DNA from: Maritimibacter sp.
GTDB taxonomy: Bacteria > Pseudomonadota > Alphaproteobacteria > Rhodobacterales > Rhodobacteraceae
Reading direction: 5' to 3'
Length of the DNA stretch: 64,000 bases
Assembly: GCA_017792445.1 (NCBI GenBank)
Contig: CP051232.1
Span: 4,066,001-4,130,000 of the forward strand
Part shown: positions 1 through 64,000 of the stretch, piece by piece
How the letters are laid out: every line of letters starts with the position of its first letter
How positions within the stretch are numbered: the stretch's first letter is position 1
Notes under the pieces: model-generated
The model's database searches: none
What the model was told of the DNA's origin: nothing
Seen by the model: only the letters and a program-made list of their open reading frames with translations
Made by a program: the position numbers and the translations under genes

Positions 1-679
1 TCAGCGCCTCTTCCTCGGTTAGCCCGCGCCAGCGCGGTTCGGTCGACAGGATGATCGTGCCCTCGCTGTCGGTCACGATGACGGCGTCCGAAATCGTCGA
101 CCAGCTTTGCTCGTACTTGCGCAGATCGACCTCGACCACGATCACGCCGATCAGTTCGCCGCCCGCCTCGATCCGGCGCGAATACGAGAACTGCATCGCG
201 CCACTGTCATTCTGGACCGCGTTGAAGACCGTCTCGTTCGACCGCAAAGCCTCGATAAAATAGGGGGCCTGACGATGCGCGGATCCGATCCGGCCCCGGT
301 CGGTGGCAGCCACGGTCCGGCCGCTGGCGTCGAGCATCATGATCGAGGCGGCGCCAATCTCGTCCTTCACCGAGATCAGACGCAGCGAGGTCTGACTGAA
401 GTCCGCCGAGTTCAGCGCGCCGATCAGCACCGGGTCGCGCGACAGCAGCAGCGGCACGATCGAGTTCCGCTGAAGTTCGCTTTGCAGGTTGCCGGCGTAC
501 AGCGTCTGCCGCACCTCGGCGCGGTTCTTGGTCGAGACGGTGTAGCGTTCGGTCAGGAACTGGTTAGTGAACCAGACCACGGCGACGGCGGCGCCGATGA
601 AGACGACAAGCAACGCCCGCACCCGCCACGATAGCGCGGTGCGCACGGGGTCGTTGTGCACGTCTTTGGTCTCGGTCAT
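1..679 (-). CDS. DctB-like sensor histidine kinase, N-terminal part (cut by window edge)
   Basis: Open reading frame entering from the left edge; the ATG at 679 gives 226 visible residues. A short cytoplasmic N-terminus is followed by one membrane segment (about residues 22-38) and a periplasmic region resembling the double-PAS sensor of DctB-type C4-dicarboxylate kinases (SRDPVLIGAL near residue 82, then a domain ending IVTDSEGTIILSTEPRWRG). The second membrane segment, the histidine box and the ATPase domain would lie outside the window, so kinase identity is inferred from the sensor half only. It starts 46 bases after purQ on the same strand and may be read through from the purine operon. 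Confidence 0.75.
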   Translation of the reverse strand, partial: MTETKDVHNDPVRTALSWRVRALLVVFIGAAVAVVWFTNQFLTERYTVSTKNRAEVRQTLYAGNLQSELQRNSIVPLLLSRDPVLIGALNSADFSQTSLRLISVKDEIGAASIMMLDASGRTVAATDRGRIGSAHRQAPYFIEALRSNETVFNAVQNDSGAMQFSYSRRIEAGGELIGVIVVEVDLRKYEQSWSTISDAVIVTDSEGTIILSTEPRWRGLTEEEAL

Positions 680-725
680 TGCGTCAATCTAGAGCCACGG
701 CGCACCGCGCTCAAGCGCAGGGCGA

Positions 726-1394
726 TCAGGCGGGTTCCACCAGACCGGCGATTGCGCGGAAGACCGCCGCTCCGTCGGTGCCACCATGCGCTTCATCCAC
801 AGCCCGCTCGGGGTGCGGCATCAGGCCCAGCACCCGGCGATTCTCGGACAGCACGCCCGCTATGTCCGCAACCGAGCCGTTCGGGTTGTCGGCATAGGTG
901 AATGCGATGCGGTCGTCGCCCTGAAGTTGCTTCAGCGTCTCGGGATCGCAGACATAGTTGCCGTCGTGATGCGCCACCGGCAGGTGGATCACCTGCCCGT
1001 CCGAATACTCGCGCGTGAACACGCTGTCGGTCGTGGCGACACGCAGGCCCACGCTGCGGCAGATGAACTTCAGCCCCGAGTTCCGCATCAGCGCGCCCGG
1101 CAGCAACCCGGTCTCGGTCAGCACCTGAAAACCGTTGCAGATGCCGATGGCGTGGCCGCCGGCATGGACGAAATCGATCAGCGCGCGGGTGATCGGCGAC
1201 TGGGCCGCGATGGCGCCGCAGCGCAGGTAATCGCCGTACGAGAAGCCGCCGGGAACGCCCACGATGTCCAGCCCGGCAGGAAGCGTGGTGTCCTTGTGCC
1301 AGACCATCGTGACCTCGGCGCCAGCGCGCTCGAAGGCCACCGCAAGGTCGCGGTCGCAGTTGGAGCCGGGATAGACGATGACGGCGGCTTTCAT
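726..1394 (-). CDS. purQ: Phosphoribosylformylglycinamidine synthase, glutaminase subunit PurQ
   Basis: A 222-residue class I glutamine amidotransferase that supplies ammonia to PurL for converting FGAR to FGAM in purine synthesis. The nucleophile elbow GICNGF holds Cys86, and the catalytic His194 and Glu196 lie in MPHPERAV. The N-terminus MKAAVIVYPGSNCDRD is typical of PurQ, which fixes the start at 1394. Length is normal. It is the last purine gene of a minus-strand operon whose upstream partner purS is separated from it by two non-purine genes. PurL itself is not in the window. Confidence 0.97.
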   Translation of the reverse strand: MKAAVIVYPGSNCDRDLAVAFERAGAEVTMVWHKDTTLPAGLDIVGVPGGFSYGDYLRCGAIAAQSPITRALIDFVHAGGHAIGICNGFQVLTETGLLPGALMRNSGLKFICRSVGLRVATTDSVFTREYSDGQVIHLPVAHHDGNYVCDPETLKQLQGDDRIAFTYADNPNGSVADIAGVLSENRRVLGLMPHPERAVDEAHGGTDGAAVFRAIAGLVEPA

Positions 1395-1405
1395 GTGCGG
1401 TCTCC

Positions 1406-2449
1406 TCAGGACGAGAAATCGGTGATGACGGCGACGCCCGGCGGGGCGGGCGCGTCGAAGGCGGCAAGTTCGGTGCTGGCCTCTGACAGGCCGATGCGGC
1501 GGGCGATAAGCGGGGTCAGGTCCACCTGCCCGCCTTCGATCAGCGACAGAAGGCTTGGGTAACGGTGGGCCGGCATGCCGCGTGTACCATAGATCGCAAG
1601 CTGACCGGAATAGACGGCGTCCATCGGCAACGGCATCGTGACATGGCTTCCGGCGGGCATGCCCACCTGCACCATCCGGCCGAGTTTGCGAAGCGAAAGC
1701 AAAGCATTGCGGGTCGTTTCGGTGATGCCGAGCGCCTCGACCGCGACGTGTGCGCCGCCGCCGGTGATCTCGCGCAGGTGCGCCACCGGGTCGCCCTTCG
1801 AGGCGTCGATGGCGGCGTCCGCGCCAAGGTCCTGCGCGTGGTCCAGCTTTTCGCCCACCACGTCCACCACCGCGACCCGCGCGCCAAGGGCGCGGCCCAG
1901 CAGCATCGCGGACAGCCCGACGCCGCCGGTACCCCAGACGGCAAGCCATTCACCCGCCCGCAGCCCGGCGCGGCCGGTCAGAGCGTGCCACGCGGTCGTC
2001 ACCCGGCAGCCAAGCGCCGCGGCAAGCGCCGGGTCCATGCTGTCGGGCAGCCGGGTCAGGTTCACGTCGGCATGGGCGACCGCGATCCGCTCGGCAAAGG
2101 CACCCGCCACGGTAAAGCCGGGGACGACCTGCGTGGGACAGGTGGTCTGGTTGCCGGACTGGCAGGCCGGACACTGGCCGCAGGCAAGGATGAACGGCGC
2201 GATCACGCGGTCGCCGCGTTTCCAGCGGGTGACGCGTGCGCCGGTCTCGACCACGGTGCCGCAGTATTCGTGACCCGGCACGTGGGGCAACACGATGTCG
2301 GGGTCGGTGCCGGTCCACGCATGCCAGTCGGACCGGCAGACGCCACAGGCCAGCACGTCCAGAACGACGCCGTCTTCCGGGCAGGTCGGGTCGGCAAGCG
2401 TCTGAACGTCCAGCGGTTTGCGATATTCTGTAAGGACGGCGGCTTTCAT
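1406..2449 (-). CDS. Zinc-dependent medium-chain alcohol dehydrogenase
   Basis: A 347-residue medium-chain dehydrogenase. Catalytic zinc ligands Cys38 (GVCRSDWH) and His60-Glu61 (PGHEY) are present, as are the four structural-zinc cysteines 90, 93, 96 and 104. The nucleotide fold shows GTGGVG at 173-178. The substrate cannot be told from sequence; alcohol, aldehyde or sugar-alcohol oxidation are all possible. The start overlaps the end of the DUF3592 gene by four bases (ATGA), and the stop is 11 bases before purQ, so it is transcribed and probably translationally coupled within the purine operon. This is an unusual place for an oxidoreductase. Confidence 0.9.
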   Translation of the reverse strand: MKAAVLTEYRKPLDVQTLADPTCPEDGVVLDVLACGVCRSDWHAWTGTDPDIVLPHVPGHEYCGTVVETGARVTRWKRGDRVIAPFILACGQCPACQSGNQTTCPTQVVPGFTVAGAFAERIAVAHADVNLTRLPDSMDPALAAALGCRVTTAWHALTGRAGLRAGEWLAVWGTGGVGLSAMLLGRALGARVAVVDVVGEKLDHAQDLGADAAIDASKGDPVAHLREITGGGAHVAVEALGITETTRNALLSLRKLGRMVQVGMPAGSHVTMPLPMDAVYSGQLAIYGTRGMPAHRYPSLLSLIEGGQVDLTPLIARRIGLSEASTELAAFDAPAPPGVAVITDFSS

Positions 2450-2955
2450 GCGGTCTGACCTTTCGTGCTCCGTTTCCAGCGCAGCAGGCGCAGGGTGCCC
2501 AACAGCGCGACGACCGACAGCACAGCGCCAATCGCCATGACGATGAGTCCGGCGGCGAAATTCACCAGCCCGGGCAGCAGGACGTCGGTCTTGCGGTTCG
2601 GGTGGTAGCGGATTTCCATGCGGTCACCCACGGCAAACCTGGCGTCGGTGTAGGACATGCCGGTGCTCGCCTCGGTCTCGGCGCCGTCGGTCCAGGTATA
2701 GCGGAACACCGGGCCATAGGTTTTCGAGCCCTTGCCAAACATCCCGTCGCCTTCCCACTCGTAGACCCGCACCACCTCTCCCTCCGCCGGAACGAAGGTC
2801 ATGTGGCGCCAGCCTTCCCAAGCCACCAGGATCACGCCGGCAAGGACGAACAGCACCGGCGCGACCCAGACCAGCACCCAAAGACGCCACCCGATCTCTC
2901 TGCGACCATCCGGCGTCGTGCGCCACAGGAAGGTCCGGGAGGTCGGGACGACCAT
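2446..2955 (-). CDS. DUF3592-type membrane protein
   Basis: A 169-residue protein with two predicted membrane helices (about residues 27-46 and 132-154) enclosing an extracytoplasmic domain of about 85 residues. The domain has the DUF3592 look: a GEVVRVYEWEG strand, a FRYTWTDG strand and a terminal MEIRYHPNRKTDVLLPG. Function is unknown for the family. It begins one base after the purS stop codon and overlaps the dehydrogenase start by four bases, so it is tightly embedded in the purine operon. Confidence 0.75.
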   Translation of the reverse strand: MVVPTSRTFLWRTTPDGRREIGWRLWVLVWVAPVLFVLAGVILVAWEGWRHMTFVPAEGEVVRVYEWEGDGMFGKGSKTYGPVFRYTWTDGAETEASTGMSYTDARFAVGDRMEIRYHPNRKTDVLLPGLVNFAAGLIVMAIGAVLSVVALLGTLRLLRWKRSTKGQTA

Positions 2956-2956
2956 C

Positions 2957-3196
2957 TCAGCCGATCTCGATCTCGTAGCTTTCGATCACCGTGTTCGCGA
3001 GCAGCTTCTCGCACATGGCGGTGACATTCGCGCGGGCGGTCTCGGCGTCGGTTTCGGCAAGGTCCAGCTCGATCAGCTTGCCCTGCCGGACGCCTTCGAC
3101 GCCGTCGAACCCGAGCGAGCCCAGTGCGTGCCGCACCGCTTCGCCCTGCGGGTCGAGGACCCCGTTCTTCAGCATCACCTGAACCCGTGCCTTCAT
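2957..3196 (-). CDS. purS: Phosphoribosylformylglycinamidine synthase subunit PurS
   Basis: A 79-residue protein starting MKARVQVMLKNGVLDPQG, the characteristic PurS N-terminus. PurS bridges PurL and PurQ in the small-subunit FGAM synthase of organisms lacking the fused enzyme. An ATG two codons upstream (3202) is possible, but the family start favours 3196. It lies 67 bases downstream of purC and directly before the inserted DUF3592 gene. Confidence 0.95.
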   Translation of the reverse strand: MKARVQVMLKNGVLDPQGEAVRHALGSLGFDGVEGVRQGKLIELDLAETDAETARANVTAMCEKLLANTVIESYEIEIG

Positions 3197-3263
3197 GTGC
3201 ATTCCCCCGGGGCCCCTGCCCGTCTTTCTTCAGTCAGCGAACCGCATGCAAGCGGTGTCGCTT

Positions 3264-4025
3264 TCAATTGATCAGATGCGGCTTCGTCGCGTGGGTGACG
3301 TTCGACGGAAGCACGCCAAGCCGCCGGGCGACTTCGGTGTAGGCGTCCGCGAGGTTGCCCAGATCGCGGCGGAACACGTCCTTGTCCAGCTTCTGGCCGG
3401 TCTCCATGTCCCACAGGCGGCACGAATCCGGGCTGATTTCGTCGGCGACGATCAGGCGCTGGAAGTCGTTGTCCCAGACGCGGCCGATCTCGATCTTGAA
3501 ATCCACCAGACGGATGCCGACGGCCAGCATGACGCCGGACATGAAGTCGTTCACGCGCAGCGCAAGTGCCACCATGTCGTCAAGGTCCTGCTGGGCGGCC
3601 CAGCCGAAGGCGATGATGTGCTCTTCGGTGACCAGCGGATCCCCAAGCGCATCGTCCTTGTAATAGAACTCGATGATCGGGCGCGGCAGCGCGGTGCCTT
3701 CGGCGATGCCAAGCCGCTTCGACAGCGAGCCGGCGGCCACGTTGCGGACGACCACTTCAAGCGGAATGATCTCGACCTGACGGATCAGCTGCTCGCGCAT
3801 GTTGATGCGCTTGATGAAGTGCGTCGGCACGCCGATGTTGTTGAGGCCCGTCATGAAGTATTCGGACAGGCGGTTGTTCAGAACCCCCTTGCCGTCGATG
3901 ACGTCTTTCTTCTCGGCGTTGAACGCGGTGGCGTCGTCCTTGAAGTACTGCACCAGCGTGCCGGGCTCGGGGCCCTCGTACAGGATCTTCGCCTTGCCCT
4001 CGTAAAGCTTCTTGCGCCTTGCCAT
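3264..4025 (-). CDS. purC: SAICAR synthase (phosphoribosylaminoimidazole-succinocarboxamide synthase)
   Basis: A 253-residue ATP-dependent ligase joining CAIR and aspartate to give SAICAR in purine synthesis. The N-terminus [18 protein letters not shown], the [13 protein letters not shown] segment and the [12 protein letters not shown] motif are typical. The ATG at 4025 fits the family start; a longer reading extends upstream but lacks family support. It heads the minus-strand purine cluster and is divergent from the DUF1476 gene, with about 150 bases of shared promoter region between them. Confidence 0.97.
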
Positions 4026-4175
4026 GGAATCTCCGATCGGATGGGGTAGGTGTCCCTTCCCTGAGCGGCCCCTATAGGCCAGAAGGCCGCACATCGCAAG
4101 ACAAGCCGGGCCTTGCCTAACGCGGGTGCCGCGGGCATATGGGGAACGACCGGAACGAGAGCCCGAGAGGACCCG

Positions 4176-4496
4176 ATGACCACCTTCGACGATCGCGAGA
4201 ACGCCTTCGAGAACAAGTTCGCCCACGATGCCGAGATGCAATTCAAGGCCGAGGCGCGGCGCAACAAGCTTCTGGGCCTCTGGGCCGCCGAACTGCTGGG
4301 CAAGTCCGGCTCGGAAGCCGACGAGTACGCCAAGGAAGTGATCCGCGCCGATTTCGAGGAAGCCGGTGACGAGGATGTGTACCGCAAGGTGTCCGGCGAT
4401 CTGCAAGGCAAGGCCGACGAAGCCACGATCCGCGGCAAGATGGCCGAGCTGATGACCGTCGCCAAGGCGCAGCTGATGCAGGAACTGCCGGAATAA
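4176..4496 (+). CDS. DUF1476 protein, ATP-synthase zeta-type inhibitor
   Basis: A 106-residue, highly charged helical protein ([20 protein letters not shown] start). DUF1476 proteins of alphaproteobacteria include the zeta subunit of Paracoccus denitrificans F1Fo-ATP synthase, whose N-terminal helix inhibits ATP hydrolysis. The N-terminal [15 protein letters not shown] segment corresponds to that inhibitory region. The ATG at 4176 follows a GAGAGG ribosome-binding site. The inhibitor role is inferred from family membership; the ATP synthase genes are not in the window. Confidence 0.85.
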
Positions 4497-4695
4497 TCCG
4501 GACGTCCCCATGAACGACACGCGCCGGCGGCATCGACCGGCGGCGCGCTTCCGGATCTTGCGTCCCTGTCAAGGAACGCGCCGGACCACCTTCCCCAACC
4601 CGTCCTGTTAACCACCCGGCCCGTCTTTCACGGGTCTTAAGCCTTTGCGAAGGGCTTGTGGCGTATCGCACTCGCGGGGCTGGCCGGAGGGTTAG

Positions 4696-6594
4696 ATGGC
4701 GCACCGCGCGGCGGCGGACACGACGACCGATACCGAGAACGAGGATGGACTGCGCGCGCTGCTGACGCGGCAGCTTATGCCGCTGGGGCTGCTGGTGGTC
4801 GTGGGCTACGTGCTGGTGCGGCAGGTGGCGGCGATGGATTTGCGGTCGGTGCTGGCGGCGGCGGGCGACATCGGTCCGGGGCAGTGGCTGGTGGCGGTGC
4901 TTGCCACCATCGGCAGTTTCTGGGCCTTCGGGCGGTTCGAATGGGTCATGCACCGGCTTGGCGCCACCGGCGCGCCGGAACGCTATGCCCAGATCGCCGG
5001 GATCGGCGCGGTGGGCGCGTCGCAACTGACGGGGTTCGGCCTGCTGACCGGCACGCTGGCGCGGTGGCGGATGTTTCCGGACATGACGGTCTGGCAGGCG
5101 ACGCGGCTGACGGTCGGCGTCTCGGTCGCCTTCATGCTGTGCCTCTCGGTGCTGGCCGCGGCGATGCTGACGGTGACGCCGGTCCTTCCCGGCGGCTGGC
5201 GCGCGCTTGCCGCGGCGGGGGTGCTGGCGGCGCTGGCGCTGTTCGCGATGTCGCTTTGGCGGCCCAGGCAGCTGCTGCACATGCGCCGGGCCCTGCCGCC
5301 CATCCGGGCGCAGGTGCGGCTGATGATCTACACCGCCGCGGACACCGGCTTTGCCGCGCTGGCGCTGTACGCCTTGCTGCCGAAAGACGCCCTGCCCGCG
5401 CCGGACCTGTTCTATGCCGTTTTCCTGCTGGCGCTGTTCGCCGGGCTGTTCGGCACCACACCTGGCGGCGTCGGCCCGTTCGAATATATCTCGCTGACCT
5501 TCCTGCCCCACCTGCCCGAGCCCGAGTTGCTGGCCGCGATCATGGGGTTCCGGCTGGTGTATTTCGCCCTGCCCGCCTCTGTCTCGCTGCTGATCCTTCT
5601 AGCCGGCCCGGCGCTGCGGCGGCGCGAGGATACCGACAGGCCACGGCTGGACCCGGTGATCGCCGCCCATGTGCCGCCGGTCAAAGCGCAGGCGCTGGCC
5701 TACACCGCCCGCCGGGCCGAGGCGGGGCTGATCCGGCAGGGCGCGTTCGACCTGCTGTGCAACGCGCATCACCTGCCCCTGTCGATGGTGGCGCTGACCG
5801 GGCAAAGCCTGATCATGCTGTCCGACCCGCTTCGGCCCGGACAGGACCCCGCCGTTGCGCTGCAGGCGCTGGACCGCGCGGCCGAGGATCGGTTGCGGGT
5901 GCCCTGCGTCTACAAATGCGGCGGGCGCACCGCCGCCGCCGCGCGCCGGCTGGGATGGTCGGTGGTGCCCGTATCGCACGAGGCCTGGCTGGACCCGCGC
6001 CGGTTTGACCTTGAAACATCCTCGCGCAGGCAATTGCGGCGGCAGGTCCGCAAGGCAGAGAAATCCGGGCTGACAGTGGTGTCGGACTGGGGCGCGGCAC
6101 TGCCTTTGGCGGAAATGCGGGCGCTGGCCGAGACGCGGACAAAGGCGCGGGGCTTCTCGATGGGCGTGTTCTCGGCCTTCTACGTGGCGGCGCAGCGCTG
6201 TCACCTCGCCTATGACGGCGACCGGCTGGTGGCGTTCCTGACCTTCCACGAAAGCCATGACGAGCAGACGCTGGACCTTGTCGTGCATGGCGCCGACGCG
6301 CCGCAGGGCACCATGCACCTTCTGGTGACCCGCGCGATCGAGGCGGCGGCGGCCGAGGGGTGCACCCGCCTGTCGCTGGCCGCCGTTCCGCGCGACTGGC
6401 CGCTGCCCAGGCTGCTGGCGCAGACGTTCCGCAGCATCTCGGGCTCGGATGGGCTGCGGCGCTTCAAGACCAGCTTCGACCCGTCGTGGGAGACGCTGTA
6501 TGTCGCCGCCCCGACGCCTGCGAACCTGATGCTGGCGGCGGTCGATCTGGCAGACCGGATCACCCGCCCGCGCGAGGCCAAGACGCCACGCTGA
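4696..6594 (+). CDS. MprF-like membrane protein: multi-helix flippase-type domain plus DUF2156 transferase domain
   Basis: A 632-residue protein. The first ~310 residues hold about eight hydrophobic helices of the UPF0104/flippase type (GTTPGGVGPFEY near residue 254). The C-terminal ~300 residues resemble the DUF2156 aminoacyl-tRNA-dependent transferase domain of MprF, with SRRQLRRQVRKAEKSGL, FSMGVF and VVHGADAPQGTMHLL segments. MprF proteins make lysyl- or alanyl-phosphatidylglycerol and move it across the membrane, reducing surface charge. The membrane part is shorter than in full-length MprF (about 840 residues), so synthase and flippase roles need testing. A GGAGG ribosome-binding site precedes the ATG. 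Confidence 0.8.
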   Translation: MAHRAAADTTTDTENEDGLRALLTRQLMPLGLLVVVGYVLVRQVAAMDLRSVLAAAGDIGPGQWLVAVLATIGSFWAFGRFEWVMHRLGATGAPERYAQIAGIGAVGASQLTGFGLLTGTLARWRMFPDMTVWQATRLTVGVSVAFMLCLSVLAAAMLTVTPVLPGGWRALAAAGVLAALALFAMSLWRPRQLLHMRRALPPIRAQVRLMIYTAADTGFAALALYALLPKDALPAPDLFYAVFLLALFAGLFGTTPGGVGPFEYISLTFLPHLPEPELLAAIMGFRLVYFALPASVSLLILLAGPALRRREDTDRPRLDPVIAAHVPPVKAQALAYTARRAEAGLIRQGAFDLLCNAHHLPLSMVALTGQSLIMLSDPLRPGQDPAVALQALDRAAEDRLRVPCVYKCGGRTAAAARRLGWSVVPVSHEAWLDPRRFDLETSSRRQLRRQVRKAEKSGLTVVSDWGAALPLAEMRALAETRTKARGFSMGVFSAFYVAAQRCHLAYDGDRLVAFLTFHESHDEQTLDLVVHGADAPQGTMHLLVTRAIEAAAAEGCTRLSLAAVPRDWPLPRLLAQTFRSISGSDGLRRFKTSFDPSWETLYVAAPTPANLMLAAVDLADRITRPREAKTPR

Positions 6595-6604
6595 TGCCAT
6601 AAAC

Positions 6605-6651
6605 ATGAGGTCAAACTCATCAGGATTATGACGATTATCAATTTGCGTCAT
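6605..6651. promoter_or_regulatory. Pair of inverted repeats upstream of the homocysteine methyltransferase gene
   Basis: Two dyads lie in the AT-richer leader 77-123 bases before the ATG: ATGAG-N6-CTCAT at 6605-6620 and ATGACG-N12-CGTCAT at 6628-6651. Both share an ATGA/TCAT outer edge. They may be operator sites for a methionine-cycle regulator; this is inference from symmetry and position only. Confidence 0.35.
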
Positions 6652-6727
6652 GAAGCCACGAGTGGCATCAGCAGCCTCTATCGGGACGTGCGCTTTGCGC
6701 GGCCCCTTTCAGCATTGGAACAGTACC

Positions 6728-7744
6728 ATGAGTGACGCCCTGTCCCGCATGCTTGCCGACCGCGAATGGATCCTCGCGGACGGCGCGACCGGCACCAACC
6801 TCTTCAACATGGGCCTGTCTTCCGGCGACGCGCCCGAGTTCTGGAACGTCGACGAGCCCGACAAGATCCGCGCGCTGTACAAGGGCGCGGTGGACGCGGG
6901 CAGCGACCTGTTCCTGACCAACTCGTTCGGCTCGAATGCGTCGCGGCTGAAACTGCACGACGCCGCCGACCGGGTGCGCGAGTTCTCGCGCGCCGCCGCT
7001 GAGCTGGGCCGCGAGATCGCCGATTCCGCGGGCCGCCCGGTGATCGTCGCGGGCTCGATGGGCCCGACCGGAGAGATCATGGCGCCGATGGGCAGCCTGA
7101 CCCACGAGATCGCGGTCGAGATGTTCCACGAACAGGCCGAGGGTCTGAAGGAAGGCGGCGCCGACGTGCTGTGGGTCGAGACGATCAGCGCCCCCGAAGA
7201 GATGAAAGCCGCCGCCGAGGCCGCGAAGCTGGCGGACATGCCCTTCGTCGCGACGATGAGCTTTGACACCGCTGGCCGCACCATGATGGGCCTGACCTCG
7301 CAGGCCTGGGCGACGCTGGCCGAGAAGCTGGTGCAGGTGCCCGAAGCCTTTGGCGCGAACTGCGGCGTGGGCGCGTCGGACCTGCTGCGCACCGTGCTGG
7401 GTCTGTCCAGCCAGGGCAGCAGCATCCCGATCGTCGCCAAGGGCAACGCGGGTATCCCGAAATACGTCGACGGTCACATCCACTATGACGGCACCCCGGA
7501 ATTGATGGCGGAATACGCGATCATGGCCCGCAACTCGGGCGCCACGATCATCGGCGGCTGCTGCGGCACCATGCCAGAGCATCTGGAAAAGATGCGCGAG
7601 GCGCTGGAGACGACGCCGAAGGGCGAACGCCCCTCGCTGGAGGAAATCGCCGCGAAGCTGGGCGGCTTCTCCTCCGCCAGTGACGGGACCGAGGCGGACG
7701 CCCCTGCCCCGGACCGCAGCCGCCGGCGCCGCCGCCGCGCGTGA
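6728..7744 (+). CDS. Homocysteine S-methyltransferase / betaine-homocysteine methyltransferase-type protein
   Basis: A 338-residue single-domain homocysteine methyltransferase. The three zinc cysteines are visible: Cys212 (NCGVG) and the pair Cys278-Cys279 (GGCCGTMPEH). The N-terminus DREWILADGATGTNLF matches the first domain of MetH. Such stand-alone proteins are annotated as betaine-homocysteine methyltransferases, but in roseobacters similar proteins act as one part of a split B12-dependent methionine synthase. A stand-alone corrinoid protein 1.3 kb downstream supports the latter. The C-terminus ends in an unusual basic run of seven arginines. The ATG at 6728 fits the family; an upstream in-frame start would add unmatched sequence. 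Confidence 0.85.
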   Translation: MSDALSRMLADREWILADGATGTNLFNMGLSSGDAPEFWNVDEPDKIRALYKGAVDAGSDLFLTNSFGSNASRLKLHDAADRVREFSRAAAELGREIADSAGRPVIVAGSMGPTGEIMAPMGSLTHEIAVEMFHEQAEGLKEGGADVLWVETISAPEEMKAAAEAAKLADMPFVATMSFDTAGRTMMGLTSQAWATLAEKLVQVPEAFGANCGVGASDLLRTVLGLSSQGSSIPIVAKGNAGIPKYVDGHIHYDGTPELMAEYAIMARNSGATIIGGCCGTMPEHLEKMREALETTPKGERPSLEEIAAKLGGFSSASDGTEADAPAPDRSRRRRRRA

Positions 7745-7778
7745 CGCGATGCGCCGCGGACCGGACACTGAAAGGCGG

Positions 7779-8858
7779 TCAGAACAGCTCCAGCTGGTCT
7801 CCCTTGCGCGGGGGGATGCGGAACTGCGTCGTGTCCAGCGGCGGCAGGTCGGTGGCCAGTCCCAGACGGCGGACTGCAAGGCGGAACCGCTGGTCGATCA
7901 GTTCGGCATAACCGCCCTGCCCGCGCATCCTGCGGCCCCACTCGGGGTCATAGTCCTTGCCGCCATGCGCCTCTCGCACCTTGTCCATCACCCGGTTCAG
8001 CCGGTCCGGGTAGGCTTCGGCCAGCCAGTCTCGAAACATCGGGCTGACCTCGTGCGGCAGGCGCAGCATGATCCAGCTTGCGGCGACCGCCCCGGCGTCG
8101 CGCCCGGCTTCGAGGATCTTCTCAAGCTCGGGATCGGTCAGCCCCGGGATCATCGGCGAGGCCATGATCCGCACCTGCACCCCCGCCGCCGCCAGCCTCT
8201 CGATCGCGCGCAGGCGACGTTCGGGCGACGGCACGCGCGGCTCCATCCGGCGGGCAAGGTCGCGGTCCAGCGTGGTGACCGAGATTCCCACCCGCACAAG
8301 GTTGTCGGCCGCCAGTTCGGACAGGATGTCTATGTCCCGCTCGATCAGCGTGCCCTTGGTCACGATCCCAACCGGATGCCGGAAATCCCGCAGCACCATG
8401 AGGATGCGGCGCATCAGCCCATAGTCCTTCTCTATCGGCTGGTAGGGGTCGGTGTTGGTGCCGATGGCGATGGTGCGCGGGCGATAGCGTTTCGCGGCCA
8501 GTTCCGCCGCCAGCACCTCTGGCGCGTCGGGCCGGGCGATCAGCCGGGTTTCGAAATCCAGCCCCGGCGACAGCCCGAGATAGGCATGCGTCGGGCGGGC
8601 GAAGCAGTAGATGCACCCATGCTCGCAGCCGCGGTAGGGATTGATCGACCGGTCGAAGGAAATGTCGGGCGACGTGTTCCGCGTGATGACCTTGCGCGGC
8701 CGCTCTTCCGAGACCTCGGTGCGCAATGGCGGCAGGTCCTCGTCCCGGTCCCAGCCGTCGTCGACGGCCACGGATGCCAGCCGGTCGAACCGGTTGGCCG
8801 GGTTGCCAAGCGCCGCGCGCCCTTTGCGCCGCTCTGCGGAAATCATGTGCGAGTCCAT
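7779..8858 (-). CDS. PA0069-family radical SAM protein
   Basis: A 359-residue radical SAM protein with the iron-sulfur motif CEHGCIYC (Cys78, Cys82, Cys85) just after NPYRG, a signature shared with the PA0069/SplB-like group. Later segments (GTNTDPYQPIEKDYGLMRR, RVGISVTTLDRDLARRMEPR) follow the family. The reaction is unknown; SplB relatives repair DNA photoproducts. Start could be 8858 or 8846, both in frame and close. It is convergent with the homocysteine methyltransferase (34-base gap) and divergent from the corrinoid gene (160-base gap). Confidence 0.88.
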   Translation of the reverse strand: MDSHMISAERRKGRAALGNPANRFDRLASVAVDDGWDRDEDLPPLRTEVSEERPRKVITRNTSPDISFDRSINPYRGCEHGCIYCFARPTHAYLGLSPGLDFETRLIARPDAPEVLAAELAAKRYRPRTIAIGTNTDPYQPIEKDYGLMRRILMVLRDFRHPVGIVTKGTLIERDIDILSELAADNLVRVGISVTTLDRDLARRMEPRVPSPERRLRAIERLAAAGVQVRIMASPMIPGLTDPELEKILEAGRDAGAVAASWIMLRLPHEVSPMFRDWLAEAYPDRLNRVMDKVREAHGGKDYDPEWGRRMRGQGGYAELIDQRFRLAVRRLGLATDLPPLDTTQFRIPPRKGDQLELF

Positions 8859-9018
8859 GGCGCGAAAATAGAACGTAAAGAGAACATCCGCCAGTGCAGA
8901 TTGACGCCCGCGTCGGTCGCGGCACCCTTGATGTCGCAATCTGCCGAGTGCAGCGCGGCGAAATCGCACAAAAAAATATCAAACCCCCGGCGCGGATGCG
9001 CCATTTCGGAGAGCGTTC

Positions 9019-9723
9019 ATGGCTGACGACGAAGAAGACATCATCCTCAGCGAACTCGACGACGAGGAACTGGTGCAGCAGATGCACGACGACCTGTACG
9101 ACGGGCTCAAGGAAGAGATCGAAGAAGGCGTGAACATCCTGCTGGAACGCGGGTGGACCCCCTACAAGATCCTGACCGAGGCGCTGGTGGGCGGCATGAC
9201 CATCGTCGGCGTCGACTTCCGCGATGGCATCCTGTTCGTGCCCGAGGTGCTGCTGGCCGCCAACGCGATGAAGGGCGGCATGGCGATCCTGAAGCCCCTG
9301 CTGGCCGAGACCGGCGCGCCGACCATCGGCCGCATGGTGATCGGCACCGTCAAGGGCGACATCCACGACATCGGCCAGAACCTTGTGACGATGATGATGG
9401 AAGGCGCCGGGTTCGAGGTGAAGAACATCGGCATCAACAACCCGGTGGAAAGCTACATCGAGGCCTGCGCCGAGTTCGACGCCGATATCCTTGGCATGTC
9501 GGCCCTGCTGACCACCACGATGCCCTACATGAAGGTCGTGATCGACGCGCTGGTGGAACAGGGTCTGCGGGACAATTACATCGTGCTGGTGGGCGGCGCT
9601 CCTTTGAACGAGGAGTTCGGCAAGGCCATCGGCGCCGACGCCTATTGCCGCGACGCGGCCGTGGCGGTCGAGACCGCGAAAGCGATGATGGCGCGCAAGC
9701 ACAACCAGATGGCGGCGGGCTGA
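9019..9723 (+). CDS. Stand-alone B12-binding (corrinoid) methyltransferase partner protein
   Basis: A 234-residue protein with the two-domain layout of MtaC/MtbC/MetH cobalamin modules. An acidic N-terminal helical cap (to about residue 100) is followed by a Rossmann-type B12 domain with the DxHxxG signature DIHDIGQN; His116 would be the lower axial cobalt ligand. MSALLTTTMPYMK and the GGAPLNEEFG loop complete the site. It carries a methyl group between methyltransferases, here plausibly from methyl-THF or a methylamine/betaine to the homocysteine methyltransferase at 6.7 kb. First gene of a four-gene operon ending with DUF1638. Confidence 0.93.
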   Translation: MADDEEDIILSELDDEELVQQMHDDLYDGLKEEIEEGVNILLERGWTPYKILTEALVGGMTIVGVDFRDGILFVPEVLLAANAMKGGMAILKPLLAETGAPTIGRMVIGTVKGDIHDIGQNLVTMMMEGAGFEVKNIGINNPVESYIEACAEFDADILGMSALLTTTMPYMKVVIDALVEQGLRDNYIVLVGGAPLNEEFGKAIGADAYCRDAAVAVETAKAMMARKHNQMAAG

Positions 9724-9798
9724 ATATGACAGCCGGGCGCAGGCAATGCTTGCGCCCTTCCGCCCCCGGCCCCACATTTACCCTCAGGAGGTAACGGG

Positions 9799-10014
9799 AT
9801 GCCGCTGGACAAATTCGTTCTACTGCTGGTGATCGTCGTCGCTGCGGCGGGGATCACAGTCTGGGTCGCCAGCCTTGTGCTGACGGCCTTCGCCGTGCCG
9901 GGTGCATGGCTTGCCTTCATCCCTGCCGCGCTGGTGGGTTACGTGGTCTGGCGCGTGATCGCCGACCGGATCGGGAACGCCGAGGACGACCACTATGACC
10001 ATATCGAAAAGTGA
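9799..10014 (+). CDS. Small two-helix membrane protein in the corrinoid operon
   Basis: A 71-residue protein with two hydrophobic helices (about residues 6-29 and 33-52) and an acidic C-terminal tail DRIGNAEDDHYDHIEK containing two histidines. A strong AGGAGGT ribosome-binding site lies at 9786-9792, supporting that it is translated. Its end overlaps the ybjQ-type gene by 20 bases. I do not recognise a family. Its position suggests a membrane partner for the downstream YbjQ/DUF1638 proteins. Confidence 0.7.
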   Translation: MPLDKFVLLLVIVVAAAGITVWVASLVLTAFAVPGAWLAFIPAALVGYVVWRVIADRIGNAEDDHYDHIEK

Positions 10015-10333
10015 CATGCTGGTCGTGACTACCGACACGGTGGCGGGACAGGAGATAGCCGAGGTTCTGGGCCTTGTGCGCGGCTCGACCGTCCGGGCAA
10101 AGCATCTGGGCACCGACATCGTTGCCGGATTGCGCAACCTCGTGGGCGGGGAAGTGCGTGAATACGCGTCGCTTCTGGCGGGCTCGCGCGAGCAGGCGAT
10201 CGACCGGATGATCGAAGAGGCGCACCAGCTTGGCGCCGACGCCGTGGTCGCGGCGCGCATCCAGACCTCGATGATCCAGCAGGGCGCGTCCGAGGTGCTG
10301 GCCTATGGCACGGCGGTCCGACTGAAGCGATGA
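9995..10333 (+). CDS. YbjQ/UPF0145 family protein
   Basis: A 112-residue protein of the YbjQ (UPF0145, sometimes called heavy-metal-binding) family: VTTDTVAGQEIAEVLGLVRG near the start, GGEVREYASLLAGSREQAIDRM in the middle and a terminal LAYGTAV strand. Family members form ring-like pentamers in known structures, but function is unsettled. It overlaps the small membrane protein gene by 20 bases and the DUF1638 gene by four bases (ATGA), indicating tight co-translation. Confidence 0.9.
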   Translation: MTISKSDMLVVTTDTVAGQEIAEVLGLVRGSTVRAKHLGTDIVAGLRNLVGGEVREYASLLAGSREQAIDRMIEEAHQLGADAVVAARIQTSMIQQGASEVLAYGTAVRLKR

Positions 10334-11004
10334 CCGCGCCCGCGCCGGACGACGCGACGCTGACGACGTCCGGAATGGCTGCCGGCGGTGGCGCGACCAC
10401 CCTGCTGATTGCCTGCGGCGCGCTGGCCCGCGAGATCCTCGCGCTGATCGAGGCGAACGGCTGGACCCATCTCGACCTGATGTGCCTGCCCGCGATCCTG
10501 CACAACCGCCCCGACCGCATCCCCGACGCGGTGGAAGCCGCCGTGCTGAAGCACCGGCCCCGGTATGACGCGATCCACGTGGTCTATGCGGACTGCGGCA
10601 CCGGCGGTTTGCTGGCCCGTAAATGCGCGGATCTGGGTGTCGGGATGCTGGAGGGTCCGCATTGCTATGCGTTCTTCGAGGGCAATGAGACCTTCCTTGC
10701 CCGGGCCGAGGACGAATTCACCGCCTTCTACCTGACCGATTTCCTTGTCCGCCAGTTCGAGGCCTTCGTCTGGAAGCCGCTTGGCCTTGATCGCCATCCC
10801 GAGCTGCTGCCCACCTACTTCGGTCACTACGAAAAGCTGGTCTATCAGGCGCAGACGGACGATCCGGCGCTGGACGCCCGTGCGCGTGACTGCGCCGCCC
10901 GCATGGGGCTGGCCTACGAACGTCGGTTCACCGGCTACGGCGATCTGGCGACGGCGCTGACCGGCTGGGCAGGTGAAAGCGTGGCGGATACCCGCAATCT
11001 CTGA
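10330..11004 (+). CDS. DUF1638 family protein
   Basis: A 224-residue DUF1638 protein. Conserved-looking segments are LLIACGALAREILAL, YADCGTGG (in the middle), MLEGPHCYAFFEG and GHYEKLVY, rich in Cys and His and suggestive of a metal or corrinoid interaction. DUF1638 genes commonly sit beside corrinoid proteins and MttB/MtbB-type methyltransferases, as here. The biochemical role is not established. The ATG at 10330 overlaps the ybjQ-type stop; an internal ATG at 10375 is nearer the conserved domain and could be the true start. Confidence 0.88.
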   Translation: MTAPAPDDATLTTSGMAAGGGATTLLIACGALAREILALIEANGWTHLDLMCLPAILHNRPDRIPDAVEAAVLKHRPRYDAIHVVYADCGTGGLLARKCADLGVGMLEGPHCYAFFEGNETFLARAEDEFTAFYLTDFLVRQFEAFVWKPLGLDRHPELLPTYFGHYEKLVYQAQTDDPALDARARDCAARMGLAYERRFTGYGDLATALTGWAGESVADTRNL

Positions 11005-11019
11005 ACGGGTGAAACGGAA

Positions 11020-11051
11020 AGGCCCGCCCGGCTGTCGTGCCGAGCGGGCCT
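11020..11051 (+). terminator. Rho-independent-type terminator after DUF1638
   Basis: An 8-base perfect stem AGGCCCGC / GCGGGCCT encloses a 16-base spacer that can pair further, followed by TATTTGT. It lies 16 bases after the DUF1638 stop and probably ends the corrinoid operon. The convergent gene at 11105 may share it. Confidence 0.7.
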
Positions 11052-11104
11052 ATTTGTCTACACCGTCTGCCGTGGCTGGCCGGTTGCCCGGCCCCGTGCA
11101 GAAG

Positions 11105-11287
11105 TTACGCCATCCTGTGATCCGGCGTGCGGGCGATGATCCACACCGCATGAACGATGCCCGGGATGTAGCCGAGGATCGTCAGCAGGATGTTCAGCCA
11201 GAAATGCTTGCCAAGCCCGACCTGCAGGAACACGCCGAGGGGCGGCAAAAGGATTGCGCAGATGATACGAATAAGGTCCATTGTCAT
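11105..11287 (-). CDS. YqaE/Pmp3 family small membrane protein
   Basis: A 60-residue protein with two membrane helices and the Pmp3/YqaE signature: IICAILLPPLGVFLQVGLG, then FWLNILLTILGYIPGIVHAVW. Members are stress-related membrane proteins in yeast, plants and bacteria. Start is at 11287 (MTMDL) or two codons later at 11281. Monocistronic, divergent from icd. Confidence 0.92.
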   Translation of the reverse strand: MTMDLIRIICAILLPPLGVFLQVGLGKHFWLNILLTILGYIPGIVHAVWIIARTPDHRMA

Positions 11288-11345
11288 GCCTCCTAGTTGC
11301 CCCCTCAACGTGGTGTCCTGCGATTTGGTTCCCTCGCGTCCGATT

Positions 11346-11365
11346 TGGTATGCGATTGCATACCA
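11346..11365. promoter_or_regulatory. Perfect 20-base inverted repeat in the icd promoter region
   Basis: TGGTATGC-GATT-GCATACCA has 8-base perfect arms and lies 68-87 bases before the icd ATG, between icd and the divergent yqaE-type gene. Symmetry and size suit a dimeric repressor such as a GntR-family protein. No regulator gene is adjacent. Confidence 0.5.
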
Positions 11366-11432
11366 TCTTCCCCCGCAATGCCTTTTCCGCTAAGAGCGCG
11401 ATAGCCCCGCGATTCCAGCCATCGGAGACCCC

Positions 11433-12647
11433 ATGACCAAGATCAAGGTGGACAACCCTGTCGTCGACATCGACGGCGACGAGATGACCCGCATCATCTG
11501 GGACTTCATCAAGCAGAAGCTGATCCTGCCCTATCTGGACATCGACCTGCTGTACTACGACCTGTCGATTCAGGTCCGCGACGAGACCGACGACCAGATC
11601 ACCATCGACGCCGCCGAGAAGATCAAAGAGGTCGGCGTCGGCGTGAAATGCGCCACGATCACCCCGGACGAAGCCCGGGTCGAGGAATTCGGCCTGAAGA
11701 AGATGTGGCGCAGCCCCAACGGGACGATCCGCAACATCCTTGGCGGCGTGGTGTTCCGTCAGCCGATCATCTGCCGCAACGTGCCGCGCCTTGTGCCGGG
11801 CTGGACCAAGCCCGTCGTCGTTGGCCGCCACGCGTTCGGCGACCAGTACAAGGCCACCGACTTCCGGTTCCCCGGCAAGGGCAAGATCACCCTCAAGTTC
11901 GAGGGCGAGGACGGTACGGTGATCGAGAAAGAGGTCTACGACGCCCCCTCGTCCGGCGTGACGATGGCGATGTACAACCTTGACGAGTCGATCATGGATT
12001 TCGCCCGCGCCTCGTTCAACTACGGCCTGAACCTTGGCTGGCCGGTGTACCTGTCGACCAAGAACACGATCATCAAGGCCTATGACGGCCGGTTCAAGGA
12101 CCTGTTCCAGCAGGTCTTCGAGGAAGAGTTCGAGGCCCAGTTCAAGGAAAAGGGCCTGTGGTACGAGCACCGGCTGATCGACGACATGGTGGCGTCCTCG
12201 CTGAAATGGTCGGGCGGCTATGTCTGGGCCTGCAAGAACTACGATGGCGACGTGCAGTCCGACACCGTGGCGCAGGGCTATGGCTCGCTGGGCCTGATGA
12301 CCTCGCAGCTGATGACGCCCGACGGCAAGATCGTCGAGGCCGAGGCGGCGCATGGCACCGTGACCCGCCACTATCGCCAGCACCAGGAAGGCAAGCAGAC
12401 CTCGACCAACTCGATCGCGTCGATCTACGCGTGGACCGGCGGTCTGAAGCACCGCGCCAAGCTGGACGAGAACATCGCGCTGATGTCCTTCGCCACCACG
12501 CTGGAGAAGGTCGTCGTGCAGACGGTCGAGGACGGGTTCATGACCAAGGACCTCGCCCTGCTGGTCGGCCCGGATCAGGGCTGGCTGACGACGATGGGTT
12601 TCCTTGAGAAGATCGACGAGAACCTGAACAAGGCGCTGGTCGGATAG
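11433..12647 (+). CDS. icd: NADP-dependent isocitrate dehydrogenase
   Basis: A 404-residue homodimeric-type isocitrate dehydrogenase of the eukaryote-like subgroup ([20 protein letters not shown] start). Substrate residues appear in [16 protein letters not shown], and the metal-binding region in the segment around [18 protein letters not shown] near residue 310 is the NADP-binding region. It converts isocitrate to 2-oxoglutarate in the TCA cycle. Length and sequence are fully normal. A perfect palindrome lies in its promoter region. Confidence 0.97.
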
Positions 12648-12657
12648 GCCACGCTCT

Positions 12658-12681
12658 GCCCGCGCGGCTGTCCGCGCGGGC
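12658..12681 (+). terminator. GC-rich hairpin after icd, possible terminator
   Basis: Ten-base perfect stem GCCCGCGCGG / CCGCGCGGGC with a CTGT loop, 10 bases after the icd stop. There is no T-tract, so it may be a Rho-assisted 3' end or an RNA-stabilising hairpin. Confidence 0.5.
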
Positions 12682-12761
12682 GACGCGACCGAGGTCCGGG
12701 GGACAATTACGGTTCCTTAACCGAACTCGTGCAGTGTCCACGCAAAAGCTGCGTGGTCTCG

Positions 12762-13853
12762 ATGCCGATTGTCGCGATATACGAATGGGACCGGGTCAAC
12801 CTGCCGGGGCACCTGACACAGTCCAACATCCTGTACGACATGGATGCCAACCACCCCAATGCGCAGTACTACGACCCGGCGCAGCCCACGTGGACGGGAC
12901 ATACCTATACCTACCAGGGCGGGGCGCCGGCGCAGCTTCACATCACCGATGACGACCCGTATTTCGAAGACGGCTATACGGAAACCGGCGCGGCGCAGGT
13001 CCTGAACCAGGACGTCGTGCTGAACGGCAAGACCTACAGCGCAGGCGACGTGGTTCAGGCGGAATTTTCGCTGGTGGATGCCGCCGGGGTCGAGGTCTGG
13101 GTCATCCGCATCGGCGGCGAGAACGTGGGGTTCTCGGTCCCGTCATGGGTGACCAGCTTCCCGCCGGGTTCGACCTTTCACCCGGTCGAGTCGCGCGATG
13201 GCGACCCCGCCGGCAGCAGCGACAACACCTCGATTTCCGAGCTCTATGCCAACGTCGCCTGCTTCACCGTCGACTGCCCCGTCGCGACACCGTTCGGCGC
13301 GGTGCCGGCGGGCAAGCTGCGCACCGGGGACCGGGTTTCGACGCTGGACCACGGGCCGCAGCCGATCCTGTGGGCCGGTCGCAGCCGGGCTGACTTTCGC
13401 GGGCGCGAGGATGGCCGCAGGCCGATCCGGTTCGAGCCCGGCGCCCTTGGCCCCGGCACGCCGTCGGTGCCGGTGGACCTGTCGCCGCAGCATCGCGTGG
13501 TGATGCCGGATACGGCGGGCGGGATGACCTTCGCCCCCGCCTGCGGTCTGCTGCCGCTGCGCGGGGTTCGCGTGCGCCACGGCTGCGCCGCGACGGTCTA
13601 TGTGCATGTTCTGATGCCTCGGCACGAAATCCTGGACTGCGCCGGGATGCGCGCCGAAAGCCTGTACCCCGGCCCGATGGCGCTGACCGCGCTGTCGCCC
13701 TCGGCCCGCGCGGGGCTTCGTCGGGCGTTGCAGGTCTATGGCCAGACGCCGGAAACCTACGGCGACCTCGCCTGCCCGTCTTTGTCGCGGCGCGAGGCTG
13801 CGGATTGGGCGCGGAAGCAGCGGCAGGTGGCGGACTGCCGCGAACATCATTGA
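12762..13853 (+). CDS. Hint-domain protein (Hint_2 type)
   Basis: A 363-residue protein. Residues ~1-165 form an unrecognised, acidic, aromatic-rich domain (YEWDRVNLPGHL, GHTYTYQGG). Residues ~165-310 form a Hedgehog/intein-type Hint domain: the CFTVDCPVATPFGAVPAG start carries the candidate nucleophile Cys, then LRTGDRV, SPQHRVVM and PRHEILD. Stand-alone Hint proteins of this type are common in Rhodobacterales and of unknown role; self-cleavage is possible. No signal peptide is evident. The ATG at 12762 is chosen because translation upstream of it looks unlike protein. Confidence 0.85.
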   Translation: MPIVAIYEWDRVNLPGHLTQSNILYDMDANHPNAQYYDPAQPTWTGHTYTYQGGAPAQLHITDDDPYFEDGYTETGAAQVLNQDVVLNGKTYSAGDVVQAEFSLVDAAGVEVWVIRIGGENVGFSVPSWVTSFPPGSTFHPVESRDGDPAGSSDNTSISELYANVACFTVDCPVATPFGAVPAGKLRTGDRVSTLDHGPQPILWAGRSRADFRGREDGRRPIRFEPGALGPGTPSVPVDLSPQHRVVMPDTAGGMTFAPACGLLPLRGVRVRHGCAATVYVHVLMPRHEILDCAGMRAESLYPGPMALTALSPSARAGLRRALQVYGQTPETYGDLACPSLSRREAADWARKQRQVADCREHH

Positions 13854-13884
13854 CGGGTCAGCTTGTCTGCCCTAATTGCCGCGT

Positions 13885-14499
13885 ATGCGAAAGGATCTGC
13901 CGAACTCTGTCGAACACACGCCGCTGGACGATGTCCAGGGGCTTGGTATCGGTATCTTCCTGTGCGGGATCGGCGTCCACATCCTGACCAGCGCCGGCCT
14001 GATCACCGGCCAGACGGCCGGGATCGCGGTGATCATCTCTTACCTGTCGGGCTGGTCCTTCGGTGTGGTGTTCTTCATCGTGAACCTGCCTTTCTACCTG
14101 CTCGCCTATCGCCGGCTGGGGGCCGAGTTCACCTTCAAGTCGCTTTTGTCGGTCACCCTGCTGTCGGTCATCACCTCGGTCCTGCCGATAGGCTGGACGG
14201 TGGGAGATATGGCGCCGGGCGTTGCCGCCGTGGTGTTCGGCACCACCGTCGGCATCGGCCTGCTGGCGATGTTCCGGCACAACGGGTCACTCGGCGGGCT
14301 GGGTGTCGTGGCGCTGCTGGTGCAGGACACGACCGGCTTCAAGGCGGGCTATGTCCAGCTGATCGCCGATGCGGTGATCTTCGCAATCGGCTTTCTGCTG
14401 TTCCCGCCCACGGTGATCCTGTGGTCGCTGCTGGGCGCGGTGGTGCTGAACCTGACGATCGCCTTCAATCACCGCCGCGACCGCTACATCGCCACCTGA
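13885..14499 (+). CDS. YitT-family membrane protein
   Basis: A 204-residue membrane protein with about five helices and YitT-like segments: GLITGQTAGIAVIISYLSG, LPFYLLAYRRLG and GGLGVVALLVQDTTGFKAG. It lacks the cytoplasmic C-terminal DUF2179 domain of Bacillus YitT (about 280 residues), as many proteobacterial members do. Function unknown, presumably transport. Convergent, overlapping the amidohydrolase 3' end by 16 bases. Confidence 0.82.
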   Translation: MRKDLPNSVEHTPLDDVQGLGIGIFLCGIGVHILTSAGLITGQTAGIAVIISYLSGWSFGVVFFIVNLPFYLLAYRRLGAEFTFKSLLSVTLLSVITSVLPIGWTVGDMAPGVAAVVFGTTVGIGLLAMFRHNGSLGGLGVVALLVQDTTGFKAGYVQLIADAVIFAIGFLLFPPTVILWSLLGAVVLNLTIAFNHRRDRYIAT

Positions 14500-15500
14500 T
14501 CCGCGTGGACTTTCTGCCAGCGCCGGATCGCCGCTGCCGCCAGCCGCGCGAGGTTGTTGCCCATGTAGCCCGCCACCACCTTGTCGCCGAACATCCCCGG
14601 CTTCAGGCGCGGGTCCGGGTTGCCCTGCCCCTGGGCCAAGGCCCCGAACATCGCGCGGTAGCCGCCGAAGTTCCACGTCATCCGGCCATAGGGCGCGTCC
14701 GACGCACAGGCGATCCGGGCCGCCGCCTCGGGCCCGGCGGCGGTATAGGCGATCAGGTCGCTTTCGATATGCGTGTCGCGCTTGGCCGACAGGACGTAAA
14801 AGATGTTCGGCACCTCCAGCCCGTAGGCGCGTGCCTTGGCGTAGGTCTCGTCCGAGTCCGGATAGGACGCGCCGCCACCGCCCATGTGGACCCCGATCAC
14901 CGGCACGTCCGGGAAAGCCTCGGCCACCGCGCGCAGGTCCTCGGCCGGGGTATAGGGCGTGTCCGCGCCGAAATGAAACGCGGGCACCGCACCGCGCTCG
15001 ACGATCCGCGCGACGGTGGTCATCACCGGCTCTGACGCCATGCGATAAGCGTTCTGGGCCGGGTTCATCTTGACGATGGCCATGCCCAGTTCACCGGTCA
15101 GCTGGTCGACCAGCTGCAGCGCACCCTCCAGCCCCAGCGCCTTGGGGTCGGTCCATCCCGCCGCGATGAAGCGCCCGGGAAACCGCTGCGCCGCGTCGGC
15201 GATATAGCGATTGGCGGCCAGCAATGCCTGGTAGTTCGCCGCCGGGTCGTCGCCGTATTCGGTCGCCGCCGGGTTCTGCCAGACCAGCGCCATGTCGACC
15301 CCCGCCGCGTCCATCTCGGCCACCGCATCCTCGGCCGAGATCGTGCGGCCATGGTAATAGTCGTCGCTCGCCGCGCGCCGTTTCCGCTGCCAGTCGGGCA
15401 GCCGGTCGGGGTCGGTGATATGCACGTCGCCGTCGATCACCAGATCGCCCGCGCCTTCCAGCCGCGCCAGCAGCGCGCCCATGTCCCTGGCCGTTGTCAT
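14484..15500 (-). CDS. Amidohydrolase-family protein (COG2159-like)
   Basis: A 338-residue TIM-barrel hydrolase. DGDVHITD near residue 23 carries a single His in the position of the usual HxH, then PAFHFGADTPYT, GVHMGGGGASYPD and CASDAPYG supply the later His and Asp ligands. This pattern suits metal-dependent decarboxylases or hydrolases of the ACMSD-like group. The substrate cannot be inferred. A GGAG ribosome-binding site precedes the ATG. It is divergent from the SMR pump. Confidence 0.75.
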   Translation of the reverse strand: MTTARDMGALLARLEGAGDLVIDGDVHITDPDRLPDWQRKRRAASDDYYHGRTISAEDAVAEMDAAGVDMALVWQNPAATEYGDDPAANYQALLAANRYIADAAQRFPGRFIAAGWTDPKALGLEGALQLVDQLTGELGMAIVKMNPAQNAYRMASEPVMTTVARIVERGAVPAFHFGADTPYTPAEDLRAVAEAFPDVPVIGVHMGGGGASYPDSDETYAKARAYGLEVPNIFYVLSAKRDTHIESDLIAYTAAGPEAAARIACASDAPYGRMTWNFGGYRAMFGALAQGQGNPDPRLKPGMFGDKVVAGYMGNNLARLAAAAIRRWQKVHADQVAM

Positions 15501-15610
15501 GGGAAGCTCCTCCCTGTCCCTGCGGCAAGCCTACACGCATCGCGCCATTGGCGAAACGTGCTTCCCCCGCCCCCGTCTCCGGGCTAGGGGTCAGGGGAAG
15601 GAGCCTCCCC

Positions 15611-15943
15611 ATGATGACCTACGTCTACCTCGTGCTCGCCATCCTCAGCGAGACCATCGGGACCACCGCGCTGCAGGCCAGCCAGCAGTTCACCCGGCCG
15701 ATCCCAACGGTGGTGGTTTTCGTGGCCTATGGCGTCAGCTTCTACCTGCTGGCGATGGTGCTGAAGACGGTGCCCGTAGGCGTGGCCTATGCGCTATGGT
15801 CGGGGCTGGGCATCGTGTTTATCGCGCTGATCGGCTTTCTTGCCTTCAACCAGCGGCTGGACCTGCCCGCGATCCTTGGCATCGCGCTGATCCTGACCGG
15901 CATTCTGGTCATCCATCTGTTCTCTAAAACGGCACCGCACTGA
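15611..15943 (+). CDS. Small multidrug resistance (SMR) family transporter
   Basis: A 110-residue, four-helix protein with the SMR signature: conserved Glu in LAILSETIGTTALQ (helix 1), then VAYALWSGLGIVFIALIG and a final LTGILVIHLFS. EmrE/QacE/SugE relatives export cationic drugs, quaternary amines or guanidinium with proton antiport; residues seen here do not decide between these. An AAGGAG site precedes the ATG. No guanidine riboswitch motif was recognised upstream. Confidence 0.93.
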   Translation: MMTYVYLVLAILSETIGTTALQASQQFTRPIPTVVVFVAYGVSFYLLAMVLKTVPVGVAYALWSGLGIVFIALIGFLAFNQRLDLPAILGIALILTGILVIHLFSKTAPH

Positions 15944-16040
15944 CGTTACGACGGCTTTGCGCCCAGAACATGCCGCTAGGGCTGGCCTTTCCGCCCGTCC
16001 CACGGTATCCGCGCGCCAACTCCCCTTACGGACACGACCC

Positions 16041-17855
<1,815 letters not shown>

Positions 17856-17875
17856 CGATCCTAAACACAATTGCC

Positions 17876-17912
17876 CGGCATGGGGCGGGTTTGCTAACCT
17901 TGCCCCATGCCG
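17876..17912 (+). promoter_or_regulatory. Hairpin that includes the start codon of the next gene
   Basis: Arms CGGCATGGGGC (17876-17886) and GCCCCATGCCG (17902-17912) are perfectly complementary over 11 bases with a 15-base loop. The ATG of the following gene (17907-17909) lies inside the right arm. It could act as the typA terminator or hide the start codon in the mRNA. Confidence 0.6.
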
Positions 17913-18590
17913 AGCCATCGTCCGATATGGTCGCTGACGGCCCTTCCGGGCCTGCTCGCCGCACTATCCGGCGACGCCCTTGCGCTTGATTGCTTCGCCG
18001 ACGGGCGCGTGTCCATTACCGGGGGCGAGCCCGCGTTGGAACAGCACGTCTGCGATGTCGTCGGGGCCGCCTTGCCCGAACTCGCCTCGTGCAATCTTCC
18101 GCTGACCGCCCCGTTATCCATCGAAGTGATAGACGACCTGCCGGGCGACTGTGTGGGCATGTACCACTGTGGCGAAGAGCGGATCGAGATCCTGTCGCTC
18201 GACGACACCGCCGCCGTCCGCTCTGCCGACAGTCCGCTGCGCGATCTGGATGACGCGGCTTTTCATGACAGTGTCATCGTCCACGAACTTGCCCACGCTC
18301 TGCACGATCAGGTCCCCTGCCCGCTGGAAAGCTGCATCGTATCCGCCGAGTACGTGGCCTATACGATGCAGGTCCGCAGCCTGACGCCCGACGCCATTGC
18401 CGCCTTCGAAGAACGAGGCGGCATCGAGGGCCGCGTGTCCCGCGACGATCTGACCTTGATGATGCTGTTCATGGCGCCGCACCGTTTCTCGGCGACCGCG
18501 TGGGCGCATTTCACGCAACGGCCCGACGGATGCGCCTATATCGGCCAGATCATGTCGGGCGCCATTCTTCTGGACAGCGAACGTCCCTGA
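17907..18590 (+). CDS. Putative secreted zinc metallopeptidase with HELAH motif
   Basis: A 227-residue protein with a signal peptide (cleavage likely after ALA near residue 26) and seven or more cysteines, consistent with an oxidised periplasmic domain. SVIVHELAHALHDQ (near residue 126) matches the HExxH zinc-peptidase motif; a conserved third ligand is not obvious, though Glu of SAEYVAYTM is a candidate. No close family was recognised. Its start codon is buried in a strong hairpin and no clear ribosome-binding site precedes it. A terminator follows immediately. Confidence 0.7.
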   Translation: MPSHRPIWSLTALPGLLAALSGDALALDCFADGRVSITGGEPALEQHVCDVVGAALPELASCNLPLTAPLSIEVIDDLPGDCVGMYHCGEERIEILSLDDTAAVRSADSPLRDLDDAAFHDSVIVHELAHALHDQVPCPLESCIVSAEYVAYTMQVRSLTPDAIAAFEERGGIEGRVSRDDLTLMMLFMAPHRFSATAWAHFTQRPDGCAYIGQIMSGAILLDSERP

Positions 18591-18604
18591 GACGGAACGA
18601 AATA

Positions 18605-18630
18605 TGCGCGGGCCCGAAGGCCCGCGCATT
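18605..18630 (+). terminator. Terminator after the HELAH protein gene
   Basis: Eleven-base perfect stem ATGCGCGGGCC / GGCCCGCGCAT with a CGAA tetraloop, followed by TGTTCT; 15 bases after the stop codon. Confidence 0.75.
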
Positions 18631-18688
18631 GTTCTAGGATCAATTCAATAAGGTTACCGGCGGGGATGACGCCAGCGTACCGGACAGA

Positions 18689-18973
18689 TCAGTCGCAGAC
18701 CGGGCAGCCGCAGCTGACTTCGCGCATCACCCAGTAGCCTGACGAAGCAAGCGTGCGGATCTCACGATAGACAGGCGCATAGTGGACCAGCTCGATGCGA
18801 CCATTCTTGTGCTCGAACTGCTCCTTGGCAGGCTTCACCAGCTCTTTGTGCACGGAATAGGTGGCGGGCACCCAGACCTTGTCAAAGCAGCCGACAGTCT
18901 TGCCTTCCCAAGCCATCGCGGATCCCGAGGAGATGACGACAGCGGCAACCGCGGCGGTCAGGATCGATTTCAT
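18689..18973 (-). CDS. Small secreted cysteine-containing protein
   Basis: A 94-residue protein with a clear signal peptide (MKSILTAAVAAVVISSGSAMA, cleaved near residue 20) and a 73-residue mature part. Four cysteines are present: one in KTVGCFDKVW and three in the terminal VSCGCPVCD. A GGAGG site precedes the ATG at 18973. No family recognised. It is monocistronic, with a long non-coding region upstream. Confidence 0.7.
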   Translation of the reverse strand: MKSILTAAVAAVVISSGSAMAWEGKTVGCFDKVWVPATYSVHKELVKPAKEQFEHKNGRIELVHYAPVYREIRTLASSGYWVMREVSCGCPVCD

Positions 18974-19481
18974 TTTGCAAACCTCCATTACCCAAAAAAG
19001 TAACGAAAATTTACCACGCTCGTTTTTGGCTAACCTAGGGGCAGCCGTTGCGCCAAAGACAATTGAAAGCGAAAATTGTACATATACTACCTTTTAGGGC
19101 TGTTATGTGTCGAAACGGCACCACATCGCCAGTAAGTGCCGCTGGGGCATTTTTTGCAATTGGCACCGCGCTTGAAACAAAGCCCGGAACACCCTGATGT
19201 TGTTCGATTTATGCAAACAAAAATCGAGTTGTCCTGTGGATGACTGGAATCACTGATTGGAAATCAGGCGCTTCGGTTCTGGGGAGAACTTGCGAATCTG
19301 TTGACGAAAAAGATCAATCCAAAGGGGATCCCGGTGATTTGCACCGGAACCGCACCAGTCCATGACACATGGCAAGCAATTTTAGCGAAAACGCAGCGAT
19401 TTCCGAGGGCTGGCGGCAGCAAAACGATTCGCGCCGCGAGCCATCGCAAAAGTCAATCGGCCAGAGGTTGAAGGTCCCGGA
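18974..19481. other. Non-coding region of about 500 bases, AT-richer than its surroundings
   Basis: No plausible gene on either strand. It holds the upstream region of the small secreted protein gene (minus strand) and the 3' side of the DUF1330 gene. On the plus strand a TATACT hexamer (19083-19088) and a hairpin with a T-run (19116-19155) suggest a short non-coding transcript. A dyad CCGGTG-N5-CACCGG at 19331-19347 may serve as the DUF1330/alaS transcript end. Confidence 0.6.
19116..19155 (+). terminator. Orphan terminator-like hairpin in the 19-kb intergenic region
   Basis: CGGCAC (19116-19121) pairs with GTGCCG (19136-19141), and a nested TGCC/GGCA hairpin ends directly in TTTTTT (19150-19155). 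No gene on the plus strand precedes it, so it could end a small RNA. Confidence 0.4.
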
Positions 19482-19766
19482 CTACACTTCCTCGACAACC
19501 ACGAGGTCGCGTTCGCTTGCGCCTTTGGCGAAGCTCAGCGCCTCTTGGTAGCGGGGCGAGTTGTAGCATTCCACCGCCGCTTCGAGGCTTGGGAAGCGGG
19601 CCACGACGTTGCGCGGGCGGTCACGGCCTTCCAGCACGTGATAGCGCCCGCCACGGGCCAGGAATACGCCGCCATGGGCCGCGATGGCCTCGGTGGCGAT
19701 GGCGGCGTACTTGCCATAGGCCTCTTCGTCAGAGACCGTCACATGCGCGATCCAAAGTGCACCCAT
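19482..19766 (-). CDS. DUF1330 domain protein
   Basis: A 94-residue protein with the dimeric alpha/beta-barrel pattern of DUF1330: WIAHVTVSDEEAYGKYAAIA, GGVFLARGGRYHVLEG, RNVVARFPSLEAAVECYNSP and YQEALSFAKGAS. The role of the family is unknown. It starts three bases after the alaS stop and is probably cotranscribed with it. Confidence 0.93.
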   Translation of the reverse strand: MGALWIAHVTVSDEEAYGKYAAIATEAIAAHGGVFLARGGRYHVLEGRDRPRNVVARFPSLEAAVECYNSPRYQEALSFAKGASERDLVVVEEV

Positions 19767-19769
19767 CTC

Positions 19770-22442
19770 TCAAGCTCCCATGACTTCTGCGGCGGCGGCG
19801 ATGGCCGCGTCCGCGTTCGTTACATCCTTGCCGCCGCCCTGAGCCATGTCGGGACGACCACCGCCGCCCTTGCCACCCAGTTCGGCCACGGCGGCCTTGA
19901 CCAGATCCACGGCGCTGACGTCGGACACCAGGTCTTCGGTCACGCCCGCGGCCACGGCAGCCTTGCCGCCGGCATCCGCGATCAGCAGGATCGCACCAGA
20001 GCCAAGCCGTTGTTTATGCTCGTCGATCAGCGCCGGAAGATCCTTGCCGCTGACGCCCTGAAGCACCTGCGCAAGGAACTTGCGGCCATTGATCTCTTGC
20101 GCCTCGGGGCCTGCGCCCTGCCCGGCCCCGCCGGACATCGCAAGCTCGCGGCGCAGCTGCGCCAGCTCGTTGCTCAGCGACTTGCGCTCGTCCAGAAGCG
20201 CCTTCACGCGCGCCACGGCATCCTCGCCGGTGGTCTTCACCAGATCCTCGATCTCGGACAGCCGCATGTCGCGGCCCCGCAGTTCGGCCATCGCCGCCTG
20301 CCCGGTCAGCGCCTCGATCCGGCGCACGCCCGAAGACGACGCGGTCTCGGCGGTCAGCACGAAGGCCCCGATGTCGCCGGTGCGGGCCACGTGGGTGCCG
20401 CCGCACAGTTCGATCGAGTAGGTTTCCTTGTCCATCCCCTTGCCGGTGGGCGCACGGCCCATCGACACGACGCGGACTTCGTCGCCGTATTTCTCGCCGA
20501 ACAGAGCCTGCGCGCCGATGGCGCGGGCGTCGTCCGGGGTCATGATGCGCGTCTCGACCGCCGTATTCTGGCGGATATAGGCGTTCACATCGCGTTCGAC
20601 CTGCGCCACCTCGTCAACGGACAGCGCCTTGGAGTGGCTGAAGTCGAACCGCAGACGGTCCGGCGCGTTAAGCGAGCCACGCTGGGCCACGTGATCGCCC
20701 AGCACTTCGCGCAGCGACTCGTGCAGCAGGTGCGTGGCCGAGTGGTTGGCGCGGATCATGCCGCGGCGGGAATGGTCGACTTTCAGCGCCACCGGCTCGC
20801 CGGTCTTCAACGCGCCCTTCTTCGCGGTGACGAAATGGCCGAAAATCCGTCCGCCGCCAAAGCGTTGGGTGTCGGTCACCTCGGCCTCGACGGACCCGTC
20901 GGTCAACGAGCGGATGACGCCGGTGTCGCCCACCTGGCCGCCGGATTCACCGTAGAACGGCGTCTGGTTCACCACGACCCAGCCGCTTTCACCTTCCGGC
21001 AGGCTGTCGGTCAGCTTGCCATCGTTGATGATCGCGGTGACCTGCCCCTCGGCGGTCTCGGTGTCATAGCCCAGAAACTCGGTGCCGCCCTTTTCGTCGG
21101 CCAGTTCATACCACAGCGCAAGGTCCTTGGACTCGCCAGAGCCGGACCACGCGGCGCGGGCCTTGGCCTTCTGCTCGGCCATCGCGGCATCGAAGCCGGC
21201 GACATCCACGGTGCGGCCCTTTTCCCGCAGGGCATCCTGCGTCAGGTCCAGCGGGAAGCCATAGGTATCATACAGGCGGAACGCGGCCTCGCCCGGAAGC
21301 TCGGCGTCGTCGGCGATCTGGTCAAGTTCCTCGTCCAGCAGCTTCAGGCCACGGTCGAGCGTGGTCTTGAACCGGGTCTCTTCCAGCAGCAGCGTTTCCT
21401 CGATCAGCGCCTGCGCGCGGCCGAGTTCGCCATAGGCCTGCCCCATCTGCTGCACCAGCGCGGGCACCAGCTTGTGCATCACCGGATCCTGCGTGCCCAG
21501 CAGGTGCGCGTGGCGCATGGCGCGGCGCATGATGCGGCGCAGGACATAGCCGCGCCCCTCGTTCGACGGCATCACGCCATCGGCGATCAGGAACGAGGTC
21601 GAACGCAGGTGGTCCGCGATCACCCGGTGGTGGACGTTGCCGTCACCGTCCGGATCGGTGCTGGATGCGTGGGCAGACGCTTCGATCAGCGCGCGCATGG
21701 TGTCGGTGTCGTAGTTGTCGTGCTTGCCCTGCAGCAGCGCGCCGATGCGTTCCAGCCCCATGCCGGTGTCGATCGACTGCATGTCCAGCGCGCGCATCGA
21801 GCCGTCCTCGAACTGCTCGTTCTGCATGAACACGACGTTCCAGATCTCGATGAACCGGTCGCCATCCTCATCGGCAGAACCCGGAGGGCCGCCCCAAATG
21901 TGGTCGCCGTGATCGTAGAAGATCTCGGTGCAAGGACCGCAGGGGCCGGTCGGGCCCATCTGCCAGAAGTTGTCGGAGGTCGCGATGCGGATGATCCGGT
22001 CTTCCGGCACGCCGACCTTCTTCCAGATCTCGAAAGCCTCGTCGTCGGTGTGGTAGACCGTGGTCAGCAGACGCGACTTGTCGATGCCGAAGTCCTTGGT
22101 CAGCAGTTCCCATGCGAACGGGATCGCCTCGGTCTTGAAGTAGTCGCCGAAGCTGAAGTTCCCCAGCATTTCAAAGAACGTATGGTGCCGCGCTGTGTAA
22201 CCGACGTTGTCCAGATCGTTGTGCTTGCCACCGGCCCGCACACATTTCTGCGCCGTGGTCGCCCGCACGTAATCCCGCTTCTCGACCCCGGTGAACAGGT
22301 TCTTGAACTGGACCATGCCCGAGTTCACGAACATCAGCGTAGGGTCGTTGCGCGGAACGAGCGGCGAGGACGAAACGACCTCGTGCCCCTGCCGGCGGAA
22401 ATAGTCGAGGAAAGTCGATCGGATATCGTTCAGGCTGGCCAT
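19770..22442 (-). CDS. alaS: Alanyl-tRNA synthetase
   Basis: An 890-residue class II synthetase of normal length. It begins [21 protein letters not shown]. The N-terminal aminoacylation domain has motif 2-like [14 protein letters not shown]; the editing domain carries the zinc motifs NHSATHLLH and [13 protein letters not shown]; a C-Ala dimerisation domain follows. It charges tRNA-Ala and clears misacylated Ser/Gly. Terminal DUF1330 is likely in the same transcript. Confidence 0.98.
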
Positions 22443-22565
22443 GTCGTGCGTACGGTCCGGGTGAGTGGAAACGGTCTGCTCCGTTTAGCCTTGCACCCGG
22501 AAACTGTCCACCGGCCATTGCCCTTCGCGGCGCCCGCCGGGGGCGCGCGATACCGGCGCGGTGGA

Positions 22566-22790
22566 TCAGGCGGCGCGGCGGCGGGCCGTGTGGTTGCCGG
22601 GAAACGGGATGATGACCGCCGTCTGCCGCATCTGGCGCGGCGCGAAGGCTCCGCGTCCGTGAACGTAATCGCGGATCTGCGCGCGGCGGATCCCGAGATC
22701 CTGAAGCCCCTCGCGCGTCATCCCCTGAAGTTCGCGGATGGCGCGGCGTTTCTCAATTGCGTCGCGGGCCCAATCCAGAAGTCCTTGCAT
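22566..22790 (-). CDS. DUF1127 domain protein
   Basis: A 74-residue basic protein. RAIRELQGMTREGLQDLGIRR is the DUF1127 signature (helix-turn-helix-like, Arg-rich). Some DUF1127 proteins in Rhizobiales and Rhodobacterales affect RNA turnover or phosphate and carbon responses. An AT-rich upstream stretch with the palindrome TGTATATACA (22831-22840) probably forms its promoter. It sits between recA and alaS, all on the minus strand. Confidence 0.88.
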   Translation of the reverse strand: MQGLLDWARDAIEKRRAIRELQGMTREGLQDLGIRRAQIRDYVHGRGAFAPRQMRQTAVIIPFPGNHTARRRAA

Positions 22791-22848
22791 GTGCTATCCC
22801 TCTCAAAATGTCTTCCTTTGGGATATCGTATGTATATACAAAAGCAGA

Positions 22849-22866
22849 GGGCCGCAAGCGCGGCCC
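22849..22866 (-). terminator. Probable recA terminator
   Basis: Seven-base stem GGGCCGC / GCGGCCC with an AAGC loop, 37 bases after the recA stop; on the minus strand it is followed by TCTGCTTTTG. Confidence 0.65.
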
Positions 22867-22902
22867 CCATACATCATCGACATTTCCGCCATGCGGTGCG
22901 CG

Positions 22903-23982
22903 TCAGTCTTCCATCAGCGCGTCGTCATCTTCCTGATCGCCGCCGCTCATGTCGAAGTCCAGACCGTGCGCCGCGCGGATCTTGTCTTCGATCTCGAAGG
23001 CCATGTCCTTGTTTTCACGCAGGAAGGTCTTGGCGTTCTCGCGGCCCTGGCCGATGCGCTCGTCCCCGTAAGAGAACCACGCGCCCGACTTCTCGACCAC
23101 GCCGGCCTTGACGCCAAGGTCCAGAAGCTCGCCGGTTTTCGAGATGCCCTCGCCGTACATGATGTCGAACTCGACCTGCTTGAACGGCGGCGCGACCTTG
23201 TTCTTGACGATCTTCACGCGGGTCTGGTTGCCCACAACCTCGTCGCGGTCCTTGATCGCGCCGATGCGGCGGATGTCCAGACGGACCGACGAGTAGAACT
23301 TCAGCGCGTTGCCACCGGTCGTTGTTTCGGGCGAGCCGAACATAACGCCGATCTTCATGCGGATCTGGTTGATGAAGATCACGGTGCATTTCGAGCGGCT
23401 GATCGAGCCGGTGAGCTTGCGCATCGCCTGGCTCATCAGACGGGCGTGAACACCCACGGACGAGTCGCCCATGTCGCCTTCAAGCTCGGACTTCGGCGTC
23501 AGCGCGGCGACCGAGTCGACCACCACCATGTTCACCGCGCCCGAACGCACCAGCGTATCGGTGATTTCCAGCGCCTGTTCCCCGGTGTCGGGCTGCGAGA
23601 TCAGCAGCTCGTCAAGATTCACGCCAAGCTTCTTGGCGTATTGCGGGTCAAGCGCGTGTTCGGCGTCGACGAAGGCGCAGACGCCGCCCTTCTTCTGCTC
23701 TTCCGCGATGCAGTGCAGGGTCAGGGTCGTCTTGCCCGAGCTTTCCGGGCCGTAGATCTCGACGATCCGGCCTTTCGGGATGCCGCCGATCCCCAGCGCG
23801 ATATCCAGACCCAGCGACCCGGTCGAGGTCGCTTCGATATCGCCCAGCGGGTTGTCCGCGCCGAGCTTCATGATCGAGCCCTTGCCGAACTGCCGCTCGA
23901 TCTGTGCCAGCGCCGAGTCGAGCGCCTTTTTCTTGTCGCTGTCGCTCTTGTCCATCATCTTCAGAAGTTCTGCCGTAGCCAT
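22903..23982 (-). CDS. recA: Recombinase RecA
   Basis: A 359-residue RecA. Walker A is GPESSGKTT, Walker B is in [11 protein letters not shown], the L2 region includes [19 protein letters not shown], and the acidic C-terminal tail ends DDDALMED. It drives homologous recombination and LexA autocleavage. The ATG at 23982 is the family start; upstream in-frame residues are not RecA-like. An alphaproteobacterial SOS box lies about 54 bases upstream. Confidence 0.99.
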
Positions 23983-24035
23983 GGTCGTTCGCACCCTTAT
24001 TTCACAGCGCCTGCCCTGCGGCAATGACTGCCGAT

Positions 24036-24050
24036 GTTCGCCTCTTGTTC
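24036..24050 (-). promoter_or_regulatory. SOS box (LexA site) of recA
   Basis: GTTC-N7-GTTC on the plus strand (GTTCGCCTCTTGTTC), i.e. GAAC-N7-GAAC on the recA strand, is the direct-repeat LexA operator known in alphaproteobacteria. It is 54-68 bases upstream of the recA ATG. An adjoining dyad TTGTTCCC-N10-GGGAACAA (about 24045-24070) shares its inner GTTC. Confidence 0.85.
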
Positions 24051-24200
24051 CCGATATGGTATGGGAACAAAAAGAGCACATTTCAAGCAAAATCTTGTGG
24101 AACCGATGATGCGCGCAGATTGGTGAACGATTGGTTTACGGATGCCGAGGGTGGCGCAGAATGCTATAAGTTACGGAGAACGTTAACCTATCTGATGCGC

Positions 24201-26483
24201 CTAGCCGATCTGTTCCTGCACTGTCTCTGTCAGTTGCGCCAGCGAGAACGGCTTTGGCAGGAACACAGAGTTGGGAATCTTCGCCCGGTTGTGGGCGATG
24301 CTGTCCTCGGCATAGCCCGAAACGAACACGACGCGGGTGTCCGGGCGGACCTTCAGAGCCTGCTGAACCCATGTCGGGCCGTCCATTCCGGGCATGATCA
24401 CGTCGGTCACGAACACATCGACGACAAGGTCTTCGTCCTCGAGCGTCTTCAGCGCGTCCTCGGCGCTTTCGGCCTCCAGCACGGTGTGCCCCCGCAGGCG
24501 CAACGCACGACCGGCGAAGGCGCGGACGGGGGCTTCGTCCTCGACCAGCAGCACCACGCCGCCATTTGGTCGCGTCGCGGGCCGTGCGGGATGGTCGCGG
24601 CGGTCGCTTCCCTTCAGGCCGACCCCACGGTGGGCGGGGAAATACATCGTGAAGACCGTGCCCTGCCCGACGACGCTGTCCGCGAAGATGAAGCCGCCCG
24701 ACTGTTTCACGATGCCATAGGCCATCGACAGGCCCAGCCCGGTGCCCTCGCCCGTGCGCTTGGTGGAATAGAACGGCTCGAAAATCTTGGCGATGCGGTC
24801 TGCGGGGATGCCGGTGCCTTCGTCCTCGACAGTCACGGCCACGTAGTCGCCCGCCGGCACTTTCGCCCTGTCGCGCACCAAGGGCTCTGACAGGCGCACG
24901 GCGCGGGTGGCGATCTTGATGCGCCCGCCGTCCTGCATGGCATCGCGCGCATTGACGACAAGGTTCATCAGCACCTGTTCCAGCTGCCGCTTGTCGGCCC
25001 GGATCTGTGGCAGGTCGGGATCGTGGGTCCAGTCGAGATTGATCTTCTCGCCCACCAGACGGTTCAACAGATGCGTCAGGTCGACCAGCGTATCGCGCAG
25101 GTCCAGCAGTTCCGGCTGCATGTTCTGCTTGCGCGAGAACGCCAGAAGCTGCCCCACCAGCGCCGCCGCGCGGTTGGCGTTCTGGTTGATCTGGACGAGG
25201 TCGCCGTATTCCGGGTCGTCCGGTTCATGGCGCAGCAACAGCAGGTCGCAATGGCCGGAAATCGCGGTCAGGAGGTTGTTGAAGTCATGTGCAACACCGC
25301 CCGCAAGCTGCCCCACCGCTTGCATTTTCTGGCTTTGGACGAACTGGGCCTCCAGCGTCTTCAGCTCGGTCGCGTCGATCAGCACCGCCAGCAGGGACGC
25401 CGCGCCCCCATCGACCATCCGGCCAAGCGCCACCTGCAGGTACACGTCCTTTTCCGGCCGCGTCGCGCGCACCACTTCGGCCTGCGTACCCCCGCGCCCC
25501 TCGGACACGTCGCGCAGCCACTCTTCAACCGGGCGGCCCAGTCCTTCGACCGTGGCGGCGAAGTCGATTTCTTCCTCCTCCGGCAGCGCCAGCAGCGCCC
25601 GCGCCCGGCGGTTCGCCATCAGGATGCGTCCCTCCGCCGAAAGTTTCATCACCGGCACCGGCAGCGCGTCGGCATGGGTCATCGCGGTGTCGGGGGATTC
25701 GCCGGGCCAGACATAGGCCTGCCGCAAACCGCCCGGCTCGACGATGGTGACGATATGCGCGGCGACCTGTCCCTTGGCGGTGTCCAGCGTGTGCATCTGC
25801 CCGTTGCGCAGCGGCAGGTCCGTGACCAGCCGGTCCAGCGTCTTGGGCCGCCCGCCGATCAACCGCTCCATCGCCAGGTTCATCGCGACGATCGAGTCGG
25901 TGCGGGACAGCCGCATCATCGGCATTTCGATATCTTCCGCCGAGGCGCTGGCGTGTTCGTCGAGCCGCCAGATATGCCCGCCGGGCTCGGCCTTGGTGAC
26001 GCTTAGGCGCAGAACGCCATAGGCGGTCGCCACGTCCTCGGCTGCGGTGCCCTGCGCGTCGGCGCGCGACCGAAGCCGCGAGATGACCTGCGCCGGCGCG
26101 GCGAAGTGATCTCCGATGGCGCCGGCCAGCGTTTCGGCGTCGCCGCCCTGATAGCGGGACGCGGCGGCGGTGTTGCGATAGACGATGCCGCCGTCTTCGT
26201 CGGTCAGGAAGGTCGGCACCGCATCGCGGCCGACAAGGGTGGCGATCGCGGCCATCACATGCGCCTGCCGCCCGCGATACCGCAGCACCAGACCGCCGAT
26301 CAGCCCGCCCAGCATGGCCAGCGTCGTTCCGACCACAAGAAAGGCCAGCCCGGTGAAATCGCCAGAGAACAACAGCGCCAGCCCAAGACAGCCCGCAGCC
26401 GGCGCCAGCACGCGGCGCCAGTGCGGCGCGACCGTCAGCGCCATGCGCGTCAACGCGCCGGGAGGTCTTGCGACATCGGACAC
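24201..26483 (-). CDS. cckA: Cell-cycle hybrid histidine kinase CckA
   Basis: A 760-residue hybrid kinase. Two membrane helices lie near residues 25-68, followed by PAS-like regions (TFLTDEDGGIVYRN; PVMKLSAEGRILMANRRA). The phosphoacceptor box is VAHDFNNLLTAISGH, typical of CckA; the ATPase has NARDAMQDGG and GTGLGLSMAYGI; a C-terminal receiver follows with FVTDVIMPGMDGP. CckA phosphorylates ChpT and thereby CtrA/CpdR; in Rhodobacterales this controls motility and gene transfer agents more than division. A CtrA-type site lies just upstream. Confidence 0.93.
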   Translation of the reverse strand: MSDVARPPGALTRMALTVAPHWRRVLAPAAGCLGLALLFSGDFTGLAFLVVGTTLAMLGGLIGGLVLRYRGRQAHVMAAIATLVGRDAVPTFLTDEDGGIVYRNTAAASRYQGGDAETLAGAIGDHFAAPAQVISRLRSRADAQGTAAEDVATAYGVLRLSVTKAEPGGHIWRLDEHASASAEDIEMPMMRLSRTDSIVAMNLAMERLIGGRPKTLDRLVTDLPLRNGQMHTLDTAKGQVAAHIVTIVEPGGLRQAYVWPGESPDTAMTHADALPVPVMKLSAEGRILMANRRARALLALPEEEEIDFAATVEGLGRPVEEWLRDVSEGRGGTQAEVVRATRPEKDVYLQVALGRMVDGGAASLLAVLIDATELKTLEAQFVQSQKMQAVGQLAGGVAHDFNNLLTAISGHCDLLLLRHEPDDPEYGDLVQINQNANRAAALVGQLLAFSRKQNMQPELLDLRDTLVDLTHLLNRLVGEKINLDWTHDPDLPQIRADKRQLEQVLMNLVVNARDAMQDGGRIKIATRAVRLSEPLVRDRAKVPAGDYVAVTVEDEGTGIPADRIAKIFEPFYSTKRTGEGTGLGLSMAYGIVKQSGGFIFADSVVGQGTVFTMYFPAHRGVGLKGSDRRDHPARPATRPNGGVVLLVEDEAPVRAFAGRALRLRGHTVLEAESAEDALKTLEDEDLVVDVFVTDVIMPGMDGPTWVQQALKVRPDTRVVFVSGYAEDSIAHNRAKIPNSVFLPKPFSLAQLTETVQEQIG

Positions 26484-26526
26484 TCAGTTACCCCCGCTTC
26501 ACGCGCGGAAGCTTGGCGGCAAATGG

Positions 26527-26541
26527 TTAATGCAATCTTAA
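26527..26541 (-). promoter_or_regulatory. CtrA-type binding site upstream of cckA
   Basis: On the cckA strand the sequence reads TTAA-GATTGCA-TTAACC, a full TTAA-N7-TTAAC CtrA consensus, 44-58 bases before the ATG. This suggests feedback of CtrA on its own kinase gene. Confidence 0.65.
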
Positions 26542-26561
26542 GATCCGGTGGCGCCTAAGGC

Positions 26562-27719
26562 TCAGGAGGCCGAGAGCACGGCGACGAAGAAGCCATCCCC
26601 GCCGTCGACAGGGCTGAACCTTTGCGAGAAGGTCAGCGCCCAACCTTCGGTATCGTCAAGGAACTTTCCGATCTGCCCTGCATTCTCGGCGTCCAGCAGC
26701 GAACAGGTCATGTAGACAAGATGCCCGCCCGGCTTCACATGGCGCGATGCGGTGGTCAGGATCTCGGCCTGCATCTGGCACAGCGCGTCCAGCCGTTCGG
26801 GCGTCAGCAGCCATTTCGCCTCGGGCGTCCGCCGCCAGGTGCCGGAACCGGTGCAGGGCACGTCGCACAGCACAAGGTCGAACCGGTCGGACGCGGGCAC
26901 CGATGCCTCGGTCACGATGGCCACGCCGGCTCGGTCGGCCCGCACGGGGATATCGCGCATCCGGCGGGGGTCGGTGTCGTGCGCGGTAACGCGCGCGCCC
27001 CGCGCGGCCAGCGCCAGCGCCTTGCCGCCGCCCCCGGCGCAGTAGTCCAGCACCCGGTCGCCGGGCTGCACCGGGACCGCCGCACAGGCGGCCTGACTGG
27101 ACGCGTCCTGCAACTCGACCAGGCCGTCCCGGTACGCCTGCGACTGCGCCACCCGGCGCGGGTTGGCGGTGACTTCCAACGCCGTCTGGGCCAGCGGGCT
27201 TGGCCGGGTTTCGATGCCGTCGGAGGTCAGCACGCGCTGCGCCTCGGCCAGATCGCCACGGGCCAGGTTCACCCGCAGGAACACCGGCGCGCGGGTCCGG
27301 AGCGTTGCAAGTGCCGGTTCCAGAGCATCGCCAAGGCTGTCCGCCAACGGCGCCATCAGCCAGTCGGGCATGTCCAGCCGCACGGCCTTGGGCGCGTCCG
27401 CCAGATCGGTGCCGGTTTCGTCCGCCGCGACCGGCGCGGGCGCATAGCCCTCGCCGTTGAACAGGTCCGAGGGGTCCACCCCCTCGGCCCGCAGCGCGCC
27501 CAGCATCAGGCCGCGACCGGTCTCGGCCCCGCCCAGCCAGGCGAAGGACCGGCGGCAGCGCAGCGCGTCGTAGACGTGGTCGCGGATCGCCGCACGGTCG
27601 CCAGAGCCCGCATAGCGGTTCCGGCGCGCCCATGTGGTCAGCACCTTCTCGGCGGGCGCGCCCGACAGGACGTCGTCCAGCACGGCGATGGCCGCCGCGA
27701 TGCGGGCTCCGGGAGTCAT
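26562..27719 (-). CDS. RsmB/NOP-family RNA (cytosine-C5) methyltransferase
   Basis: A 385-residue SAM-dependent methyltransferase. An N-terminal NusB/NOP-like helical part is followed by the Rossmann domain with LDYCAGGGGKALALA (SAM loop), DVPCTGSGTWRR (motif IV Cys) and MTCSLLDAEN (motif VI catalytic Cys). It should form m5C in rRNA or tRNA; the exact target is not clear. It sits eight bases downstream of guaB... on the same strand, with guaB upstream. Confidence 0.92.
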   Translation of the reverse strand: MTPGARIAAAIAVLDDVLSGAPAEKVLTTWARRNRYAGSGDRAAIRDHVYDALRCRRSFAWLGGAETGRGLMLGALRAEGVDPSDLFNGEGYAPAPVAADETGTDLADAPKAVRLDMPDWLMAPLADSLGDALEPALATLRTRAPVFLRVNLARGDLAEAQRVLTSDGIETRPSPLAQTALEVTANPRRVAQSQAYRDGLVELQDASSQAACAAVPVQPGDRVLDYCAGGGGKALALAARGARVTAHDTDPRRMRDIPVRADRAGVAIVTEASVPASDRFDLVLCDVPCTGSGTWRRTPEAKWLLTPERLDALCQMQAEILTTASRHVKPGGHLVYMTCSLLDAENAGQIGKFLDDTEGWALTFSQRFSPVDGGDGFFVAVLSAS

Positions 27720-27729
27720 CGCGGGGTCG

Positions 27730-29214
<1,485 letters not shown>

Positions 29215-29258
29215 CTATTTCACGCAAGCGGGAAAATGGAAAGGGCTAAAGCCGCGCC

Positions 29259-30254
29259 TCAGGCGACTGCCGCGTTTGTCTTGGGCGCAAGGCTTCCGCG
29301 CAGCCACATGCGCACGACTTTCGCCGCGATCCAAGGGATCAGCAGCGAGGCGGCGATCAGCGCGGCGAAACCGGGCCAGCGGAAGGCCTCGTGCGCAGGC
29401 GCCAGCGTCAGGCAAAGCCCGGCATACGCGGCCAGCGGGAAGGTGAACGCGCCCCAGAGCGGCGAGAAACCCGCCGTCGTCAGCCAGCGCGCCGACGCCA
29501 GCAAAAGCAGGATCAGCACCGAGGCCGCCGTGGCGAAGCCAAGCGCCAGCGCGCCCTGCCCGGTCAGCGCAGCCGCCGTACCGAACAGCGCCAGCGGCGC
29601 AAGGTGAATGGCAAGCAAAGGCCGCAGCGGCTCTGGCGCGCGGCGGGTCAGGAACTGGCGCAGGCTCAGGCCATAGATCACAGCCGCAACGGGGATTGTC
29701 GCGTAAAGCACCAGTTGCGACAGCCCCTCGTAGCCCAACGGCGCGGCGGCCAGCGGGGCCACGATGAAGCCCACGAAACTCAGATGCCACGCGGGCGTCA
29801 CCGCGCGCCCCTCGGGCGGCGCGGCCAACAACAGACGCGCGATCCACACCGCCAGCGCCGCGTGCAGGGCCAACCCGCCGAACACCAGACCCGTGGCCAG
29901 CCCCGCGCTGAACGGCACCAGTCCGGCGCCGAGCAGCATCACCGACATCGAGAACGCCGACAGCCCCAGCCGCCCCGGCAGAACCGTCAGGTCACGCCCG
30001 ACCACTTCCGGCGCGCTGATCACCTTCGCCACGTAGGCCGCGGCCAGCAGCAGGAACAGCATCGTCACGACACCGAACACAAGGTCGCTGATCGTCCCCG
30101 CCGCGTCCGAGAAGGCCGAGGCCCTGCGCCATGCAAGCGCCAGCCCGAACAGGCCCATCACAGGCGGAAACAGCGCGGGCGGAGTGCTGCGCCATGCGGG
30201 AGTTTTCTGGAACGGGGTCATCGGCGTCGCATTCATGCTTCGGAATGTGGTCAC
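29259..30254 (-). CDS. TDT/SLAC1-like (TehA-type) membrane transporter
   Basis: A membrane protein of 325-331 residues with about ten helices arranged as in the TehA/SLAC1 family (tellurite-resistance/dicarboxylate transporter or anion channel): PALFPPVMGLFGLALAWRRA near the start and FSPLWGAFTFPLAAYA near the C-terminus. The substrate is uncertain. The start is either GTG at 30254 or ATG at 30236; neither has a strong ribosome-binding site. Monocistronic and divergent from the ureohydrolase. Confidence 0.8.
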   Translation of the reverse strand: MTTFRSMNATPMTPFQKTPAWRSTPPALFPPVMGLFGLALAWRRASAFSDAAGTISDLVFGVVTMLFLLLAAAYVAKVISAPEVVGRDLTVLPGRLGLSAFSMSVMLLGAGLVPFSAGLATGLVFGGLALHAALAVWIARLLLAAPPEGRAVTPAWHLSFVGFIVAPLAAAPLGYEGLSQLVLYATIPVAAVIYGLSLRQFLTRRAPEPLRPLLAIHLAPLALFGTAAALTGQGALALGFATAASVLILLLLASARWLTTAGFSPLWGAFTFPLAAYAGLCLTLAPAHEAFRWPGFAALIAASLLIPWIAAKVVRMWLRGSLAPKTNAAVA

Positions 30255-30338
30255 CTAACCGCCCCGCGCGCCGCTTGCCAAGGCGCAAGCCGTCGCACCC
30301 TCTTGCACGGACCCGCGATTGGCGCGAGCCTTCGGGCC

Positions 30339-31304
30339 ATGAGCACACATGGATACGACAGCGGTCGCCTGAACCTGCCCTTCGTGGGCATCTCAACCTT
30401 CGGCAAGCGGCCCTATGTCGAGGACTGGGACGCCATCGAAGCGGATGTCGCCATCCTTGGCGCGCCCTTTGACGCGGGCACCCAGTGGCGCGGAGGCGCC
30501 CGGTTCGGTCCCCGTGCGGTCCGCGAGGCGTCGACACTGTTCTCGTTCGGCCACGCCGGCGCCTACGATCACGAGGACGACGCGACCTATCTGGGCGCGG
30601 ACGTGCGGATCGTCGACATCGGAGACGCCGACATCGTCCACACCGACACCCTGCGCAGCCATGCCAATATCCGCGACGGCGTCTCGGCGATCCTGCGGGC
30701 GGGCGCGCTGCCGGTGGTGATCGGCGGCGACCATTCGGTCAACATCCCCTGCATCGAGGCCTTCGAGACCGCGGGCGATTTCCACGTGTTGCAGATCGAC
30801 GCTCATCTGGATTTCGTCGACGAGCGGCATGGCGTCCGCAACGGACACGGCAACCCGATGCGCCGCGCCGCCGAGAAGCCCTATGTCACCGGCCTGACCC
30901 AGCTTGGCATCCGCAACGTCTCTTCCACCGCGAAAGAGGGCTATGCCGACGCTCGGGCGATGGGCTCGACCATCCTGTCGGTGCGGCAGGTGCGCAAGGC
31001 GGGGCTGGCGGCGCTCGACAGCGTCCCGAAGGGGGCGAAGGTCTATGTCACGCTGGATATCGACGCCTTCTGCCCGTCGATCGCGCCGGGCACCGGGACG
31101 CCCAGCCACGGAGGCTTTCTGTATTACGAGGTGCTGGAACTCTTGCAGGCCGTGGCGCAGCGCAACGAGGTGATCGGTATCGACCTTGTCGAGGTCGCGC
31201 CCGATTACGACCCCACCGGCTCGACCGCGATCCTTGCCGCGCAGGTTCTACTGAACTTCCTCGGCTTCATCTTCCACGCGCGGAAACCGGCGCAGCCGGT
31301 TTAA
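30339..31304 (+). CDS. speB: Agmatinase-family ureohydrolase
   Basis: A 321-residue ureohydrolase with all manganese-binding motifs: GGDHSVN, QIDAHLDFVD and TLDIDAFCPS, then GIDLVEVAPDYD. Agmatinase (agmatine to putrescine and urea) is the usual name, but guanidinobutyrase, proclavaminate amidinohydrolase and guanidine hydrolase share these motifs, so the substrate is not proven. Start at 30339 (MSTHGYDSGR). Confidence 0.85.
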   Translation: MSTHGYDSGRLNLPFVGISTFGKRPYVEDWDAIEADVAILGAPFDAGTQWRGGARFGPRAVREASTLFSFGHAGAYDHEDDATYLGADVRIVDIGDADIVHTDTLRSHANIRDGVSAILRAGALPVVIGGDHSVNIPCIEAFETAGDFHVLQIDAHLDFVDERHGVRNGHGNPMRRAAEKPYVTGLTQLGIRNVSSTAKEGYADARAMGSTILSVRQVRKAGLAALDSVPKGAKVYVTLDIDAFCPSIAPGTGTPSHGGFLYYEVLELLQAVAQRNEVIGIDLVEVAPDYDPTGSTAILAAQVLLNFLGFIFHARKPAQPV

Positions 31305-31363
31305 TGCCCTTTCCTCTGCCGCCCGCAGGTCTATCCTAGGCGGTCTGACAAAGGGTGTGGGCG

Positions 31364-32242
31364 ATGCGGGCTTGGGGTCTGGCGATCATTCTGGCGGCCA
31401 CGGGCGGCGTGGCGCAGGCGGACGGGGCTTGGCCGTTCCGCGCAGAGGGCTGGGTGGCGCTTGGCGCGACCGACCGGATACCGGGTTCGGCCCCGTTCGT
31501 GGCGGGCGACCTGCTGTTGTCGCTGGGCGTCGGGCGCACGCCGCTGTCCTTTGAACTGGGCGCCTACGGCTACCTCGACAAGACCGACACTCCGCACGAG
31601 ACCTATGGCGCGCTGGCGTGGACCTTCCCCGGCGCGAAGGTCTCTGCCGGCGTGGTGAAGCCCGCCTACGACAGCTTCGCCCCCTCGGCGCTGGACAAGA
31701 TCCTGCCGACGCTGGGCGCCGAGCGCGCGACCATGACCCGGTCCGAGGCGACATGGGGCGCGATGTTCGACGGCTACCTGCCGCTTGGCGCGCGGGTCGA
31801 TGCGAGCCTTGGCCCGGTCGATTTCGCGGTCTCGGCCCATCGCGAGAAAAGCCGGAAGGTCACCATCGTCGCGGTCGGCGCGGCGTGGTCGCAGGGTGCG
31901 TGGACCTTCTCGGGCGCGGTCGAGGGCGATCTGGACCACGACACCGGCACCCACGCCAAGCTGGCGGCGCTGTGGACGGGCGCGCGGATGACGGCGGGGG
32001 CTGCGGTTTTCGTGCGGGATTCGGCCACCCTGCCCGACCTGTTCGAGGTGTCCGGAAGCTACGCGGTGACGCCGGATTTCGGCCTGTCCGGCGTGGTTCA
32101 GGTGCCGCTCGACGGCTCTGCGTCGACGCTCGCGGTTTCGGGGCGGTATCAGTTGGCGAACGGCATCGGCGTGAACCTTGGCGCCGGGCTAGAGGACGGC
32201 GACGACACGGCGGTCAGCGCGTATCTCGATTGGCGGTTTTAG
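31364..32242 (+). CDS. Hypothetical exported beta-barrel-like protein
   Basis: A 292-residue protein with a signal peptide (ending ATGGVAQA, near residue 20) and a mature part built of alternating amphipathic strands (FEVSGSYAVTPDF, STLAVSGRYQLANG), ending YLDWRF with a terminal Phe as in outer-membrane proteins. A porin-like barrel is likely. No family recognised. A GTG three codons upstream (31355) is an alternative start. Immediately downstream lies a palindromic repeat array. Confidence 0.7.
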   Translation: MRAWGLAIILAATGGVAQADGAWPFRAEGWVALGATDRIPGSAPFVAGDLLLSLGVGRTPLSFELGAYGYLDKTDTPHETYGALAWTFPGAKVSAGVVKPAYDSFAPSALDKILPTLGAERATMTRSEATWGAMFDGYLPLGARVDASLGPVDFAVSAHREKSRKVTIVAVGAAWSQGAWTFSGAVEGDLDHDTGTHAKLAALWTGARMTAGAAVFVRDSATLPDLFEVSGSYAVTPDFGLSGVVQVPLDGSASTLAVSGRYQLANGIGVNLGAGLEDGDDTAVSAYLDWRF

Positions 32243-32259
32243 GGTTTCGTGTGGGGTTT

Positions 32260-32530
32260 GATGGGGTGGAACCCCATCCTACGCTTGTCGGTATGGGTTG
32301 GGTTGATGGGGTAGAACCCCATCCTACGCTTGTCGGTATGGATTGGGGTGATGGGGTAGAACCCCATCCTACGTTGGATCGATCGCATCGATGGGCCGGA
32401 ACCGTAGGATGGGGTTCCACCCCATCTGCCCGCAACTAACCGCACCAACCGCCCGTAGGATGGGGTTTCACCCCATCTGTACCCGAATTAACCGCACGAA
32501 CCGACCGCGCGACGGGGTCTCACCCCGCCC
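32260..32530. repeat. Array 1 of a 24-base palindromic (REP/BIME-like) repeat, six copies
   Basis: Unit CGTAGGATGGGGTTNNACCC plus CATC, a near-perfect palindrome. Copies: 32260-32283, 32305-32328 and 32350-32373 (minus orientation, exact 45-base period), 32403-32426 and 32454-32477 (plus orientation), and a degenerate copy at about 32509-32530. They fill the space between two convergent genes and could terminate both. Three further copies lie 1.8 kb away. Confidence 0.92.
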
Positions 32531-32534
32531 CGCA

Positions 32535-33488
32535 TCAGGCCAGCCCGAGCTTCCGCTGCCGGGCATCGCGCAGGCGGGCGAAATCATCCCCGGCGTGGTA
32601 GCTCGACCGGGTCAGCGGCGTGGCCGAAACCATCAGGAAGCCCTTGCCATAGGCCGACTTCTCGTAACCCGCGAATTCCTCGGGGGTGACGAAACGGTCG
32701 ACGCGGTGGTGCTTCGGCGTCGGCTGCAGGTACTGGCCGATGGTCAGGAAATCGATGTCGGCGGCGCGCATGTCGTCCATGACCTGAAGCACAGCCTGAC
32801 GGTCCTCGCCCAGACCCACCATGATACCCGACTTGGTGAACATCGACGGGTCGAGTTCCTTCACGCGCTGCAGCAGGCGCAGCGAGTGGAAGTACCGCGC
32901 GCCCGGCCGCACCTCGGGATACAGGCCCGGCACGGTTTCGAGGTTGTGGTTGAACACGTCGGGCCGCGCCTCGACCACCACTTCCAGCGAACCCGGCTTC
33001 GACTTCAGGAAGTCCGGCGTCAGGATCTCGATCGTGGTGTCCGGCGCGCGCTTGCGGATGGCGCGGATGGTCATCGCGAAATGCTCGGCCCCGCCGTCCT
33101 CGACGTCGTCACGGTCCACCGAGGTGATCACGACGTGGTTCAGACCCAGCTTCGACACAGCGTCGGCGACGCGGCCCGGCTCGAACACGTCCAGCGCCTC
33201 GGGCGGTTTGCCGGTGGCGATGTTGCAGAACGAACAGGCTCGGGTGCAGACCTCGCCCATGATCATCATGGTCGCGTGGCCCTGGCTCCAGCATTCGCCG
33301 ACGTTCGGACAGCCCGCTTCCTCGCAGACGGTCGTCAGCTTGTGCTCGCGCATGATGTCGCGCGTTTCCTTGTAGCCCGCGCTGACGGGTGCCTTGACGC
33401 GGATCCAGTCGGGTTTCTTCGGCTGGGCGTTATCCGGGCGGTGCGCCTTTTCCGGGTGGCGCTGATCGGGAATCTTCAGATCACGCAT
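32535..33488 (-). CDS. lipA: Lipoyl synthase
   Basis: A 317-residue radical SAM enzyme that inserts sulfur into octanoyl-E2 and H-proteins. Auxiliary cluster cysteines are in [12 protein letters not shown]; the radical SAM motif is CTRACSFC. The C-terminal [13 protein letters not shown] carries the conserved serine near the RSSYHA element. Start at 33488 with a GGAGGT site. Monocistronic; its 3' end runs into repeat array 1. Confidence 0.98.
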
Positions 33489-33519
33489 GGGACCTCCTCG
33501 CTGGATAGCTATGTAATGC

Positions 33520-33534
33520 ATTTCCAACGGAAAT
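33520..33534. promoter_or_regulatory. Inverted repeat upstream of lipA
   Basis: ATTTCC-AAC-GGAAAT, a perfect 6-base dyad 32-46 bases before the lipA ATG. A second palindrome, TGCAGCTGCA (33615-33624), lies nearer the divergent peroxiredoxin gene. Either may be a regulator site; no factor can be named. Confidence 0.35.
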
Positions 33535-33684
33535 CCCAACAGCCAATGCGTCGCTTTCCGACAGGCGCATGGCGGCTATGCAAATCGAACCGTGCCAAAT
33601 CGCCAAGGTCGTGTTGCAGCTGCACAATCCCGACCGATAAGACATTTCGCAGATGCAGCATCACGACAGACGAGGACCCAGCGC

Positions 33685-34233
33685 ATGAAAGCCGGTCAGA
33701 CCCTTCCCAAGATCACCTTCCGCACCCGCGTTCGCGACGAGGCCGTTGGCGGCCCGAACCCGTTCCGCTGGCAGGACATGACCACCGACGACTACTTCAA
33801 AGGCAAGCGCGTCGTGCTGTTCTCGCTGCCGGGCGCCTTCACGCCGACCTGCTCGACCTACCAGCTGCCGGGGTTCGAGAACAACTTCGCCACCTTCAAG
33901 GATCTCGGCATCGACGAGATCTACTGCATGTCGGTCAACGACAGCTTCGTGATGAACCAGTGGGCCAAGGCCCAGGGCATCGAGAACGTGAAGGTCATCC
34001 CGGACGGTTCGGGCGAGTTCACCCGCCGCATGGGCATGCTGGTCGCGAAGGACAACCTTGGCTTCGGCATGCGCTCGTGGCGCTACGCCGCCGTCGTGAA
34101 TGACGGCGTGATCGAAGCGTGGTTCGAAGAGCCGGGCCTGTGCGACAACCACGGCGAAGACCCGTATGGCGAGTCGAGCCCCGAGACCGTGATGAAGTAC
34201 CTCGAAGAAGCGAAGGCCACCGCGGCCGCGTGA
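33685..34233 (+). CDS. Peroxiredoxin (Prx5/redoxin family)
   Basis: A 182-residue peroxiredoxin. The peroxidatic Cys lies in PGAFTPTCSTYQLPGF, as in Prx5-type enzymes; a second Cys in GLCDNHGEDPYGES near the C-terminus could be resolving. It reduces hydrogen and alkyl peroxides. Followed by a strong terminator and then a catalase, making a small oxidative-stress block. Confidence 0.95.
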   Translation: MKAGQTLPKITFRTRVRDEAVGGPNPFRWQDMTTDDYFKGKRVVLFSLPGAFTPTCSTYQLPGFENNFATFKDLGIDEIYCMSVNDSFVMNQWAKAQGIENVKVIPDGSGEFTRRMGMLVAKDNLGFGMRSWRYAAVVNDGVIEAWFEEPGLCDNHGEDPYGESSPETVMKYLEEAKATAAA

Positions 34234-34276
34234 CCCTGTGAGGGGCGCGCGCGCCCCGCGTGAGATGAGATACCGG

Positions 34277-34308
34277 CCCGGCAGTCCGATGGGATTGCCG
34301 GGTTTTTT
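34277..34308 (+). terminator. Rho-independent terminator of the peroxiredoxin gene
   Basis: Seven-base stem CCCGGCA / TGCCGGG with a 12-base loop, directly followed by six T residues, 43 bases after the stop. Confidence 0.88.
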
Positions 34309-34323
34309 GTTGGGTTTTGGGCG

Positions 34324-34436
34324 GATGGGGTGAAACCCCGTCCGACGTAATGCCGACCTGGGCTTGGGGAGATGGGGTGGAACCCCATCCTACGCGAAGC
34401 CCTGATCAAGCTTGTAGGATGGGGTTTTACCCCATC
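34324..34436. repeat. Array 2 of the 24-base palindromic repeat, three copies
   Basis: Copies at 34324-34347 and 34371-34394 (minus orientation) and 34413-34436 (plus orientation) of the same element as in array 1. The first copy has three substitutions in the right arm and flank. They lie between the peroxiredoxin terminator and the catalase promoter; the remaining intergenic part (34437-34621) shows only an AT-rich stretch and a GGAGGA ribosome-binding site for the catalase. Confidence 0.9.
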
Positions 34437-34621
34437 CCAACCCATCCCAACAAAGCCGCCCCAACGCGCCGGTCGGGCTTGCATCGCGCTCTGCCATTAA
34501 CCACCCATAACCTCACCCTATCCCTTTCATAACCCTTTGAAATCGCACTTTGTCTCGACGCCGCCAAGCGCCGCGCTACCTCCTCCGCAAGCCAGACATT
34601 ATCCAGCTTCGGAGGACACCC

Positions 34622-36127
34622 ATGTCCAGAAAACTCACCACCACCGCAGGCGCCCCGGTTCCCAGCAACCAGGACAGCATCACCGCCGGTCCGCGCGGCC
34701 CGGTTCTGATGCAGGACTACCAACTGATCGAAAAGCTCGCTCACCAGAACCGCGAGCGTATCCCCGAGCGTACCGTCCACGCCAAGGGCTGGGGCGCGCA
34801 CGGCGTCCTGAAAATCACCGGCGACATCTCGAAATACACCATCGCCAAGGCACTGCAGCCGGGCGCCGAGACCCCGATGCTTGCCCGCTTCTCGACGGTT
34901 GCGGGCGAGGCCGGCGCCGCCGACCATGAACGCGACGTGCGGGGCTTCTCGCTGAAGTTCTATACCGAGGACGGCAACTGGGACCTCGTGGGCAACAACA
35001 CGCCCGTGTTCTTCGTCCGCGATCCGTACAAGTTCCCCGACTTCATCCACACGCAGAAGCGGCACCCGAAGACCAACCTGCGCTCGCCCACCGCGATGTG
35101 GGACTTCTGGTCGCTATCGCCGGAATCGCTGCATCAGGTCACCATCCTGATGTCGGACCGCGGCCTGCCGCAGTCGCCGATGCACATGAACGGCTACGGC
35201 TCGCACACTTTCTCGTTCTGGAACGCCGAAGGCGAACGCTTCTGGGTCAAGTTCCACTTCAAGACCGAGCAGGGCCACGACTTCTACACCAACGAGGACG
35301 CCGAGAAGGTCGTGGGCAAGACCCGCGAGGGCTATCAGGAGCGGCTGTACACCGCGATCGACGAAGGCGATTTCCCGCGCTGGAAGGTGCAGGTCCAGAT
35401 CATGCCCGAGACCGACGCCGAGAAGACGGATTACAACCCGTTCGACCTGACGAAGGTCTGGCCGCACGCGGACTATCCGCCGATCGACATCGGTGTGCTG
35501 GAGCTGAACCGGAACCCCGAGAACTATTTCCAGGAAATCGAGTATGCCGCCTTCAGCCCGTCGAACGTAGTGCCCGGCATCTCGTGGTCGCCGGACAAGA
35601 TGCTGCAGGCGCGGATCTTCTCTTACGCCGACGCGCACCGCTATCGCCTTGGGACGCATTACGAGCAGATGCCGGTGAACCAGCCGCGCTGTCCGGTGCA
35701 TCACTATCACAAGGATGGTGCGATGAACTACGCAGGTCTTCAGACCGGCACCCCCGACGCCTATTACGAGCCGAACTCGGTCGACGGCGCGCCGGTCGAG
35801 GTTCCCGAGGCGAAGGAACCGCCGCTGAAGATCTCGGGAGACGCGGACCGCTACGACCACCGCACCGGGCATGACGACTTCACGCAGGTGACGGCGCTGT
35901 TCAACATCTTCGACGATGGCGAGAAACAGCGTCTTTATTCGAACGTGGCCGCGGCCATGGGCGGCGTCCCGGCCGAGATCATCGAGCGTCAATGCAAGCT
36001 GTTCGATCAGGTCCACCCGGACTACGGCAAGGGCGTGCGCGATGCGGTGAAAGCGGCGGACCCCGACAAGTACGACGCCAACGCCGTGCCGGTGACCGAG
36101 AAGACGCCGCAGCAGGCGGCCGAGTAA
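34622..36127 (+). CDS. katA: Monofunctional heme catalase (clade 3 type)
   Basis: A 501-residue small-subunit catalase. The distal His is in [12 protein letters not shown], the distal Asn is in the [17 protein letters not shown] region, and the proximal heme Tyr is in [19 protein letters not shown]-binding clade 3 features are consistent with length. It disproportionates hydrogen peroxide. A GGAGGA site precedes the ATG. OxyR, often adjacent in related genomes, is not next to it here. Confidence 0.97.
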
Positions 36128-36161
36128 TCTCTGCCCGCCACAGCGCGGCTTCGTGAAACGC

Positions 36162-36192
36162 AAAGGGCGCCCGTCCCCACGGGCGCCCTTTT
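36162..36192. terminator. Bidirectional terminator between katA and the DUF6456 gene
   Basis: Eleven-base perfect stem AAAGGGCGCCC / GGGCGCCCTTT with an 8-base loop and T-run on both sides; sits between two convergent genes. Confidence 0.88.
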
Positions 36193-36214
36193 TGCGAGCG
36201 TCGAAACGGTCGGG

Positions 36215-37351
36215 CTAGCCGATCATTTGCGCCTCCGTGCCCAGCGTTTCATAGTGCCGCTTCAGCCTTTGCAGCGCGATCTTCAGGACGATCTTCCCTG
36301 ACCGCGCCGACCAGCCCATGCGCTTTTCGGCCTGTTCCATCCCTTCGAGGAAACAGCAGCACCGCAGCGCCACGTCGCCCAGCCCCGGCCCAAGTTCCTT
36401 TAGCGCCGCCGACACCCGGTCTCGGGCGCGGTCCGAACCGTTGCCGCAGCCGCCCGCCCCGAAACCGCCCCGGTCCGCGCCGGTCAGGAACCGTTCCCAG
36501 TTCTGCGCGACACGCGGGCCAAGCTGCGCCAGTTCGAAATCCTCGCGCAGCCGTTCTCCGGCCGTGACCAGATCCGGTTCCAAAAACGGCTGGCCGTCCT
36601 TGTCCCGGCGCCGCGCAAGCGCCACCAGCGGGCTTTCGTTGGCGTTGTACCGCACGCGCCTGCTTTTCCGCGCGCCTGGTTCCTCCGGCTCTCCCTGCCC
36701 CGTCGCGCCGTCAGCATAGTCCCGGTGTTGCTCTCCGAAGACCGAGGGCGCCTCGGCAAAGCCGCCTTGGCCTTCGTGTTCCGCCAGCAGGCGCTTCAAC
36801 GCCGCGCGGCCCGCGGGCGTGATCCGGTAGCGGGACACGCGGCCCTTCGACTTGCCCTCGATCCAGTCCTTCAGCACGAAAGCCTCGGCGATGCCGGTGT
36901 CCAGCACCGCGGTCCGGACGCTGCGCCCGTCCGACAGTTCGCGGACCACGACCGCCTTCTCCATCCCCGGCGCCAGCGCCAGAACCGCGTCGGGTTCCGA
37001 CAGGCGGCGCAGGATCCGCCGGGCTTCGCTGTTGACCTTCTCCTCGTCGGGCCACGCCCCGTTCCTGATGCGGCTGTCCATCTTCATCTTCCGGCTTTCC
37101 TTGCATGAAAGGTGGGGCTGCGACCGGGCGTCGGCCGCCAGCCTTGTGAATGCCCTGTCGACCACAGGGTCGTCGCGTCGGCCTTCGTTGCGCCTGACCT
37201 GGCGCATCACGGTGGACGCATGGCAGCCCGCAAGCCGCGCCAGCGCCCTGATCGACTGTCCGCATTCCGTATGCACGAGGTAGTGGCGCACATGGATCGG
37301 CAGCCAGTCCGGGAACGGGTTCCCGGATGCGGTTCCTCTGTTTCCGGTCAT
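36215..37351 (-). CDS. DUF6456-type helix-turn-helix protein
   Basis: A 378-residue protein. GQSIRALARLAGCHASTVMRQ near residue 30 is a clear helix-turn-helix. A winged-helix-like middle part (RVSRYRITPAGRAALKRLL) follows, and the C-terminal ~170 residues (ESPLVALARRRDKDGQPFL, then FELAQLGPRVAQNWERFLTG) match the DUF6456 domain common in Rhodobacterales. Likely a DNA-binding regulator; targets unknown. It starts with MTGNRGTASG and is divergent from the DUF6477 gene across an AT-rich region that contains a DnaA-box sequence. Confidence 0.82.
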   Translation of the reverse strand: MTGNRGTASGNPFPDWLPIHVRHYLVHTECGQSIRALARLAGCHASTVMRQVRRNEGRRDDPVVDRAFTRLAADARSQPHLSCKESRKMKMDSRIRNGAWPDEEKVNSEARRILRRLSEPDAVLALAPGMEKAVVVRELSDGRSVRTAVLDTGIAEAFVLKDWIEGKSKGRVSRYRITPAGRAALKRLLAEHEGQGGFAEAPSVFGEQHRDYADGATGQGEPEEPGARKSRRVRYNANESPLVALARRRDKDGQPFLEPDLVTAGERLREDFELAQLGPRVAQNWERFLTGADRGGFGAGGCGNGSDRARDRVSAALKELGPGLGDVALRCCCFLEGMEQAEKRMGWSARSGKIVLKIALQRLKRHYETLGTEAQMIG

Positions 37352-37477
37352 CGTGTTCGATGCCCCTGACGGTGGTTTCCTGACGCCTTGCAAAAGAGAA
37401 CCGCGCGTCCCCCGCGCACCCCTCCAGCGCAAAAGCACTAACAACTTGTGGTGGAATTAGTTTCCAATTGGTTAATT

Positions 37478-37486
37478 TTATCCACA
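37478..37486 (+). promoter_or_regulatory. Perfect DnaA-box sequence in the DUF6456/DUF6477 divergent region
   Basis: TTATCCACA, the consensus DnaA 9-mer, within an AT-rich stretch of about 100 bases. Only one box is seen here, so it is more likely a regulatory DnaA site than an origin. The rest of this 260-base spacer shows no gene. Confidence 0.45.
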
Positions 37487-37613
37487 GGACGTAAAAACTG
37501 TCCCCAATTTGTGAACATTTACCTAACGCCGAGGACCGAAGCCCAGCGACGCAACACCTTACGCGGGTCGGTCATGCTGTCCGCCATCACGATGGAAACA
37601 GTGGAGAACGGCC

Positions 37614-37964
37614 ATGACACGCTATCAGGACGTGGTGAACGGGCTGCGACGACCGCGGCTGCTGCTTGCGGCGGTCCGGTACGCGCTGGGGGAATACAAC
37701 CGTGAGCGGGTGTTGCGCCGGGTCATCGGAACGATCGCCGCGCCGCTGCCCCGCCGGACAGTTCCCGCACTGCTGGCGCTGGAAGAAATGATGGACGACG
37801 CACGGCGGTCCGGCGACGCCTCTTATTCCGCGCCCCGCCATATCGAGGCGCTGACCGCGCTGATCGGCGAAACGCGTCTGCTGACCGCCGAGGCCGCGCG
37901 CGACGCGGCCGACGAACGGGAGCGTCCGGTGCCGGACATCCCCCGTTCCGCCGTGATCAGGTAA
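37614..37964 (+). CDS. DUF6477-type small protein
   Basis: A 116-residue, Arg-rich helical protein: MTRYQDVVNGLRRPRLLLAA, then LRRVIGTIAAPLPRRTVPALLALEEMMDDARR. This pattern fits the Rhodobacterales DUF6477 family, function unknown. It overlaps the convergent MttB-like gene by eight bases and faces the DUF6456 gene divergently, an arrangement that suggests coregulation. Confidence 0.75.
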   Translation: MTRYQDVVNGLRRPRLLLAAVRYALGEYNRERVLRRVIGTIAAPLPRRTVPALLALEEMMDDARRSGDASYSAPRHIEALTALIGETRLLTAEAARDAADERERPVPDIPRSAVIR

Positions 37965-39501
37965 AGCTGTCGGGCATCGACGCCTTGCGCTCGGCCACAT
38001 AGGCGGCCAGCGCCTCGGACACGGCGGGATCCATCTGCGGCTGCTGGTAGTCGTTCAGCAGCTTGCGCGCCCGTTCCGTCGCCAGCGCCAGCGTGTCGCG
38101 CGCGCCTTCTTCGGCCCAGGTCTCGAACGGCTTGTAGTCCAGCAATTCGCTGCGCCAGAAGGCGGTCTTGAAGTTCGCCTGCGTGTGGGCGCACCCAAGA
38201 AAGTGACCGCCCGGCCCCACTTCGCGGATCGCGTCCATCGCCTGCGCGTCCTCGTCCACGGCCACGCCTTTCGCCAGCCCGTGCAGCACGCCAAGCTGGT
38301 CGGCATCCATCACGAACTTGCGGATGTCGGACACCAGCCCGCCCTCCAGCCAGCCGCAGGCGTGCAGCATGAAGTTCACGCCCGACATCAGGCCCACGTT
38401 CAGCGAGTTCGCGGATTCGTAAGCCGCCTGCGCGTCCGGCAGTTTCGAGCCGCAAAAGCCCCCGGCCGAGCGGTACGGCAGCCCCAGGCGCCGCGCCAGT
38501 TGACCGACGCCGTAGGTGATCTGCGACGCTTCCGGGGTGCCGAAGGTCGGCGCGCCCGAGTTCATGTCGATCGAGGTCACGAACGCGCCCATGATCACCG
38601 GCGCGCCTTTGCGAACCAGCTGCGAATAGGCGATGCCCGCCAGCCCCTCGGCCAGCACCTGCGTCAGCGTGCCCGCCACCGAGACCGGCGCCATCGCGCC
38701 GCCCACGATGAAGGGCGAGACGATGCAGGCCTGGTTGTTGGCGGCATAGACTTCCAGCGCACCCATCATCGTCGCGTCGAAGGTCAGCGGCGAGTTGATG
38801 TTGATCAGCGAGGTCATCACCGTGTTCTGCTGGACGAAGTCCTTGCCGAACAGGATCTCGCACATATCGACCGAATCCTGCGCCCGGCTGGGTTCGGTGA
38901 CGGACCCCATGAAGGGCTTGTCCGACAGCGTCATGTGCGCCAGCAGCATATCGAAGTGGCGCTTGTTCACCGCGACGTCGGTCGGCTCGCACACGGTGCC
39001 GCCCGAGTGGTGCAGCCATTTCGACATATAGCCCAGTTTCACGAGGTCGTGGAAATCCGACAGCGTGGCATAACGGCGGTTGCCTTCGAGGTCGCGAACG
39101 AAGGGCGGGCCGTAGACCGGCGCAAGCACAAGGCTGTTGCCTCCGATCTCGACGTTGCGGTCGGGATTGCGCGCGTGCTGGGTGAAGCTGCCGGGCGCGG
39201 TCGCGCACAGCTGGCGCGCCAGACCGCGCGGGATATGGACCCGCTCGCCCTGAACATCGGCCCCGGCCTCGCGCCACAGGTCCAGCGCGGCCGGGTTCTC
39301 GACGAAGTTCACACCGATCTCTTCCAGCACCGTCTCGGCGTTGGTTTCGATGATCTGCAGCGCTTCTTCGTTGAGGATCTCGAAGTTGGGGATGTTGCGC
39401 TCGATGAAGCGGGCGGCCTCGATGCGGACGCTGGTGCGTTCTGCCCGCCGCGCGGCGCCGCCGCCTCCCCGCGCCCTGCGGCGTGTGCCTGCCTCTGACA
39501 T
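37957..39501 (-). CDS. MttB-superfamily (non-pyrrolysine) trimethylamine/betaine methyltransferase-like protein
   Basis: A 514-residue member of the trimethylamine methyltransferase superfamily: NFEILNEEALQIIETNAETVLEEIGV near the start, LSDFHDLVKLGYMSKWLHHSGG in the middle and GPGGHFLGCAHTQANFKTAFW near the C-terminus. The frame has no internal amber codon, so it lacks pyrrolysine and belongs with the MtgB-like group, some of which demethylate glycine betaine or proline betaine. It should pass the methyl group to a corrinoid protein; none is adjacent, but one lies at 9.0 kb. Confidence 0.9.
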   Translation of the reverse strand: MSEAGTRRRARGGGGAARRAERTSVRIEAARFIERNIPNFEILNEEALQIIETNAETVLEEIGVNFVENPAALDLWREAGADVQGERVHIPRGLARQLCATAPGSFTQHARNPDRNVEIGGNSLVLAPVYGPPFVRDLEGNRRYATLSDFHDLVKLGYMSKWLHHSGGTVCEPTDVAVNKRHFDMLLAHMTLSDKPFMGSVTEPSRAQDSVDMCEILFGKDFVQQNTVMTSLININSPLTFDATMMGALEVYAANNQACIVSPFIVGGAMAPVSVAGTLTQVLAEGLAGIAYSQLVRKGAPVIMGAFVTSIDMNSGAPTFGTPEASQITYGVGQLARRLGLPYRSAGGFCGSKLPDAQAAYESANSLNVGLMSGVNFMLHACGWLEGGLVSDIRKFVMDADQLGVLHGLAKGVAVDEDAQAMDAIREVGPGGHFLGCAHTQANFKTAFWRSELLDYKPFETWAEEGARDTLALATERARKLLNDYQQPQMDPAVSEALAAYVAERKASMPDSFT

Positions 39502-39659
39502 CGTCGTCCTCCTGTACCGAATTGGTCCGGTCATACCGCCCCCTGCGGCGGTGCCAATGGCGGTTTGCGTCGGAATAGTCGTGAAAGCGACATACGGGGT
39601 CGCGAAACGGCGTGTCGGACACTCTTGCGCCCGCTCCCGGCAATGCCTATTGGCATGCC

Positions 39660-41222
39660 ATGACAGCTTCCCACGAACGCCTTCTGATCATCGACTTCGG
39701 CAGCCAGGTGACGCAGCTGATCGCGCGCCGCCTTCGCGAGGCGAATGTCTACTGCGAAATCCACCCCTTCCAGACCGTCGACGCGGCTTTTCTGGAGGAA
39801 TTCAGCCCGCTCGCCATCATCCTGTCCGGCGGTCCGTGCAGCGTCACGGACGAGGACGCGCCCTTGCCGCCGATGAAGGTCTACGAGATGGGCGTGCCCG
39901 TGCTCGGGATCTGCTATGGCCAGCAGGCGATGATGCAGCAGCTGGGCGGCCGCGTCGAATCGGGCCACCACCGCGAATTCGGCCGCGCCTATGTCGGACC
40001 GACCGGCGCGCACACCTCTGACCGCATCTTCCGCGGGCTGTTCACCCACGGCAAGGAAGAGGTCTGGATGAGCCACGGCGACCGCGTGACGGCGCTGGCC
40101 CCGGGCTTCGAGGTCATCGGCACCTCGCCCAACGCGCCCTATGCCATCGTCTGCGACGAGGCGCGCCGTTTCTTCGCGGTGCAGTTCCACCCCGAGGTGC
40201 ATCACACCCCGAACGGGCGGCTGATCCTGCAGAACTTCACCCGTCTCGCCGGCTTTTCGGGCGACTGGACGATGGGCGCCTACAAGGCGGAAGCGATCGC
40301 CAAGATCCGCCACCAGGTCGGCGACGGCAAGGTGATCTGCGGCCTGTCCGGCGGCGTCGACAGCTCGGTCGCGGCGGTACTGATCCACGAGGCGATCGGC
40401 GACCAGCTGACCTGCGTGTTCGTGGACCACGGCCTGATGCGCCAGGACGAGGCCGAAGAAGTCGTCAGCATGTTCCGGGACAACTATAACATCCCGCTGA
40501 TCCACGCCGACGAGGCCGACCTGTTCTTGGGTGAACTTGAGGGCGTAAGCGACCCGGAAGTCAAAAGAAAGACCATTGGTCGGCTGTTCATCGACGTGTT
40601 CCAGAAACACGCGAGCGAGATCGGCGGCGCCGAGTTTCTGGCGCAGGGCACCCTGTACCCGGACGTGATCGAAAGCGTGTCCTTCTCGGGCGGGCCCTCG
40701 GTCACCATCAAGTCGCACCACAACGTCGGCGGATTGCCGGAAAAGATGGGCCTCAAGCTGGTGGAACCGCTGCGCGAGCTGTTCAAGGACGAGGTCCGCG
40801 CGCTGGGCCGCGAGCTTGGCCTGCCCGACAAGTTCATCGGCCGACATCCCTTCCCCGGCCCCGGCCTTGCAATCCGCTGCCCCGGCGAGATCACCAGCGA
40901 CAAGCTGGACATCCTGCGCAAGGCCGACGCGGTCTATATCGACCAGATCCGCAAGCACGGCCTTTACGACGAGATCTGGCAGGCCTTCGTGGCGCTGCTG
41001 CCGGTCCGGACCGTGGGCGTGATGGGCGACGGGCGCACCTATGACTATGCCTGCGCGCTGCGGGCCGTCACCTCGGTCGACGGCATGACCGCCGACTATT
41101 ATCCCTTCACCCACGAGTTCCTTGGCGAGACCGCCAACCGGATCATCAACGAGGTGAACGGGATCAACCGGGTGACCTACGACATCACGTCGAAACCTCC
41201 GGGAACCATCGAGTGGGAATGA
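39660..41222 (+). CDS. guaA: GMP synthase (glutamine-hydrolysing)
   Basis: A 520-residue enzyme making GMP from XMP. The N-terminal glutaminase has GICYGQQAM with the nucleophile Cys and QFHPEVHHT with His-Glu; the ATP-pyrophosphatase has the P-loop [12 protein letters not shown]; the dimerisation domain ends [18 protein letters not shown]. Start chosen at MTASHERLL. It is followed at 10 bases by the FkbM-type gene. Confidence 0.98.
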
Positions 41223-41232
41223 CGTCCCGCCG

Positions 41233-42057
41233 ATGATCCAGCGCATCGCGAACCGAGTGCGGGCATGGGCCACCATGCTCGACGCCCAGATCAAGCGGAC
41301 CCATCCGCTGCAACAGATCGGGACGGCCGAGGGCTACGAACTGGTTCACCTTGGCACCGGCTATGGCGGCTGGACGTTCGTGAACGACCCGGCGCTTCAG
41401 GGCGCCACCATCGTCAGCGCCGGACTGGGCGAGGACGCTTCGTTCGACGTGGAATTCGTGCGCCGCTATGGCGCGCGTTCGGTCATCGTCGACCCGACCC
41501 CGCGCGCGGTCGCGCATCACGCGGCGATCATGGGTCGGATCGGCCAGCCCCGCACCACGGACTATGTCGGCGGCGGTGATCAGCCGGTCGACTCTTACGA
41601 TCTGTCAGGGGTTTCCGCCGAACAGCTGACACTTGACCAGCGCGCGCTGTGGAATGCCGAGACAACCGTGCGGTTCTTCCGTCCACGCAATCCGTCGAAC
41701 GTCTCGCACTCTATCCTGAACTATCAGCATGCCTATCGCGACGACACCGACCATATCGAGGTGCCCGCCGTGCCGCTGTCGCGCATCCTGTCTGACCACG
41801 GCATCGCGGCAGACGGTCTGCCGCTGCTGAAGCTGGATATCGAGGGCGCCGAGGTCGAGGTGATCGAGCGTATGCTGGACGATGGAATCCGGCCCCGCCA
41901 ACTGTGCGTCGAGTACGACGAGTTCAACGTCGCCACCCGCCGCGCCTTCGCCCGGATCGACCGGGCGCATGGGCGGCTGACGGACGCGGGCTATCGCTGC
42001 ATCCACACCGACGGCAAGGCGGATTTCCTTTACATCGACACCCGCGTTTTCGGCTGA
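41233..42057 (+). CDS. FkbM-family SAM methyltransferase
   Basis: A 274-residue protein with FkbM features: SAGLGEDASFDVEFVRRYG and VIVDPTPRAVAH in the SAM fold, and LLKLDIEGAEVEVIERML with the typical KxDIEGxE motif. Target probably an O-methylated glycan or secondary metabolite; unknown. The 10-base gap to guaA suggests cotranscription without obvious functional link. Confidence 0.87.
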   Translation: MIQRIANRVRAWATMLDAQIKRTHPLQQIGTAEGYELVHLGTGYGGWTFVNDPALQGATIVSAGLGEDASFDVEFVRRYGARSVIVDPTPRAVAHHAAIMGRIGQPRTTDYVGGGDQPVDSYDLSGVSAEQLTLDQRALWNAETTVRFFRPRNPSNVSHSILNYQHAYRDDTDHIEVPAVPLSRILSDHGIAADGLPLLKLDIEGAEVEVIERMLDDGIRPRQLCVEYDEFNVATRRAFARIDRAHGRLTDAGYRCIHTDGKADFLYIDTRVFG

Positions 42058-42123
42058 GCCCCAAGACAGGACGATCGCGGCCCGCTAGACTGGACCGATA
42101 TTTCCAGCCCCACGGAGCCTGTC

Positions 42124-42750
42124 ATGAAGTCCGTCGCCGCCATTGCCGCCCTGCTTGCCCTCGCCCCCGCCGCCTTCGCCGATCCGGGTTACTACGACGT
42201 GACCGGCGTCGCCTCGGATGACACGCTGAATGTCCGCGCCGAGCCCGACGCGGCCTCTGCCGACATCGGCGACCTGCCATTTGACGCCAAGGGCATCGAG
42301 GTGATCGCGACCGACGCCAGCGGCGATTGGGGCCGCATCGTCTGGGAAGAGGGCAGCGGCTGGATCGCGACCCGGTTCCTTGCCGAAGTCGCCCTACCGA
42401 CGCTGACGGGCACCGCCCTGCCCGCGGGCCTGCAATGCAGCGGGACCGAGCCGTTCTGGTCGATCCGCTATGCCGAAACCGGTGCGGTCTATTCCGATGT
42501 CATGGGCACCGCGTTGAGCCTCGGATATGGCGGCGCGGCGGTGGCCGAGGGGTTCGCGACCTTCCCGGTTGCTCTCAGCCATGCGGGCGCAGGCTCTGGC
42601 ACGCTAAGCATCGTATCGACCGCAATCTGCAGCGACGGGATGAGCGACCGGGATTATCCCTACACCGTCGCGCTGGTGCTGCAGACCGAAAGCGGTCAGC
42701 GGTTCCTGTCGGGGTGCTGCTGGCTTCCGCTTGATGCGGGGACAAACTGA
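42124..42750 (+). CDS. Periplasmic SH3b-domain protein with C-terminal COG3650-like domain
   Basis: A 208-residue protein with a signal peptide (cleaved after AFA near residue 19). A bacterial SH3 domain follows (DTLNVRAEPDAASADIGDLP ... GWIATRFLAE), then a domain with CSGTEPFWSIRY and two later cysteines, similar to the COG3650/MliC-like secreted domains. Possibly cell-wall binding. Function not established. Confidence 0.8.
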   Translation: MKSVAAIAALLALAPAAFADPGYYDVTGVASDDTLNVRAEPDAASADIGDLPFDAKGIEVIATDASGDWGRIVWEEGSGWIATRFLAEVALPTLTGTALPAGLQCSGTEPFWSIRYAETGAVYSDVMGTALSLGYGGAAVAEGFATFPVALSHAGAGSGTLSIVSTAICSDGMSDRDYPYTVALVLQTESGQRFLSGCCWLPLDAGTN

Positions 42751-42816
42751 CGGGCCTTTCCCTTCCCCGCGCGATGGCCTACCCCTGTCCGGCACCCGGC
42801 GCGAGGGAGGACGTCC

Positions 42817-43749
42817 GTGCCCCGTAACACCACCATCGCCGCAACCGCGGCGGCCACCGTCGCGCCCGTACGCGCGGTGCCCGAAAGCGACCCGCTGCGC
42901 GCCGCGGCGTGGATGACCGGCGCGGTCATCGCGTTCACGTCTATGGCGATTGCCGGGCGCGAACTTGCCGGACAGCACGACACGTTCGAGATCATGGCCT
43001 ACCGGTCGGTCTTCGGCGTGCTCATCGTGCTTGCGGTCGGCGGCATCGCCGGCACCCTGCGGCAAGTCACCCGGCGCAGCCTGCACGTCCACCTCGCTCG
43101 CAACATCAGCCATTTCACCGCGCAGAACCTGTGGTTCTACGCGATCACCGTGGCGCCGCTGGCGCAGGTCATCGCGCTGGAATTCACGTCTCCGCTCTGG
43201 GTCACGCTGCTGGCGCCGCTGGTGCTGGGCGAGATGCTGACCCGCGTTCGCGTCATCGCCGCCGCGCTGGGCTTCATAGGCGTGCTGATCGTCACGCAGC
43301 CGTTCGGGGGCCCGCCCCTTGGCGCCGGACAGGCGATGGCGGCGGCGGCGGCCATCGGCTTTGCCGGTTCGGCCCTGTTCACCCGCCTGCTGACCCGGAC
43401 CGAAACGATCACCTGCATCCTGTTCTACCTGACCGTGATGCAAAGCGTTTTCGGCCTTGTCTGCGCCGGGATCGACGGCGAGATGGCGCTGCCGACGGCG
43501 CAATCGCTGCCGTGGCTGGCGGTGGTGGGCATGGCCGGGCTGACCGCGCATTTCTGTCTTACCAAGGCGCTGTCGGTCGCGCCGGCAGGGGTCGTGATGC
43601 CGATGGACTTCGCCCGCCTGCCGATCATCGGTCTGGTGGGAATGATCTTTTACCTCGAACCCCTCAGTTGGGGCGTCATCGCCGGCGGCGTCCTTATTCT
43701 TGCCGCGAACTGGATGAACATTCGCAGCGAGGCGGCCAAACGTCGCTAA
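42817..43749 (+). CDS. EamA/DMT-family transporter
   Basis: A 310-residue protein with ten membrane helices in two EamA repeats (first near residues 30-155, second 165-300). GTG start at 42817 with an upstream GGGAGG site. The substrate of this drug/metabolite exporter family member cannot be inferred; LARNISHFTAQNLWFYAI resembles the RhtA/riboflavin-type subgroup only loosely. Confidence 0.88.
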   Translation: MPRNTTIAATAAATVAPVRAVPESDPLRAAAWMTGAVIAFTSMAIAGRELAGQHDTFEIMAYRSVFGVLIVLAVGGIAGTLRQVTRRSLHVHLARNISHFTAQNLWFYAITVAPLAQVIALEFTSPLWVTLLAPLVLGEMLTRVRVIAAALGFIGVLIVTQPFGGPPLGAGQAMAAAAAIGFAGSALFTRLLTRTETITCILFYLTVMQSVFGLVCAGIDGEMALPTAQSLPWLAVVGMAGLTAHFCLTKALSVAPAGVVMPMDFARLPIIGLVGMIFYLEPLSWGVIAGGVLILAANWMNIRSEAAKRR

Positions 43750-43816
43750 GTGCGGCGTTTCGGTGACGCTGGGCGAGTAGTTTACGGGCGTTACCACTCT
43801 GACGTGGCGTCACAAT

Positions 43817-43858
43817 TTGACCGCGCTAAAATGCCGCGTCTAGCCTCACTCACTAGAC
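43817..43858 (+). promoter_or_regulatory. Promoter region of the FadL-like porin gene
   Basis: TTGACC (43817-43822) and TCTAGC (43839-43844) at 16-base spacing resemble a sigma-70 promoter. The -10 element lies within a dyad GTCTAG-N9-CTAGAC (43838-43858), a possible operator. Confidence 0.4.
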
Positions 43859-43889
43859 GAGCCGAAAAAGGTCGAGGGACGAGGATCAA

Positions 43890-44999
43890 ATGAACAAGTT
43901 AACCTGCACCGCCATTACTCTGGCGACCGCCGGTACAGTCGCGAACGCGGGCGGCATCGAGCTGACGAACCAGTCGATCGCCGCGCTGTTTGAACAGGGC
44001 AACTATGTCGAGTTCAGTTTTGGCTCGATTAACCCCAGCGTAAGCGGCACGCAGGTCGGGACGATCCCGCCCGCACTTACGGGCAGTTCCTCCGGCGATC
44101 TCGCCGAGGGGCTGGAATACGTCGGCGTCGCGCTGAAGTTCGCGCTGACCGACAAGATCGACACCGCGCTTATCCTCGACAGGCCCTATGGCGCCGAGAT
44201 CGCCTATCCCACCGGAACCGGCTATTTCGCCGGGGGCGCGATGGCGACGCTGCGCTCGACGGCGGTGACGGCCATCGGCCGCTACAAGTTCACCGACAAC
44301 ATCAGCGCTTACGCCGGTATCCGACAGCAAAGCCTGAACGCCGAGGCATTCATCCCGTTCGTGGCAGGCTGGACCGGCTCGACCGAGACCGATCACAGCT
44401 TCGGCTACCTCGTCGGCGCCGCCTACGAGAAGCCCGAGATCGCGCTGCGTGTGGCCCTGACCTATCACTCCAGCATCTCGCACGATCTTCCGACGACCGA
44501 AACCTCGCCGCTGGGCGCAGGCAACACGTCGATCATGGAAGTGAACACGCCGCAGGCGATCAACCTCGACTTCCAGACCGGTGTCGCCCCCGGCACGCTG
44601 GTGTTCGGCCAGGTCCGCTGGGTCGACTGGTCCGAGTTCGACATCTCGCCCGCCGACTACGGGACCCTGACCGGCGGTCAGTCGCTGGTGTCCTACGAGG
44701 ACGATACCTTCACCTATACGCTGGGTGTCGGACGTCAGCTGACCGAGAACTGGGCCCTGTCCGGCTTCGGTGTCTACGAGCCCGGCACCGGCGGCTTCAA
44801 GTCGAACCTGTTCCCGCCCGATGGCCGGACCGCTGTCGGCGTGGCGGTGACCTATACGCAGGACAACTTCAAGCTTCAGGCCGGTCTGCAGCACGTCTGG
44901 TTCGGCGACGGCACCACGCAGGTGGGCGGCGCCCCCGCGGGCGAGTTCACCGAGAACACCGCCGTCGCCTTCGGCCTGAAAGCCGGCTTCAGCTTCTGA
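43890..44999 (+). CDS. OmpP1/FadL-family outer-membrane protein
   Basis: A 369-residue protein with a signal peptide (cleaved near GTVANA, residue 20) and a mature start GGIELTNQSIAALFEQGN, typical of FadL-type barrels. Repeated amphipathic strands end in KAGFSF with terminal Phe. Members transport fatty acids or other hydrophobic compounds. It is shorter than E. coli FadL (about 420 mature residues). A strong terminator follows. Confidence 0.88.
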   Translation: MNKLTCTAITLATAGTVANAGGIELTNQSIAALFEQGNYVEFSFGSINPSVSGTQVGTIPPALTGSSSGDLAEGLEYVGVALKFALTDKIDTALILDRPYGAEIAYPTGTGYFAGGAMATLRSTAVTAIGRYKFTDNISAYAGIRQQSLNAEAFIPFVAGWTGSTETDHSFGYLVGAAYEKPEIALRVALTYHSSISHDLPTTETSPLGAGNTSIMEVNTPQAINLDFQTGVAPGTLVFGQVRWVDWSEFDISPADYGTLTGGQSLVSYEDDTFTYTLGVGRQLTENWALSGFGVYEPGTGGFKSNLFPPDGRTAVGVAVTYTQDNFKLQAGLQHVWFGDGTTQVGGAPAGEFTENTAVAFGLKAGFSF

Positions 45000-45021
45000 T
45001 CCACCCGATGGATCGCGGAAG

Positions 45022-45049
45022 GGGCCCCGCCTGCTGGCGGGGCCCTTTT
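45022..45049 (+). terminator. Terminator of the FadL-like gene
   Basis: Ten-base perfect stem GGGCCCCGCC / GGCGGGGCCC with a TGCT loop, followed by TTTT, 22 bases after the stop codon. Confidence 0.9.
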
Positions 45050-45126
45050 GCGTGGCAAGCGGGAAGCGGTGGCGGTTGACCGGGGGTGTGCTTGCAATTT
45101 TTGATAGCAACTCCTATCTTGCGTCC

Positions 45127-45381
45127 ATGAACGGCAGGCACCGAAAAACACTCGTCGCTGTCTATACCGATCCGGTGCCCGGCACGCTGGCGTGGGAGTC
45201 CATAGAGAGCCTTTTGCGTGCCGCCGGAGCACAGGTGATCGAGGGGCGCGGTTCACGCGTGCGGTTCGTGAAGGATGGCGAGGTCGCGACATTTCATCGG
45301 CCGCATCCCGCCAAGGAAGCAAAGCGATATCAGGTGCGCGATGCCCGCGACTTCCTGGAACGTATCGGGGTGAGACCGTGA
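45127..45381 (+). CDS. hicA: HicA-type toxin (mRNA interferase)
   Basis: An 84-residue double-stranded-RNA-binding-fold protein: ESIESLLRAAGAQVIEGRGS, RVRFVKDGEVATFHRPHPAK and DARDFLERIGV match HicA. The usual GSH catalytic histidine is Arg here (GRGSRV); the FHRPHP histidines are kept, as in a longer HicA subgroup. It overlaps hicB by four bases (GTGA). The ATG at 45127 gives the family start. Confidence 0.87.
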   Translation: MNGRHRKTLVAVYTDPVPGTLAWESIESLLRAAGAQVIEGRGSRVRFVKDGEVATFHRPHPAKEAKRYQVRDARDFLERIGVRP

Positions 45382-45710
45382 GCAACTCTATGACCTACAA
45401 GGGCTATTCAGCCCGCATCGAATACGACGACGACGATGGCATCTTCACCGGCCAGATTGCCGGCATCCGGGACCGCGTCGGGTTCCATGCGGACACGGTG
45501 GACGATCTCAGAGAGTCGTTCCGGGAAGCGGTCGACGACTATATCGAGACCTGCGAGAAGATCGGAAAAGAACCTCAAAAGGCCTATTCTGGGCAGGTCA
45601 TGTTCCGGGTCAGCCCCGAGGTTCACCGCAAGGCCGCCATTGCAGCGGAGCTCTCTGGCAAAAGCCTGAATCAGTGGGCCGAGGAGGTTCTTAAACGCGC
45701 GGCTGGCTGA
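45378..45710 (+). CDS. hicB: HicB-type antitoxin
   Basis: A 110-residue protein. The N-terminal partial RNase H-like HicB domain (YKGYSARIEYDDDDGIFTGQ ... DDLRESFREAVDDYIETC) is followed by a ribbon-helix-helix DNA-binding domain (GQVMFRVSPEVHRKAAIAAE ... LNQWAEEVLKRA). It should neutralise HicA and repress the operon. GTG start at 45378 overlaps hicA; an ATG at 45390 is an alternative. Confidence 0.9.
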   Translation: MSNSMTYKGYSARIEYDDDDGIFTGQIAGIRDRVGFHADTVDDLRESFREAVDDYIETCEKIGKEPQKAYSGQVMFRVSPEVHRKAAIAAELSGKSLNQWAEEVLKRAAG

Positions 45711-45787
45711 CGGCAACCAAGTCGCCCCCATCCCCATTTCGCACGATCCGGGTCGCGCGTCCCCTGCTCGCTGCGGTACGTGGCGGT

Positions 45788-46708
45788 ATGACGCAGAAAT
45801 CCCTCTCTCCGCGCGCCTGGGCCGAACTGGCGCTTCTTGCCCTGATCTGGGGCGGCATTTTCCTGTCGGTGCGCGTGGCGCTGGACGAGATCGGGGTCGC
45901 GACCGTCGTGGCGCATCGCGTGTTCTGGGCGGCTTTGATCCTGTGGGGCGTCGTCCTGGTTCGTGGACTCGAGATCCCGAAGGGCTGGCGGACATGGGGC
46001 GCGTTCCTGATGATGGGCGTCCTGAACAACGCCCTGCCCTATGCGCTGATGGCATGGGGGCAGTTGCATATCGAAAGCGGACTGACCTCGATCCTGAACG
46101 CCGCCACCGCCCTGTTCGGCGTGGCGGTCGCCGCGGCGGTGTTCCGCGATGAACGGCTCACCGCGCGCCGGGTCGCAGGCGTGGCCATCGGGTTCGCGGG
46201 CGTTGTGCTCGCGATCGGGCCCGAGGCGCTATTGCGGTTCGACCTGCGCTCGCTGGGCCAGATCGCGGTGCTGGGCGGAGCCTTCTCTTACGCGCTGGCG
46301 GGCGCTTGGGGCCGCAAGACCCTGTCGCATCTTCCGCCCCTGACCGCAGCGGCCGGGATGCTGACCGGAGCCGCGCTGTTCGCTGTGCCCGCCGCCTTCT
46401 GGCTGGACGGCGTGCCACAGGCCAGCCTTGCCCCGAAAACCTTCGCGGCGCTCGCCTATGCCGCGGTGATCGGCACCGCGTTCGCCTACCTTCTGTACTT
46501 CCGCGTTCTCGCCATGGCGGGCAGCGGCAACCTGCTGCTGACAACGCTGCTGATCCCGCCCGTCGCGATCCTGCTGGGGGCGTGGGTGCTGGACGAAACC
46601 CTGCCGCCCCGTGCGCTTGCCGGGTTCCTCGTGCTGGCCGCCGGGCTGGCGATCCTCGACGGGCGCGTCCTGCGCATGGCGCGAAGGCCGCAGCACCCGC
46701 GCCCGTGA
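45788..46708 (+). CDS. EamA/DMT-family transporter
   Basis: A 306-residue, ten-helix EamA protein: LLALIWGGIFLSVRVALDEI near the start, LTSILNAATALFGVAVAAAV, and a second repeat from about residue 160. Not closely alike to the other EamA protein at 42.8 kb, so not a tandem duplicate. Substrate unknown. Confidence 0.9.
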   Translation: MTQKSLSPRAWAELALLALIWGGIFLSVRVALDEIGVATVVAHRVFWAALILWGVVLVRGLEIPKGWRTWGAFLMMGVLNNALPYALMAWGQLHIESGLTSILNAATALFGVAVAAAVFRDERLTARRVAGVAIGFAGVVLAIGPEALLRFDLRSLGQIAVLGGAFSYALAGAWGRKTLSHLPPLTAAAGMLTGAALFAVPAAFWLDGVPQASLAPKTFAALAYAAVIGTAFAYLLYFRVLAMAGSGNLLLTTLLIPPVAILLGAWVLDETLPPRALAGFLVLAAGLAILDGRVLRMARRPQHPRP

Positions 46709-46759
46709 CCTGGCCCAGCTTGACCCCCGCCCGATCTCTGCTAATCAGCGATGCAGGTC

Positions 46760-46836
46760 GGGCCTGTAGCTCAATTGGTTAGAGCAGAGCGCTCATAACG
46801 CTTTGGTTGGGGGTTCAAGTCCCTCCGGGCCTACCA
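46760..46836 (+). tRNA. tRNA with CAU anticodon (elongator Met or Ile2/lysidine type)
   Basis: A 77-base tRNA with encoded CCA. D-arm GCTC/GAGC, anticodon stem GAGCG/CGCTT with loop CTCATAA, T-loop TTCAAGT. The acceptor closes with a G1-U72 wobble. C4-G69 and C5-G68 pairs and a G27-U43 wobble are features recognised by TilS in tRNA-Ile2, so an isoleucine AUA-reading tRNA is as likely as methionine. Confidence 0.9.
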
Positions 46837-46844
46837 AAAACCCG

Positions 46845-48263
46845 TCACAGCATCTCGCGCCAGAACAGCGGCGTCAGCAGGACGAAGACGGTGATCATCT
46901 CCAGCCGGCCCAGGAACATGCCCACAGACAGCACCGCTTTCACCGGGTCGCTGAGGCTGGCGAAGTTGCCGGCGGGGCCGATCAGCGGGCCGACTCCGGG
47001 GCCGACGTTCGCCAGCGCCGTGAGCGCGCCGCTGGTGGCCGTGGCGAGGTCGAGACCAAGGTAGGCCAGCACCAGGGACAATACGCCGAAGGTCACCGCG
47101 AAGAACATGAAGAACGCCACGACGGACCCGATGACGCGGTCCTCGACCGGGCGGCCTTCGTAGCGCACGGTGCCCACGATATGCGGGAAATGGATGCGGC
47201 GGATCAGGACAAGGACCGAGCGCGCGACAAGGATCCAGCGCATCGCCTTCGCGCCTCCCGCGGTCGAGCCGGTGCAGCCGCCGACCGCCGTCAGCAGGAA
47301 GAACGCCGCAACCGCGACCGGCCCCCACGTCGTATAGTCCGTGGTCGCATAACCCGTCGTGGTCACCACCGACACGACGTTGAACGCCACCAGCCGCAGC
47401 GCAACCCACGGCGCGATGTGGTCGGCGGTCGAGACCCACAGCGCCAGCGGCAGGATCACAAGCAGAAGGCTGACGATCATCAGTTGCACCTGCTCGCTGC
47501 GGAAGGTGCCGCGGTGGACGACGCGGATGTACCACGCGAAGGGCAAGGCGCCGAGCAGCATGAACAGCGTCGCGGCCCACTGCAGGAACCCGCTGTCGAA
47601 ATGTCCGAAGGACGCGTCGTAGCCCGAGTATCCGCCGGTGGACAGCGTGGTCATCGCGTGGGTGACGGCGTCGAAAAGGTCCATGCCGCCAAGGATGTAG
47701 ACCAGCGCGCACAGGCCCATGAGCACCAGGTACGTGGTCAGGGTGGCGGTGGCGAACAGCGTGGCGTTCCGAAGCTCGCGCTCGCCCTTTTCCGAGCTTT
47801 CGGTGCGAAACAGTTCCATTCCGCCGACCCGCAGGATCGGCAGGATCGCGATCGCCGTGACGATGAAGCCGATGCCGCCCACCGCCTGCAACATGGCCCG
47901 CCACAGGATGATCCCTCTCGGCGTGCTGTCGAGGCCGGACATCACGGTCGAGCCGGTGGTGGTGATCCCGGACATCGACTCGAAAAATGCGTCGATACCG
48001 GTGAGTTCCCAGAAATACAGCGGCAACGCGCCCGCGACGGCGGCCATGATCCAGACGCTTGAGGTGATGATGAAGGCATGGACCCGCCGCAGGCCGGTGA
48101 TCCGGTTCCAGCTCGCCAGACACAGACCGGCCCCCACGAAGCCCGCCAGGGTCGCGGCTTCGAGAAACACGTCGCGCGTGGTCCCGAACAGCACCGCGTC
48201 CACCAGCATGAGGAAGGCGAAGAAGACGAGCACCAGCCCGTTTACGAAAAGAACGAAACCCAT
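46845..48263 (-). CDS. trkH: Trk-type potassium uptake protein TrkH
   Basis: A 472-residue membrane protein with the repeated pore loops of TrkH: SMSGITTTGSTVMSG, THAMTTLSTGGYSG, VVSVVTTTGYATTDY and ALANVGPGVGPL, which form the selectivity filter. It takes up K+ with a cytoplasmic TrkA partner, not seen in the window. Start at 48263 (MGFVLFVNG). Ends eight bases from the tRNA gene, convergently. Confidence 0.95.
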   Translation of the reverse strand: MGFVLFVNGLVLVFFAFLMLVDAVLFGTTRDVFLEAATLAGFVGAGLCLASWNRITGLRRVHAFIITSSVWIMAAVAGALPLYFWELTGIDAFFESMSGITTTGSTVMSGLDSTPRGIILWRAMLQAVGGIGFIVTAIAILPILRVGGMELFRTESSEKGERELRNATLFATATLTTYLVLMGLCALVYILGGMDLFDAVTHAMTTLSTGGYSGYDASFGHFDSGFLQWAATLFMLLGALPFAWYIRVVHRGTFRSEQVQLMIVSLLLVILPLALWVSTADHIAPWVALRLVAFNVVSVVTTTGYATTDYTTWGPVAVAAFFLLTAVGGCTGSTAGGAKAMRWILVARSVLVLIRRIHFPHIVGTVRYEGRPVEDRVIGSVVAFFMFFAVTFGVLSLVLAYLGLDLATATSGALTALANVGPGVGPLIGPAGNFASLSDPVKAVLSVGMFLGRLEMITVFVLLTPLFWREML

Positions 48264-48354
48264 CCGGCCAAATGCCCTGGACCCATCCGATGCGGCGCGA
48301 CTCGGCGCCTTGGGCGAGAGATATCCCGCAATCGGGTGCCGGTTGAAAGGGGGA

Positions 48355-49071
48355 TCATCGTGTCTCTGTCCCGTAGGCGCGCCGCAGCTCGGGCACGGCC
48401 AGCGCCAGCAGCACCCCGGCGACCAGCACGAAAATCCACGGACCGATACGTTCGTAGCCCAGCACCCCGGCGACGCCGCCACCGAAGAACGCGGCCAGCG
48501 TGGCCAGATGCAGCGTCAGGCGGGCCCGCATCGCGGCCGACCGCGCGCCCTGCGACCGGCTGCGGCGCAGCACAGAGGCCAGTTCGATCCCGAGGTCGGT
48601 CGCGATGCCCGAAACGTGGCTGGTGCGGACGCGGCCGTCCGAGATCCGCGTCGTCGCCGCGTTTTGCAGTCCCATCAGAAAGCTCAGCCCGATCATCATC
48701 AGCCGTCCGCCGACCGCGACCGGAAAGGCTAGGTCCAGCGCGGCGAGGATCAGCAGCAGAACCGCTTCGGCCACGATGCTGAAGGCATAGACCCCGTGTA
48801 TGCGCCGCGCCCGCCCGGCGTCGATCAGCATCGAAGACACCATCGCGCCCGCGACGAAGGCGGCCAGAAGTGATAGGAACCACAGGGCCGAGCCCCAGCG
48901 ACCCAGCGCCAGCATGTCCGACGCGGTCGATACGTTGCCGGTCATGTTGGCCGAAAAATAGCCAAGCGCGCGGAACCCGGCTGCGTTCACCGCGCCCGCG
49001 ACAAGGGCCAGCCAGACCGCCAGACGCAGGTCGATGGCGACGCTGCGATTCTTTCCGACATGGATCAGCAT
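48355..49071 (-). CDS. YoaK/DUF1275-family membrane protein
   Basis: A 238-residue protein with about six helices and DUF1275 features: AGAVNAAGFRALGYFSANMTGN and GLQNAATTRISDGRVRTSHVSG. Function unknown. Start at MLIHVGKNRS (49071) is preferred over an upstream in-frame start. It lies upstream of trkH with about 90 bases between, and is divergent from the ABC importer operon. Confidence 0.9.
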   Translation of the reverse strand: MLIHVGKNRSVAIDLRLAVWLALVAGAVNAAGFRALGYFSANMTGNVSTASDMLALGRWGSALWFLSLLAAFVAGAMVSSMLIDAGRARRIHGVYAFSIVAEAVLLLILAALDLAFPVAVGGRLMMIGLSFLMGLQNAATTRISDGRVRTSHVSGIATDLGIELASVLRRSRSQGARSAAMRARLTLHLATLAAFFGGGVAGVLGYERIGPWIFVLVAGVLLALAVPELRRAYGTETR

Positions 49072-49237
49072 CCGGTTCCCGCCCCTCTGCGCACCTGCCA
49101 AGTGTCCGGGTTCACGGCGAAACTGGCGCTTCGGCCGTCATACCGCTTCTGCATGCCGCCCAGTTTTCAGGCAGCCCTGCGCCGTCCAACGGCATTCATC
49201 CGGACGTTTCGGAATTCCAAGCGTTATCAGCATTCTC

Positions 49238-49284
49238 TGTGGATAAGTTGCCAGTTGTCACACGGGCGAAACAAAGCCTAGTCT
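49238..49284 (+). promoter_or_regulatory. Promoter region of the ABC importer operon, with a DnaA-box sequence
   Basis: TTGTCA (49255-49260) and TAGTCT (49279-49284) at 18-base spacing resemble a sigma-70 promoter. Just upstream, TGTGGATAA (49238-49246) is a perfect inverse DnaA 9-mer. Confidence 0.4.
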
Positions 49285-49321
49285 TTCTCCGCATACCAAA
49301 AAACCAACAACGGGGAATACT

Positions 49322-51361
49322 ATGAAACAGGGACTGCTAAGCGCGGGAGCTTTGCTGTTGCTCTCGACCTCTGCCTGGGCCGCCTGCCCGGCCGTGACGC
49401 AGAGCGACATGATGGGCGTCGCCGCAGGCGCTTATCCGCAACAATATGATCTTTCCGAATTCGAAGCGGCCGCCGGCTGCGAAATGGAATTGTCCGCCAA
49501 CCCCGAGATCGACGCGCTGAACGGCGAGATCCAGGGCAACCCCGAATTGCCGCCGCTGGCCGAGCGCCTGCCGGCCGATCCGCTGGTCGTCGTGCCCTAC
49601 GACACCGTCGGCAGCTACGGCGGCACGCTGCACGCGCTGTCGAACGCGACCGAGGCCGGCACGTCCGACTTCCTGTCGGTGCGCCACGTCAACCTCGTGC
49701 GCTATTCCGACGACCTGAACACCATCGTCCCGAACGTCGCGAAGTCGTGGTCGTGGAACGACGACTTCACCGAGCTGACCTTCACCCTGCGCGAGGGCCA
49801 CAAGTGGTCCGACGGCGCGCCGTTCACCTCGGCGGACGTGAAGTTCTGGTACGACAACATCTCGCTCGACTCGAAGGTCATCGAGCAGCCCAAGGACTAT
49901 GTCCTTGTTGCGGGCGAGCCGATGACGGTCGAGACGCCGGACGACGTGACCGTGGTCTTCAAGCTGCCGTCGCCGAAGCCCGGCCTGCTGGCGCACTTCG
50001 CCACCAGCTTCGCGCAGGGCTTCCTGCCGATGCACTTTCTTGGCCAGTACCACCCGGACATCAACTCCGACGCCGATGCGCTGGCGCAGGAATGCGGGTT
50101 CGAGACCGGGCTGGAAGTCATCACCGCGTATTTCGGCAACTCGGACTGGACGGACACGCCCACCCCGATGCTGAACAACCCGGACAAGCTGACCTGCCTC
50201 GACAAGGCGACCTATCCGACGCTGGAAAGCCATATCTACACCAGCGACACCACCGAAGGCCGGACGCTGGTCGCGAACCCGTACTTCTTCATGGTCGACA
50301 CCACGGGCCAGCAGCTTCCCTACATCTCGCGTCAGGACGAGCTTTACGCCAACGACAACGAGGTTCGGATCCTGAAGCTGGTCAACGGCGAGGCGGACTA
50401 CAAGTCGCAGTCGCTGACGCTGGGCTCTGCCCCGCTGCTGCTGGATAGCGCCGAAAAGGGTGACTACACGATCCAGCTGAAGCCGACGATCGCGATGCCC
50501 GCCTTCTCGTTCAACGTCACCAGCGACGACGAGGCGAAGCGCGAGCTGTTCAGCAACCTCAAGTTCCGCGAGGCGATGTCCGTCGCCATCAACCGCGACG
50601 AACTGAACGAGGTCGCCTTCTTCGGTCAGGGTGTGCCGAAGCAGTACATCGGTTTCTCGCCGACCCCCGCCTGGGTCGATCCGGAGCTGACCTCTTACAT
50701 GGCGCAGTACGATCCCGAGATGGCCAAGTCGCTGCTGGACGAGATCGGCATGGTCGACACCGACGGTGACGGCTTCCGCGAACTGCCCGACGGGTCCGCT
50801 TTCGTGCTGAACATGCAGTTCGCCACGCAGGGCATCGGCGGCGAAGTCGTCGAACTGGTCGCCCAGAACTGGGCCGACGTGGGCGTGCAGACCACCGTGA
50901 AGGAAGTGACCCCGGACGAGTACCGCTCGGCCCAGTCCTCCAACGCGCTGGATGTCGGCATGTGGGAAAAGGGCCAGCCGGTCGCCATCGTGCTTGGCAA
51001 CAACGAACTGTGGGTGCCGCCGTTCGAGAACTACTTCGGGCACCGCGTCGGCATGCTGTGGGCCGAGTGGGTCGACAGCGACGGCGCGTCGGGCGTGGAA
51101 CCGCCGGAGTTCGTGAAGTCGCTGATGGCTGACATCGCCGCCTTCCAGGGCGCCGAGCCGGGCACGGACGAGCAAGCCGAGATCGGTGCGCGCATGGCGG
51201 ACACGATGACGAAGAACCTGCTGTTCATCGGCACGGTTCAGGCGCCGAACGTGATCTATCACCGCAACGCGCTGAAGAACGTCACCGAGTTCCAGACCCA
51301 GTCCTACGAATACTACCGGACCTTCCCGTACCTGCCCGCCCAGTGGTGGCTGGACGAGTGA
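49322..51361 (+). CDS. ABC importer substrate-binding protein (family 5, peptide-type)
   Basis: A 679-residue periplasmic protein with a signal peptide (cleaved near AWA, residue 21). Family 5 (Opp/Dpp/NikA) features include VPNVAKSWSWNDDFTELTFT, LREGHKWSDGAPFTSADVKF and FREAMSVAINRDEL. It is longer than typical OppA (about 540 residues), with an extended N-terminal part of about 80 residues holding two cysteines. Substrate unknown. First gene of a five-gene importer operon. Confidence 0.93.
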   Translation: MKQGLLSAGALLLLSTSAWAACPAVTQSDMMGVAAGAYPQQYDLSEFEAAAGCEMELSANPEIDALNGEIQGNPELPPLAERLPADPLVVVPYDTVGSYGGTLHALSNATEAGTSDFLSVRHVNLVRYSDDLNTIVPNVAKSWSWNDDFTELTFTLREGHKWSDGAPFTSADVKFWYDNISLDSKVIEQPKDYVLVAGEPMTVETPDDVTVVFKLPSPKPGLLAHFATSFAQGFLPMHFLGQYHPDINSDADALAQECGFETGLEVITAYFGNSDWTDTPTPMLNNPDKLTCLDKATYPTLESHIYTSDTTEGRTLVANPYFFMVDTTGQQLPYISRQDELYANDNEVRILKLVNGEADYKSQSLTLGSAPLLLDSAEKGDYTIQLKPTIAMPAFSFNVTSDDEAKRELFSNLKFREAMSVAINRDELNEVAFFGQGVPKQYIGFSPTPAWVDPELTSYMAQYDPEMAKSLLDEIGMVDTDGDGFRELPDGSAFVLNMQFATQGIGGEVVELVAQNWADVGVQTTVKEVTPDEYRSAQSSNALDVGMWEKGQPVAIVLGNNELWVPPFENYFGHRVGMLWAEWVDSDGASGVEPPEFVKSLMADIAAFQGAEPGTDEQAEIGARMADTMTKNLLFIGTVQAPNVIYHRNALKNVTEFQTQSYEYYRTFPYLPAQWWLDE

Positions 51362-51399
51362 TCGGGTGTGATGCAATCCGCATCACCTGAGTGAAAAAA

Positions 51400-51435
51400 A
51401 GGCGCCGGGCAGCGAGAGTTGTCCGGCGTCTTATT
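51400..51435 (+). terminator. Intercistronic hairpin between binding protein and permease genes
   Basis: AGGCGCCGG (51400-51408) pairs with CCGGCGTCT (51423-51431), followed by TTATT. Another dyad GTGATGC-N5-GCATCAC is at 51368-51386. They probably give partial termination or RNA protection so that the binding protein is made in excess. Confidence 0.55.
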
Positions 51436-51487
51436 GACCGGCCGAACGATTCCCGGGTTGGATTGTCGGAAAACACGACGGGGACGG

Positions 51488-52504
51488 ATGTTACAATTCC
51501 TGCAATTCGCGACAGTGCGCGCGGCGATGGCGCTTTTCACCCTGCTGATGGTGTCGCTGATCGTCTTCACGCTGATGGAACTGGTGCCGGGCAACTGCGC
51601 CGAGCGCTATCTCGCCTTCAAGAACACCCAAGGCTCGGGCATCTCGGTGGCCGACATCGAGGCCGAAGAACGCCGGCTTGGGCTCGACCGCCCGTTCCTC
51701 GTGCGCTGGGGGTCGTGGGTCGGCAACGTGTTCCTCAAGGGCGAATTCGGCGACAGCTGCATCCTGCGCCTGAACATCAATGACCTTCTCGGAGACAAGT
51801 TCCTGATATCGCTGGGCATCTGTCTGACCGCCCTGTTCCTGGCCTATCTCATAGCGATACCCGTCGGCATCATATCGGCGTCGTCGAACAGCGCGCTTCT
51901 GAACGGCTCGCTGCGCTTTGTCTCGTACCTCGGCCTCGCCATGCCGAACTTCCTTCTGGCGCTGATCATCATGCTGGTCTCGACCGTGGTCTTCGGCGAC
52001 TCGATGACCGGCCTGTTCTCGAACGAATACCGCAATGCCGACTGGTCATGGGCGCGTGTCGGCGACTTCCTGTCCCGGGCTTGGCTGCCGGTGTTCATCC
52101 TGGGCTGGTCGGCCACCGCCTTCGCGCTTCAGACCGTGCGGGCGCTGATGCTGGACGAGCAGGCCAAGCTGTACGTCACCGCCGCCCGCGCGCGCGGTCT
52201 GTTCGGCCGGCGGCTGCTGTGGCGCTATCCGGCCCGGCACGCGCTGGGACCGATCGTCAACTCGCTGGGCTTCGACCTGAACCGCATCTTCAACGAACTG
52301 CCCATCGTCGCGCTGATCCTGACGCTGACCGAGGCGGGCGCGCTTCTGCTGGAGGCGCTGGCGCGGTCGAACGACCAGCAGCTTGCCGGCGCGATCATCT
52401 TCCTGCTGACCGCCAGCATCGTCGCGGTGAACTTCATCACCGACATCGCGCTGGCCCTGATCGACCCGCGCATCCGCAAATCGGTGATGGGAGGCGCGGC
52501 ATGA
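51488..52504 (+). CDS. ABC importer permease 1 (DppB-type)
   Basis: A 338-residue permease with six helices. ELVPGNCAERYL after helix 1 is followed by the long periplasmic linker of DppB-type proteins, and ARARGLFGRRLLWRYPARHA holds the EAA-type coupling loop. The periplasmic Cys in PGNC and in GDSCILRL are unusual. Overlaps permease 2 by four bases (ATGA). Confidence 0.93.
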   Translation: MLQFLQFATVRAAMALFTLLMVSLIVFTLMELVPGNCAERYLAFKNTQGSGISVADIEAEERRLGLDRPFLVRWGSWVGNVFLKGEFGDSCILRLNINDLLGDKFLISLGICLTALFLAYLIAIPVGIISASSNSALLNGSLRFVSYLGLAMPNFLLALIIMLVSTVVFGDSMTGLFSNEYRNADWSWARVGDFLSRAWLPVFILGWSATAFALQTVRALMLDEQAKLYVTAARARGLFGRRLLWRYPARHALGPIVNSLGFDLNRIFNELPIVALILTLTEAGALLLEALARSNDQQLAGAIIFLLTASIVAVNFITDIALALIDPRIRKSVMGGAA

Positions 52505-53694
52505 GCCAGATCGACCCCACCAAGCCGAACCTCGCCGAAACGACGGGCCCCACCGTCAGCGTCGTCGAGACCGAGGACGCCGTCGCGCGCCGCGCGAAAG
52601 AGGCCTATTTCACCGCCACCCAGCGCCAGCTGATCTGGGCGCGGTTCAAGAAGAACCGTACCGCGATGGTCGCCGCGACGATCCTTGTGGCGCTGATCCT
52701 CATGGGGCTGTTCGCGCCCTTCCTGTCGCCCTACGACCCGACCGTGGCGGGGCGCGACAAGGACTATCTGAACGGCGCACCGCAGATCCCGAAATTCTGC
52801 GACCACAACGGGTGTTCGGCGCGGCCCTTCATCTATGGCTTCAAGACGGAACGCTCGCCGGTGAACCTGCGGCTTGTCACCACGGTCGACACCGAGGACC
52901 GCCGCTATGTGCAGTTCTTCGTGACCGGCGACGACTACAAGCTGTTCGGCTTCATCCCCGGCTCGCTGCACCTGTTCGGCGTCGACGAGGGCTATATCCA
53001 CCTGTTCGGCACCGACGATACCGGCAAGGACATCTTCAGCCGAACCCTGCACGCGATCTACACCTCGCTGGCGGTGGGCACGCTGGGCGTGTTGATCTCG
53101 TTCGTGCTGGCACTGATCATCGGCGGGGTCGCGGGGTACTTCGGCGGGGTGACCGACGGCATCATACAGATGGTGACCGACGCGATCCGGACCATTCCCA
53201 TCATCCCGCTGTTCATGGCCATCGCCGCCTTCATCCCGGACACATGGTCGTCAGAGATGCGGTTTTTCTTCATCTCGATCATCATCGGGTTCATCAACTG
53301 GCCCACCCTCGCCCGCCGCGTCCGCACGCACCTGCTGGTCGAGCGGAACCAGGAATACGTGCTGGCCTCGCAACTGTGCGGCGCACCGGCGGGCCACATC
53401 ATCCGGCGGCACCTGCTGCCGTCCTTCACCTCTTACATCATCGTCGACCTCGTGATTTCCTTTCCCTACATCGTGCTCTCCGAAACCGCGCTGTCCTTCA
53501 TCGGCCTCGGCCTGAAGGACCCCGTCAACTCGCTGGGTGTCATGCTGCAAAACACCACCTCGGCGGACGTGCTGCTGAACTATCAGTGGTACTTCATTCC
53601 GGTGTTCTTCTTCATCGCGCTGGTGCTGGCCTTCGTCTTCGTCGGAGACGGTCTGCGCGACGCGGCGGACCCGTACGCGGGGCAGAAGAAATGA
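52501..53694 (+). CDS. ABC importer permease 2 (DppC-type) with enlarged periplasmic loop
   Basis: A 397-residue permease. Helix 1 (about residues 56-75) is followed by a periplasmic loop of about 95 residues (80-175) before HLFGTDDTGKDIFSRTLHAI, whereas DppC usually has about 30. The extra part contains Cys100 and Cys105 (KFCDHNGCSARP). ASQLCGAPAGHIIRRHLLPS is the EAA coupling loop. Overlaps the first ATPase gene by four bases. Confidence 0.93.
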   Translation: MSQIDPTKPNLAETTGPTVSVVETEDAVARRAKEAYFTATQRQLIWARFKKNRTAMVAATILVALILMGLFAPFLSPYDPTVAGRDKDYLNGAPQIPKFCDHNGCSARPFIYGFKTERSPVNLRLVTTVDTEDRRYVQFFVTGDDYKLFGFIPGSLHLFGVDEGYIHLFGTDDTGKDIFSRTLHAIYTSLAVGTLGVLISFVLALIIGGVAGYFGGVTDGIIQMVTDAIRTIPIIPLFMAIAAFIPDTWSSEMRFFFISIIIGFINWPTLARRVRTHLLVERNQEYVLASQLCGAPAGHIIRRHLLPSFTSYIIVDLVISFPYIVLSETALSFIGLGLKDPVNSLGVMLQNTTSADVLLNYQWYFIPVFFFIALVLAFVFVGDGLRDAADPYAGQKK

Positions 53695-54710
53695 GCGCGC
53701 CCCTGATCGACGTCGACAACCTGACGATCCGCTTCCGCACCGACGAGGGCCTGATCACCGCGGTCGAGAACGTGTCCTTCGACATCGCCCCGGGCGAGGT
53801 GCTGGGGCTGGTCGGCGAAAGCGGCTCGGGCAAGTCGGTGACCGCGAAGTCGCTGATGCGCCTGAACAGCGGCAACGCCGAATACGACGACACCAGCCGC
53901 ATCACGCTGAACGTTCCCGGCGAGCCGTCGCTGGACGTCCTCAGCCTCAAGCGCGAACGCGACATGAAGCCGGTGCGCGGCGGCGCGATCTCGATGATCT
54001 TCCAGGAACCGATGGCCAGTTTCGCGCCCGCGATCACCATCGGCGACCAGATGGTCGAACAGCTTCTGCTGCACACCGACATGAACAAGAAGCGCGCGAA
54101 GGAGATCTCGATCGAGATGCTCGACCGCGTGGGGATCAAGGAACCCGCCAAGCGCTTCGACCAGTACGCCTTCGAGTTCTCCGGCGGCATGCGGCAGCGG
54201 GCGATGATCGCGATGGCGCTGTCCACGAAGCCGAAGCTTCTGATCGCGGACGAGCCCACGACGGCGCTGGACGTGACCATTCAGGCGCAGATCATCGACC
54301 TGATGAAAGACCTCGTGTCCGAGTTCGGGATGGGCATCCTGTTCATCACCCACGACCTTGGCGTGATCGCCCAGACCGCCGACCGCGTAGCGGTGATGTA
54401 CCTTGGCCGCATCATGGAGACGGGCGCGGTGCGCGACGTGATCCGCCGCCCGGCGCATCCCTACACGCAGGGCCTGATCAACGCGCTGCCGAAGCTCGAC
54501 GATCTCGACGCGCCGCTGACACCCATCCCGGGCGACATTCCCAGCCCGCTGGAACGTCCCTCTGGCTGTGTCTTCCACACCCGCAACCCGAACCACGTGC
54601 CGGGGTCGCGCTATGAACGCGAGGTGCCGCCAATGACCGAGGTCTCGCCCGGTCACTTCGCCGCGCTGTTCCCCGAGGATGTGCCCGCCCTTCAGGAGCC
54701 CGTCCGATGA
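53691..54710 (+). CDS. ABC importer ATPase 1 (DppD-type)
   Basis: A 339-residue ATPase: Walker A GESGSGKSVT, Q-loop SMIFQEPMASFAP, signature FSGGMRQRAMIAMA, Walker B LLIADEPTTALD and a switch His in FITHDLGV. The C-terminal OppD-type extension includes PSGCVFHTRNP; only one of the usual cysteines of the Fe-S-type motif is present. Overlaps the next gene by four bases. Confidence 0.95.
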   Translation: MSAPLIDVDNLTIRFRTDEGLITAVENVSFDIAPGEVLGLVGESGSGKSVTAKSLMRLNSGNAEYDDTSRITLNVPGEPSLDVLSLKRERDMKPVRGGAISMIFQEPMASFAPAITIGDQMVEQLLLHTDMNKKRAKEISIEMLDRVGIKEPAKRFDQYAFEFSGGMRQRAMIAMALSTKPKLLIADEPTTALDVTIQAQIIDLMKDLVSEFGMGILFITHDLGVIAQTADRVAVMYLGRIMETGAVRDVIRRPAHPYTQGLINALPKLDDLDAPLTPIPGDIPSPLERPSGCVFHTRNPNHVPGSRYEREVPPMTEVSPGHFAALFPEDVPALQEPVR

Positions 54711-55558
54711 GCCGCCCCCTTATCCGCATCAAGGACCTGTCGATCCATTTTCCGCTGGGCCGCCGCCTGATCGGTCAGCCTCCGGTGCTGAAGGCGGTCG
54801 ACGGTATCAACCTCGATATCCCCAAGGGAAGCTTCGTCGGGCTGGTGGGCGAAAGCGGGTCCGGCAAGACCACGCTGGGCCGCGCGATCCTGCGCGCCGC
54901 GCCGATCACCCACGGGTCGATCACCTATGACGATGGCCAGCGCACCTTCGACGTCGCCAACATCAAGCCGCGCGATCTGAAAGAGTACCGCCGCCGCGCG
55001 CAACTGATCTTTCAGGACCCCTATGCCGCGCTGTCGCCCCGGATGACGGTGCGCGACATCATCGCCGAACCGCTGGAGGTGATGGGCCTGACCAAGTCCC
55101 GCGCCGAGACCGACGAACGCGTCCGCGAGATCGCCGGCAAGTGCCGCCTGAACCTTGAACACCTGCGCCGTTATCCGCATGCCTTCTCGGGCGGTCAGCG
55201 GCAGCGTATCTCGATCGCCCGCGCGCTTGTGACGGGGCCGAAGTTCGTGGTGGCGGACGAGGCCGTGGCGGCGCTGGACGTGTCGATTCAGGCCGATATC
55301 CTGAACCTTCTCAAATCGTTGCAGCGCGACCTTGATCTGACGTTCCTGTTCATCAGCCACGATCTGAGCGTCGTCGCCCATGTCTGCGATTTCGTCGCGG
55401 TGATGTACCATGGCAAGATGATGGAACAGGCCCCGACCCGCCAGCTTTTCGCCGATCCGCAGCACGAGTACACCAAATGTCTGCTGTCCGCGATCCCGTC
55501 GCTGGACCCGGACGACCGTCGCCCGGCGCGGATCTACAACCCGGAAGAAACCGCCTAG
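54707..55558 (+). CDS. ABC importer ATPase 2 (DppF-type)
   Basis: A 283-residue ATPase: Walker A GESGSGKTTLG, Q-loop LIFQDPYAALSPRM, signature FSGGQRQRISIARAL, and Walker B FVVADEAVAALD, in which the usual DEPVSALD is DEAVAALD (Pro to Ala). It completes the importer. Shorter than the usual DppF (about 320) because the C-terminal extension is reduced. Its end overlaps the convergent kinase gene by four bases. Confidence 0.94.
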   Translation: MSRPLIRIKDLSIHFPLGRRLIGQPPVLKAVDGINLDIPKGSFVGLVGESGSGKTTLGRAILRAAPITHGSITYDDGQRTFDVANIKPRDLKEYRRRAQLIFQDPYAALSPRMTVRDIIAEPLEVMGLTKSRAETDERVREIAGKCRLNLEHLRRYPHAFSGGQRQRISIARALVTGPKFVVADEAVAALDVSIQADILNLLKSLQRDLDLTFLFISHDLSVVAHVCDFVAVMYHGKMMEQAPTRQLFADPQHEYTKCLLSAIPSLDPDDRRPARIYNPEETA

Positions 55559-56880
55559 CGCGCCATCACGAGGTCGATCTTCAGCCCGCCCAGCCGTTCG
55601 CTTTCGCCAAGAAACAACGAGCCGCCGTGCCGCCGCGCGATGTCTTGCGCGATGGCAAGGCCAAGCCCCACCCCGGTCCCCCGGTCCTGATTGCGTGACT
55701 TGTCGAGCCGCGAGAACGGCTTCAGCGCCTCTTCCCGCAGGTCCTCGGGAATACCCGGCCCGTCATCCTCGACCGAGATCCGGATCGCGCGTTCGGTGAC
55801 CGAGATCCGCATTTCGCAGGTCTCGCCATAGCGCAGGGCGTTGCCGACGAGGTTCTCCAGCGCCCGCGTGATCGCGTGGGGCCGCAGCTTGGTCGTGGGG
55901 TCGTCCACCGCGTCGCTTACCGACACTTCGGTCAGCGTCACGCTGTCGCCCGCCCGCTCGGCCACCTCGCGCACCAGCGCCAGCGGGTCGCTGTCGACCG
56001 GCTCGCCCAGCGATTCCTCGCGCGAGAAGGCAAGAAACTCGTCCAGCAGCCGTTCCATGTCGCCGACATCGCGCAGCATCGCCTCGGCCTCTTCCTCTTC
56101 CTCCAGCATCGACAGGCCCAGCTTCAGCCGGGTCAGCGGGGTGCGCATGTCGTGGCTCACGCCCGACAGCATCATCGTCCGCTGCTCGATCTGGCGCTCG
56201 ATCCGCGACCGCATGTCGACGAACGCGCTGCCCGCCGCGCGCACCTCGTTCGCGCCCGAGGGGCGATAGGGCACCATCCGCCCGCGCCCGAACTCTGCGG
56301 CGGCGGCGGCAAGGCGCGCGATCGGGCGCAACTGGTTGCGCAGGAAGACATAGGCGATCACCGACATCAGCGCGCCGGTCACCAGCATCAGCACCAGCAA
56401 CTGGTGTGGATTCGAGGCCGACACCCGCCGCCGGTCGAACTCGGCCCGCATCGTGCCATGCACGGTGTCCAGCCATGCCACCGCCCGGCGGCTGGAGCTT
56501 TGCATGTCCACCGCCGCGACGCCGTCCATCTCGGCCCTGAGCGTGCGGATCATCGCGAGACCGGAGAAATCGTAAAACCGCCGTGCGTCGCCCTCGGGCG
56601 CGGTGGCGGGCACCGTGAACTCCAGCGCCAGCGGCGCGCCCAGCGACTTGGCCCGCGCCTGCGCCTCTGCAAGGTCGGGTGCCGCATCCACCACGCTGCG
56701 CACGAAACTCAGGTCCAGCGCGACGTTGCGGGTCATCTGCTCGGTCACGCCCTCGAAATGGCGTTGGATGAACACGACCGACACCACGAGTTGCAGCGTG
56801 ATGATCGGCACCAGCAGGATCAGCGCCGCCCGCCCGTACAACGAGCGCGGCATGTAGGATTTGCCCCGGAACAAGCTCAT
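55555..56880 (-). CDS. EnvZ/RstB-like sensor histidine kinase, without adjacent response regulator
   Basis: A 441-residue kinase: helix 1 at about residues 16-36, a periplasmic domain of about 120 residues, helix 2 near 165-185, and a HAMP domain (RNQLRPIARLAAAAAEFGRG). The phosphoacceptor is in SGVSHDMRTPLTRLKLGLSM, followed by NLVGNALRYG and DDGPGIP/GVGLGLAI. The layout and RLKLGLSM box match EnvZ. Neither neighbour is a response regulator, so its partner is elsewhere. Confidence 0.9.
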   Translation of the reverse strand: MSLFRGKSYMPRSLYGRAALILLVPIITLQLVVSVVFIQRHFEGVTEQMTRNVALDLSFVRSVVDAAPDLAEAQARAKSLGAPLALEFTVPATAPEGDARRFYDFSGLAMIRTLRAEMDGVAAVDMQSSSRRAVAWLDTVHGTMRAEFDRRRVSASNPHQLLVLMLVTGALMSVIAYVFLRNQLRPIARLAAAAAEFGRGRMVPYRPSGANEVRAAGSAFVDMRSRIERQIEQRTMMLSGVSHDMRTPLTRLKLGLSMLEEEEEAEAMLRDVGDMERLLDEFLAFSREESLGEPVDSDPLALVREVAERAGDSVTLTEVSVSDAVDDPTTKLRPHAITRALENLVGNALRYGETCEMRISVTERAIRISVEDDGPGIPEDLREEALKPFSRLDKSRNQDRGTGVGLGLAIAQDIARRHGGSLFLGESERLGGLKIDLVMAR

Positions 56881-56926
56881 GCGCTAGCAATAGCCCCGCA
56901 GGCCCCTCAGGAGAAAGCGACTTTCC

Positions 56927-57844
56927 GTGACCGAGATGGATTTCGATCCCGTCCCCGGCGTGTCCGAGGTTCTGGCGCCCGGCCTGCGCCGCGTGCTGGC
57001 CCCCAACCCGTCGCCGATGACCTTTCGCGGGACCAACAGCTTTCTGGTGGGCGAAGGCCGCGTTGCGCTGATCGACCCCGGCCCCGACCTGCCCGCCCAC
57101 CACGACGCCTTGCTGGCCGCGCTGGCGCCCGGAGAACGGATCACACACATCTTTCTGACCCATGCCCACCGCGACCATTCCGCCTTGGTGCCCGCGATGC
57201 GCGAGGCCACCGGCGCACCCGTGCTGGCGTTCGGAGACGCGCTGGCCGGGCGCAGCCCGGTGATGCAGGCGCTGGCCGCAAAGGGGCTTGGCGGCGGCGG
57301 CGAAGGGCTGGACCTTGGCTTCCGCCCCGATGCGACACTGGCGGATGGCGACACCGTGTCCGACGGCGACTGGTCCCTGACCGCGTTCCACACCCCCGGC
57401 CATGCCGCCAACCACCTGAGCTTCGGCTTCGGCGACATTCTGTTCTCGGGCGACGTGGTCATGGACTGGGCCAGCACCATGGTCTCGCCCCCGGACGGCG
57501 ACCTGACCGCCTTCATGGCCACCGCCGAACGTCTCGCCACCCTGCCCTTCACCCTGTTCCATCCCGCCCACGGCGCCCCCGTCACCGACCCCGCCGCCCG
57601 CTGCCGCTGGCTGATCGAGCACCGCCGCGCCCGCGAAGCGGCCATCCTCGAACACCTTTCCCAAGGCCCCGCGACGCCCGCCGAACTGACCCGGGCGATC
57701 TATACCGACACCCCGCCCGCGCTGCTGCCGATGGCGCAGCGAAACGTCTTCGCCCATCTCATTGATCTGACGACGAGAAAGCAGACAAAGGCCGAGCCTG
57801 CCCTTGCCACCGATGCGCGTTTTTCGCTGCCCGCAGGTAAATGA
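56927..57844 (+). CDS. MBL-fold metallo-hydrolase (LACTB2-like)
   Basis: A 305-residue metallo-beta-lactamase-fold hydrolase. The zinc motif THAHRDHS provides His79, His81, Asp83 and His84; HTPGHAANH and FSGDVVMDW supply the later ligands. A C-terminal winged-helix-like part (RHRAREAAILEHL ... RNVFAHLIDL) is typical of LACTB2-like hydrolases, some of which are RNases. GTG start at 56927. Confidence 0.9.
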   Translation: MTEMDFDPVPGVSEVLAPGLRRVLAPNPSPMTFRGTNSFLVGEGRVALIDPGPDLPAHHDALLAALAPGERITHIFLTHAHRDHSALVPAMREATGAPVLAFGDALAGRSPVMQALAAKGLGGGGEGLDLGFRPDATLADGDTVSDGDWSLTAFHTPGHAANHLSFGFGDILFSGDVVMDWASTMVSPPDGDLTAFMATAERLATLPFTLFHPAHGAPVTDPAARCRWLIEHRRAREAAILEHLSQGPATPAELTRAIYTDTPPALLPMAQRNVFAHLIDLTTRKQTKAEPALATDARFSLPAGK

Positions 57845-57904
57845 CGATTCCACGAAAATCCCTCTGGACGCCCGGAATCCCCCTTGTTATAGGAGCCGCG
57901 TTGT

Positions 57905-57979
57905 TCCGGCGTAGCTCAGCGGTAGAGCAGTTGACTGTTAATCAATTGGTCGTAGGTTCGATCCCTACCGCCGGAGCCA
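57905..57979 (+). tRNA. tRNA-Asn(GUU)
   Basis: A 75-base tRNA with encoded CCA: acceptor TCCGGCG/CGCCGGA, D-arm GCTC/GAGC, anticodon loop CTGTTAA with GTT, T-loop TTCGATC. All stems pair fully. Its 3' end faces the DUF3604-HupE operon. Confidence 0.97.
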
Positions 57980-58086
57980 ACACTTCCCAAGATCGCGTAT
58001 CAGACTGAAACGGCTCAGGCCGGCCAGAGGCGTGGCGGGGCGTCTCGTTTGCGCACCCGGCCTCGGCCTCGCGCGCCCCGCGTTCC

Positions 58087-59076
58087 CTAGAATCCCGATA
58101 TCCGTTCGATGACCCAGAAGGCCGCGATGCTGCCGATGGCGTAGCTGGCGCCGCGGCGTAGGCCCTCGGCGTGGCGGGCGAGGACGGGCAGCAGCAGTCC
58201 GGCGATGGCGCCAAGGGCGAGGATCGCGAAGATGAAGGCCAGTTGGCCAAGTTCCACCCCGACGTTGAAGGCGAACAGGGCCAGCGGAATGTCCCCGGCG
58301 GGAAGGCCGATCTCGGTCAACGCTCCGGCGAAGCCTAGCCCGTGGATCAGCCCGAAGCCGAAGGAGACCAGCCATGGCGCGCGGGTCGTCAGCGGGTCGC
58401 GGCGATCCGGCGCCAGCGTGAGTTCATAGGCAAGGAACACGATGGACAGCGCGATGACGGCCTCGACCGGCGGCGAGGGTATGTTCAGCACGCCGGCCGT
58501 CGCCGCTGCAAGCGTGATGCTGTGCGCCAGAGTGAAGGAGGTCACCGCCCAGAACAGCCGCCGGTAGTCCGACACCAGCATCAGCAACGCCAGCACGAAC
58601 AACAGGTGATCCAGCCCTCCGAGGATGTGGCTGAAGCCAAGCGAGACGTAGCTTTGCAGCACGTCCGCGACGCCCGCCTCGGCGGGGACGACAAAGGCCG
58701 GGTCGGTGGCGGTCAGCCGGTGGACCTGCGCCCGGCCCGGTTCCAGCTCGTAGCGGACCAGCGTGTCCGTGCTGCTGCGCTCCAGCCCCTCGATGTGGAT
58801 GGTGCCGCCCGCCAGACCGCCGGGACAGTTGGCGATACCACCGGAAACCCACGCGCGGCCATCGAAGACCGGCGCTGTGGGCGATGCGTCACCGCAGCTT
58901 TCAGGCAGCCGCACTTTCAGCGGCATCGGCCTGCCGCCGATGTCCGGCGCGCGCCATGTCACGCGCCAGTTGTCCTGCCCCAGCGCGCGCAGTTCAAGAT
59001 AGCCCGGGTCCAGCGCGTGGGCCGAGGCGATGGCGGGCAGGACAACCGCGATCAGCGCAAGGACAAGCCGTCTCAT
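58087..59076 (-). CDS. HupE/UreJ-family membrane protein
   Basis: A 329-residue protein with a signal peptide (ending IASAHA) and an N-terminal extracytoplasmic domain of about 130 residues, followed by a HupE/UreJ domain of about six helices. GFSHILGGLDHLLFVLAL and HSITLAAAT, FGLIHGLGFAGAL contain the family's membrane histidines, which bind Ni or Co in characterised relatives. Last gene of the operon; its start overlaps the isomerase gene by four bases (ATGA). The metal is not known. Confidence 0.88.
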   Translation of the reverse strand: MRRLVLALIAVVLPAIASAHALDPGYLELRALGQDNWRVTWRAPDIGGRPMPLKVRLPESCGDASPTAPVFDGRAWVSGGIANCPGGLAGGTIHIEGLERSSTDTLVRYELEPGRAQVHRLTATDPAFVVPAEAGVADVLQSYVSLGFSHILGGLDHLLFVLALLMLVSDYRRLFWAVTSFTLAHSITLAAATAGVLNIPSPPVEAVIALSIVFLAYELTLAPDRRDPLTTRAPWLVSFGFGLIHGLGFAGALTEIGLPAGDIPLALFAFNVGVELGQLAFIFAILALGAIAGLLLPVLARHAEGLRRGASYAIGSIAAFWVIERISGF

Positions 59077-59909
59077 TCCGCCAGTACCTCGTCCAACGGC
59101 GGCAGCGAGACATTGTAGCGCGACAAGAGCATCTCTCCGAAGGCCGCGCTGGCCTCTTTCGCCTTCTCGGCGCGCCACGCGGTTTCGACCCGCGCGCGGA
59201 CCTCGTCAAGCGCGGGCATGGCGCCCGGCACCCGGTCCGTCACCCGCACCAGATGCATGCCATAGCCGCTTTGCACCGGCCCCGCCCATTCGCCCTGAGG
59301 CAGTTCCGACAGCGACGCGGCGAAGCCAGCGCCGAAGCTGCGGTCGATCACCGGGGCGGCCATCATGCCGATGCGCATCGGCAGCAGGCTGGGCGCGGCA
59401 AGCGTCGCCGGGTCCGTACCAGCCCGCATCGCGGCAAGGATCGCTTCCGGGTCAGAGGCTTCTTGCGCGCTCAGTTGAAGCTGGTCGAAGGCCACTTCCG
59501 CCGGGCGGCGGAACATGTCGGGATGCGCGTCCAGATAGGCTTGCAGCGTCGCGTCGTCCGCGTCCAGCGCGGCGGCCCCGCCCTCGGCGAGGAATTTCAT
59601 CTTCAGGTTCAGGCGCTGCCGGATCACCGGGTCGCCCCGCTCGAGACCCAGCGCAGTCGCTTCGCGCACAAAGGCCTCTTCCAGCGCCCAGGACTGCATC
59701 AGCGCGTCCAATTCATCCGCGGTCGGCGGGCGGCTCCATGTCTGTTCGAACCGCTGCGCGATGCGCCGCGCCTCGTCCGCGCTCAGCGTCAGCGCATCCG
59801 GTTCCGGCGGCGGAGGTGTGTCGTCGACCATGGCGAACAGGGCGAAAATGCATCCGCCCAGAACGAAGAAATGCACCAGCGGCGAACGGAGGATCGTGGA
59901 AAGGGACAT
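59073..59909 (-). CDS. Membrane-anchored parvulin-type peptidyl-prolyl isomerase
   Basis: A 278-residue protein with an N-terminal membrane anchor (about residues 12-27) and a periplasmic SurA/PpiD-like part. The parvulin domain is marked by RPAEVAFDQLQLSAQ, LPQGEWAGPVQSGYGMHLVRV and a final helix. It may fold the operon's exported proteins. Translationally coupled to the HupE/UreJ gene, 75 bases after the HEAT-like gene. Confidence 0.88.
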   Translation of the reverse strand: MSLSTILRSPLVHFFVLGGCIFALFAMVDDTPPPPEPDALTLSADEARRIAQRFEQTWSRPPTADELDALMQSWALEEAFVREATALGLERGDPVIRQRLNLKMKFLAEGGAAALDADDATLQAYLDAHPDMFRRPAEVAFDQLQLSAQEASDPEAILAAMRAGTDPATLAAPSLLPMRIGMMAAPVIDRSFGAGFAASLSELPQGEWAGPVQSGYGMHLVRVTDRVPGAMPALDEVRARVETAWRAEKAKEASAAFGEMLLSRYNVSLPPLDEVLAE

Positions 59910-59984
59910 AGGCTACATCTTAGCGGGATTTTGAAGGAAGCGGGCCGCGAAACGGGCGGTGCGTCAAGGTTGCATGGGCAGGCG

Positions 59985-61085
59985 CTATCCGTCCGAGGAC
60001 GTGTCAGGCGACCAGCCGCCGACGGCCCGCGCCTGCGCGAGATACATCGCCACCGGCATCACCACGGCGGCATCCGCAAGACGTCCCGATCTGAGGACCG
60101 GTTCGAGGATGTCGGCCTGCGACCAGTCCTCGCGGGTGAAATACTGGCGCGCGATCGCCGCGGCGGCGACCGGGCGCGCGTCCATCAGGCGGACCAGCGT
60201 CTTCTGGATCTCGCCCTGCAGGTCGGGCGATCCCGACCCGCCGTGAATGGCAAGGGCCGAGACGACCTGTTCCAGCGTGTCGATGCCCAGAAGCGGGTTG
60301 TTCAGAACCGCGTCTTCCAGCCGCGCGATCCCGGCGGCGCCGTCGATCTCGATCAGCGCGGTCGCATAGGCGCCGAGAATGAAAGACCCGGTATCGACAC
60401 GGCCCATGCTGTCGATGGCAGTGCGCAGCGCCGACCGGGCCTTTGGATCGTCGCTCAGGCCCAGAAGCAGAACCCGGATCGGTCGCAGCGCGAAGCCGTT
60501 CGGGTCGCGCACCCCGGCCAGCAGGTCGTCGACCGGGATGCGCAGGTCGATATCCCGCAGCATCTCGTAGGGCGCCTGATCGATCTCGCGCAGGGCAAGC
60601 GTGCGCATCGCGGGCGATGGATGGGTCTGAAGCCCCTCGAACAGCGCAAAGCGGTCCGGGTCATAGGGGCCGGTCCACCCTGCCCTTCGCGACAGGACCG
60701 TCTCGACCAGGTCGCGGTAGTCTGGCGTCAGGTAGGCCAGCCGCTCCCACCGCCCGGTCGAAGGCTCGTGTACGAACAGGACACCGTCTTCGGGGTTCAG
60801 GGCCAGCCTGCGCCGCGTGGCGCTGTCGACCAAAGCCCCGATGGCGACCGGTTCGCCGTTGTCGACCAGCGTCTCGACCGGGACATAGGCGAAGGGGTTG
60901 CCCGGCGCGTTTCTTGCGACAACCACGTGATCGCCCTCGACCAGCCAGTCGATCACCGTCTTCTCGGGCGCGTACATGTGAAACCCGCAGGCCCCCGCGG
61001 ACCCGGCCAGAACCGCGCAAGCCGCGACCGTGCTCAATGTCCGTCGCGCCAGAGAACCAAGTGCTGTGCCGGGGATCGACATCAT
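59985..61085 (-). CDS. Exported HEAT-like hypothetical protein
   Basis: A 366-residue protein. A hydrophobic signal (TVAACAVLAGSAGA) precedes CGFHMYAPEKTVIDWLVEGD; the Cys could be a lipidation site although the preceding AGA is not a classical lipobox. The C-terminal ~230 residues are helical with HEAT-like periodicity (AMRTLALREIDQAPYEMLRD, GAAGIARLEDAVLNNPLLG). Start at 61085 is the nearest to the signal peptide. No family recognised. It lies 56 bases after the first DUF3604 gene. Confidence 0.7.
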   Translation of the reverse strand: MMSIPGTALGSLARRTLSTVAACAVLAGSAGACGFHMYAPEKTVIDWLVEGDHVVVARNAPGNPFAYVPVETLVDNGEPVAIGALVDSATRRRLALNPEDGVLFVHEPSTGRWERLAYLTPDYRDLVETVLSRRAGWTGPYDPDRFALFEGLQTHPSPAMRTLALREIDQAPYEMLRDIDLRIPVDDLLAGVRDPNGFALRPIRVLLLGLSDDPKARSALRTAIDSMGRVDTGSFILGAYATALIEIDGAAGIARLEDAVLNNPLLGIDTLEQVVSALAIHGGSGSPDLQGEIQKTLVRLMDARPVAAAAIARQYFTREDWSQADILEPVLRSGRLADAAVVMPVAMYLAQARAVGGWSPDTSSDG

Positions 61086-61141
61086 CGTCCTTACGGGTTT
61101 CGGTCTCATCCGGACGGACACGCCGCCCGGATGACACGGGA

Positions 61142-63109
61142 TCATTCGGCCGGCGTGTACCAGATCGGCGAGGTGTAGGCGCGTTCCTGGTGGATCATCG
61201 GCACCTCGTCCGGCATCTGGGCGCCAAGCCGGACCACGTCATAGGCGGTCCAGCGCGGCGTCGGGATTTCCAACACGCGGGCATAATAGAACGCGGGCCG
61301 CGACGGGTCGAAGTCGGGATCGGTCCAGGCCGTGATCAGTTCGCCCGCCCCGATCGAGTTGGTCCAGGTCGCTTCGTCCAGATCGACGGTCGACCCGATC
61401 GGCGGCAGCTTTCCGTCGGCATCGGGCTCGCGATCTCCGGCCCAGACGACATCGTAGACCATTTCGTGCGTCTCTCCGGCGTCGTCCATCCAGCCTTTGA
61501 CGATCTGGATGCGGTCGAGGTTCGCGCCGATGCTGTCCTTCAGCGCGCCGACAAGGAAGGTCGGAGCGGTCGCGCCATCCGGTGCGGGGCGCAGGTCGCC
61601 CCCCATCGGCACACCGCGCGCATAGCCCGCTTCCGCCGGCTGTCGCGACGTGGTGTCGGCCTCGTTGAAGTCCCAGCCGCCGAAGAAGCGCACCGTGATC
61701 CGCGGCCCGGTGGTGCCGTAGACCTCCTTGCGCTCCATTGCATCGAAGATGGCTTCCCGCGTGTTCTCGGACGCCCAAACGGCGGCATAGCCCGACGCGG
61801 TGGTTTCCCAGCCGAGGATGGCCAGTTCGCCGATGGCGCCGACGACATGCTTCCAGCGCTCGGCATCGGGCTCCACACCCGAGTGCTTGCCGAAGTAGTT
61901 GTCCTCTTCCCCCGTCGACAGGGCGGTGTGCGAGTCCGTCGAGCCCACCATGCCGAACTTGTAGGGGTTCACGCCGAATTCTTCCGCGATCGTAAGGCCG
62001 TTCTTCAGCGCCTCGCGGGCGTATTCGTACTGAAGCATCGACTCCTGCTTCGGGATCCCGGCCATGTTGCCGATATCCCATGTCTCGTAATCCGCGAATT
62101 CGTCATCCGGCGACAGCATGGGGTGCGTTTCCCCGTCGCCCTTCATCTGGGTGACCTCGTACAGCGGTTCCCACTTGAAGCGCCGTGCGAAATAGTCGCC
62201 GCCCAAGGGTTCGCCCGTGGCGGGGTTGGTCTCGACCGGGAACATCAGGCCGTTCGACAGGTTGCCGTTATGCGCCAAGGCAAGAACGTCGCCGCCGGTC
62301 TTTTCCTCGTAGGTTTCCATCCACGTCCAAAGGTCTTCCGGATTGGTGCTTCCCAGCGTGTCGAGCGGCAGCATCTGACGCGCATAGGTCCCGTCGTCGC
62401 GGAAGATGACGTTCCGGTGCAGGTTGTTCCCGGCTTCGGTCGAGGTCCATTCATACCCGATCAGCGCCGTGAACACGCCGGGTTCGTTGTATTCCTCGGC
62501 GATCTCGATGACCTCGTTCCAGACCGACTTGGCCAGCTTCGGGTCGACGAAGGCGGGCGGGATCGTGCCGTCCGACATCGCGTTGGTGATCTCAAGCACC
62601 GACGTGACCGCCTCGGGCCCGCCGCCTTTCACGCGGTGGTACCAGTCAAGGATCTGGGGGTCGGCCAGCATCTCGGGATTGCCCGCAAGCATTTCCGTCA
62701 TGCTGCCCATCGCGTCGGAATGCTCGGTCACCGCCAGCCAGTCGAGCGGCCGCGACAGCTTGGCCGGCACGCCGTGGGACGCGATGACTTCCTCGCCGCG
62801 GGCAAACCGGTAGGCGTCGCGCGGCATGAGCGTCGCACTGTAGGCCGGCGCATCATAGGACAGCGCGGTGTGCATGTGCGAGTCGCCCCAAAGCGGCCGG
62901 ATCGGATAGGACAGACCGGCATAGGGCGAATAGTTGCGCGCGGGATTGCTGTCGAAGTCATCCTCGGTGAGATACATCTCTCCGACCATGCCGCCCTCGG
63001 GGACGTCCTGTGCCTGCAGCGCCGTGGCGAGAATTGCGCCGGCGGCAAGTCCAAGCGTCGTCGTGGCAAGCAGATGTCGGCGTTGCAAAGCGATGGATGA
63101 AGGTTTCAT
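61142..63109 (-). CDS. Exported DUF3604-family protein with PHP-like metal motifs
   Basis: A 655-residue protein. The N-terminus QRRHLLATT followed by a hydrophobic run suggests Tat export. Metal-binding motifs of the PHP phosphoesterase type can be read: GDSHMHTA (His78, His80), LAVTEHSDAMG (Glu129, His130), LALAHNGNLSNG, and GSTDSHTALS. The chemistry of DUF3604 is not established; the motifs suggest a two- or three-metal hydrolase. A paralogue lies immediately upstream on the same strand and shares the final [13 protein letters not shown]. Confidence 0.88.
   Translation of the reverse strand: MKPSSIALQRRHLLATTTLGLAAGAILATALQAQDVPEGGMVGEMYLTEDDFDSNPARNYSPYAGLSYPIRPLWGDSHMHTALSYDAPAYSATLMPRDAYRFARGEEVIASHGVPAKLSRPLDWLAVTEHSDAMGSMTEMLAGNPEMLADPQILDWYHRVKGGGPEAVTSVLEITNAMSDGTIPPAFVDPKLAKSVWNEVIEIAEEYNEPGVFTALIGYEWTSTEAGNNLHRNVIFRDDGTYARQMLPLDTLGSTNPEDLWTWMETYEEKTGGDVLALAHNGNLSNGLMFPVETNPATGEPLGGDYFARRFKWEPLYEVTQMKGDGETHPMLSPDDEFADYETWDIGNMAGIPKQESMLQYEYAREALKNGLTIAEEFGVNPYKFGMVGSTDSHTALSTGEEDNYFGKHSGVEPDAERWKHVVGAIGELAILGWETTASGYAAVWASENTREAIFDAMERKEVYGTTGPRITVRFFGGWDFNEADTTSRQPAEAGYARGVPMGGDLRPAPDGATAPTFLVGALKDSIGANLDRIQIVKGWMDDAGETHEMVYDVVWAGDREPDADGKLPPIGSTVDLDEATWTNSIGAGELITAWTDPDFDPSRPAFYYARVLEIPTPRWTAYDVVRLGAQMPDEVPMIHQERAYTSPIWYTPAE
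61151..61189. repeat. 39-base direct repeat, copy 1 (3' end of first DUF3604 gene)
   Basis: CGGCGTGTACCAGATCGGCG at 61151 begins a 39-base stretch identical to 63323-63361. It encodes the shared C-terminus of the two DUF3604 proteins. Confidence 0.95.
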
Positions 63110-63313
63110 GGCAATCCTCCCGAATGGAAATGTCGAGCCCTTAAAGCGTATCGCGTTAAGCTTACCCGCCAAAGATGAACCTCGGATACCTATTTGGCGT
63201 ACCGAACGCCGTCAGAGGCAAGCAAGACAGGCGTCCCGTGAGACGGCGACGCCTGCCCGGCGGGTCTTGCGACCTTTTGACCGACCGCCCGCAGACGGGC
63301 GAGCCGGCCTGTG

Positions 63314-64000
63314 TCACTCTGGCGGCGTGTACCAGATCGGCGAGGTGTAGGCGCGTTCCTGATGGAAGCGCGGAATGCCTTCCGGGGTCATATCCGCGCC
63401 CAGCCGCGCCTCGTCATAGGCCTGCCAGGTGGGTGTCGGGATCTCGAGCACACGAGCGTAGTACACGGCGGGCACCGACGGATCGAAGTCCGGGTCGGTC
63501 CAGACGGTGCGCAGTTCCGGTGCGCCGATGGTGTTCGTCCACGTCGCGTTTTCAACATCGACCGTGTTGCCGACTTCGGTCGTGGCTCGCCCGTCCTCGC
63601 CGATCTCGCGGCCGTCGGACACGGCGACGTCGAAGATCCGCTCGTGGCGCTCGCCTTCCGTATCGACCCAGCCCTTCACGATCTGGATGCGGTCGAGGTT
63701 GCCCCACCATGCGTCCTTCAGCGCCCCGACCATGAAGACCGGCGCCGTCGCACCTTCGGGCGCGGGCTCGAGATCGCCGCCCATAGGCACGCCCTTGGCA
63801 TAGCCGATGTCGATCACGTCGGGACGATAGGCGTCATCCTCGGCATAATCCCAGCCGCCGAAGAACCGGACCGCGATGCGGGTGCCGGTGGTCGCATAGA
63901 CCTCTTTGCGCTTCATCGCGTCGAAGATCGCCTCGCGCGTGTTCTCGGTGGCCCATACCCCGGCAAGGCCCGAGGCCAGCACGTCGTATTCGAACGTCGA
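63314..64000 (-). CDS. Second DUF3604-family protein, C-terminal part (cut by window edge)
   Basis: The last 228 residues of a protein running beyond the right edge. Closely similar to the C-terminal third of the 61.1-kb DUF3604 protein: [54 protein letters not shown] and [15 protein letters not shown]. The PHP-like metal motifs would be outside the window. 204 bases separate it from the first copy; no gene lies between. Confidence 0.9.
63323..63361. repeat. 39-base direct repeat, copy 2 (3' end of second DUF3604 gene)
   Basis: Identical over 39 bases to 61151-61189, 2172 bases away in the same orientation, covering the final codons of the second DUF3604 gene. Confidence 0.95.

Follow-up and report, generated by a model that had tools for sequence, protein, structure and literature searches.

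We lean towards reading a cluster of five genes in Maritimibacter sp. as one or more exported PHP-type metallohydrolases encoded together with a folding and metal-supply module of their own. The putative enzymes belong to the DUF3604 family, and the linkage of DUF3604 genes to those of a parvulin peptidyl-prolyl isomerase (PPI) and a HupE_UreJ_2 permease (HupE2) lies far above chance. The cluster ends the window, that is, the whole stretch of 64,000 nucleotides of contig CP051232.1 that was analysed (Table 1).

The whole cluster lies on the minus strand, in the order DUF3604 #1, DUF3604 #2, HEAT-like, PPI and HupE2, with intergenic gaps of 204, 56 and 75 bases and a final 4-base overlap; the longest HEAT-like frame begins at 61145, and the ATG at 61085 is the start used for the gaps. 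Gene order, gaps, overlap and motif positions are exactly those of a first-pass annotation made from the sequence. The Pfam scores are 798.3 bits for PF12228, 66.9 bits for PF13145 and 159.8 bits for PF13795 (cut-off 24.5). The complete DUF3604 #1 has 654 residues, its gene extending past the window to contig position 4131278, and upstream of it are two overlapping HupE/UreJ-type genes, the first with 198 bits to PF04955 and the second barely passing (23.5 bits against a cut-off of 23), making three at the locus in all. The cluster had been described as one apparent operon: the shared strand and short gaps were borne out, and a single transcription unit is uncertain because both DUF3604 genes share an upstream 23-mer (TAAGCTTAACGCGATACGYTTAA) and separate promoters are conceivable. 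DUF3604 #1 and #2 may thus each have their own promoter. The 23-mer has two copies in the genome at ≤3 mismatches, both upstream of DUF3604 genes, and was rejected as a pointer to a wider regulon. A tRNA-Asn gene borders the cluster, and the same site, formed by a sensor kinase, MBL and tRNA-Asn, is occupied in two other genomes by PPI-HupE2-HEAT.

Table 1 Features of the DUF3604 cluster and its border, in window positions
Feature	Position	Strand	Remarks
tRNA-Asn	57905..57979	+	adjoins the cluster
HupE_UreJ_2 permease (PF13795)	58087..59076	-	exported N-terminal domain; HX5DH = HILGGLDH
Parvulin PPIase (Rotamase_2, PF13145)	59073..59909	-	membrane-anchored; SurA-like by sequence; subfamily tracking DUF3604
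'HEAT-like' exported protein	59985..61085	-	mature N-terminus CGFH
DUF3604 #2	61142..63109	-	exported PHP-type protein, probable metallohydrolase
Upstream 23-mer	63142..63164	-	common to DUF3604 #1; one mismatch at this copy
DUF3604 #1, 3' part	63314..64000	-	stop at 63314; truncated by the window end

The DUF3604 scan matched at least 599 stretches and confirmed at least 595, of which the best 80 were kept, so the sample is skewed to close relatives; many of these loci are metagenome bins with possibly wrong labels. Among the 39 of these best 80 loci that were well flanked (at least 4 kb on either side), 26 have PPI as well as HupE2 no more than 5 kb away, on the same strand in 25 of them, and 13 are without the pair within that distance. 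HupE2 directly follows PPI in 52 of 53 cases with a PPI score above 100 bits (L003 to L098), and the remaining one leaves its contig. A parvulin gene followed by HupE_UreJ_2 next to DUF3604 recurs in several bacterial phyla, and the gene orders vary: DUF3604-PPI-HupE2, PPI-HupE2-DUF3604, convergent (L122, L123, L206 and L221) and divergent (L121 and L223). PPI-HupE2 also adjoins DUF3604-like genes that have diverged far and score just 58 and 65 bits against a custom profile (L121 and L120). The first-pass annotation had staked its reading on co-occurrence of DUF3604, PPIase and HupE across genomes, and we found it conserved in several phyla and gene orders. The counts rest on profile scans of all six frames and on a simple gene caller, with some genes missed or mis-started; the totals of at least 57 PPI and at least 48 HupE2 loci are lower bounds, and HupE2 is under-called. 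One set of loci was chosen, not sampled (5 for HEAT linkage and 15 as other DUF3604 sites).

Across 142 genomes of the host's class, full-length DUF3604 is present in 12, the PPI subfamily in 12 and both in 11 (Fisher 1.8e-14, uncorrected for relatedness). These genomes carry 34 full DUF3604 genes and 18 PPI genes (a G007 gene broken into two halves was counted once), the ratio reaching 7:1 in one genome, and this excess suits one helper pair serving several enzymes. With the source genome left out, 17 of 32 full DUF3604 copies have no HupE2 within 10 kb, a count that uses full-length DUF3604 rows only and excludes HupE_UreJ_2 rows weaker than E 7.3e-39. In genome G052, DUF3604 is present and PPI and HupE2 were undetected, so there is no strict requirement for the helpers.

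Proteins of the PHP superfamily carry nine metal residues in the pattern H, H, D/H, H, E, H, H/C, D, H across four motifs. The PHP-type motifs noticed earlier are present in DUF3604 #2 (HxH at 78/80, TEHSD at 128-132, AHNG at 279-282 and TDSH at 391-394) and conserved. All nine predicted metal residues (H78, H80, D86, H130, E220, H231, H280, D392 and H394) are invariant in 16 of 16 sequences; in a set of 79, whose alignment numbers run 32 below those of DUF3604 #2, the last six are invariant and H78, H80 and D86 are conserved at ≥90%. An AF2 model from the 79-row alignment (pLDDT 92.8, pTM 0.92) superseded a single-sequence run with a pLDDT of 33.6. VIA fold comparison matched this model to 3e38 (Z 15.9 over 222 residues, the best value), 2anu (Z 14.8) and EndoQ (Z 12.1); the sole Foldseek matches below E 0.001 were 2anu chains (1.6e-4), and the search of DUF3604 against PDB sequences gave no match. 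The comparison with PHP proteins that the first-pass annotation had proposed recovered the PHP fold, and DUF3604 is confidently predicted to have this fold with a complete PHP metal motif set. The model also has a beta-rich C-terminal region (~438-623), for which no fold is claimed since VIA rows confined to it have Z <5. As for export, a Tat-like signal had been suggested; both DUF3604 signals of the pair do contain RR (NGRRLLA and LQRRHLLA), but Tat export was not borne out family-wide: among 84 called N-termini of homologues, 5 have RR within their first 30 residues (some genes, including DUF3604 #2, are given a wrong start by the caller). Judged by these signals, Tat export would apply to this pair at most.

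The top fold matches, 3e38 (BVU_3505) and 2anu (TM0559), are annotated as predicted phosphoesterases and resemble DUF3604 over the PHP core, with motif order alike by eye; they have no sequence match from DUF3604, which differs in its extra beta-rich C-terminal region. Sb-PDE of Sphingobium TCM1 is, in the available part of its report, an exported and active PHP hydrolase (a phosphodiesterase) that shares signal-peptide export and PHP motifs with DUF3604 and is expected to have a trinuclear metal site, but its mature form has 413 residues and a PF02811 domain, and no PPI or HupE partner is mentioned in that part (PMC5460133). The CehA/McbA family (NF038032) is described, in a source available in part, as carbaryl and oxamyl hydrolases. 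The DUF3604 protein of the window gave no match to NF038032 at E ≤1 and stayed below its curated cut-off of 80 bits. An archaeal DUF3604 protein (L013) clears the thresholds of both models, with 68.5 bits to PF12228 and 80.6 to NF038032 (cut-off 80), and three proteins of genome G137 lie above the PF12228 cut-off and below that of NF038032 (58-69 bits). Combined in one profile with these three proteins, five NF038032 members matched DUF3604 at 99.1% (E 1e-18, all motifs), and the five members alone at 36.5% (E 3.7e-4, 40 columns, first two motifs); the best match of the NF038032 group to solved PHP proteins was 1.3e-7 with the intermediates and 7.2e-4 without. Direct kinship was rejected because the strong match came largely from three intermediates that already matched PF12228, and CehA/McbA hydrolases are tied to DUF3604 through intermediates only. 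As the direct match is weak, the CehA/McbA reaction type is not transferable to DUF3604, and because the profile match fell without the intermediates, the PHP assignment rests on predicted structure and motifs. The probability we give to the proposed mechanism does not depend on that match.

The cluster parvulin shares the parvulin domain with SurA, PpiD, PrsA and NifM, and its divergent relative in L120 has a SurA-like N-terminus, but it falls below every listed NCBIfam cut-off and belongs to its own subfamily, which tracks DUF3604. HX5DH is the metal motif of HupE_UreJ_2 permeases. It is present in 49 of 49 sequences, whose mature N-terminus is His in 46 and Asp in 3 (cleavage site by eye); in the cluster's own permease, the cleavage predicted by eye (ASA^HALDPGYLEL) would leave His first. 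Anglerases Ang-1 and Ang-2, on HupE/UreJ-2 permeases, were proposed to catch metal for import (PMC12537917). The DUF3604-linked permease is like them in having an exported N-terminal domain with an N-terminal His fused to PF13795 (PMC12537917), but in sequence and profile searches up to E 10 this domain does not match the Ang-1 structure 9GCE, whereas another permease in the source genome does (E 7.7e-21). Genes named as lying near Ang-1 are those for DUF4198, indigoidine A-like and PfkB proteins, and DUF3604 is absent from the main text of that study (PMC12537917). Measurements on the N-terminal-His domain of Ang-1 show the best binding for Cu and Ni and a slight loss of stability with Zn, a counterpoint to the explanation we prefer (PMC12537917). 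The Ni/Co handling first attributed to the permease is unsupported: the domain published as Cu/Ni-binding shows no detectable match to the one here, and the neighbourhoods of some HEAT-like relatives point to zinc.

'HEAT-like' itself proved a weak label, as the Pfam HEAT model PF13646 scores 10.5 and 10.7 bits against a cut-off of 27.7. No other Pfam domain is above cut-off in this protein, which is a family of its own whose relatives share C-x-x-[C/H] at the mature N-terminus. The HMM profiles HEAT, HupEa and HupEb were built on 2-7 sequences and the zinc-gene profiles on one each. The 196 genomes of the host's order hold 23 copies of the gene: DUF3604 adjoins seven, four are in ABC/MacB-permease/DUF3299 loci (ZrgA Pfam-confirmed in three), one adjoins FUR-ZnuCBA-cobW genes, and nine have no DUF3604, PPI-HupE2 or zinc genes seen nearby. 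According to the available part of its source, zrgE carries the DUF3299 annotation and, in V. parahaemolyticus, is part of the Zur regulon. Some family members are thus located in Zrg/Znu zinc-starvation loci, from which the DUF3604 locus differs, with none of those genes seen and no Zur-like box. A Zur box consensus gave no site at ≤3 mismatches at the source locus (L003); the source genome has four Zur-like sites at ≤2 mismatches, none of them at this locus, and Zur control of the locus was rejected for this genome. Exact Zur core boxes were found in 2 of 135 loci (L014, before cobW genes, and L088). A search of 7 loci for riboswitches and other RNA elements near the clusters returned only tRNAs.

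In the reading we prefer, the DUF3604 enzyme would be exported without its full metal complement and would be helped to fold at the membrane by the parvulin anchored there. The HupE/UreJ_2 permease, whose N-terminal His domain would face the periplasm, would move a divalent metal and hand it over, filling the multinuclear PHP site. In the minority of clusters that include it, the C-x-x-C/H 'HEAT-like' protein may act as an accessory metal binder or chaperone, probably for zinc. The mature DUF3604 protein would act on an organic compound from the environment, hydrolysing a bond of the ester type (phosphoester or carbamate-like).

It is unlikely, by our estimate, that DUF3604 instead serves metal uptake, cleaving a chelating ligand so that the His domains capture the metal and HupE/UreJ imports it, with the parvulin just folding. 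The three HupE/UreJ-type genes at the locus, the HEAT-like relatives in zinc-acquisition loci and the import role proposed for anglerases (PMC12537917) would suit such a role. So would L014, in which DUF3604, HEAT-like, HupE, PPI and HupE2 directly precede a pair of cobW GTPase genes and DUF1826 and a Zur-box-like site lies between this cluster and the cobW genes, but DUF3604 is there a mere 206-residue remnant. Many DUF3604 copies in pair-bearing genomes lie away from the pair, the source locus has no Zur-like box, and an arylsulfatase gene nearby in 16 of 101 loci hints at substrate breakdown, all of which speak against uptake. We give a still lower probability to PPI and HupE/UreJ_2 being a general module for exported proteins or the envelope that tends to neighbour DUF3604 and has no specific role in its maturation. 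PF13795 is indeed found in 35 of the 142 class genomes, mostly without full-length DUF3604 and in other contexts, and PPI-HupE2-HEAT occurs in G211 and G181 without DUF3604 nearby; however, both genomes encode DUF3604 elsewhere, the PPI subfamily and DUF3604 coincide in 11 of 12 genomes, and the linkage persists through inversion and rearrangement. That DUF3604 binds metal without catalysis, as an exported PHP relative acting in sensing or storage, is very improbable given that six of the nine metal residues are invariant and three ≥90% conserved in 79 sequences and that the exported PHP protein Sb-PDE is, in the available part of its report, an active hydrolase (PMC5460133), even though the literature searched, part of it in partial text, holds no described function or activity for DUF3604, as the first-pass annotation had stated, and mentions the family only in a single row of a table in a Chlamydia transposon paper.

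Extending the metallohydrolase reading beyond this cluster, we tentatively suggest, at somewhat less than even confidence, that PPI and HupE/UreJ_2 form a portable unit for folding PHP-type hydrolases and loading them with metal outside the cytoplasm, with the C-x-x-C/H protein as an optional zinc chaperone; bacteria of several phyla would employ it for DUF3604 and the divergent relatives of that family. The set found side by side across phyla may be an undescribed kit for an extracytoplasmic metal enzyme. To our knowledge, metal acquisition by exported enzymes outside the cytoplasm is poorly understood. A portable unit of this kind, if real, would represent a pathway devoted to supplying exported metalloenzymes with metal and based on an N-terminal-His permease. 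The trio of PHP-type protein, parvulin and N-terminal-His permease, kept across phyla and despite rearrangements, is a directly testable candidate for such a pathway, and an exported family known by its DUF number alone gains partners, a predicted fold and a likely type of chemistry.

The five same-strand genes, the gaps between them and the motifs described by the first-pass annotation all matched the sequence on re-examination, and the cluster extends past the window end (L003, our own locus extended). Once read past this end, DUF3604 #1 is a complete protein of 654 residues, and two overlapping HupE/UreJ-type genes precede its gene. The first scores 198 bits against PF04955, and its protein has a signal-like stretch that ends before HTGEG and contains HPILGWDH; the second is barely above the PF04955 cut-off (23.5 vs 23). 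DUF3604 #1 and #2 are the two PF12228 matches in the genome (a single contig of 4.68 Mb, with the window at G000:C1:4066001-4130000). Upstream of both genes lies TAAGCTTAACGCGATACGYTTAA, with no other copy in the genome at ≤3 mismatches; because it is common and limited to the pair, it suggests common control, perhaps with a separate promoter before each gene. The cluster adjoins a tRNA-Asn, next to which are genes for a sensor kinase and a metallo-beta-lactamase-fold protein (both labeled by eye). At the equivalent site, two other genomes (G211, G181) have PPI, HupE2 and HEAT-like genes in the opposite orientation and no DUF3604 there, and one same-genus genome (G227) had neither DUF3604 nor the HEAT-like protein at the thresholds used. 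The DUF3604 cluster looks accessory in nature.

Coordinates of the genes and loci discussed
Feature	Location	Remark
DUF3604 #2	window 61142-63109 (-)	
DUF3604 #1	window 63314 onward (-)	cut by window end
HEAT-like gene	window 59985-61085 (-)	exported protein
Sensor kinase, metallo-beta-lactamase-fold gene, tRNA-Asn	window 55555-57979	conserved site
Second HEAT-like gene	G000:C1:1057873-1058961 (L182 7874-8962)	divergent from FUR-family/ZnuCBA/cobW zinc locus
DUF4198 gene back to back with HupE/UreJ-2 permease	G000:C1:1145409-1147374 (L118 6410-8375)	exported domain matches Cu/Ni-binding Ang-1 9GCE
Arylsulfatase example	L082 14315-16789	
DUF3604 remnant locus	L014 7938-15980	
Divergent DUF3604-like loci	L120 8341-12701; L121 8091-12800	
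DUF3604/CehA-like locus	L151 1-5541	

Scanned for DUF3604, bacterial and archaeal genomes gave at least 599 stretches, of which 595 were confirmed. The association with a PPIase and a HupE/UreJ protein seen in this one cluster proved to be conserved: among the 39 of the best 80 of 595 loci in which DUF3604 has ≥4 kb of flanking sequence on either side, our own profiles placed a membrane-anchored parvulin (Rotamase_2; PPI) and a HupE_UreJ_2 permease with an exported N-terminal domain (PF13795; HupE2) both within 5 kb in 26, and 13 lacked the pair within this distance, one of which (L089) has PPI at 5.7 kb. HupE2 directly follows PPI in 52 of the 53 PPI genes above 100 bits (L003-L098), the remaining one running off its contig. 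The linked loci, many from metagenome bins, are labeled as Alpha-, Beta-, Gamma- and Deltaproteobacteria, Acidobacteria, Verrucomicrobia, Bacteroidota, Nitrospirales and Krumholzibacteriia. The orders DUF3604-PPI-HupE2 and PPI-HupE2-DUF3604 were both seen; the pair is convergent with DUF3604 in L122, L123, L206 and L221 and divergent from it in L121 and L223, and L207 has six of the six families of our own locus in a different order. Annotated plasmid regions showed the trio in 10 of 15 (Rhizobium, Sinorhizobium, Ensifer, Neorhizobium, Rhodobacter, Ruegeria, Pseudoalteromonas), DUF3604 without the pair in four (Salipiger, SC52 plasmid pSC52_2, the archaeon Halomontanus, Ruegeria YS9) and a 206-residue DUF3604 remnant adjoined by the other families in one (SC52 plasmid pSC52_1). 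At L014, the 206-residue remnant occurs with HEAT-like, HupE, PPI and HupE2 genes, and two cobW GTPase genes and DUF1826 come next, behind a Zur-box-like site.

HX5DH and two more His columns (H185, H245) were kept in all 49 linked HupE2 proteins. Their mature N-terminus (cleavage by eye) is His in 46 and Asp in three; the alignment column shows 45, with L082 truncated there and its His visible in a separate sequence listing. N-terminal-His domains on HupE/UreJ-2 proteins are termed 'anglerases' in passages of a 2025 paper, which give one of them, solved as 9GCE, Kd values of 74 nM (Cu) and 220 nM (Ni) (PMC12537917). Another permease of our genome, beside DUF4198, matches this solved domain (E 7.7e-21). 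The exported domain of DUF3604-linked HupE2 gave no match to 9GCE, and therefore the anglerase metal specificity is not transferable to it. Among 14 HupE_UreJ_2 genes of other subtypes (L117-L121, L131-L135, L151, L155, L164, L177), 12 have a His directly after the Ala at which a signal-like stretch ends (by eye), one has Gly-His and one is masked. The permease family as a whole may thus share an N-terminal His. With such a permease in the cluster, the enzyme might itself serve metal uptake; we regard this as unlikely, since copy numbers and strict PPI-HupE2 pairing favor another reading, set out at the end.

In a class sample of 142 genomes (140 genera), full-length DUF3604 (E below 1e-100) and the PPI subfamily (E ≤ 1e-18) were each found in 12 and together in 11 (Fisher 1.8e-14); PF12228 was detected in 0 of 14 control genomes. 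The exceptions are G052, which has DUF3604 and where a search for PPI and HupE2 found neither, and G054, where the DUF3604-like gene that PPI-HupE2 adjoins is very divergent. At L120 and L121, PPI and HupE2 genes adjoin those of DUF3604-like proteins that are both very divergent and longer (752 and 774 residues as called). Outside our genome, a HupE_UreJ_2 gene lies ≤10 kb from 15 of 32 full DUF3604 copies and 17 are without one; of the 11 genomes in this count, 10 carry one or more linked copies. A loose association of PPI-HupE2 with DUF3604 is improbable beside the co-occurrence across genomes.

The PHP-type character assigned to DUF3604 by the first-pass annotation was upheld, with its motifs kept and a predicted fold that best matches PHP proteins. 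The AF2 model (79 sequences; pLDDT 92.8, pTM 0.92) had PHP proteins as its top VIA-align matches, led by 3e38 (Z 15.9, rmsd 3.3, 222 residues), with 2anu (Z 14.8), EndoQ (12.1), 3o0f (10.4), PolIII alpha (8.9) and RNase AM (8.8) also matched; plain Foldseek returned only two 2anu chains below E 0.001. Nine residues that we take to be the PHP-type pattern (H78, H80, D86, H130, E220, H231, H280, D392, H394) are invariant in 16 of 16 relatives, and across the 79 sequences six are invariant and three ≥90% conserved. Sb-PDE is described in passages of PMC5460133 as an exported PHP enzyme with known phosphodiesterase activity. The natural reading of DUF3604 is a putative exported ester-type hydrolase; a non-catalytic metal protein is very improbable beside this residue conservation. 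Arylsulfatase genes occur near DUF3604 in 16 of the 101 loci clustered (e.g., L082), 20 of 21 on the same strand, and a sulfatase-modifying enzyme gene in 4 of 101.

The CehA/McbA metallohydrolases tie to DUF3604 only via intermediates. Archaeal L013 is above both cut-offs (PF12228 68.5 bits; NF038032 80.6 vs 80), and three G137 proteins are above that of PF12228 and under that of NF038032. A profile of five NF038032 members and these three matched DUF3604 (99.1%, E 1e-18, 236 columns, all motifs paired) as well as 2anu (1.3e-7) and 3e38 (6.1e-7) in the PDB, whereas the five members alone gave 36.5% (E 3.7e-4, 40 columns) and their best PDB match fell to 7.2e-4. At L151, a DUF3604/CehA-like gene adjoins HupE-type and HupE2 genes, hinting at a permease link reaching beyond DUF3604.

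The HEAT label of the third exported protein was not borne out, as it is no Pfam HEAT protein. Its mature N-terminus would be C-x-x-C or C-x-x-H in five of the six first relatives, those with a complete N-terminus (cleavage by eye). The family is present in 2 of 142 class genomes; in 196 order genomes it occurs in 21, DUF3604 in 25 and both in 15 (Fisher 1.2e-11). The order genomes carry 23 copies in all, a fragment among them: seven adjoin DUF3604, two follow PPI-HupE2 without DUF3604 (L193, L197), four have DUF3299, an ABC ATPase and a MacB-like permease in their neighborhood (L191, L192, L194, L195; the ATPase Pfam-assigned only in L194, otherwise by profile or eye), one is the second copy of our own genome, and nine have none of DUF3604, PPI-HupE2 or zinc-locus neighbors in the stretches fetched. 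ZrgA was Pfam-confirmed in L191, L194 and L195. This second HEAT-like gene is followed by DUF3299 and faces away from a FUR-family gene, from which a Zur-box-like site separates it; behind the FUR-family gene come ZnuC-, ZnuB- and ZnuA-type genes and one of the cobW family. The zrg genes of V. parahaemolyticus, including zrgE (DUF3299), are Zur regulon members according to passages of PMC9817125, and the family is tied to zinc because some of its members occur in zrg- and Znu-type loci. No Zur-like box was found at the DUF3604 locus of our genome; judged from sequence, the apparent zinc link holds for the HEAT-like family, not for the DUF3604 locus itself.

None of the families is new, and public annotation already shows the trio. 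In the literature searched, a limited collection, DUF3604 is named in a single paper, in a table row, PF12228 and IPR022028 are not mentioned, and no description of the joint system was found. The best reading, which we consider somewhat probable, is that DUF3604 would be a PHP hydrolase that is exported and has a foldase (PPI) and a metal-supply permease (HupE2) of its own. It is favored because of the strict PPI-HupE2 pairing and the asymmetry in copy number, with 34 full DUF3604 vs 18 PPI genes; a single helper pair would therefore serve several enzymes.
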